Of a stretch of DNA of 32,103 nucleotides, positions 1 to 32,103 are shown piece by piece. The notes beneath the pieces are model-generated. The model saw nothing but the letters and a program-made list of their open reading frames with translations, searched no databases and was not told the DNA's origin. The position numbers were made by a program, and so were the translations under genes. Source of the stretch: Phycisphaerae bacterium. GTDB lineage: Bacteria > Planctomycetota > Phycisphaerae > Sedimentisphaerales > Anaerobacaceae. How positions within the stretch are numbered: the first letter of the stretch is position 1; every line of letters starts with the position of its first letter. The stretch is taken from positions 1-32,103 of the forward strand of contig JADHXY010000008.1 in assembly GCA_016782755.1 (NCBI GenBank), given 5' to 3'.

Positions 1-326
1 AGCGTGGAACATTTTTCGGATACAACCGTCTCGTAAATGACATGACCGCTATCGAAACCATGAAGCAACTCGGCTGTCCCGTGATTTTCGATGCCACTCA
101 CAGCACTCAGCAGCCCGGAGGACTCGGCAATGCAAGTGCGGGTCGACGGGAAATGGCCCCTATGCTGGCAAAAGCCGCTATCGCTGCCGGCGCAAATGGG
201 TTATTTTTAGAGATTCACCCAGACCCTGCCAACGCAAAATCCGATGCAGCATGTATTATGCCAATAGATTGGCTTGAAGATGTTCTTAACGTTTGCAAAA
301 AAATATTCGAGCTAATAAGAAACTAA
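1..326 (+). CDS. kdsA: 3-deoxy-8-phosphooctulonate synthase (KdsA), C-terminal part
   Basis: This is the C-terminal roughly 108 residues of KDO-8-phosphate synthase, which condenses phosphoenolpyruvate and arabinose 5-phosphate for the KDO of lipopolysaccharide. The reading frame is open from the left edge (first full codon at base 3), so the start lies outside the window. Family motifs are visible: RGTFFGYN at the edge, then FDATHSTQQPGG, then GRREMAP, and the GLFLEIHPDPANAKSD segment. The Asp-Ala-Thr-His-Ser stretch and the HPDP region belong to the substrate and metal pocket of this aldolase-type barrel. The stop codon is one base before the next start, so the downstream radical SAM gene is probably cotranscribed. 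The presence of KdsA implies an outer membrane with KDO. Identification is firm. Confidence 0.95.
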   Translation, partial: RGTFFGYNRLVNDMTAIETMKQLGCPVIFDATHSTQQPGGLGNASAGRREMAPMLAKAAIAAGANGLFLEIHPDPANAKSDAACIMPIDWLEDVLNVCKKIFELIRN

Positions 327-327
327 A

Positions 328-1278
328 ATGACTGAACAAAAAAAATATCTATTCGGGCCGGTGCCTTCAAGACGACTTGGATTGAGCCTGGGTGTGGATT
401 TAGTGCCGTTCAAATACTGCCCCCTTGATTGCGTATATTGCCAGCTTGGAAAAACCACCAATCTAACGATCCAGCGAAAAGAGTATGTCCGTGCTGAAGA
501 TGTCCTCGAAGAATTAAAACAAAGGATAGCACAGGGACTCAGAGCAGATGTTATTACCTTGAGCGGTTCCGGCGAGCCTACATTAAACAGCTCGTTCGGC
601 AAGGTCATAGAAGGAATAAAAAAATTAACGGATATTCCAGTAGTCGTCTTAACTAACGCAACTCTATTCTATGACGAACAGGTAAGACAAGACTGCGCAA
701 AAGCAGATATCGTCGTTCCTTCGCTCGATGCAGCCGATAACGAAACTTTCGAAAAAATCAACCGGCCTGAAAAAAGCCTGACTGTTGAAAAATTAATCGA
801 TGGACTCTGCAAATTCAGAAACGAATTTACCGGCAAGCTCTGGCTCGAAGTCTTCATGGTCGAAGGAATTAATACCGGCAAAGAGCAAACACAAAAATTA
901 AAAGAAGCGATAGAAAAAATCAAACCGGACAAAATCCAGCTCAATACAGCCGTCAGGCCTACGGCTGAATCGGGCATTGAGAGAATCCCCATCGAAAGGC
1001 TCGAATCGATAGCTCAGCAGATTGGCAACAATTGCCAGGTCGTAGCCGATTATCCTGAATCCGAACAAACCGAAAACATGCTTATCAAGTCGGAACAGAT
1101 ACTCGACATGCTCAAAAGACGGCCATGTTCATTAGATGATATATGCGCAGGCTTGAATATCCACCGAAATCATGCGCTCAAATATATTGGCCGATTCGAA
1201 AATGAAGGTAAAATTGTAGCCGAAATCAAAAATGGCAAAAAATTCTACAAATCTTCTGAGCATAAAAACACACCTTAA
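328..1278 (+). CDS. Radical SAM protein with C-terminal winged-helix-like domain (COG0731-like)
   Basis: This 316-residue protein opens with the segment FGPVPSRRLGLSLGVD, followed by a CxxxCxxC iron-sulfur motif at Cys31, Cys35 and Cys38. That pattern is typical of radical SAM enzymes that bind a 4Fe-4S cluster and cleave S-adenosylmethionine. A glycine-rich SGSGEPTLN segment near residue 80 fits the SAM-binding strand. Residues from about 245 (ILDMLKRRPCSLDDICAGL onward) look like a small winged-helix domain. Relatives are often annotated as wyosine-synthetase-like Fe-S oxidoreductases, but that name comes from distant TYW1 similarity and I do not assign a substrate. It starts one base after the kdsA stop, without a strong Shine-Dalgarno site, which suggests translational coupling. 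Family is confident; reaction unknown. Confidence 0.85.
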   Translation: MTEQKKYLFGPVPSRRLGLSLGVDLVPFKYCPLDCVYCQLGKTTNLTIQRKEYVRAEDVLEELKQRIAQGLRADVITLSGSGEPTLNSSFGKVIEGIKKLTDIPVVVLTNATLFYDEQVRQDCAKADIVVPSLDAADNETFEKINRPEKSLTVEKLIDGLCKFRNEFTGKLWLEVFMVEGINTGKEQTQKLKEAIEKIKPDKIQLNTAVRPTAESGIERIPIERLESIAQQIGNNCQVVADYPESEQTENMLIKSEQILDMLKRRPCSLDDICAGLNIHRNHALKYIGRFENEGKIVAEIKNGKKFYKSSEHKNTP

Positions 1279-1399
1279 CTAATTTTTCTTAGCAAATCAC
1301 ATCAAAATGTAAAGATAGGAAGCTTTTTTGGCCGATAAAAGACCATGTAGGCTATAAAAACTTAAATTTTTGTTTTTTTTGGCATAACTAATTGAGCTT

Positions 1400-1428
1400 T
1401 TGACCGATTAGACCGATAAAAATACTGT
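1400..1428 (+). promoter_or_regulatory. Candidate sigma70-type promoter upstream of the small hypothetical gene and xerC
   Basis: TTGACC at 1400-1405 and TACTGT at 1423-1428 are separated by 17 bases. A perfect TATAAT also occurs at 1457-1462, but it has no good -35 partner and would start transcription almost at the gene. The region contains the heptamer GACCGAT twice (from 1402 and from 1411), which could be an operator; that is speculation. Confidence 0.45.
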
Positions 1429-1479
1429 GTCTCAAATAAGATGTGTTTCGATACAGTATAATCGCTCTTGGAATTGAAT

Positions 1480-1719
1480 ATGGCTTTTATAAAAAAACAA
1501 CTTGTACTAAGAAAAGGAAATGAGAACTTCATTTTCCGATACGACCCCGGCGAGGAAGGAAATCTTCTTGATTCTATGATCGAACAAGCCAAAAGCCCCA
1601 ATACTAATTTCGACTGGTTTGATGCAGCTGTCCTGAGTTTCAAGTTGACCGGAACTCTGATCGGGCAAGCCGATCAAATTCTTTGTGATAATTCAGATAC
1701 CCAATTTCAAATAAAATAG
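1480..1719 (+). CDS. Small hypothetical protein, 79 residues
   Basis: I do not recognise this family. The ATG at 1480 is chosen over an in-frame TTG at 1468 because GGAA at 1470-1473 sits about seven bases before it. The product begins MAFIKKQLVLRKGNENFIF and reads as a soluble, mixed alpha/beta protein with no signal peptide, membrane segment or cysteine cluster. A single cysteine lies near the C-terminus. The segment FDWFDAAVLSFKLTGTLIGQ looks like an amphipathic helix followed by a strand. It lies 28 bases before the Xer recombinase gene on the same strand and probably shares its transcript. The codon pattern looks like real coding sequence and the hydrophobic spacing is sensible, but conservation would have to be tested. 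Confidence 0.6.
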   Translation: MAFIKKQLVLRKGNENFIFRYDPGEEGNLLDSMIEQAKSPNTNFDWFDAAVLSFKLTGTLIGQADQILCDNSDTQFQIK

Positions 1720-1747
1720 GTTCTTTTCTTTTAGGCGAGCAAAAAAA

Positions 1748-2797
1748 ATGGAAAACTGCCAGCTAACAAGCGATTTTATTAATTATTTGAATCATGAAAG
1801 ACATTTTTCTGCTCATACGGCAAAGTCTTATTCAGCCGACTTGAGCCAGTTCGGTGATTTCCTGACAAAAAGATCTGAGGCTGACAATACCTCCCAGCAA
1901 TCAGGTTTTCAAACCAACAACGATTACAATGCACATCCAGGCATAGCCGTAAAAACAGACAATAAAATAGAGCAAATAATCCTTAGCGTAGAGGTTTCTG
2001 ACGTAAGGGCTTATCTCGGTGCACTAAACGAAAAAGAATACTCAAAATCCACCATCGCCCGCAAACTTGCTACCCTTCGAAGCTTTTACAAATTCCTGGT
2101 AAAACGTAATATCGTTACATCTAACCCGGTTGCGCCAGTAAGAACTCCGAAGCTGGACAAGAAACTTCCAAAATTCCTTGAATATGAAGAAGTCAAAAGG
2201 CTGCTGGATTCAATCTCAACCCAAAACTGGCTCGGAGCAAGAGATTGTGCGATTATGGAGACTTTATACAGCACAGGTACGAGAGTAAGCGAGCTGGTAT
2301 CCTTAAATATGGAAGATATTGATTTTCTCAGCGAAGTTGTCCATATAAGAGGTAAAGGCAAAAAAGAGAGAATCGCACCAATAGGATCGTCGGCACTGCA
2401 GGCTATCCAGCACTATATGGAATTCAGGAACAGAAGAGCACAAAGTTCTGACGATTTTGATGCTAAGGTATTATTTGTTAATAAGCACGGCAAAAGACTT
2501 AGCACAAGAAGCGTTAGACGCAAGATGGACAAATACCTCAAAATAGCTGGTTTAGACCCTTCGATAAGCCCACATACCCTTCGTCACAGCTTTGCGACAC
2601 ACATGCTCAATAACGGTGCCGACCTGCGAAGTGTCCAGGAACTGCTTGGCCATCAGTCGCTTTCCACTACACAGATATATACACATCTTGGAACGGGAAG
2701 ATTAAAAGACGTTTACAACTTAGCTCATCCCCGCCAATCGGAACAAACCACTGAACCTGAAAATAATACTAAACCGGAAGAAAACAGCAATCCCTGA
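1748..2797 (+). CDS. xerC: Tyrosine recombinase XerC/XerD
   Basis: This is a site-specific tyrosine recombinase of the Xer type, expected to resolve chromosome dimers at dif during division. All catalytic residues are visible: Arg179 in TGTRVSEL, Lys203 in RGKGKKER, His276 and Arg279 in HTLRHSFATH, His302 in LGHQSLSTTQ, and the nucleophile Tyr311 in IYTH. The N-terminal core-binding domain starts LTSDFINYLNHERHFSAHT. At 349 residues it is longer than the usual 295-305. The excess is a polar insertion at about residues 43-78, between N-terminal helices, and an acidic Pro/Glu/Asn-rich tail after residue 325. No phage genes or attachment sites lie nearby, so I favour a housekeeping role over an integrase. 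XerC and XerD cannot be told apart from this sequence alone; the symbol is a best guess. Confidence 0.88.
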   Translation: MENCQLTSDFINYLNHERHFSAHTAKSYSADLSQFGDFLTKRSEADNTSQQSGFQTNNDYNAHPGIAVKTDNKIEQIILSVEVSDVRAYLGALNEKEYSKSTIARKLATLRSFYKFLVKRNIVTSNPVAPVRTPKLDKKLPKFLEYEEVKRLLDSISTQNWLGARDCAIMETLYSTGTRVSELVSLNMEDIDFLSEVVHIRGKGKKERIAPIGSSALQAIQHYMEFRNRRAQSSDDFDAKVLFVNKHGKRLSTRSVRRKMDKYLKIAGLDPSISPHTLRHSFATHMLNNGADLRSVQELLGHQSLSTTQIYTHLGTGRLKDVYNLAHPRQSEQTTEPENNTKPEENSNP

Positions 2798-2827
2798 CAA
2801 CCGTAAAAGGTCAAAAAACGTAACTCA

Positions 2828-2868
2828 AAGCCGCATCTGAACATATCGTCTCAGGTGCGGCTTTTTTT
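2828..2868 (+). terminator. Rho-independent terminator after xerC
   Basis: The arms AAGCCGCA-t-CTGA and TCAG-g-TGCGGCTT form a 12-13 pair stem with one central mismatch and a ten-base loop. The stem runs straight into a run of seven or eight T. It lies about 30 bases after the xerC stop and separates it from the convergent PilZ gene. Confidence 0.88.
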
Positions 2869-2897
2869 ACAGGATTGACAATAGAAAGATGGCTGTT

Positions 2898-3662
2898 TTA
2901 TCGCTTGCTGCTATTGAGTTTATCATACTGCTCGACTACGCTTGCAAGTCTTGAAAGTATCAGCCGCCCTTCCGGACTTGCCTCTAAACCGATTATTTCC
3001 AAACCCAATGTGAGGTGCCTCCTATCGGCTGTGGACAAAGCCGTTCGAATCCCCGCCGTAAACGAAATAGGCGTTTCATGCTCAAAAGGAGTAAATTTCA
3101 AACCTACGCTCTGCCCCTTTTCAAAAACAATCGACTCCGAACTCTCCATAGCTATTTGGATACCGCCCAAAGAAATATCTAACAATTTACCACAAAGTTC
3201 AGGCCCACACCCAACCGAAGTTCTGTCTCCGTTTTGGACAGTAAACCGCTGCCAGAGCAAAATATTTACATTTTGCAAAGCCGGAACCTGGACACGTCGA
3301 TAATTACGCCTCGAAACTAATTCGATATTTTCCGGAATAGCTAATCTGACTATTGAATTGCCGCCGTCATTTTGTCCCGGCACCAAATCATAAACAATTG
3401 TATCGAAAATAAAATTCCCGGATGAGTTACCCAGACAGTCCTTTAATGATATTCCTACCCTGCTTCCAACTTCTATGTCAAAAGTTTTCGATTTAAGCTG
3501 TGCCAATATTCGAATCTCAAATGTATTATCTTCAAAATTCGTCAAAACCGCCTTATTGGCAAACCACCTACCATCCTTCTGGTAAGTTATTGTCAGCGGG
3601 TTTTTACTTGATATCAGCTCATTTAACAGCTCTTTGGGCTTAACTTTCAATAGCATTGACAT
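2898..3662 (-). CDS. PilZ domain protein, likely c-di-GMP receptor (YcgR-like)
   Basis: This 254-residue soluble protein has a C-terminal PilZ domain from about residue 115. Both c-di-GMP-binding signatures are intact: an arginine cluster RRNYRR at 118-123 just before the barrel, and DISLGG at 162-167 (DxSxxG). The N-terminal 110 residues are mostly beta strands and resemble the flagellar-brake-type domain that precedes PilZ in YcgR-like proteins. The PilZ family is known to transmit c-di-GMP levels to motility, adhesion or polysaccharide output; the target here is not shown. GAGAG lies nine bases before the ATG at 3662. No signal peptide or transmembrane segment is seen. It faces xerC convergently and the subtilase-like gene divergently, so it is probably a single-gene unit. 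No cyclase or phosphodiesterase lies in the window. Confidence 0.85.
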   Translation of the reverse strand: MSMLLKVKPKELLNELISSKNPLTITYQKDGRWFANKAVLTNFEDNTFEIRILAQLKSKTFDIEVGSRVGISLKDCLGNSSGNFIFDTIVYDLVPGQNDGGNSIVRLAIPENIELVSRRNYRRVQVPALQNVNILLWQRFTVQNGDRTSVGCGPELCGKLLDISLGGIQIAMESSESIVFEKGQSVGLKFTPFEHETPISFTAGIRTALSTADRRHLTLGLEIIGLEASPEGRLILSRLASVVEQYDKLNSSKR

Positions 3663-3759
3663 TTTGTTCTCTCAACAGAATAAGATTTCACTTCTAATCC
3701 TCTTTCGGCATCTAAACCCGGCTGGTTAAGCTCCTTATGCCTCACCAGTACCTTCATGC

Positions 3760-3788
3760 TTGTATTTAATGCCTTATTCTGTTATAAT
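3760..3788 (+). promoter_or_regulatory. Sigma70-type promoter of the subtilase-like gene
   Basis: TTGTAT at 3760-3765 and a perfect TATAAT at 3783-3788 have the ideal 17-base spacing. It leaves a leader of about 85 bases and supports the downstream ATG at 3882 as the true start. Confidence 0.7.
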
Positions 3789-3881
3789 GACCTTTGTGCC
3801 TATGCATTGAAATTTCACCTTAAAAGGCGTTTGCATAGAGGGTGTCTTAATTTTTTTATTATTTTTTCACGGAGTATTTCG

Positions 3882-5618
3882 ATGGCTTTTTGCAATCTGC
3901 AAAAAAAGTTATCGGTCCTTTTGGCGATATTAACTTCGCTGCTGCAATTATCATTTGCATCGGCTGAGACGAAACCTCTGCATCCTGCAAGTTTTGATGT
4001 CGTTGGAATTAACAAACTCAAATCCTTAAATCCGCAGCTGGATGGGGGCGGAGTAAAAATTTCTGTCATCTCACGAAGCTTCGATTACATCGATGGTATC
4101 CCGCAAAACAACTATCTCTGTGACATTTTCCAGGAATGCCTGAGTAATGCAAATATTTCCTTCGACAGCACGCCGGGCATACCGGCATACAAATCTGAAC
4201 ATAGTACGAATGTCTGCTCAATACTTTTCGGTTCAGATCCGAACGCTTATAACCCTGAAATCGGCGATTTTAATTTCCGCGGAGCCGTTCCCAATGCAAA
4301 CGCAAATGTCTGCGAGTTCTGGCACTTTTTATCCAATTACGTTTTTGAAGACAATGATTTCGATACCGACTTGATCACTGCAAGTTTTGGAAGCCATTTT
4401 GAAAGCTGGTGGACAAGAGGCATCGACGCATTAGCAGAACACGAATCCCTGCCTGTCATTGCGGCAATTGGAAATGGTGAACATGCATTCGACACAGCTA
4501 TGTTTCCGGGAGCCGGCGCAAATGTGATTGGAGTGGGCGTTGTCGATTCAGTAAGCTCAAACAAACTATATATCACCCTTACAAACTTCGGACTGGCAAA
4601 ACCCGAACATTCCAGCACAGGCCCGACTTTCGACCGAAGATGCAAACCGGACATAGTTGCACCCGGAAACTGCCTCGTGCCTGCCGCAAACGAAAACTCA
4701 GAATATTATCCTTCGGGAAACTGGTCAAGCTATGCAGCCCCTACAGTAGCCGGAGCGGCTGCGTTGCTTATTCAAAAAGCAAAATTAAATAAAACGAACC
4801 TCGATTTAATCTCCTCGACGGGTGGAAATTGCATAATAAAAACCATTTTACTCAATTCAGCAACCAAACTGCCCTTCTGGCACAAAGGCCTGCTAACCAA
4901 AGACGACGATCACAGCGTACCATTGGACTACATCCAGGGAGCAGGACTCTTAAACGCTGTTAAAGCACACGATATCCTTGACGCAGGCAGACAAGAGGCG
5001 GGGTTTGTTAAAAATATCGGATGGGACAAAAACAGGCTCGAAATAGACAAAGAATTCGAAAAAGTTTATCATATCCACCTCGACAACCCTGAAAAAAAGA
5101 TAATTACAGCTACTGCTGCCTGGAACCTGCATTACAACAAAAAATATCCTTTTGAAATAACTGAAGAAAAAAACAGCAATTTAAGCCTTGAACTATGGGC
5201 ACTCGATGTCAATGACCCGAATAGAAGCCTACTTATAGATTACAGTGACAGCTATGTCGACAACGTTGAGCATATCCACTGTAAAACCGACCCAAACTTC
5301 ACCGATTACGATCTCGTCATCTCGTACAGCACAAATGAAAGCATTGACATCCAAAACGAAGGTGAAGATTACGCTATAGCCTGGAATATCGATGAATCGC
5401 CAGCCGAAAAACAAGACATCCTATGGTATGACCTGGATACCAACGGCATCGTTGACGAAAAAGATTTAGAGATAATTTTCGGCTTCGCAAAAGCTGTACT
5501 CGAATCCGGCAGCGATATTTCCTTTGGCGATATAAACGGAGACGGCAAGATCGACCTTGACGACATAAGCATTCTGTTCGAGCAAAATAATAGACAGGCA
5601 AAGTGGTTTAATGATTGA
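3882..5618 (+). CDS. Secreted subtilisin-like (S8) protein with C-terminal dockerin-like EF-hand pair; catalytic Asp not found
   Basis: The ATG at 3882 is chosen because GGAG sits seven bases upstream, a promoter lies just before, and the product then begins with a signal peptide (MAFCNLQKKLSVLLAILTSL, cleavage likely after ASA near residue 28). The 578-residue protein shows a subtilase core: His107 in EHSTN (for HGTH), Asn198 in AAIGN (oxyanion hole) and Ser283 in SSYAAPTVAGAAAL (for GTSMAAP). The position of the catalytic Asp reads VISRSFD (residues 62-68), where relatives have VIDTG or VLSDSFD, so the Asp is replaced by Ser64 or Arg65. Two calcium loops, D517-x-D-x-N and D550-x-N-x-D, form a dockerin-like C-terminus. 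It may be an inactive protease or use a shifted acid. An extracellular or cell-surface location is likely. Confidence 0.8.
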   Translation: MAFCNLQKKLSVLLAILTSLLQLSFASAETKPLHPASFDVVGINKLKSLNPQLDGGGVKISVISRSFDYIDGIPQNNYLCDIFQECLSNANISFDSTPGIPAYKSEHSTNVCSILFGSDPNAYNPEIGDFNFRGAVPNANANVCEFWHFLSNYVFEDNDFDTDLITASFGSHFESWWTRGIDALAEHESLPVIAAIGNGEHAFDTAMFPGAGANVIGVGVVDSVSSNKLYITLTNFGLAKPEHSSTGPTFDRRCKPDIVAPGNCLVPAANENSEYYPSGNWSSYAAPTVAGAAALLIQKAKLNKTNLDLISSTGGNCIIKTILLNSATKLPFWHKGLLTKDDDHSVPLDYIQGAGLLNAVKAHDILDAGRQEAGFVKNIGWDKNRLEIDKEFEKVYHIHLDNPEKKIITATAAWNLHYNKKYPFEITEEKNSNLSLELWALDVNDPNRSLLIDYSDSYVDNVEHIHCKTDPNFTDYDLVISYSTNESIDIQNEGEDYAIAWNIDESPAEKQDILWYDLDTNGIVDEKDLEIIFGFAKAVLESGSDISFGDINGDGKIDLDDISILFEQNNRQAKWFND

Positions 5619-5761
5619 TTTGAGCCTTTTTTTGTGCATTTCTTCAGGTTTTGACAAAAATTACTTTTATTTTAGCCAAAAATCTGGTAAATAGAAACAT
5701 CGTTGCTATCTCACAATAGCCGATAAAGATAAAGAGTAAGTACGAATGAACGCAAAAAAAG

Positions 5762-7042
5762 ATGAAGTTGGTTACCTCCAAATCCCGTTTAGAGGGGAAA
5801 GTAAAAATCCCCGCCTCGAAATCGCACACCATACGTGCGATAGCCATCGCTTCTATTGCTAACGGAAAAAGCATAATTCGCCAACCTTTGGTCTCCCAGG
5901 ATACTTTAAGTGCTGTTGAATGCTACCGTGCGCTCGGAGCCGATATTGACATTTCAAACGATAAAATGTGGCTCGTTAACGGCACATCTGGAAAAATCGA
6001 ACCGCTCGCTGACAAAATTGATGTCGGCAATTCCGGCACCACTCTTCGCATCGCACTCGGAACCGCTGCACTCGCAGAACAAGACAAAAAAATCACCTTC
6101 ACCGGCGACAAGCAAATCCAGACCAGACCTCTAAAACCCCTCGTTGACGCTCTCAATACGCTCGGTGCAAAATGCAAAAGCCAAAACCCGCAAGCAAAAG
6201 CTCCCGTCGAAATTTCCGGCACTATCAAGGGCGGAAATGTATCCATCTCATGCCCGACCAGCCAGTTCCTTACAAGCCTCTTGCTCTGCTGTCCTTTGGC
6301 TCAAAACGATACCCAAATCCACGTAACACTCCTAAACGAACCCGGCTACGTTCAAATGACACTCGACTGGCTCGACCGCCAAAATATAAACTACCAGCAC
6401 AAGAACCTCACATCTTTCAAGATCAAAGGTTCTCAGAAATACAAATCTTTCGACTATACTATACCCGCCGATTTTTCCAGTGCCACATTCTTCATCTGTG
6501 CCGCTGCCCTGTTCGCCGAAAAAGTTACAATACAAGGTCTCGATTTCTCCGACTCTCAGCCGGACAAACTTGTCGTCGATTACCTCGAGTTAATGGGTGC
6601 AAACATAAAAAAACAAGATAATAACCTCATAATAACCGCCTCGCAGCTGACCGGTGCCGACATAGACATGAACCAGACGCCCGACGCTCTGCCGGCAATG
6701 GCTGTAACCGCTGCATTTGCAAAAGGAAAAACAAGATTATTCAATGTAGCACAGGCCAGAAACAAAGAAACAGACCGTATAAAATGCATGGCCCAGGAGT
6801 TGAACAAGATCGGCATAGCCGCTGAAGAAATCGAAGACGGCCTTATAATCGAGCCGGGCAAAATTTCAGCAGCTCAGGTTGACGGCAGAGACGACCACAG
6901 AATCGTCATGGCAATGGCGATAGCCGGCCTCGGAAGCGATAAACCTCTTGAAATCAGCTCTGCTCAGGCAATGAACGTTACTTTCCCTGACTATGTCAAA
7001 CTCATGAATAGCATCGGGGCAAATATGAAAATAACAGATTGA
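5762..7042 (+). CDS. aroA: 3-phosphoshikimate 1-carboxyvinyltransferase (EPSP synthase)
   Basis: The enzyme transfers the enolpyruvyl group from phosphoenolpyruvate to shikimate 3-phosphate, the sixth step of the shikimate pathway, in the cytoplasm. Length (426 residues) is normal. Motifs run in the expected order: the substrate lysine and serine in PASKSHTIR (Lys20, Ser21, Arg25), GNSGTTLR at 89-96, TSQFLTSLL, a TPDALPAMA segment with the presumed catalytic Asp308, RNKETDRI, and DGRDDHRIVMA at 374-384. An in-frame stop at 5747 forces the start to lie after it, and the ATG at 5762 is the only good candidate. The Shine-Dalgarno site is poor. It is followed after 24 bases by aroC, so the pair is probably one operon. 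TTGACA occurs at 5651-5656, but no convincing -10 box accompanies it. Confidence 0.95.
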   Translation: MKLVTSKSRLEGKVKIPASKSHTIRAIAIASIANGKSIIRQPLVSQDTLSAVECYRALGADIDISNDKMWLVNGTSGKIEPLADKIDVGNSGTTLRIALGTAALAEQDKKITFTGDKQIQTRPLKPLVDALNTLGAKCKSQNPQAKAPVEISGTIKGGNVSISCPTSQFLTSLLLCCPLAQNDTQIHVTLLNEPGYVQMTLDWLDRQNINYQHKNLTSFKIKGSQKYKSFDYTIPADFSSATFFICAAALFAEKVTIQGLDFSDSQPDKLVVDYLELMGANIKKQDNNLIITASQLTGADIDMNQTPDALPAMAVTAAFAKGKTRLFNVAQARNKETDRIKCMAQELNKIGIAAEEIEDGLIIEPGKISAAQVDGRDDHRIVMAMAIAGLGSDKPLEISSAQAMNVTFPDYVKLMNSIGANMKITD

Positions 7043-7066
7043 AAGTTTTTTTAGGAGATTCGTGAT

Positions 7067-8401
7067 ATGATCGGTTGTCATACAGGAAGATGTTTTCAGG
7101 TCACCGTTGCCGGCGGTTCTTACCAGGACGGTTTGTCCACAATAATACAAGGCAATCCGCCCGGAATGGAAATACTCGAACAGGAAATTTACGGCGACAT
7201 GCTCTTGAGAAAACCCGGTGCCGATGAGCTTTCCAGCCCGAGAAAAGAGCCGGACCTGCCAATAATTTATTCCGGAATAAACGCTGCTGATACCGTCGAA
7301 GGTGCCGGCAACAAAAACCATACAAACGGCACTCCGCTTACTATCCTGATCCCAAACCTTGACCGTCACTTCATACACATAAAACAGTATCAGGACACAA
7401 ACAGAACCCCTCGACCCGGACACGCCTCATACGCCTCATTCCTCAAATACGGCCCAAATGACGATGCTATCGGAGCCGGAATGTTCAGCGGAAGATATAC
7501 TTCCACAATAGTCGCAGCCGGCTACGTCGCAAAAAAGGTACTGCGAAAACTCGGAATAAATGTTTTCTCATACGTAAAAGAAGCTGCCGGCGTTAAATGC
7601 CCCCAAATGGACCCCTCAACAATCTTCGACTGCACACAACGCTATAAACAAATGCGATGCGATCATGACCCATTCTATCAGCAGATTTATGTCAGCGGAA
7701 GAATCAATCCCGAGATGAGGTTCTTAGAAAAGGCCAGAATCTTCGCCGAGATCGAAGGACAGATAGATGAAATACGCGACAAAGCTCCAAAAATGGATGA
7801 AAATCAAATCGCGGAAAAATACGGCGTGCATCACATCCTCTGCTGTCCCGACCTCCAGGCCGCAAAAGAAATGGTAAAGACCTGCAACGCAATCACAAAA
7901 ACCGGAGACTCATCAGGAGGTGTTGTCGAAATAATGGTAACTGGCACCCCCGTTGGACTCGGCGAGCCTGTATTCAGCAAACTCGATGCGGAACTTGGGA
8001 AAATGCTTGGAATCGGAGCCATAAAAGCAGTAGAAGTCGGAGCCGGTGTTGCCGTCAAAGACATGACCGGCCACCAATGCAATGACCAGATGAGAAGCCA
8101 GGACGGAAAAGTCATATTCGACTCCAACAATGCCGGCGGAATTACCGGCGGACTTTCTACCGGCCAGGATATAATTTGCAGGGTAACCGTAAAACCAACT
8201 CCTACAATAGACAAGGATCAGCACACGATAGACAAATACACGAAAGAAAACAAAGCCCTTTCAGCAATAACCAGGCGAGACCCTACAATCGTCGGACGCA
8301 TCTGGCCGGTCGCCGAAAACTACACAGCCATGGTTATCCTCGACAACCTCATGGGCCATTACGGCTACCAGACCATAAAAGATAAATACAACCAGAAGTA
8401 A
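7067..8401 (+). CDS. aroC: Chorismate synthase, divergent (GESHG motif replaced)
   Basis: Chorismate synthase converts EPSP to chorismate with reduced FMN. Order and length of conserved blocks fit: PPGMEILEQE near 31, PRKEPDLPIIYSG near 58, PRPGHASYASFLKYG at 115-129, DSSGGVVEIMVTG followed by LGEPVFSKLDAELGKM, the NNAGGITGGLSTGQDI block, KPTPTIDKDQHTID, and RRDPTIVGRIWPVAE. Yet the N-terminal signature GESHG reads GGSYQ (16-20), so the first invariant His is Tyr19. The RSSARE segment reads FSGRYT (140-145). The second catalytic His is kept as His119. At 444 residues it is longer than the usual 350-400. AGGAG precedes the ATG at a good distance, and aroA lies 24 bases upstream. This context argues for a real shikimate enzyme rather than a stray paralogue. 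A terminator follows. Confidence 0.88.
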   Translation: MIGCHTGRCFQVTVAGGSYQDGLSTIIQGNPPGMEILEQEIYGDMLLRKPGADELSSPRKEPDLPIIYSGINAADTVEGAGNKNHTNGTPLTILIPNLDRHFIHIKQYQDTNRTPRPGHASYASFLKYGPNDDAIGAGMFSGRYTSTIVAAGYVAKKVLRKLGINVFSYVKEAAGVKCPQMDPSTIFDCTQRYKQMRCDHDPFYQQIYVSGRINPEMRFLEKARIFAEIEGQIDEIRDKAPKMDENQIAEKYGVHHILCCPDLQAAKEMVKTCNAITKTGDSSGGVVEIMVTGTPVGLGEPVFSKLDAELGKMLGIGAIKAVEVGAGVAVKDMTGHQCNDQMRSQDGKVIFDSNNAGGITGGLSTGQDIICRVTVKPTPTIDKDQHTIDKYTKENKALSAITRRDPTIVGRIWPVAENYTAMVILDNLMGHYGYQTIKDKYNQK

Positions 8402-8444
8402 TAAACAAACGAACCAACAAGAACATAAGTTCTTACAAAAAAAC

Positions 8445-8487
8445 AGGATACAGCTTTTTGGCTTCAAACGGCTGTATCCTTTCTGTC
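8445..8487 (+). terminator. Probable terminator after aroC
   Basis: AGGATACAGC at 8445-8454 pairs perfectly with GCTGTATCCT at 8471-8480 across a 16-base loop and is followed by the T-rich TTCTGTCTT. The T-run is interrupted, so termination may be moderate. A smaller hairpin (AAGAAC, loop ATAA, GTTCTT, 8419-8434) lies just before it. Confidence 0.65.
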
Positions 8488-8507
8488 TTAAATAAACCCC
8501 TTAATGT

Positions 8508-8536
8508 TTGACTTTTAGTGCTTTCGAGCTTAGAAT
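8508..8536 (+). promoter_or_regulatory. Strong sigma70-type promoter of gpmI
   Basis: TTGACT at 8508-8513 and TAGAAT at 8531-8536 are separated by exactly 17 bases. It lies directly after the aroC terminator and gives a leader of about 80 bases before the gpmI ATG. Confidence 0.75.
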
Positions 8537-8623
8537 AATCAATCAATTTGTTTCAGTAAACATATTCGTGAATCTATAGAGGCTGAGCCTCTTTTGTTTT
8601 ATCTTGATTTTGAAAGGTTTCTT

Positions 8624-10195
8624 ATGTCAGCAGCAAAAGTGATGCTTCAAAGAAAACCATTTGCATTAATTATCCGTGACGGCTGGGGCTATAACCCAAA
8701 CCCGGCAGAAGACGATTATAACGCCGCCAAAAAGGCCTCCACTCCCGTTGATGATATGCTAATGAGCCAATACCCGAATTGCCTTATCAGCACATGCGGC
8801 CTTGACGTCGGCCTGCCCCCGGAAACAATGGGCAACAGTGAAGTTGGCCACCAGAACATCGGAGCCGGCAGAATCGTTCCACAGGAATCTGTCCGACTCA
8901 CAAACACCATCGAAGACGGCTCATTTTTCCAAAACCCGCAATTCCTCAAAATGATCGAATTCGTAAAGAAAAATAATGGCAAAATGCATATAATGGGACT
9001 TTGCAGCGACATCGGCGTCCACTCGCTCCTCAAGCATCTATACGGCCTGCTCGAACTTGGCAAAAGAAACGAACTCCAACAGGTTTATATACACGCTTTT
9101 ACAGATGGACGTGACTCACCCCCGAATAGCGGCGCAGGCTACATCGCCCAGATCGAAAAACAAGCCGAAAAAATAGGCATCGGAAAAATAGCATCAGTAA
9201 TGGGCCGCTTCTATGCAATGGACCGTGATTGCAGATGGGACAGGGTCAAATTAGCTTTTGATTGCATACGCTATGGCAAAGGCAAAAAAGCCCAGACCCC
9301 CGCACAAGCCATTGAGCAAAGCTATGAGGCAAACATCACAGACGAATTTATTGAACCAACAAATATAGTAAATGAAGAAGGTGTACCAATCGCAAAAATA
9401 GAAGACGGCGACGGTGTTATATTTTTCAACTTCCGTGGCGACCGGCCAAGAGAAATAACAAGGGCATTTGTCGATGAAGACTTCAAAGATTTTGAAAGAA
9501 TCAGCAAACCTGAGATTACTTTTGTTTGTATGACGCAATACGATGCTTCAATTGACACTCCTGTCGCTTTCACAAAACCTCCAAAAATGAAAAATATCCT
9601 CGCCGCATACCTTAGCGAACTCGGACTAAAACAATTCAGATGCGCTGAAACCGAAAAATATGCACATGTAACATTCTTCTTCAACGATTACACCGAAAAA
9701 CCTTTCCCCGGAGAAGACAGGCAGATAGCCCCGTCACCTAAAGTAAGAACTTACGACCTGAAACCGGAAATGAGCGCTTATGAAGTATGCGATATCGTAC
9801 TCGAAAAAATCGACTCCGACGTTTACGATGTAATAATCATGAACTTTGCAAACCCGGACATGGTCGGCCACACCGGAGACCTCCAGGCCGCCGTCAAAGC
9901 CGCGGAAGTAGTAGATGAATGCGTTGGTAAAATCCTCGAAAAAATCAAAAACAAAAACGGCGCCGCAATAGTAACTGCTGACCACGGTAATTTCGAAAAA
10001 ATGATCGATGGCGACCCCAACAGTCCCCATACCGCTCATACTATAGGTTCTGTGCCTCTTATAATTTTCGATGAAGAGCTAAAAAACAAAAAACTCCGTG
10101 ACGGCGGCAAACTTGCCGATGTAGCTCCGACCTTGCTTGACATAATGAGTTTGGATAAACCCGAAGAAATGACCGGCGAGAGTCTGGTTTTATAA
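8624..10195 (+). CDS. gpmI: 2,3-bisphosphoglycerate-independent phosphoglycerate mutase
   Basis: This enzyme interconverts 3- and 2-phosphoglycerate in glycolysis and gluconeogenesis using two manganese ions and a phosphoserine intermediate. The ATG at 8624 is chosen because AAGG lies about six bases before it; an in-frame TTG at 8594 lacks such a site. The 523-residue product is of normal size. Visible residues include metal ligand Asp19 in IRDGWGYN, nucleophile Ser72 in MGNSEVGHQNIGAGR, the HAFTDGRDSPP segment, MDRDCRWDR, FFNFRGDR, NFANPDMVGHTGD, and TADHGNFEKM with the nearby HTAHT. It belongs to the alkaline phosphatase superfamily and is unrelated to the cofactor-dependent GpmA. It has its own promoter and ends 32 bases before mutL, with which it may be cotranscribed. 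Confidence 0.96.
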   Translation: MSAAKVMLQRKPFALIIRDGWGYNPNPAEDDYNAAKKASTPVDDMLMSQYPNCLISTCGLDVGLPPETMGNSEVGHQNIGAGRIVPQESVRLTNTIEDGSFFQNPQFLKMIEFVKKNNGKMHIMGLCSDIGVHSLLKHLYGLLELGKRNELQQVYIHAFTDGRDSPPNSGAGYIAQIEKQAEKIGIGKIASVMGRFYAMDRDCRWDRVKLAFDCIRYGKGKKAQTPAQAIEQSYEANITDEFIEPTNIVNEEGVPIAKIEDGDGVIFFNFRGDRPREITRAFVDEDFKDFERISKPEITFVCMTQYDASIDTPVAFTKPPKMKNILAAYLSELGLKQFRCAETEKYAHVTFFFNDYTEKPFPGEDRQIAPSPKVRTYDLKPEMSAYEVCDIVLEKIDSDVYDVIIMNFANPDMVGHTGDLQAAVKAAEVVDECVGKILEKIKNKNGAAIVTADHGNFEKMIDGDPNSPHTAHTIGSVPLIIFDEELKNKKLRDGGKLADVAPTLLDIMSLDKPEEMTGESLVL

Positions 10196-10227
10196 ACTTG
10201 CAAAATTAGTATCGATTGGCAAAGAAA

Positions 10228-12000
10228 ATGGCTTGTATTAAGGTCCTCGATCAGAATATGATTAACATGATCGCTGCAGGTGAGGTGATCGAACGGCCTG
10301 CAAGTGTAGTTAAGGAGCTAATCGAAAACAGCATCGACTCGGGTGCAGACAAAATAGTCGTCAACATCGAAGAGGGAGGACGAAAACTCATTTCCGTTAC
10401 CGATAACGGCTGCGGCATGGATACCGAAGACCTGCGATTAGCCTTCGAGCCTCATGCAACAAGCAAAATAAATAGCTCTGCCGACCTCAGCACCATTTCA
10501 ACATTAGGCTTCAGAGGCGAAGCCCTTGCCAGCATCAGTTCCATCGCTCAGCTAACAGCAACCAGCAGAACAAAAAACTCCCTCCAGGCAAATTCCGTTT
10601 CGATCGATTGCGGACAAAACAAAAACCTCTGCCCAGCTAGTGCAGATTACGGCACAAAAATACAGGTAAGAGATATTTTCTATAAGCTGCCGGCAAGGCA
10701 AAAATTCCTCAAATCCGCAAATACCGAAATGAACCACATCACAGAATGTTTTAAGAGAATTGCCCTGGCAAACCCAAATATAAACTTGACACTTATCCAT
10801 AACAAAAAAGAAATCTATAACCTCCACTCCGGCGATGGCTTAAAAAACAGGATACGCTCGCTTTTCGGCAATTCAGTCGCCGAAGGCCTCATCGAAACTT
10901 CCAGCCACGAAAAAAACGTTAACATAAAAGCTTTCCTCGGAAGACCGGAAATATCTAAAACAAATAAAAACACACAGTACTTCTTCCTCAACGGCAGGTT
11001 CATCAAAGACAAATTCATCTCCCACGCACTCAATGAAGCATACAGAAGCCAGCTTGAACCCAACAGGCACCCTGCAGCATTCGTTTTCATCGAACTACCG
11101 CCAGATGATTTCGATGTAAACGTCCACCCCACAAAAATCGAAGTTCGTTTTTACAATTCAAATCTCATTCACTCGCTTCTGCTCAGCACAATAAGACAAA
11201 AACTGCTCTCGACAAATATGGACGTATCTTTCAAAACCTCACCAGAAAACTTCGAAAGAAAACAGCATATAAAAGATGCGATGGAAGACTTCTTCAAAAA
11301 AAACCGCCCCGCTGCCCATCAACAGAACATGCCTTTCAGCTCGTACACAAAAAACTCTGCCAATAAACCGCAATTTGACAGCCGCAATTTCACCGCACCC
11401 TCGATGCCTGAATCCAGTCAATCCGTTGCCCCGAAAAATTTCATCCAGATACACAACAGCTACATCGTCTCACAAAATGACAACGGCTTTGTCATCATAG
11501 ATCAGCACGCACTGCATGAAAGAATAATCTATGAAAAGCTAAAAAAACGAGTTAGCAAAAACTCCCTCGAATCACAAAAACAACTCGTTCCCGAAACAGT
11601 TGAACTCACGCAACCACAAGCTGAAAATCTAAATAAGAACCTTGATATCTTCGAAAAACTCGGAATCCAGATCGAACCCTTCGGACCAAACACATACGCA
11701 ATACACTCTTTCCCTCTATTACTCACCAAAGCAGACCCCGCCGATTTCGTAATAGACCTCATAGACATCCTCGACTCGAAACTCTCAGGCACAAACTCTG
11801 ACCAGTTGCTTGACGAAATCTTAAACATGGCAGCATGCAAAGCCGCCATAAAAGCAGGCCAGAAATTAACTGATGATGAAATTCAACATCTGCTCGACCA
11901 GAAAGAAAAGACCGATTACTCAAGCAGATGCCCGCACGGAAGACCAACCACAATAACTTTTTCTATTCCCGAACTTGAAAAGCAATTCAAAAGAACCTGA
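10228..12000 (+). CDS. mutL: DNA mismatch repair protein MutL (endonuclease type)
   Basis: MutL couples MutS mismatch recognition to strand incision. The ATG at 10228 matches the usual family start (short leader, then IKVLD); a TTG at 10216 is also in frame, and neither has a strong ribosome site. The GHKL ATPase domain shows Glu30 and Asn34 in VVKELIENSIDSGA, DNGCGM at 59-64, TSKI near 78 and GFRGEALASISS from 94. The transducer domain carries VNVHPTKIEVRF. The C-terminal domain has the metal-binding endonuclease motif DQHA-x2-E-x4-E at 425-436 and CPHGRPT near the end, so this MutL is expected to nick DNA itself, as in organisms without MutH. About 80 residues in the middle are a polar linker. 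Its TGA overlaps the next ATG by one base, coupling it to the importer genes. Confidence 0.95.
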   Translation: MACIKVLDQNMINMIAAGEVIERPASVVKELIENSIDSGADKIVVNIEEGGRKLISVTDNGCGMDTEDLRLAFEPHATSKINSSADLSTISTLGFRGEALASISSIAQLTATSRTKNSLQANSVSIDCGQNKNLCPASADYGTKIQVRDIFYKLPARQKFLKSANTEMNHITECFKRIALANPNINLTLIHNKKEIYNLHSGDGLKNRIRSLFGNSVAEGLIETSSHEKNVNIKAFLGRPEISKTNKNTQYFFLNGRFIKDKFISHALNEAYRSQLEPNRHPAAFVFIELPPDDFDVNVHPTKIEVRFYNSNLIHSLLLSTIRQKLLSTNMDVSFKTSPENFERKQHIKDAMEDFFKKNRPAAHQQNMPFSSYTKNSANKPQFDSRNFTAPSMPESSQSVAPKNFIQIHNSYIVSQNDNGFVIIDQHALHERIIYEKLKKRVSKNSLESQKQLVPETVELTQPQAENLNKNLDIFEKLGIQIEPFGPNTYAIHSFPLLLTKADPADFVIDLIDILDSKLSGTNSDQLLDEILNMAACKAAIKAGQKLTDDEIQHLLDQKEKTDYSSRCPHGRPTTITFSIPELEKQFKRT

Positions 12001-12893
12001 TGAAAAAATGGCTGATACTATTTGCTTTATTACTCTGCTGGATAATTACTGCCTTTGTAATTTATAACAACCAGCAAACAAACATAACACAATCCCAAAC
12101 AAAACAATTCAGCCCACAGAGAATCGTTTCCCTTGCACCGAATCTGACCGACATCCTCTTTGAACTCGGAATCGGCGAAAAAATCGTTGCCGTCCCGACT
12201 TCAGCAAAAAACCTACACAAATATTCAGACAAAAATCAAATAGGCAATTTCTGGCAGCCGGACATAGAAGCAATTATCGCAAGCAAACCCGACCTCGTCA
12301 TAACCCTCAGTTTCTCCCAACAGCAGCTCATAGCCGACCGCCTCAAAAAGATCGGCTGCAACTGTCTGACTGTTAAAATACAATCAATCGATCAACTTTT
12401 CGATGCGATAAATCTAATCGGCAAAACCATAAACAAACAAAACGAGTCCACCGAGCTAATAAAAAAAATAAAACTCAGCCTATCCCGGATTTCCGATAAA
12501 ATCAAAAACAAAACAAAACCAAAAACCCTTTACGTCGTCCAGCAGCAGCCACTCCGCATAGCCGGAACCGACACATTCATAAACGATATGATCGAAAAAG
12601 CCGGCGGAACCAATGCTATCGGCACCACAATTTACAAATACCCCCCTATCGCAACAGAACAATTGATTGCAAGCCAGCCGGAGGTTATAATCATCCCCGC
12701 AATGGGCAACGAAAATTTAGCGGCTGTAAAAAAACAAGCTCTCCAATTTTGGAGCCGTTACGAAACATTGCCAGCCGTCAAAAACAAAAGGATTTACGTA
12801 ATAAACGACAATACCGTCTCCCAGCTTGGCCCGTCGATCCACAAGGGAGTCGAATTGATATACCAATGCTTATGGGAAGAAAGCTACCAATAA
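12000..12893 (+). CDS. btuF: ABC transporter substrate-binding protein, BtuF/FecB-like
   Basis: This 297-residue protein has an N-terminal hydrophobic segment (MKKWLILFALLLCWIITAFV), either an uncleaved anchor or a signal peptide. Cys13 follows Leu-Leu-Leu, which is a poor lipobox. The rest is a two-lobed TroA-like binding domain: RIVSLAPNLTDILFELGIG at the front is the hallmark of BtuF/FhuD/FecB proteins, then NFWQPDIEAIIASKPDLVI and a helical backbone linker near the middle. The family delivers cobalamin, haem or iron-siderophore complexes to a FecCD-type permease. The next two genes encode such a permease and an ATPase, so a complete importer is present. The substrate cannot be read from sequence; the symbol denotes the family only. 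No cobalamin riboswitch is possible upstream, because the start overlaps the mutL stop. Confidence 0.82.
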   Translation: MKKWLILFALLLCWIITAFVIYNNQQTNITQSQTKQFSPQRIVSLAPNLTDILFELGIGEKIVAVPTSAKNLHKYSDKNQIGNFWQPDIEAIIASKPDLVITLSFSQQQLIADRLKKIGCNCLTVKIQSIDQLFDAINLIGKTINKQNESTELIKKIKLSLSRISDKIKNKTKPKTLYVVQQQPLRIAGTDTFINDMIEKAGGTNAIGTTIYKYPPIATEQLIASQPEVIIIPAMGNENLAAVKKQALQFWSRYETLPAVKNKRIYVINDNTVSQLGPSIHKGVELIYQCLWEESYQ

Positions 12894-12894
12894 C

Positions 12895-13932
12895 ATGAAC
12901 CCGGAAATACTAACAGCAAAAAAACTCCTCACAAGGATCATCATCGCCTTGATAATACTCGCCCTCGTCATGCTAACATGCTCAATGATCGGCAGCCAGA
13001 AATTATCTCCTTCTCAGCTGTTAAAAAAATCCGACAATCCCCAATTCACAAACCCTGACCGGCAGATATTTTTCAACATCAGAATACCAAGAATCATACT
13101 CGCAGCCGTCGTCGGAGCCGCCCTCGCTTGTGCAGGAGTCGTTTTTCAGGCACTGCTAAGAAACCCCCTCGCCGACCCTTACATCCTCGGTATTTCCAGC
13201 GGTGCCGGACTCGGTGTCACAATAGCCGTCCTAAGCGGTATAAATTACACCTTCATGACAATGCCCGCAATATCCCTATTCGCATTCATCGGAGCCATCG
13301 CAACTGTCTGGCTCGTATGGTTTATCGCCGGATTTACCGGAAGAAGGCAAGTCACAGCCATGCTGCTCGCCGGCGTTGTAGTAAACGCTTTCTTTTCTGC
13401 CATGATCATGTTCCTCTCCTCAATCGCAAAAAGTCAGCAGCTACAATCTACTATCTTCTGGCTGATGGGCAATATACAAGAACAAAGCTTCGTTGCCCTC
13501 TGGATCATCGCCGGCATCGTATTATTCGGAATTTGCGGACTGTTCCTCATTGCACCCCAGCTCAACATCCTCAGTTTTTCCAACCGCGACGCCCAGACCA
13601 TCGGCATAAACACCACAAAAATCCAGCTAATCGCCTTCGCCATCGCTTCGCTAATCACCGCCATAGCCGTCAGCATAAGCGGCCTCATCGGCTTCGTAGG
13701 CCTTATCATCCCCCACGCCGTCAGACTAACCTTCGGCCCCGACCACCGCCAGCTAATTCCATTAAGCGCAATAATCTCTGCCGCCTTTTTAGTCATCGCA
13801 GACACCTTTGCAAGAACAATAATCGCCCCCGCCCAGCTCCCCGTCGGAATAGTAACTGCCGTAATCGGAGGCCCTTTCTTTTTAATACTCCTCGTAAAAT
13901 ACGCCAGAAAAATAGGGTGGTACAGCAAATGA
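12895..13932 (+). CDS. btuC: FecCD/BtuC-family ABC transporter permease
   Basis: This 345-residue integral membrane protein belongs to the type II importers for metal chelates. It is hydrophobic throughout, with about nine or ten membrane helices. Family segments include the RIPRIILAAVVGAALACAGV stretch (about residues 62-81), FQALLRNPLADPYILGISSGAGLG, ATVWLVWF, the coupling-helix region IGINTTKIQL, and ISGLIGFVGLIIPHAVRL followed by GPDHRQLIPLSAI, then a typical C-terminus with PVGIVTAVIGGPFFLILL. It starts one base after the btuF stop and overlaps the ATPase gene by four bases (ATGA), a tightly coupled arrangement. It should form a homodimer with two ATPase subunits. Cobalamin, haem or ferric siderophore are all possible substrates. 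Confidence 0.9.
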   Translation: MNPEILTAKKLLTRIIIALIILALVMLTCSMIGSQKLSPSQLLKKSDNPQFTNPDRQIFFNIRIPRIILAAVVGAALACAGVVFQALLRNPLADPYILGISSGAGLGVTIAVLSGINYTFMTMPAISLFAFIGAIATVWLVWFIAGFTGRRQVTAMLLAGVVVNAFFSAMIMFLSSIAKSQQLQSTIFWLMGNIQEQSFVALWIIAGIVLFGICGLFLIAPQLNILSFSNRDAQTIGINTTKIQLIAFAIASLITAIAVSISGLIGFVGLIIPHAVRLTFGPDHRQLIPLSAIISAAFLVIADTFARTIIAPAQLPVGIVTAVIGGPFFLILLVKYARKIGWYSK

Positions 13933-14723
13933 GCATAATAAAAGTACAAAACCTCAACTTCAAGTACGCAAAATCGTCTATCATCGAAAATATGGATTTC
14001 CAGATAGAGCAGGGATCGTTCACCTCTATTGCTGGCCCCAACGGCGTCGGAAAAAGCACATTGCTAAAACTTTTAAGCGGCTTGATAAAACCCGGCTCTG
14101 GCAAAATCTTCATCGATTCGAAACCCATACAAAGCTACTCCGCAAAAAAACTTGCCAACAAAATCGCCGTCGTCCACCAGGATTTCGTACCCGCCTTCGG
14201 TTTCACCGTCTTTCAAACAGTTATGATGTCAAGAACCCGCTTTTTCAACACATCCGGCTTCGAAAACCAAAACGACATAAACGCCGTCAATACCGCCTTA
14301 GAAAAAACCGATACCATCGATCTCGCCTCCAGACCAATACCAAATTTAAGCGGCGGAGAAAGACAAAGAGTCTTCATCGCACGAGCACTCGCTCAGGATT
14401 CTGATATACTCCTGCTCGACGAACCCACAAGCTTCCTGGATTTCAAGCATCAGGTACAAATATACGACCTGTTAAAATCCATCCAGATCGAGCAGAAAAA
14501 AACCATAATTGCCATTACACACGACCTGAATCTCGCCGCTCAATATTGCGACGAATCAATACTAATGAAAAACAGCACCTCATTTTTCAAAGGCAAAACA
14601 AACCAAATATTCACAAGTGAAAAAATCGAGCAAACTTTCGAAACTAAAGGATTTCACTTCCAGATCGGAAATGAAAGCTTCTTCATGCCACTCGGAAAAT
14701 TTGCCAAAGACAGCCCAAATTAA
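13929..14723 (+). CDS. btuD: ABC transporter ATP-binding protein, BtuD/FecE-like
   Basis: The ATG at 13929 overlaps the permease stop in an ATGA, and this start gives a 264-residue ATPase of the usual size. Walker A is GPNGVGKST at 36-44, the Q-loop is VVHQDF near 81-86, the ABC signature is LSGGERQRV at 140-148, Walker B is ILLLDEP with catalytic Glu165, the D-loop is FLD, and the switch His198 lies in AITHDLN. All parts of a working ATPase are present. It should power the importer formed with the two preceding genes. The reading frame is also open upstream through the permease gene, but that part is Arg/His/Pro-rich nonsense and is not included. No clear terminator follows. Confidence 0.92.
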   Translation: MSIIKVQNLNFKYAKSSIIENMDFQIEQGSFTSIAGPNGVGKSTLLKLLSGLIKPGSGKIFIDSKPIQSYSAKKLANKIAVVHQDFVPAFGFTVFQTVMMSRTRFFNTSGFENQNDINAVNTALEKTDTIDLASRPIPNLSGGERQRVFIARALAQDSDILLLDEPTSFLDFKHQVQIYDLLKSIQIEQKKTIIAITHDLNLAAQYCDESILMKNSTSFFKGKTNQIFTSEKIEQTFETKGFHFQIGNESFFMPLGKFAKDSPN

Positions 14724-14811
14724 CCCGCTGCAAAAAAAACCATAATATCTTTTCAAACAACCACTTACAGCTGTCCCAGCAAATAAACTTGCAAAATCAA
14801 CCCTTTTTCAT

Positions 14812-14817
14812 TAAACT
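14812..14817 (+). promoter_or_regulatory. Possible -10 box for the DksA-like gene
   Basis: TAAACT at 14812-14817 lies 17 bases after TTGCAA at 14789-14794. Both are imperfect matches to the sigma70 consensus, and the leader to the gene start would be about 95 bases. The 195-base gap between the ATPase gene and the DksA-like gene holds nothing else I can support. Confidence 0.3.
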
Positions 14818-14918
14818 ACAGTTTTAGGCTATGTATAAAAAACCAATTGCAAGTCAGAACGTATAAACAGTGATTGATTTGTGGTTACGAAGTTTTTTCA
14901 GAAAGGCAGATAACTAAA

Positions 14919-15362
14919 GTGGTTCAAAAAAAGACTGATAGCAAAAAGACGGCTTCTAAAACAAGCAAAAAAAAATTGAGTGCAAAAGATAGGCTTGAGT
15001 ATTTTTATCAGTTGCTTCTAACCAAGCGTCGGGAAATATTAGGAAGCGTCAGCGAAATTCAAGGTGAAGCCTTTAAAAAATCAAGGCTCGACGCATCGGG
15101 AGACCTTTCCTCTATGCCGATTCACATGGCCGATATGGGAAGTGACACTTATCAACAGGAATTGGCTGTGGGACTGCTTGACGGCGAGAGAAAAATCTTA
15201 AGGCAAATTGACGAAGCTATCAGCAGAATTGCAGATGGCTCTTATGGTATTTGCCTCGGCACAGACAAACCAATACCAAAAGCAAGATTAGAAGCCAAAC
15301 CATGGGCTAAATACAGTGTCGAATATGCCCGTAAAATTGAACTCGGGCAGATTAAAGAATAA
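14919..15362 (+). CDS. DksA/TraR-family protein with a degenerate zinc-finger
   Basis: I place the start at GTG 14919, with AAGG about twelve bases before it; an in-frame TTG at 14874 is possible but has no ribosome site. The 147-residue product has a Lys-rich N-terminus (KKTDSKKTASKTSKKK), a helical hairpin region from about 22 to 105, and a C-terminal segment DGSYGICLGTDKPIPKARLE that matches the DksA/TraR zinc-finger fold. Only the first of four zinc cysteines remains (Cys112). The others are Thr115, Ser133 and Tyr136 by alignment. DksA binds RNA polymerase through its secondary channel; proteins lacking the cysteines can keep the fold. The MADMGSDTYQQE segment at 70-81 resembles the acidic region of many TraR-type relatives. 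The yacG gene follows after 13 bases. Confidence 0.75.
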   Translation: MVQKKTDSKKTASKTSKKKLSAKDRLEYFYQLLLTKRREILGSVSEIQGEAFKKSRLDASGDLSSMPIHMADMGSDTYQQELAVGLLDGERKILRQIDEAISRIADGSYGICLGTDKPIPKARLEAKPWAKYSVEYARKIELGQIKE

Positions 15363-15375
15363 AGATTGGTATTTT

Positions 15376-15561
15376 ATGAAATGCCTGTGCCCAACGTGCA
15401 AAAAGGCCTTGTGCTATCATCCAGAAAAAAAGGGGGAATTACCGCAGTTTTTCCCTTTCTGTTCCGAAAGATGCAGACTCATAGACCTCGGTGCATGGCT
15501 TGAGGCAGATTACAAAATCACGTCAAAAGAAGCAAAAAACGGTAACCAGCAGGAAGAATAA
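15376..15561 (+). CDS. yacG: DNA gyrase inhibitor YacG family zinc protein
   Basis: This 61-residue protein starts MKCLCPTCKK. It carries the four zinc cysteines of the family: Cys5 and Cys8 in CPTC, then Cys29 and Cys33 in PFCSERCRLIDLGAWL. In Escherichia coli YacG binds GyrB and inhibits gyrase; here the role is inferred from the family. The ATG at 15376 is preferred to in-frame upstream codons because those would overlap the DksA-like gene and add residues outside the family pattern. No strong Shine-Dalgarno site is seen, so translation may be coupled to the upstream gene 13 bases away. The acidic, Gln-rich tail (NGNQQEE) is common in small proteins of this type. Confidence 0.88.
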   Translation: MKCLCPTCKKALCYHPEKKGELPQFFPFCSERCRLIDLGAWLEADYKITSKEAKNGNQQEE

Positions 15562-15666
15562 GAAAATCTAATAAAAAAGTTGCTTCCTGCCGATAATGTT
15601 ACTAAATTCTAATACACAAAATACAAATACCGTTATATAAAATAACTATTCAGGAAGGACTTTAAC

Positions 15667-16932
15667 ATGAATGAAAACACAAACAAAAGTCAGTTTCCGC
15701 AAGGCCTCCCCTTTACACAAATTTTCAAAACCTTCCGCCTTTCGATACAGCCGAGTAAATTATTCCTCTCACTTTTCGCTATCGCCCTCATATGCCTTAC
15801 CGGCTGGCTAATGGATCTTTCAAAAACCGTCATTGTCACAAACCAAAATAATAATTACAAAAATCAAACAAAGCAGCAAAACATCACCGAACTCGACATT
15901 TACCTTTCAAACCCGCAGAATTTCGAATCGAAAATTTCAGGTATAAAAGAAAATTCCAATAGCCAGGGACTTTTCAAAACCCTATGGCGCTTTGCCAGGT
16001 CAAAATTCAATGCAAGTCTAAGCAGTTTATTTGCCTTTAACTTCAAGGATATCGCCGTTCATATCACAGAATACCTGCGGGCAATCGAATGGGCACTAAA
16101 ATACCACCTTATCTACTGCTTAATCTTCGTGCTCATAAAACTTTCGATCATTGCCGTATTCGGCGGTGCAATTTGTCGAATGTCAGCTTTGCAATACGCC
16201 AAAAATGAAAAACCAGGAATGTTTGCGGCACTAAGTTTCAGCCTCAAAAGATTCACTAATTTTTTCGCCGCTCCCCTGATACCGATCTTTTTGATAACCG
16301 TCGTAGGACTGCTCGCTATCGCTTCTTTCGCATTAACCGCAAATATCCCGCTTCTCGGCGGCTTCATCACAGCCGTGTTCATACCGCTGATCTTCTTAGC
16401 CGGTGCTTTCATAGCCTTTCTAATCATAGGCGCTGCAGCCGGTTTCAACCTCATGTTCCCTGCTATTTGCTACGACGGTTCGGACTGTTTCGATGCCATG
16501 AGCCGATCATTCAGCTACATCTACGCAAAACCGTGGACTTTTGGCTTTTACTCTGCATTAGCCGCAGTTTACGCAGCCGTTTGCTATCTTTTCGTCAGGC
16601 TCTTCGTTTTCTTATCCCTTTTCTCCTCACGACTTTTCATGCAAATAGCCATATGGACGAAAAATGCTGATAAAACCACAGACAAAATTAACGCACTATG
16701 GCCAAAACCCTCGTACATTAATCTGATCGAACAATCAGTACACACCCCCGGCAGCACCGATGAAAAAGTCCTCGCTTTTATGATTCAACTTTTCTCAATG
16801 CTTGCGATCGGATTGATACTCGCTTTTATCTTCAGTTTCTACTTCTCGGCAAATACAATAATTTACGCATCGCTGAGAAAAAAAGTTGACGATAATGCGA
16901 TAGACGACATCTACACCCAAACAAAAGAATAA
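15667..16932 (+). CDS. Polytopic membrane protein of unknown function
   Basis: I do not recognise a named family. The 421-residue protein has a good ribosome site (AGGAAGGAC before the ATG). By eye it has about six hydrophobic segments: residues 32-50, 147-167, 200-223, 228-260 (probably two short helices), 292-320 and 368-395. A soluble, Asn/Gln-rich stretch at 55-110 lies between the first two segments and is probably extracytoplasmic. The segment DGSDCFDAMSRSFSYIYAKPW near 270-290 stands out as a likely functional loop with charged and aromatic residues, of the kind seen in uncharacterised membrane proteins that share a 'D-A-xx-RS-xx-Y' element. A weak promoter (TTGCTT at 15580, TAAATT at 15603, 17-base spacing) precedes it. 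It converges on accA. No enzyme or transporter motif is visible. Confidence 0.7.
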   Translation: MNENTNKSQFPQGLPFTQIFKTFRLSIQPSKLFLSLFAIALICLTGWLMDLSKTVIVTNQNNNYKNQTKQQNITELDIYLSNPQNFESKISGIKENSNSQGLFKTLWRFARSKFNASLSSLFAFNFKDIAVHITEYLRAIEWALKYHLIYCLIFVLIKLSIIAVFGGAICRMSALQYAKNEKPGMFAALSFSLKRFTNFFAAPLIPIFLITVVGLLAIASFALTANIPLLGGFITAVFIPLIFLAGAFIAFLIIGAAAGFNLMFPAICYDGSDCFDAMSRSFSYIYAKPWTFGFYSALAAVYAAVCYLFVRLFVFLSLFSSRLFMQIAIWTKNADKTTDKINALWPKPSYINLIEQSVHTPGSTDEKVLAFMIQLFSMLAIGLILAFIFSFYFSANTIIYASLRKKVDDNAIDDIYTQTKE

Positions 16933-17001
16933 CCTAAAAACAACATGCTCTCTAAAGAAAGCCTGACCCAGGATTCTCATCTAAAGCAAATGAGGTGAAA
17001 T

Positions 17002-18081
17002 TTAACTCAGTGTTTCTACCGATGAACGTCTCTTTGCAGCTTTGATGCTTTTTATTTCAGGTCGCTTTTCAGCTTTGGCACTCATAATCACTGTTGCATC
17101 AGTACCAATATTACGAAGCTTCTGATATCTCTCTTCAAGAATTACTTCGATACTCTTACGCTTAAGCTCTCTTATCGTTTTCACAATATAATTCTGAACA
17201 TTATAAACTGTATCATGAACGCTTCTGTGTGCCCCGCCAAGAGGTTCCCTGATAACCGAATCTATCAAACCAAGCTTATAAAGCTCCTTACTGGTAATCT
17301 TGAGCGACTCTGCAGCAAGCTCCGCCTTCGAACCATCACGCCACAAAATAGCTGCTCCGCCCTCAGGAGATATAACAGAATAATAAGAATACTCAAGCAT
17401 CGCCATTCTATCCCCTACTCCTATACCCAAAGCTCCACCGGAACCGCCCTCTCCTATCACAATACAAATTATCGGTACCCGAATCCCTGACATCTCCATC
17501 AAGTTAACCGCTATCGCCTGTGCCTGACCTCTTTCCTCTGCGCCAATTCCCGGATAAGCCCCCGGAGTATCAATAAAAGTCACTATCGGCAAACCGAATT
17601 TCTCCGCAAATCGCATCTTACACAATGCCTTACGATAACCCTCAGGATTGGCACAGCCGAAATTGCATTCTATTTTTTCCTTCGTCACTCGCCCCTTGTT
17701 CTGCCCTACCACCAGAACCTTTTCTCTACCTATCTGACCAAACCCCGTAACAATAGCACGATCATCACCAAAGCATCTGTCACCATGAAGCTCACGAAAA
17801 TCCTTAACCATCGAATCAAGATAATCATTAAGCAAAGGCCTCTTAGGATGCCTCGCCACCTGAACAGTTTGCCACGCACTCAAATCAGAATATATCCTCT
17901 TGAATTCCGCCACCTGCTCCTTTTGAAGCCGGCGTATCTCCGCCGAATAATCGATCCCCTTCAAAGAACTCAAATGATACAGTTCTTTAATCTGACGATC
18001 TATCCCTGCAACCTTATCTTCAAAAGGCAAATAATCCGCCTGATCTATACTATTTACAATTTCTTCCATAAAAAATTTCAA
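17002..18081 (-). CDS. accA: Acetyl-CoA carboxylase carboxyltransferase subunit alpha
   Basis: AccA, with AccD, transfers the carboxyl group from carboxybiotin to acetyl-CoA to make malonyl-CoA for fatty acids. Family segments are clear: LPFEDKVAGIDRQIKEL near the start, RELHGDRCFGDDRAIVTGFG at about 96-115, DTPGAYPGIGAEERGQ at 171-186, GEGGSGGALGIGVGDR at 210-225 and SPEGGAAILWRDG at 238-250. I keep the TTG start at 18081, since GGAAAG lies six bases upstream; the ATG at 18069 has no such site. At 359 residues it exceeds the usual 315-320 because of a basic C-terminal tail (KAEKRPEIKSIKAAKRR). No accD lies nearby, so the subunits are encoded separately. Convergent with the membrane protein gene and divergent from tyrA. 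Confidence 0.95.
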   Translation of the reverse strand: MKFFMEEIVNSIDQADYLPFEDKVAGIDRQIKELYHLSSLKGIDYSAEIRRLQKEQVAEFKRIYSDLSAWQTVQVARHPKRPLLNDYLDSMVKDFRELHGDRCFGDDRAIVTGFGQIGREKVLVVGQNKGRVTKEKIECNFGCANPEGYRKALCKMRFAEKFGLPIVTFIDTPGAYPGIGAEERGQAQAIAVNLMEMSGIRVPIICIVIGEGGSGGALGIGVGDRMAMLEYSYYSVISPEGGAAILWRDGSKAELAAESLKITSKELYKLGLIDSVIREPLGGAHRSVHDTVYNVQNYIVKTIRELKRKSIEVILEERYQKLRNIGTDATVIMSAKAEKRPEIKSIKAAKRRSSVETLS

Positions 18082-18235
18082 TTACTACTTTCCACAACAA
18101 AGTTATATGTCTATAATCACAAAAAAAGCCTGTCCGCTAATGTTGGTCAAGCGTAATCTTTATATGCCGTCCATTTGGCAAATATTACTTCGGAAAGGCA
18201 TTTTAACATTTTAAGTTTACAAATGAAAGAAAAAA

Positions 18236-18262
18236 TTGACATCTAACTTGTCTTAATATAGC
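18236..18262 (+). promoter_or_regulatory. Weak candidate promoter of the tyrA-purL-purQ operon
   Basis: A perfect TTGACA at 18236-18241 is followed by TATAGC at 18257-18262 with a short 15-base spacer; TAGCTT at 18259-18264 would give 17 bases. The 227-base divergent gap between accA and tyrA must hold promoters for both, but I see no good one for accA. Confidence 0.35.
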
Positions 18263-18308
18263 TTTTGACTAACCCTTTTACATATTCAATCGACGTAAGG
18301 TATTGAAA

Positions 18309-19184
18309 TTGAAAGACTTAAAGCAAATAACAGTTATCGGACTCGGCCTTCTCGGTGGTTCTGTATCAATGACAGTTTTGCGGAATTTCTCCAATGTCAA
18401 AGCCGTAGGTTACGCCCATCGCGAATCAACCGCACAAAAAGCAAAAAAGCTTCAAATAGCCACAGAAGTTACCTCCGACATATGCAAGAGCGTTTCAAAC
18501 TCTGATATCGTCATCCTCGCCACTCCTATTTCCACTTTCAATGACATTTTCAAACAGATCGCCGGCAATCTCAAAAAAGGCTGCATAATAACTGATGTCG
18601 GATCAACAAAAGTTTCGCCCCACAAATGGGCCCAAAAAAATCTACCTTCTCATGTTTATTACGTCGGCTCACACCCTATCGCAGGCTCAGAACAGCGAGG
18701 AATAGAATACGCCAGAGACGATCTTTTTGACAATGCCTCATGCATAATTACTAAAACAAAAAATACAAACCCAAATGCCGTGATTCTGCTCGAAAAATTC
18801 TGGTCTCGAATGGGATGCTATGTTAAGATACTCACTCCTGCAGAACATGACAGAATTTTCGCAAGTGTCAGCCATGTGCCGCATTTAACCGCGGCTGCAC
18901 TATTGAATGCCAACCCTGACGAACTGCTCAGATTTGCAGGAAAAGGGTTCTTCGACACTTCAAGAGTTGCCTCCGGGCCAGCTAATATCTGGGCGGATAT
19001 CTTTATAACTAACTCGCGAAACTGCTGCGAAAGCATAGATAAACTTATTGATGAACTATTAAAATTAAAAAGTGCGATTAATTCAAAAGACAAAAAACAA
19101 ATTGAAAAACTGCTCGAACAGGCAAGAACAAAAAGAGCAGAGATGATTAATTATAAAATCAATACAGAGGAAGTGATATCGTGA
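18309..19184 (+). CDS. tyrA: Prephenate dehydrogenase (TyrA)
   Basis: TyrA oxidises and decarboxylates prephenate (or arogenate) for tyrosine synthesis. The NAD-binding motif GLGLLG is at residues 11-16. Then come VILATPISTF, DVGSTK, the catalytic-region SHPIAGSEQRGIEYARDDLF with its conserved His, and HDRIFASVSHVPHLTAAAL in the helical domain. Two TTG codons compete as the start: 18303 is only two bases from AAGG at 18297-18300, while 18309 has an eight-base spacing and is preferred, giving 291 residues. There is no ATG option near the start. No chorismate mutase or ACT domain is fused, so the protein is a plain dehydrogenase. Its stop overlaps the purL GTG by four bases (GTGA). Prephenate and arogenate specificity cannot be told apart here. 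Confidence 0.92.
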   Translation: MKDLKQITVIGLGLLGGSVSMTVLRNFSNVKAVGYAHRESTAQKAKKLQIATEVTSDICKSVSNSDIVILATPISTFNDIFKQIAGNLKKGCIITDVGSTKVSPHKWAQKNLPSHVYYVGSHPIAGSEQRGIEYARDDLFDNASCIITKTKNTNPNAVILLEKFWSRMGCYVKILTPAEHDRIFASVSHVPHLTAAALLNANPDELLRFAGKGFFDTSRVASGPANIWADIFITNSRNCCESIDKLIDELLKLKSAINSKDKKQIEKLLEQARTKRAEMINYKINTEEVIS

Positions 19185-22063
19185 AACAATGGCGTTTTGA
19201 GATTTTCAATCAACAAGGAACTGTTGACGCGCAAAGCCGCACAATATTAGAAGACATAAAAGAACTCGGAATAGATTCGATAAAAAATGTAAAAACAGCA
19301 AAGGTATTTCTTGTACAGGCTGATTTTGACATCGACTTTGCAAAAAAAGTCTGCTCACAATTATTAACTGATCCAGTCTGCCAGGATTACAAGATCGGAA
19401 AAAACTCGACCATTGAAAACCCACAAGACACAACAGTAATAGAAGTCCATCTCAAAAGCGGCGTAACAGACCCCGTTGCACAATCCGTCACAAATGCTAT
19501 CGAGGACATGGGGGAAACCGTAAAACACGTCAGAACTGCCAGAAAATACATACTTACCGGCCAGCTAACAAAACAACAAACAGACACCATCTGCAAAAGA
19601 ATACTCGCAAATGACTGCATAGAAGACGTAATAATCGGCAACTCCGCCGAACCCCCAGAACCACACACCGAAGCATACAAGCTGCAAATCAACACCTGGC
19701 CCATAATAAATCTAACCCCCACCCAGCTCGTAGAATTAAGCAAAGAAAAAGACCTCTTTCTCAATGAAAGAGAAATGCTCACGATACAGGATTATTTCAA
19801 AAAAATCAAAAGAGAACCCACAGACATTGAGCTTGAAACCATCGCACAAACCTGGAGCGAGCACTGCGTCCACAAAACGCTAAAAAGCTCTATCGACATG
19901 AACTTCGACGGCAAAAACATCCACTTCGACAATCTCATCAAAGAAACCATCTTCGCAGCCGCAAAAGAACTAAACAAAGACTGGTGCATATCGGTTTTCG
20001 ATGACAATGCCGGAGTCGTAGAATTCGACGACGAATCCGCCATCTGTTTCAAAGTCGAAACCCACAACCACCCTTCCGCACTCGACCCATACGGCGGTGC
20101 CGCTACCGGAATCGGCGGAGTAATACGAGATCCAATGGGTACCGGCCTCGGAGCGAAGCCGATCGCAAATACTGATGTCTTCTGTTTTGGCGAACCGGAC
20201 AAAAAACTCGACGAAATCCCCAAGGGCGTCCTTCACCCCAAAAGAATCATGAAAGGCGTCGTCAGCGGTGTCCGCGATTATGGAAACCGGATGGGAATAC
20301 CCACCGTAAACGGTGCCGTCTATTTCGACGACCGATACATCGCAAACCCGCTTGTCTTCTGCGGAAATGTCGGACTCATGGACAAAGATAAATGCTTCAA
20401 GTACCAACAGACTGGAAACCTTATAGTAGTCGTCGGCGGAAGAACCGGCAGAGACGGAATCCACGGCGCAACTTTCTCCAGCGGTCAGATGACCCACGAA
20501 CATGAAACCATCTTCTCACACGCCGTACAGATCGGAAACGCTATCACAGAAAAGAAAACTCTCGACGTCCTCTTACAGGCCCGGGATGCCCAGCTTTACG
20601 AATCCATCACTGATTGCGGAGCTGGCGGACTCAGCAGCGCTGTCGGCGAAATGGGCGAAAAACTCGGTGCAGAGGTTGACCTCGAAAAAATACCACTAAA
20701 ATACAACGGACTCAGCTACACCGAAACATGGATCAGTGAAGCTCAAGAACGTATGGTCATAGCCGTAACACCTGAAAAACTCGATGCGATCATGAAAATA
20801 TTCGACGGCGAGGACGTCGAAGCCACCGTCATCGGCAAATTCACCGGCGACAAAAAACTAAGACTAAAATATAACAACCAGCAGGTCGCAGAAATCGACA
20901 TGGATTTCCTGCACGGTGGCGTACCAAAGTTCTCCAGAAAAGCCGAATGGAAAACAAAAAACCTCCCTGCCGTCAACCTCAAACCAAAGAAAAATTACAA
21001 CGATGACCTTCTCAAAATTCTATCGAGCTACAACGTCTCAAGCAAGGAATGGATCATCCGCCAATACGATCATGAAGTCCAGGGCGGCTCCGTTATCAAA
21101 CCGCTAACCGGAATAGCAAACGACGGCCCCTCAGATGCAGCCGTTGTTCTGCCAAAATACAACACGAACAAAGGCATCGCCATCAGCTGCGGAATGAACC
21201 CCTGCTACGGTGACATAGACCCATACCACATGGCACTTTCCGGCATCGACGAAGCGATAAGAAACCTCATCTGCGTCGGCGCTCGATTCGACCGAATATC
21301 CCTCCTCGACAACTTCTGCTGGGGAAACTGCACAAAACCGCAAACCTTAGGTTCGCTCGTAAGAGCCGCTCAAGCCTGTTACGATGGCGCTATGGCATTC
21401 CAGGCACCTTTCATCAGCGGCAAGGATTCGCTAAACAACGAATTCCAATGCGACGACGGCACAACTATCGCAATACCCACGACCCTTCTCATCAGTGCCA
21501 TGTCACTTGTAGACGACATCAATAAATGCATAACCATGGACCTGAAAAAACCGTCAAATCTTCTGTTTATCGTGGGACAAACAAAAAATGAACTCGGCGG
21601 CTCACATTATTACAAAGTACACAATCAACTCGGCTCAATCGCCCCCGCCGTCAACCTCGAAACTGCACCCGAAATCGCAAAACGAGTTTCACAGGCAATA
21701 CAAAAAGGTCTCGTCGCCAGTTGTCACGACTGCTCAGAAGGAGGACTCGCCGTCGCTTTGGCTGAAATGGCCTTCGCTGCTGACCTCGGTATCGACGCCA
21801 CCCTAAAAGACTTACCAAAAGCCAACGATTGCACCACCACCGACGCAATACTCTTCAGCGAATCTAACAGCCGCTACATCCTCGAAATAGCACCCGAAAA
21901 CATCAATGAATTCACAAAACTCATGGAAAATATACCCATAGCCAAAATCGCAACAGTAACCGAAACAAAAAACCTTAAAATTAATAACACCGAAAACCAA
22001 ACCGTCATCGACATCGCCCTCTCCGAGCTAAAACAGGCATGGCAGAAAAATTTCAAATGGTAA
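19181..22063 (+). CDS. purL: Phosphoribosylformylglycinamidine synthase: two PurS-like domains fused to PurL
   Basis: FGAM synthase converts FGAR to FGAM in the fourth step of purine synthesis. This 960-residue chain starts at GTG within the tyrA stop. Its core (about residues 171-960) is a small-type PurL: TWSEHCVHKT with His228, ETHNHPSALDPYGGAATGIGG, RDPMGTG, then the duplicated AIR-synthase-like half with SGKDSLNNEF and HDCSEGGLAVALAEMAF. In front lie two PurS-like units, about 1-77 and 84-158. The second (TTVIEVHLKSGVTDPVAQSV, then ANDCIEDVIIGN) matches PurS closely; the first is weaker, but LLTDPVCQDYKIG repeats the same ending. No glutaminase domain is attached; PurQ is the next gene. 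Tandem PurS units mimic the PurS-dimer-like N-terminal domain known from large PurL, so this looks like an intermediate architecture. Confidence 0.93.
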   Translation: MKQWRFEIFNQQGTVDAQSRTILEDIKELGIDSIKNVKTAKVFLVQADFDIDFAKKVCSQLLTDPVCQDYKIGKNSTIENPQDTTVIEVHLKSGVTDPVAQSVTNAIEDMGETVKHVRTARKYILTGQLTKQQTDTICKRILANDCIEDVIIGNSAEPPEPHTEAYKLQINTWPIINLTPTQLVELSKEKDLFLNEREMLTIQDYFKKIKREPTDIELETIAQTWSEHCVHKTLKSSIDMNFDGKNIHFDNLIKETIFAAAKELNKDWCISVFDDNAGVVEFDDESAICFKVETHNHPSALDPYGGAATGIGGVIRDPMGTGLGAKPIANTDVFCFGEPDKKLDEIPKGVLHPKRIMKGVVSGVRDYGNRMGIPTVNGAVYFDDRYIANPLVFCGNVGLMDKDKCFKYQQTGNLIVVVGGRTGRDGIHGATFSSGQMTHEHETIFSHAVQIGNAITEKKTLDVLLQARDAQLYESITDCGAGGLSSAVGEMGEKLGAEVDLEKIPLKYNGLSYTETWISEAQERMVIAVTPEKLDAIMKIFDGEDVEATVIGKFTGDKKLRLKYNNQQVAEIDMDFLHGGVPKFSRKAEWKTKNLPAVNLKPKKNYNDDLLKILSSYNVSSKEWIIRQYDHEVQGGSVIKPLTGIANDGPSDAAVVLPKYNTNKGIAISCGMNPCYGDIDPYHMALSGIDEAIRNLICVGARFDRISLLDNFCWGNCTKPQTLGSLVRAAQACYDGAMAFQAPFISGKDSLNNEFQCDDGTTIAIPTTLLISAMSLVDDINKCITMDLKKPSNLLFIVGQTKNELGGSHYYKVHNQLGSIAPAVNLETAPEIAKRVSQAIQKGLVASCHDCSEGGLAVALAEMAFAADLGIDATLKDLPKANDCTTTDAILFSESNSRYILEIAPENINEFTKLMENIPIAKIATVTETKNLKINNTENQTVIDIALSELKQAWQKNFKW

Positions 22064-22100
22064 AAACAAATAAAACCAAAGATTTGCAATAGGAAAAAAT

Positions 22101-22889
22101 ATGGCAAAAGTAAAAGCATTAGTATTACGTGCAGCCGGCATAAATTGCGACCTTGAAACACAGCATGCCCTCCAACTCGCTGGAGCCGACGCTGACCGCA
22201 CACACATCAACAGAATAATAGAACAAAAAAACCTCCTCGAAGATTACCAGATCATCGTCTTCCCCGGCGGTTTCAGCTATGGCGACGATATCGCTGCCGG
22301 CAGAATACTCGCAAACCAGATTACCCACCACCTTTATGAACCGTTAAAAAAATTCATCGACCAGGGAAAAGCTGTCCTTGGCATCTGCAACGGTTTCCAG
22401 GTACTTGTAAAATCCGGAATTCTACCTGCCCTCGACTCACAGCAAAAAAACGACCTTGTTACTATAACCGAAAATGACAACGGAAAATTCGACGACAGAT
22501 GGGTTCACCTCCAGCCGGGAACCGACAAATGCATTTTCATAAACCCCAACCAAAGAATATATCTGCCAATAGCACATGGAGAAGGCAAAGTTGTCACTAA
22601 AGACGAAAACGTACTCGAAACCCTCAAAAAAAATGGCCACATAGCTTTCCGATACGTTGACGAAAACGGCTCTCAGGGCACATGGCCCATCAACCCAAAC
22701 GGCTCGATAGACTCCATCGCCGGCCTCACCGACACTACCGGCAGAGTACTCGGACTCATGCCGCATCCCGAGCGTTTTATAAGAAAAACCCAGCACCCCA
22801 GATGGACAAGACTGAACAACGACAACACCCCCGATGGAATGTCCATTTTCAATAATGCCGTAAAATATATAGAACAAAACCTTATTTAA
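22101..22889 (+). CDS. purQ: Phosphoribosylformylglycinamidine synthase glutaminase subunit PurQ
   Basis: PurQ releases ammonia from glutamine and channels it to PurL. This is a class I glutamine amidotransferase with the full triad: Cys96 in GICNGFQVLV, His222 and Glu224 in MPHPERF. The N-terminus (VKALVLRAAGINCDLET) and the oxyanion strand PGGFSYGDD near 55-63 are also typical. AGGA lies six bases before the ATG at 22101. At 262 residues it is longer than the roughly 225 of Bacillus-type PurQ, mainly by a C-terminal stretch after HPERF. It lies 37 bases after purL, so subunits are made together; the free PurS subunit is replaced by domains fused to PurL. A bidirectional terminator follows. 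Confidence 0.95.
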   Translation: MAKVKALVLRAAGINCDLETQHALQLAGADADRTHINRIIEQKNLLEDYQIIVFPGGFSYGDDIAAGRILANQITHHLYEPLKKFIDQGKAVLGICNGFQVLVKSGILPALDSQQKNDLVTITENDNGKFDDRWVHLQPGTDKCIFINPNQRIYLPIAHGEGKVVTKDENVLETLKKNGHIAFRYVDENGSQGTWPINPNGSIDSIAGLTDTTGRVLGLMPHPERFIRKTQHPRWTRLNNDNTPDGMSIFNNAVKYIEQNLI

Positions 22890-22991
22890 AACTCATTTGC
22901 CAAAAGCTATGAACGGCCTGCAACCGCAACAATTTACAAAAGCTCTAATTGCCACCTTTAAATACCAAATTCCTTTGAATTTTAAAACAAA

Positions 22992-23023
22992 AAAACCCCT
23001 GCCATTTTACTGGCAAGGGTTTT
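22992..23023. terminator. Bidirectional terminator between purQ and the EF-G-like gene
   Basis: AAAACCCCTGCCA (22992-23004) pairs with TGGCAAGGGTTTT (23011-23023) with one mismatch and a six-base loop. On the plus strand the stem ends in TTTTAATT. On the minus strand it ends in seven T followed by G and more T, so it is best suited to stop transcription of the EF-G-like gene, which ends 21 bases away. Confidence 0.85.
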
Positions 23024-23043
23024 AATTATGCTGAATAATCGCT

Positions 23044-25074
23044 CTATTCGGCCTCTTTTTCTTTCTTAGCTGCGGCTACTATTTGCTGCTGAACATTCGA
23101 AGGGACAAGGTCATAATGGCTAAAGCTCATTGAATAACTACCCCTGCCGCCGGTAACACTCTTAAGCTGACTGTTGTATTGGGTAACTTCTACAAGCGGT
23201 ACCTGCGCCTTAATAACCAGCATACCGCCTGTAAGCATATCCTGACCCAAAACTCTGCCCCTCTTGGAAGCAATATCACCCGTTATATCGCCCATGTTTT
23301 CCGAAGGAACGGTAACCTCGATATTCACAATAGGCTCCAGAAGCACCGGCTTTGCTTTTTGTACCGCGTCAATAAAAGCTCCCTTTCCAGCCGCTCTGAA
23401 AGCCACTTCCTTTGAATCCACCGGGTGATACTTACCATCATAAACAGAAACCTTAACATCCTGCATTCTATACCCGGCAACAACACCGTTTTCCATGACA
23501 TCACTAATTCCCTTCGCTATGGGTGTCTCAAACTGACCTGGTATCGATCCGCCAAAAATATCCCAGCCGAATTCCAAAGAAGGATCTGCATTACGCTCAG
23601 CCGGCTCCACCCGCAAATAAACCTCACCAAACTGACCAGATCCACCAGATTGCTTTTTATGGCGATAGTGGCCTTCGGCCTTGGCAGTGATCGTCTCGCG
23701 ATAAGGTATCTTCGGCTGCTTGGTATTCACTGAAAGCTTGTACTGCTTTTCCATCTTCTCTAAGATAACACGCAGATGAATCTCACCAAGCCCGCTTACA
23801 ACAAGCTCCTTTGTCTGTGTTTCGTAGCTTGACTTAAAACAAGGGTCTTCTTCACAAATCTTTTCCAGAGCAGAACCTATCTTTTGTTCATCACCTCTAC
23901 TTGCAGGCTCAAGAGCCAAAGAGAACATCGGTTGCGGCGTTTCAGGCATTTCGATCTTACCGCTTAATTTGCCATCGTGGATAAGATCACCTAACCTGAT
24001 CTCTTCGACCTTTGTAAGAACTACAATATCACCCGCAATACCATCACCAACTTCTTTGTTCTCGGCTCCAATAGCTTTCATTACATGACCAGGCCGAACA
24101 CCTTTCTTCTGATCGTTTATCATTATGTTGGCGTCGGACCTGAGTGTACCGCTGAATATTCTTATATAAGACTGCTTCATATTGCTCTTCGGATCGAACC
24201 CAACCCTGAAGACAAGCCCCGCCAGAGGACCATTGGCATCAGCTGAAAGCCTAATCTCATTTTCACCATCTTTTACTACAACCTGATCGGCCTGCAATGG
24301 AGATGTTGTATATTTCACTATGAAATCAACCAATTCCTTGATACCAATCTCTTTACGAGCATCGGTAAACAATATCGGAATGATCGTACCGGCTTTGAGC
24401 GCATCAACAAAAACCGATGAAATTTTATCACTGCTTATCTCTTCACCACCAAGATAAGCTTCCATCAAAGCATCATCTGCCTCTATTACGCTCTCGATCA
24501 ACTCAGTATGAGCCTCCCCAACATCCCCCAGCAGTGAATCACCGCTATCATTAATCACACAATCAACGACAGATGACTTATCAGCAGACGGAAGGTTCGC
24601 AAACCTGCATTGAGAACCGAATGTATCTTTGATATTCTGTACCAACTCTTCAATATCTGTGTTTTCAGCGTCCATCTTATTGATCACGATCATCTTCGGT
24701 TTACTCGATTGATCTGCCACCTGAAAAAGTTTCCTCGTATTGATCTCGATCCCCGCCGATGCGCTGATAACTATTACAGCCGTATCAGCCGCAGGAATAG
24801 CCTTTATAGCCGGACCAACAAAATCAGGATAGCCAGGAGTGTCAATTAAATTTATCAGCTTACCATCACTTTCTGTGTAGGCTACACCAGCCTTTGTAGA
24901 ATGCTGATGCTCCTTCTCCTCATCATAGTAATCGCAAACACTTGTCTTTTCATCAACACTTCCAAGCCGATTCACTGCTCCGGTCACATGAAGAATAGCC
25001 TCAGAAATAGATGTTTTCCCGCTTCCACCATGTCCCAGAAGGATAATATTGCGGATATCATTGCTATTAGCCAC
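23044..25074 (-). CDS. fusA: Elongation factor G-like GTPase (EF-G2-type)
   Basis: This 676-residue translational GTPase has the EF-G domain order. Its P-loop is GHGGSGKTS (14-22) rather than the AHIDAGKTT of canonical EF-G, and the switch I region reads DEEKEHQHSTKAGVAY instead of QEQERGITITSAA. DTPGYPDF (78-85) and NKMD (132-135) are normal. Later domains are present, with YRHKKQSGGSGQFGEV (domain IV) and GDITGDIASKRGRVLG (domain V). These changes mark the divergent EF-G II/EF-G-like family, whose members often coexist with canonical EF-G; the exact role is unsettled. The start is GTG at 25074 with a strong GGAGG seven bases before it. It ends in a KKEKEAE tail. No ribosomal protein or EF-Tu genes are adjacent, unlike the usual str operon. 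The fusA symbol refers to family only. Confidence 0.88.
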   Translation of the reverse strand: MANSNDIRNIILLGHGGSGKTSISEAILHVTGAVNRLGSVDEKTSVCDYYDEEKEHQHSTKAGVAYTESDGKLINLIDTPGYPDFVGPAIKAIPAADTAVIVISASAGIEINTRKLFQVADQSSKPKMIVINKMDAENTDIEELVQNIKDTFGSQCRFANLPSADKSSVVDCVINDSGDSLLGDVGEAHTELIESVIEADDALMEAYLGGEEISSDKISSVFVDALKAGTIIPILFTDARKEIGIKELVDFIVKYTTSPLQADQVVVKDGENEIRLSADANGPLAGLVFRVGFDPKSNMKQSYIRIFSGTLRSDANIMINDQKKGVRPGHVMKAIGAENKEVGDGIAGDIVVLTKVEEIRLGDLIHDGKLSGKIEMPETPQPMFSLALEPASRGDEQKIGSALEKICEEDPCFKSSYETQTKELVVSGLGEIHLRVILEKMEKQYKLSVNTKQPKIPYRETITAKAEGHYRHKKQSGGSGQFGEVYLRVEPAERNADPSLEFGWDIFGGSIPGQFETPIAKGISDVMENGVVAGYRMQDVKVSVYDGKYHPVDSKEVAFRAAGKGAFIDAVQKAKPVLLEPIVNIEVTVPSENMGDITGDIASKRGRVLGQDMLTGGMLVIKAQVPLVEVTQYNSQLKSVTGGRGSYSMSFSHYDLVPSNVQQQIVAAAKKEKEAE

Positions 25075-25092
25075 TTTTTTACCTCCAAACTT

Positions 25093-25118
25093 GTTCGAAC
25101 ATTTTACGAGTAAATGTT
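25093..25118. repeat. Palindrome and inverted repeat in the EF-G-like gene leader
   Basis: GTTCGAAC at 25093-25100 is a perfect palindrome. It overlaps an inverted repeat, AACATTTTAC (25098-25107) against GTAAATGTT (25110-25118), with one unpaired T. It lies 19 bases upstream of the GTG, just before the Shine-Dalgarno site, and could be an operator or leader hairpin. Chance is also possible. Confidence 0.4.
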
Positions 25119-25281
25119 TTAAAAACTAAATGTTACTACACTAAAAACCCAAAATCCAGTAGTTTTTGAGCATAAACCGCAAAAAGTAATGAAAACTTCG
25201 GCTTCAAAACAAAAAAATGGCATCTATTTATTATTATTTCCGATGTGGTAAACATTTTTCCGCTTTGAAAGCCCATTTCGC

Positions 25282-25310
25282 TGGACATGCACAGATAAAT
25301 TTTATAGAAT
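25282..25310 (+). promoter_or_regulatory. Candidate promoter of the kinase-phosphoesterase-glycosyltransferase cassette
   Basis: TGGACA at 25282-25287 and TAGAAT at 25305-25310 are 17 bases apart, each one mismatch from consensus. A weaker alternative is TTGTCC at 25326 with TATTGT at 25350. The leader would be about 100 bases. Confidence 0.5.
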
Positions 25311-25414
25311 AAACGTTTGTATTTCTTGTCCTGTACTACCCAATTAATTTATTGTAATTTGTTTTGTGTTTTTACTTTTAATGTTTAACGTATTTATTTT
25401 TTAATATCATTCTT

Positions 25415-26278
25415 ATGGCTAACTCAATACTTAACATTGCTGAATTTACTATCTCTCGAAGACTTGGTGTTGGTGCAAGAAGCACAATTTACCTCGCCAA
25501 AGACAACTCCACAAACATGGATATCGCATTAAAACGCGTAATTCACGAGCAACCTGAAGACCACCGCATATTCGAACAATGCAAAACTGAATACCGCACT
25601 GCCATGCAAATAGACAGCCCCTATGTCCGTAAATGCTATAAGCTAAAAAAAATCCGAAAAATGCTCAAGGTCAAAGAAATTCTGCTCTCAATGGAACTGC
25701 TTGATGGTGAAACCTTAGAAAAAAGCCCCACATTGAGCCTGCTGGACATCCTGCTCGTCTTCAGAATGACCGCCACCGGCTTATTAGCAATGCATCAAAA
25801 AAGCTTTGTACACTGCGACATAAAGCCAAATAACATCGTCCTGACCCAAAACGGAAATATTAAAATTATCGATCTCGGCCAAAGCTGCACTATAGGAACT
25901 GTAAAAAAGAGAATCCAGGGAACTCCCGATTACATCGCACCCGAACAGGTACATAGAAAACCATTAGGACCCAGAACAGACATCTTCAACCTCGGAGCTA
26001 CAATGTACTGGGCATTTACCGGCCAGAACATTCCCACTTTAATACCTAAAAAAAACAACAGTCTTACTGACATCGCACCAAAAAAATACTTCCCACCTCA
26101 CGTTCTGCAAAGAAAGATACCATTATCTCTATCAAATCTTGTATCACAATGCGTCAAGGAAGATCCGCTCGAAAGACCGGCAGGAATGAACGATATCATC
26201 AAAAAATTAGATGCGATGATACATGAAATTACCGGTGGAAAATTGAAAAATAATAAAAATGCCGCAAAAAACAATTAA
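25415..26278 (+). CDS. Hanks-type serine/threonine protein kinase, cytoplasmic
   Basis: This 287-residue protein is almost entirely a eukaryotic-like kinase domain. The glycine-rich loop is LGVGARSTIY (17-26), the ATP lysine is Lys40 in IALKRV, the catalytic loop is VHCDIKPNN with Asp135 and Asn140, the metal Asp is Asp153 in IIDLG (for DFG), and the APE motif is APEQ at 175-178 after GTPDYI. The kinase should therefore be active. There is no membrane segment or sensor domain; the C-terminus is a short Lys/Asn-rich tail (KLKNNKNAAKNN). No clear ribosome site precedes the ATG. The coding end overlaps the phosphoesterase gene by 20 bases in another frame, indicating coupled expression. The pairing suggests a reversible phosphorylation module, but substrates are not visible. 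Confidence 0.93.
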   Translation: MANSILNIAEFTISRRLGVGARSTIYLAKDNSTNMDIALKRVIHEQPEDHRIFEQCKTEYRTAMQIDSPYVRKCYKLKKIRKMLKVKEILLSMELLDGETLEKSPTLSLLDILLVFRMTATGLLAMHQKSFVHCDIKPNNIVLTQNGNIKIIDLGQSCTIGTVKKRIQGTPDYIAPEQVHRKPLGPRTDIFNLGATMYWAFTGQNIPTLIPKKNNSLTDIAPKKYFPPHVLQRKIPLSLSNLVSQCVKEDPLERPAGMNDIIKKLDAMIHEITGGKLKNNKNAAKNN

Positions 26279-27107
26279 AACTCTAAAAGATGCTGCAATA
26301 GCCAACACCAACGACCCACTTAGAAAAGGCAACATAATAGAACTGCCAAAGAGCGGGAAGATTGTCCTTTCCGGCGATATCCACGGTAACCAGAGAAATT
26401 TCCAAAGACTTGTCAAATTCGCCGATCTTGAAAACAACTCAAACACCCATCTTATCCTGCAGGAAATTATACATGGCGGCCAACAAGACATAGGCGGCAA
26501 TTGCCTTTCCTACAAACTCCTTCTGCAAGCCGCTGAACTAAAAATAAAATTCCCGCTTCAAGTACATTTTCTAATGGGAAATCACGACACCGCCTTTATT
26601 ACCAAATCAAAAGTCCTAAAAAACGGATTGGAAATGAACATTTCGATTTCTAAGGCTATAGAGAGCGAATTCCAGGATGCCGCTAAAAATATCGAACAAC
26701 AGCTCAGAGACTTCCTTTTCTCTCAGCCGATCGCCGCTAAAACGCATAATCGAATATGGCTCTCCCATTCTTTGCCCGCAAATCGCTACATACAAAATTT
26801 TGACTTCTCCATTTTCAACCGTCCCCTAACCCTTGATGACCTCCAGAAACCCGGCAGCGCCTACACACTAACCTGGGGCAGAAAACACTCACAACAAACA
26901 TTGGACACGCTCGCCGACCTACTTGATGTCGATCTGTTTATTCTCGGCCACCAGGCACAACCCGAAGGTTTTGCAAAACTCGGCGAAAACCTTATTATCT
27001 TAGCCTCCGAACACGCACATGGACACTTTATAAAATTTGACCTCGAAAAAAAATATTCCATTGACGAACTGCTCAATTGCGTTATACCATTAGCATCAAT
27101 AGAATAA
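26259..27107 (+). CDS. Calcineurin-like metallophosphoesterase
   Basis: This 282-residue protein carries the metal-binding motifs of the calcineurin-like family: GDIHGN at 39-44, GNHD at 107-110, SH at 169-170, GHQ at 230-232 and a late His pair in SEHAHGHF (250-257). The second motif, normally GDxxDRG, is changed: the equivalent region reads LQEIIHGGQQDIGG (67-80), with Glu69 where Asp is usual. A helical insertion (about 115-155) lies between GNHD and SH. Relatives include PPP-type protein phosphatases and ApaH-like enzymes. Because it overlaps the kinase gene by 20 bases, I infer it may reverse that kinase's phosphorylation; a nucleotide or polyphosphate substrate is also possible. It has no signal peptide, so it is cytoplasmic. 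The glycosyltransferase gene starts 19 bases after its stop. Confidence 0.85.
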   Translation: MPQKTIKTLKDAAIANTNDPLRKGNIIELPKSGKIVLSGDIHGNQRNFQRLVKFADLENNSNTHLILQEIIHGGQQDIGGNCLSYKLLLQAAELKIKFPLQVHFLMGNHDTAFITKSKVLKNGLEMNISISKAIESEFQDAAKNIEQQLRDFLFSQPIAAKTHNRIWLSHSLPANRYIQNFDFSIFNRPLTLDDLQKPGSAYTLTWGRKHSQQTLDTLADLLDVDLFILGHQAQPEGFAKLGENLIILASEHAHGHFIKFDLEKKYSIDELLNCVIPLASIE

Positions 27108-27126
27108 AATAAATCTGTTCGAAAAT

Positions 27127-28332
27127 ATGGTAATCATTCACTACATAGCCTGGTTAGCAATAATAACTCAAATTGCCTTCACTATAGGCATGATTAACAA
27201 TTTCAAATACACAATCGGACGTTTCAAAAGAAAACGCGATTGGTACCGCCCAAATACCGCACTGATCGTTCCATGCAAAGGTCTGGATCAGGAATTTGAA
27301 AAAAACATCGCCTCTTTCTTTGCTCAGGACTATAACAACTTTTGTCTCTTCTTCGTCGTCGAAGACATAGCCGACCCCGCATACAACAGACTCTGCCAGC
27401 TAAAAGAAAAACTCGCCCACACTTCGCAAGCAAAAGATGTAAAAATTTTAATAGCAGGACACACCCTCACTTCAAGCCAGAAAATCCACAACCTCCTCCA
27501 CGCATATAAAAACATCCCTGACCAGACACAGGTACTTGCTTTTGCTGACTCCGATGTCTGCATAAAAGACTACTGGCTAAAACACATCGTCTATCCGCTC
27601 AGACAGCCAAAAGTCGGGGCAACCAGCGGATACAGGTTGTTTGTCCCCCAAAAAATCAATCTCCCTACGCTTTCCCTTTCAGCCTTAAATGCAAAAATAG
27701 CACAGTTTCTCGGAAAGTCGTTTTTCAACCAGCCATGGGGAGGGTCGATGGCTATAAACGTTGAAACATTTAAAAAAATCGGCCTTGAAAAAATCTGGCA
27801 AAACGCACTCAGCGACGATTATTCGCTCAGCTATGCCGTTAAAAAAGCTCGCTTAAAGATTTTCTTTGTACCCGCCTGCCTTGTCGCCTCTTACGAATCC
27901 ACCACATGGCCAAAGCTCTTTGAATTTGCAAGACGGCAATTCATAATTACAAAAGCATATGTCCCCGCAAACTGGTATTTCGCACTTATATCTACTATAT
28001 ACTCAGTTTTCTGCCTTTGGGCAGGTCTGGCCCTAACTATATACTCAGCTGCTGCACAGCACAGTTACCTACTCACATTCGCAGCACTTACAGCCGTCTT
28101 CTACACAAGCCAACTGATACGCTCAATACTTAGACAAATAGCCGCAAAAACAGTATTAAAAGAAGACAGCCCACACTTTCAAGCCGCCATGATCGCAGAC
28201 ATTATCGCCGCGCCATTCTTCTCGATACTTCTACTTGCGATAATACTTTCCTCCGCAATAGGAAGAACTATCAAATGGAGGGGAATAAAATATAAAATCG
28301 TTTCACCGGAAAAAATCATACAACTCAAATAG
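27127..28332 (+). CDS. Membrane glycosyltransferase, GT2/GT21 (ceramide glucosyltransferase/HpnI-like)
   Basis: This 401-residue protein begins with a membrane helix (about 3-22) followed by a GT-A domain: ALIVPCKGLDQEFEKNIASF at 45-64, FVVEDIADP near 76-84, a DxD-like DSD at 141-143 in LAFADSDV, GGSMAINVETF near 205, and SDDYSLSYAV with Asp230 and Asp231, then ARRQF in the place of the (Q/R)xxRW motif. Two or three helices follow at about 283-330 and 354-385. The layout matches the GT21 family, which glycosylates lipid acceptors such as ceramide or hopanoid-linked substrates. The acceptor here is unknown. It is third in the cassette after the kinase and phosphoesterase, which makes it a possible regulated target; that is inference. 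It ends 45 bases before the convergent fumarase gene. Confidence 0.85.
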   Translation: MVIIHYIAWLAIITQIAFTIGMINNFKYTIGRFKRKRDWYRPNTALIVPCKGLDQEFEKNIASFFAQDYNNFCLFFVVEDIADPAYNRLCQLKEKLAHTSQAKDVKILIAGHTLTSSQKIHNLLHAYKNIPDQTQVLAFADSDVCIKDYWLKHIVYPLRQPKVGATSGYRLFVPQKINLPTLSLSALNAKIAQFLGKSFFNQPWGGSMAINVETFKKIGLEKIWQNALSDDYSLSYAVKKARLKIFFVPACLVASYESTTWPKLFEFARRQFIITKAYVPANWYFALISTIYSVFCLWAGLALTIYSAAAQHSYLLTFAALTAVFYTSQLIRSILRQIAAKTVLKEDSPHFQAAMIADIIAAPFFSILLLAIILSSAIGRTIKWRGIKYKIVSPEKIIQLK

Positions 28333-28377
28333 CCCCCCCCCATGTCAACGTATTAGCTAAATCACATAAAAAAATCG

Positions 28378-29232
28378 CTAAAGAGTCACCGACTTATGAC
28401 GATGCGAATGACACTCTATATTAACCGCTACTGGCAGAGAAGCTATATGACAGGGCACCGCCTCTATCAAAACCCCCAACGCCGTCGTATCTCCACCCAG
28501 ACCCTGCGGCCCCAAACCGAGACTATTTACTTTTGCAAGTATCTCGTTTTCAAGCTCAGCATAAAAAACATCTTTGTTCGGCTCATCGAGCTTTCGCAGC
28601 AGAGCTTTCTTGCTAACAATACAGCACTGCTCAAAATCACCGCCTATCCCAACCCCCACAACAAACGGCGGACATGCATTCGCCCCCGACTCACGAACTA
28701 CCTCAACAACCCAATCTATTATCTCACCCTTCTCTGCCGTCGGGTTAAACATCTTAAACGCACTTTTATTTTCACAGCCGCCGCCTTTGGCCATAAAGCT
28801 TATTTTCAAACCATCACCCCGCATCTGGCTTATGTGAATTATCGCCGGCGTATTAGTTTTTGTATTGACCCTGTCTTTGAGAGGGTCAGCCACAACGCTC
28901 TTACGCAAATAACCCCTCTCGTAACCTCTCTCGACACCTTCGTTAATAGCGTCACTGAGACTCTTGCCGCCACCGCCGCCAAGCACTACCTCGCTGCCCA
29001 ATTCAACAAAAAACACCGCCAAACCCGTATCCTGACAAAGTGGTATTAAATCCCGTTCAGCAATCTCAGCATTCTCAAGCAACTGCCCAAGTATTTCTCT
29101 TGCACCGGAGTCACTCTCTTTTTCGACAGCCTTCTCAATAGCTGCTATTACATCTTCTTCGAGAATGTAACACGCCTCGATACACATCTTCTCAACTGCA
29201 TCAACAATCTTTGTATATTCTATCGTTCTCAA
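28378..29232 (-). CDS. Fumarate hydratase class I, alpha subunit (TtdA/FumA N-terminal-like)
   Basis: This 284-residue protein is the alpha subunit of a two-part iron-sulfur fumarase or related tartrate dehydratase, which interconverts fumarate and malate. The three cysteines expected to hold the 4Fe-4S cluster are Cys66 in LCQDTG, Cys153 in GGGCENKSAF and Cys187 in NACPPFVVGVGIGG. The C-terminus AVNIECHSHRH is also typical. The start is a TTG directly after the stop of the upstream gene (TAATTG), with GGGA close before it, so translation is probably coupled. The matching beta subunit is not adjacent; the downstream neighbour is a convergent glycosyltransferase. Fumarase and L-tartrate dehydratase cannot be separated by sequence alone, so no symbol is given. 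Its operon partners are secreted proteins of unrelated appearance. Confidence 0.9.
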   Translation of the reverse strand: MRTIEYTKIVDAVEKMCIEACYILEEDVIAAIEKAVEKESDSGAREILGQLLENAEIAERDLIPLCQDTGLAVFFVELGSEVVLGGGGGKSLSDAINEGVERGYERGYLRKSVVADPLKDRVNTKTNTPAIIHISQMRGDGLKISFMAKGGGCENKSAFKMFNPTAEKGEIIDWVVEVVRESGANACPPFVVGVGIGGDFEQCCIVSKKALLRKLDEPNKDVFYAELENEILAKVNSLGLGPQGLGGDTTALGVLIEAVPCHIASLPVAVNIECHSHRHKSVTL

Positions 29233-31539
29233 TTATTCCCGGTCTTTCATCAAAATATCGAAAGTTTTATAACTCACATTGCCAGCCGCATCCTTCGCAC
29301 GCAATGCCAGCACATGCTCACCCGACTCAACACTATCAATCCGAACGCTAAATTCTTCTTCTGTCGTATCAAAAACCATATCCTGTGGAAGCAGGTTTGT
29401 CCATTTTTCATTGCTATCGAGCGTATACGCCACTTCGCCTATCGCACTAAACTTATCTACTGCCTTGAATCCCAGAATAACCTCTCCACCCTCAGCCTTC
29501 AAAACTTCTTCGATTATCAACGGCCCAGTATTGTCAACTGTCACAACATCGCTTATCCTGCTGCCAACCATTTTCGTCGCCTCAGAATTACTTCTCTCGT
29601 CACTGGCCGTCACTCGCAGCTCATACCTTCCATCCTCGACCGTCCTGGCATCCCACTCAAAAACAGGTTTTTCAATATCCTCTTCAAGCTCTATCCAGCC
29701 CTCCCTTCCAACCTTCCTGAATTCTATTGTGTAGATCAGCTTATCATTGTTCTTGTCACTCGCCTTGATATCTATTTTGAACAATCCTTCTTTTTCCGGC
29801 TTACCTTCGATTTTCGCTGCAATCACCGACTCAACCTTGGGCGCAAGATTCGGCACCGTATGAGCAACCGCCACCTCCCTTACGACCGCACTTTTGCTGC
29901 CCCTGCCGGCTCTAAATATCAGCTTATACTGACAGAACCTACCCGCAGGGCACCTCAACTGAACAGGCCCCTTAACCGCAATCGGCTCTGTCCATTCTGA
30001 AAAAGACTCATCGTTCACATCGCCAACATTACCACTTCTCGAAGAAACCATTACCTCCGCCCCAGCCGGAATATCTGCCTCTATCTGTAGCTTACCCCAC
30101 TTCGCCGGCTGACCGGCATCGATAAGATCAGACTCATAACTTCCTTCAATCGCCAGATCACCAGCTATCCTGACCAGCTTGGCCGGATTTGCCGTACCAA
30201 TATAAACCGCATCCCCCTCAACAGCCAATGCTGTCAACTGTGCCGATTTATCATCTTCAAAAACAATCCTCGCCTCTTCGCTTGCGATATCAATACCAAA
30301 AAGCTTAGCATCATTACCGCTGCCAACCAGCAACTCGCCGTTTTTTGAAACCATAGTAAAGAAAACCGCCGACTCACCAAAAACATCCGTCACGAACCCT
30401 TCACCACTTATCCGATAAACGACACTTTCCTTCTCAGCATCACGGCCCCTCAAAGACGGCACCTGCGATGACCCGCCGTTAGCTTTATTTTCCTCAACTG
30501 TATTAGCGATATTAAGCTTTATTCCGCCCTCGCCCGTTTGTTCTGTTTTCTTGCCCCCTTTCAAATCGGGCCTTCCACCGCCTTTAGCCGCCCTTGACGC
30601 AAAACTAATCTGCGTATTAACAATATTCGCCGATGTCCCTGCCGCAAAAATTTCACCTTCGCTCCCCCTCACAAGACTGATTATCTCATCCTGATCGCTG
30701 TCATAAACAACCTCTGCATCTTTTTTAGCCGCATCGATCCGATAAACGAGCCCCCTGCTGTCACTTCCGGCGTATATCTTACCGTCATCACCGAAAACAA
30801 CCGACATAATATTCTTGTCACTGCTGTCATAAATCTCCTCGCCATCCTCGCCAAAAGAATTCAGTTTGAAAACCTTACCCTCAGGACCTGTACCTAAAAT
30901 TATATCTCCGTTATATCCGACCGCTATCGAAAAAATATACCTGCACCCATTCGGCTCAAATATTGTCTCTACCTTTTCGCCATCGACCCGAACCAGCCGG
31001 CATCCATCACCGCTAATCCCCGCCAAAACCCGCCCCGCCAAATCCTTAGCCATCGCAAAAATATGCTCATTGGCCAAAATCTCTTGCTGCTCAACTTCGT
31101 TGCTGTCATTAACATCGGCTATCTCTGGTTCGTTACTGTCATTAACATCAGCTGTCTCTAATCCATTGCTGTCATTGACATCGGCTGTCTCAACTTCATT
31201 AACATCCACACTTTCAACCGCAGATTGTGCCCGATAAACCTCTCTGAATTCACCAAGACTGTATTCATAAATACCGCCATTGGGACTCGTACCCAAAAAC
31301 ACACTGCTGCCGCTAACTACGATGGCATTAATACTCCAGACATCCTCAAATTCCTCTTTCAAAACCTCCGCCGCAAGTCCAAGCCGTATAACTCCTTCGC
31401 TGCTTATCACAACATCCTTACTTTTCCCTTTTAACATCTGCTCTGCGCTTTTATGCCTTGTAACCTTACTCGTTACCGCTAAGCTTAAACCTGCTGACAA
31501 AAATATCACTGAACAAAAACATATGAAAAACTTTCTCAT
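29233..31539 (-). CDS. Secreted beta-propeller protein with C-terminal Ig/FN3-like region
   Basis: This 768-residue protein begins with a signal peptide (MRKFFICFCSVIFLSAGLSL, then AVTS). GGAG lies about six bases before the ATG. Residues 65-480 contain repeated beta blades of the form GDDGKIYAGSDSRGLVYRID (about 246-265), with similar units near 70-95, 155-185, 200-225, 395-420 and 430-460, which I read as a seven- or eight-bladed propeller. Two insertions break the pattern: an acidic repeat at 111-151 and a Gly/Lys-rich loop near 320-370. The C-terminal 200 residues look like one or more Ig/fibronectin-like domains (NDKLIYTIEFRKVGREGWIE; TVDNTGPLIIEE; AKDAAGNVSYKTF). No enzyme motif is evident. 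It lies 20 bases after the upstream partial gene and abuts the fumarase gene. I do not assign a function. Confidence 0.8.
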   Translation of the reverse strand: MRKFFICFCSVIFLSAGLSLAVTSKVTRHKSAEQMLKGKSKDVVISSEGVIRLGLAAEVLKEEFEDVWSINAIVVSGSSVFLGTSPNGGIYEYSLGEFREVYRAQSAVESVDVNEVETADVNDSNGLETADVNDSNEPEIADVNDSNEVEQQEILANEHIFAMAKDLAGRVLAGISGDGCRLVRVDGEKVETIFEPNGCRYIFSIAVGYNGDIILGTGPEGKVFKLNSFGEDGEEIYDSSDKNIMSVVFGDDGKIYAGSDSRGLVYRIDAAKKDAEVVYDSDQDEIISLVRGSEGEIFAAGTSANIVNTQISFASRAAKGGGRPDLKGGKKTEQTGEGGIKLNIANTVEENKANGGSSQVPSLRGRDAEKESVVYRISGEGFVTDVFGESAVFFTMVSKNGELLVGSGNDAKLFGIDIASEEARIVFEDDKSAQLTALAVEGDAVYIGTANPAKLVRIAGDLAIEGSYESDLIDAGQPAKWGKLQIEADIPAGAEVMVSSRSGNVGDVNDESFSEWTEPIAVKGPVQLRCPAGRFCQYKLIFRAGRGSKSAVVREVAVAHTVPNLAPKVESVIAAKIEGKPEKEGLFKIDIKASDKNNDKLIYTIEFRKVGREGWIELEEDIEKPVFEWDARTVEDGRYELRVTASDERSNSEATKMVGSRISDVVTVDNTGPLIIEEVLKAEGGEVILGFKAVDKFSAIGEVAYTLDSNEKWTNLLPQDMVFDTTEEEFSVRIDSVESGEHVLALRAKDAAGNVSYKTFDILMKDRE
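31087..31209 (-). repeat. 33-base in-frame tandem repeat encoding ADVNDSN units
   Basis: Within the propeller gene, residues 111-151 hold three consecutive 11-residue units, ADVNDSNGLET, ADVNDSNEPEI and ADVNDSNEVEQ, preceded by a partial unit (VDVNEVET). The DNA copies are similar but not identical. Asp/Asn spacing loosely resembles a calcium-binding loop, but the unit may be simply an acidic linker. Confidence 0.85.
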
Positions 31540-31559
31540 TTTATCTCCATATCGATTTC

Positions 31560-32103
31560 TTAATCTTTATTTATGATGCCCAAAAGTCCATACTCTTCAA
31601 CTCTTATTTTCAAAACCTTCTGGTCAATCACAACACCATCGACCTCGAAAACTTTCTCTTTCCAACCTACCCACGGCTGAGCCCTTAATGTCCTTTTGCT
31701 ATCAGCGAGCACCATCGCAGCCGTACCCGGCAAATCTGGCAGCTCCGCACGCTCCACCCACAAACCGCTTGGCGGCAGCACAAATATACAATAAAGTTTA
31801 TCCCTGCCTATCCCAAGTATTTCGTCAATCGCCCCAACCAAACTGTTGATATTATCCGGAACAAATCTTGCCCCGGCCTTTTGTCTCAAAAAATCCAGGT
31901 ATCCTCTACCGCCTGTCACTATAAGGTCGTATTCTCCACTCTTCAAATCCTCCGGCACCTTGAACCGATATTCAAATTTCCTCTTAGCGCCTAAATACTT
32001 CTCAGTTACCACGGTAACATCGACCTGCTGACCTGGCTTAACACTGCCGTCAGAAACATTAACTGACCATATCCGGCTGGCTATATCTTTTGCCTCAATT
32101 CTA
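31560..32103 (-). CDS. C-terminal part of an unknown protein, possibly SpoIVB/S55-peptidase-like
   Basis: The frame is open to the right edge of the window (181 residues visible), so the start is outside. The visible part reads as beta-rich domains: WSVNVSDGSVKPGQQVDVTV, then YRFKVPEDLKSGEYDLIVTG, a short helical part with NINSLVGAIDEILGI, then LYCIFVLPPSGLWVERAELP and a C-terminal VLKIRVEE. The order 'tail beta domain, helix with a leucine-rich repeat, LPPSG-like loop, ELPDLP' resembles the C-terminus of large secreted SpoIVB S55-type proteins I recall from planctomycetes, but the peptidase domain is not in view and the match is from memory. It lies 20 bases before the propeller gene and probably heads that operon. 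Function is uncertain. Confidence 0.6.
   Translation of the reverse strand, partial: RIEAKDIASRIWSVNVSDGSVKPGQQVDVTVVTEKYLGAKRKFEYRFKVPEDLKSGEYDLIVTGGRGYLDFLRQKAGARFVPDNINSLVGAIDEILGIGRDKLYCIFVLPPSGLWVERAELPDLPGTAAMVLADSKRTLRAQPWVGWKEKVFEVDGVVIDQKVLKIRVEEYGLLGIINKD

What the first reader, a model, noticed from the sequence alone, without database searches (positions are those of the whole stretch)
7067..8401. Chorismate synthase without the GESHG histidine
The sequence aligns without gaps to AroC, but GESHG reads GGSYQ (Tyr19 for the first catalytic His) and the FMN/substrate segment GGRSSARE reads AGMFSGRY. The second His (His119) is kept. Known: the two histidines (Neurospora His17 and His106) are linked to catalysis. 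The gene sits beside aroA, so it is likely the real enzyme. Either a tyrosine can replace the histidine or this is a distinct AroC subfamily.
Basis: partly seen in the sequence, partly recalled or inferred. Interest (0 to 1): 0.62.

Follow-up and report, generated by a model that had tools for sequence, protein, structure and literature searches.

The report
Chorismate synthase with relocated catalytic histidine
This gene is very probably a real chorismate synthase, the enzyme that makes the precursor of all aromatic amino acids, but it belongs to a branch we found no description of that naturally lacks a histidine textbooks call invariant and carries linked replacement changes, so it offers a natural test of how this unusual enzyme works.

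Summary
Confirmed: window 7067-8401 encodes a 444-aa AroC-family protein in which GESHG reads GGSYQ. It is not a sequencing artefact: about 100 related proteins in Planctomycetota, Fibrobacterota, Lentisphaerota and others are all Tyr19/Gln20. It is the only AroC in its own genome and in 40 of 50 other genomes carrying this type. Near-complete genomes with only this type still hold EPSP synthase, prephenate dehydratase and chorismate-binding enzymes, so it very probably is the working chorismate synthase. I also found a compact sister group (GESY[G/A/S], 11 sequences, Verrucomicrobiota and Planctomycetota). All Tyr-types form one clade (94/88, trait columns left out). In every complete member sampled, His19->Tyr comes with a 3-residue loop insert carrying a new invariant His104, HisAsp->ArgAsp (R404) beside the phosphate-binding arginine, and Asp108->Glu/Ser. 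The FMN-side histidine, active-site arginines and catalytic aspartate are kept. Best reading: a new variant class of chorismate synthase in which the phosphate-side acid moved from His19 to loop His104 and/or Arg404 (relocation inferred, not shown). I found no paper describing it.

The parts
7067..8401 (+). aroC, Tyr-type (GGSYQ) chorismate synthase, 444 aa
   Evidence: PF01264 311 bits (cut-off 27); TIGR00033 aroC 300.7 (cut-off 212.2); model matches chorismate synthase 7rca Z 41.1 and 1qxo Z 37.0
7112..7126 (+). codons for GGSYQ (residues 16-20), in place of GESHG; Tyr19 = His17 of Neurospora, His19 of E. coli
7364..7378 (+). RHFIH (residues 100-104): 3-residue loop insert and invariant His101/His104; His104 also in the compact sister group
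7412..7429 (+). RPGHAS (residues 116-121): substrate Arg116 and FMN-side His119 (His106 of Neurospora, His110 of S. pneumoniae) kept; Asp->Ser121
   Evidence: roles from PMC3509576 and PMC11633415
7475..7498 (+). AGMFSGRY (residues 137-144): Ser141 (=Ser127) and Arg143 (=Arg129) kept, Arg125->Met, Glu130->Tyr
7604..7831 (+). subfamily-specific, mostly helical insert (about residues 180-255), absent from canonical and compact Tyr-type AroC
8273..8287 (+). RRDPT (residues 403-407): phosphate Arg403 and catalytic Asp405 (=Asp367 of Neurospora) kept, His->Arg404
   Evidence: roles from PMC3509576 and PMC11633415
5762..7042 (+). aroA, EPSP synthase (the preceding pathway step), ends 24 bases before aroC
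   Evidence: TIGR01356 aroA 401.6 bits, cut-off 287; PF00275

Best explanation
It is the organism's working chorismate synthase (EPSP -> chorismate, on reduced FMN) and belongs to a Tyr-type clade of AroC. The flavin and EPSP machinery is conserved. Reduced FMN donates an electron and its N5 takes the C6 hydrogen. His119 protonates the flavin. Asp405 primes N5. Arg48, 116, 143, 403 and 411 hold EPSP. What changed is the side of the pocket where the 3-phosphate leaves. The histidine that normally sits by that phosphate (His17 in Neurospora) is Tyr19. A loop lengthened by three residues supplies a new invariant His104, and an extra arginine (Arg404) sits next to the phosphate-binding Arg403. Most likely His104 and/or Arg404 now neutralise or protonate the leaving phosphate, with Tyr19 at most a hydrogen-bond partner. 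Shown: sequence, clade, co-occurrence of the changes, sole-copy status, genome context. Inferred: activity (about 0.9) and relocation of the acid (about 0.45).
For: Family and fold: PF01264 and TIGR00033 well over cut-off; model pLDDT 91.3, Z 41.1 (rmsd 1.9 over 350 residues) to Candida Aro2p and Z 37.0 to the FMN+EPSP complex 1qxo, next non-CS chain Z 5.0. Catalytic set kept in all sampled Tyr-types: Ser18, Arg48, Arg116, His119, Ser141, Arg143, Arg403, Asp405, Arg411; roles of these positions from PMC3509576, PMC11633415, PMC12697075. Need for it: sole AroC in its own genome, in 40 of 50 genomes with the long type (two of them have two copies) and in the nine Verrucomicrobiota genomes with the compact type. 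All 15 long-type-only relatives tested have EPSP synthase, prephenate dehydratase and a chorismate-binding enzyme; 29 of 30 further Tyr-type genomes have a chorismate-binding enzyme. Context: aroA directly upstream in 43 of 98 long-type loci against 1 of 79 His-type loci in the same samples. Linked change: His104 insert and Arg404 in 30/30 Tyr-types and 0/59 His-types; one clade, support 94/88, with those columns removed.
Against: No activity has been measured. Ten of 50 genomes with the long type also carry a canonical aroC, and in such genomes the long type is next to aroA in only 2 of 12, so there it could be redundant or do something else. The linked changes trace to one origin, so their co-occurrence is not independent evidence of compensation. 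The loop with His104 is the least certain part of the model (pLDDT 62 over residues 101-110) and no coordinates were available, so its distance to the phosphate is unknown. Several other pocket residues differ (Glu17, Arg49, Arg125, Glu130), which leaves room for altered substrate handling.
Confidence: 0.8

Rival explanations
1. It is the working chorismate synthase, but no acid has been relocated: the phosphate-side histidine is simply dispensable, phosphate leaves with help from the arginines, and Tyr19, His104 and Arg404 are lineage-specific structural changes.
For: PMC12697075 says other residues such as arginine cannot be excluded as the proton donor at the EPSP phosphate, and the phosphate arginines are kept. 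All Tyr-types descend from one ancestor, so the linked residues may be hitch-hikers. Position 404 already varies (His or Ser) among His-types.
Against: His104 and Arg404 stay fixed across two Tyr-type subfamilies that differ in much else, including Glu17/Gly, Arg125, Glu130, the large inserts and the residue after Tyr. Neutral changes would be expected to drift.
Confidence: 0.35
2. The long type has left chorismate synthesis and acts on another EPSP-like substrate or branch product; chorismate comes from an enzyme not recognised here.
For: Ten of 50 genomes keep a canonical aroC as well; in those the long type is mostly away from aroA, for example beside cobalamin-like genes in L136. Several conserved pocket residues differ.
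Against: Sole AroC in near-complete genomes with the downstream chorismate users present. All EPSP-contacting arginines are kept. It stands directly behind aroA in nearly half the loci.
Confidence: 0.06
3. A degenerate, inactive paralogue, with the true aroC lying in the missing part of the assembly.
For: The assembly is 84.6% complete in 134 contigs.
Against: 70-80% identity over 440 residues with fixed motifs in about 100 genomes. Near-complete relatives also have only this type.
Confidence: 0.02

Closest known systems
Canonical chorismate synthase (AroC, EC 4.2.3.5; PF01264/TIGR00033; E. coli, Neurospora, PDB 7rca, 5z9a)
   Same: Fold, FMN-side histidine, catalytic aspartate, active-site arginines and serines
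   Different: Phosphate-side GESHG histidine is Tyr; Arg404 in place of the RHD histidine; extra loop His104; Asp108 lost; about 80 inserted residues; 35-39% identity to planctomycete canonical sequences
Bacillus/Streptococcus/Mycobacterium-type chorismate synthase (PDB 1qxo, 2o12)
   Same: Fold (Z 37.0 to 1qxo); related planctomycete sequences also vary at position 404 (RSD in place of RHD)
   Different: Keeps GESHG; 30% identity; no His104 insert in the sequences of this kind sampled
FSGR-type canonical AroC (L009, L186, L188 here; from memory also the clostridial type)
   Same: The 'FSGR[LY]T' segment in place of RSSARET
   Different: Keeps the GxSH histidine and RHDPC; not sister to the Tyr clade in the tree
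Compact Tyr-type AroC found here (L154/L177, L155, L206-L214; 380-400 aa)
   Same: Tyr19, His104 insert, RRDP[TS], Asp108 lost; sister clade
   Different: Keeps Glu17, Arg125, Glu130; lacks the large helical insert; Gly/Ala/Ser in place of Gln20; Glu in place of Ser at the Asp108 position

Membership tests
Chorismate synthase (PF01264 / TIGR00033) | Family profile over curated cut-off along the whole model | tested here: met
   PF01264 311 bits, profile 1-327 of 327; TIGR00033 300.7 against 212.2. PRK05382 just missed: 317.3 against 321
Chorismate synthase (PF01264 / TIGR00033) | Beta-alpha-beta sandwich fold special to chorismate synthases | tested here: met
   Model pLDDT 91.3; 20 listed CS entries at Z 28-41, next unrelated chain Z 5.0
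Chorismate synthase (PF01264 / TIGR00033) | First catalytic histidine of GESHG (Neurospora His17) | tested here: not met
   Tyr19 in the window and in 102/102 close relatives
Chorismate synthase (PF01264 / TIGR00033) | FMN-protonating histidine (Neurospora His106, S. pneumoniae His110) | tested here: met
   His119, invariant
Chorismate synthase (PF01264 / TIGR00033) | Catalytic aspartate (Neurospora Asp367) and EPSP-contacting arginines/serine (R46, R103, R129, R354, R362, S127 in PbCS) | tested here: met
   Asp405; Arg48, 116, 143, 403, 411; Ser141; all invariant in the Tyr-types sampled; mapping via the fungal alignment and the roles
Chorismate synthase (PF01264 / TIGR00033) | Conversion of EPSP to chorismate with reduced FMN | not testable with these tools
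   No assay; only genomic necessity
Chorismate synthase (PF01264 / TIGR00033) | Intrinsic flavin reductase activity (bifunctional type) or not | not testable with these tools
   No sequence marker tested

The most novel reading that the evidence does not exclude
A second catalytic design within chorismate synthases: the acid that handles the leaving phosphate moved from the GESHG histidine to a histidine on an extended active-site loop (His104), helped by an added arginine (Arg404). This happened once, gave a compact and a long subfamily, and the long one spread between phyla, replacing the canonical enzyme.
Probability: 0.45. Interest if true: 0.7.

Novelty: new variant of a known kind. Interest (0 to 1): 0.57.

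Why it matters
Chorismate synthase is described as the most conserved enzyme of its pathway (PMC9137983), with two 'invariant' active-site histidines (title of Kitzing et al. 2004, cited in PMC3509576). A natural clade without one of them, used as the only copy in near-complete genomes, suggests that this histidine is not essential to the chemistry. It also offers a ready comparison for finding what acid, if any, the phosphate needs. It is relevant to inhibitor design against the phosphate side of the pocket and to annotation: profile libraries name it plain chorismate synthase, and motif rules based on GESHG would miss it.

Tried and rejected
Sequencing artefact or pseudogene: rejected. Second canonical aroC in the genome: none found. 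AroC-AroA fusion in L155, suspected from overlapping ORFs: rejected, the genes are adjacent in different frames. Using FSGR as a mark of the new group: rejected, since it occurs in His-type enzymes. Measuring the distance from His104 or Tyr19 to FMN/EPSP in the models: not possible, because no coordinates are in the Python box and the loop is low-confidence. Papers: no match for chorismate synthase with GESHG, with planctomycete and histidine, or with tyrosine plus catalytic histidine; the original histidine and structure papers are not held. The absence is limited to this open-access library. Residue 19 was read only in the loci fetched (about 200 sequences), not in every genome counted.

Full report
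Observation. The ORF at 7067-8401 starts with ATG behind an AGGAG and encodes 444 residues. It matches the chorismate synthase family along its whole length (PF01264 311 bits, cut-off 27; TIGR00033 300.7, cut-off 212.2). GESHG reads GGSYQ (DNA ggcggttcttaccag), RSSARE reads MFSGRY, and the second catalytic histidine is kept as His119. The statement that it aligns without gaps is wrong: it is 83 residues longer than E. coli AroC, with inserts at about 72-81, 101-103, 135, 180-222 and 232-255.

Not an artefact. A search of genome contigs and of relatives gave 102 close relatives, at least 70% identical to this protein among the rows aligned, scoring 735 bits or more against it. Canonical AroC score 213 or less, with nothing in between in that set; two diverged members with GGSYQ found later score 614-628. 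In all 102, Ser18, Tyr19, Gln20 and His119 are fixed; in 34 canonical planctomycete sequences Glu17, Ser18, His19 and Gly20 are fixed. Record titles place the group in Planctomycetota, Fibrobacterota, Lentisphaerota, Spirochaetota, Myxococcota, Omnitrophota, Auribacterota and Raymondbacteria. These are MAGs, so some phylum labels may be binning errors.

It is probably the working enzyme. Its own genome has one AroC. In relatives of high completeness (G034 99%, G035 98%, G015 98%, G025 97%) it is also the only AroC. Of 50 genomes carrying the long type, 40 have no canonical AroC and 10 have one as well. All 15 long-type-only relatives tested have EPSP synthase, prephenate dehydratase and a chorismate-binding enzyme, and 29 of 30 further Tyr-type genomes have a chorismate-binding enzyme. 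In this window aroC follows aroA by 24 bases. The same order is found in 43 of 98 long-type loci but 1 of 79 His-type loci in the same samples, and in only 2 of 12 genomes that have both types.

Fold. The AlphaFold model (pLDDT 91.3) matches solved chorismate synthases far above everything else: Z 41.1 to Candida Aro2p and Z 37.0 to the S. pneumoniae complex with FMN and EPSP. The least certain part is the loop around residues 101-110.

A second Tyr-type group. Two planctomycete proteins (L154, L155) and nine Verrucomicrobiota proteins (L206-L214) read GESYG, GESYA or GESYS and are compact (380-400 aa), without the large insert. Each of the nine Verrucomicrobiota genomes shows a single AroC. 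In a tree with the trait columns removed, the compact and long Tyr-types form one clade (94/88), each subfamily strongly supported (98/93 and 100/100), with a single His->Tyr change.

Linked changes. In 30 of 30 Tyr-types in the tree set, and 0 of 59 His-types, three further features occur: a 3-residue longer loop with an invariant histidine (His104), Arg at the position between the phosphate-binding arginine and the catalytic aspartate (RRD in place of RHD or RSD), and loss of the aspartate of RPGHAD. His104 and Arg404 stay fixed although the two subfamilies differ at Glu17, Arg125, Glu130 and the residue after Tyr. Since there was one origin, the co-occurrence itself does not prove compensation; the continued fixation is what suggests it.

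Mechanism. From published work: the FMN-side histidine protonates flavin N1, the aspartate primes N5, and the reduced flavin donates an electron and serves as base (PMC3509576). In the P. brasiliensis enzyme EPSP contacts R46, R103, R362, with R129 and R354 at the 3-phosphate (PMC11633415). His17 lies near the phosphate and could protonate it (PMC7144000), though other donors such as arginine cannot be excluded (PMC12697075). Mapped by alignment (a step of mine, not of those papers), these are Arg48, Arg116, Arg411, Arg143, Arg403, His119 and Asp405 here, all kept; only the His17 equivalent is gone. I infer that the phosphate-side acid or charge is now given by loop His104 and/or Arg404, which sits next to the phosphate-binding Arg403. 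The plain rival is that the histidine is dispensable and the arginines suffice.

Novelty. Searches of the paper library found no description of such a group, within the limits of that open-access library. It is a member of the chorismate synthase family by profile, fold and most catalytic residues, but fails one feature treated as defining (the GESHG histidine). I therefore call it a new variant of a known kind.

Noticed in passing
L002, L003, L004, L006, L162, L163, L165: In several relatives of the same order the canonical AroC seems fused behind a shikimate kinase domain (about 540-aa ORF beginning KIVITGPKGSGKS); by eye in L002 and L163, by ORF length in the rest. Genomes that hold both AroC types in this order carry this fused form.
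   Followed up: partly
   Followed up: no
G440 and G458: Two genomes carry two copies of the long Tyr-type AroC and no canonical one.
   Followed up: no
L136:1476-5329: In a Fibrobacter MAG with both AroC types the Tyr-type gene stands behind genes resembling cobU, cobT and cobS of cobalamin synthesis (by eye, not scanned).
   Followed up: no
long Tyr-type clade (L057-L136): Members from different phyla are only mildly diverged and intermixed in the tree (for example Fibrobacterota, Omnitrophota and Auribacterota inside a mainly planctomycete clade), pointing to transfer between phyla or MAG binning errors.
   Followed up: partly
window 12000-13932: A periplasmic binding protein and FecCD-type permease (iron-siderophore or B12 uptake type) follow mutL in the same direction.
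   Followed up: partly
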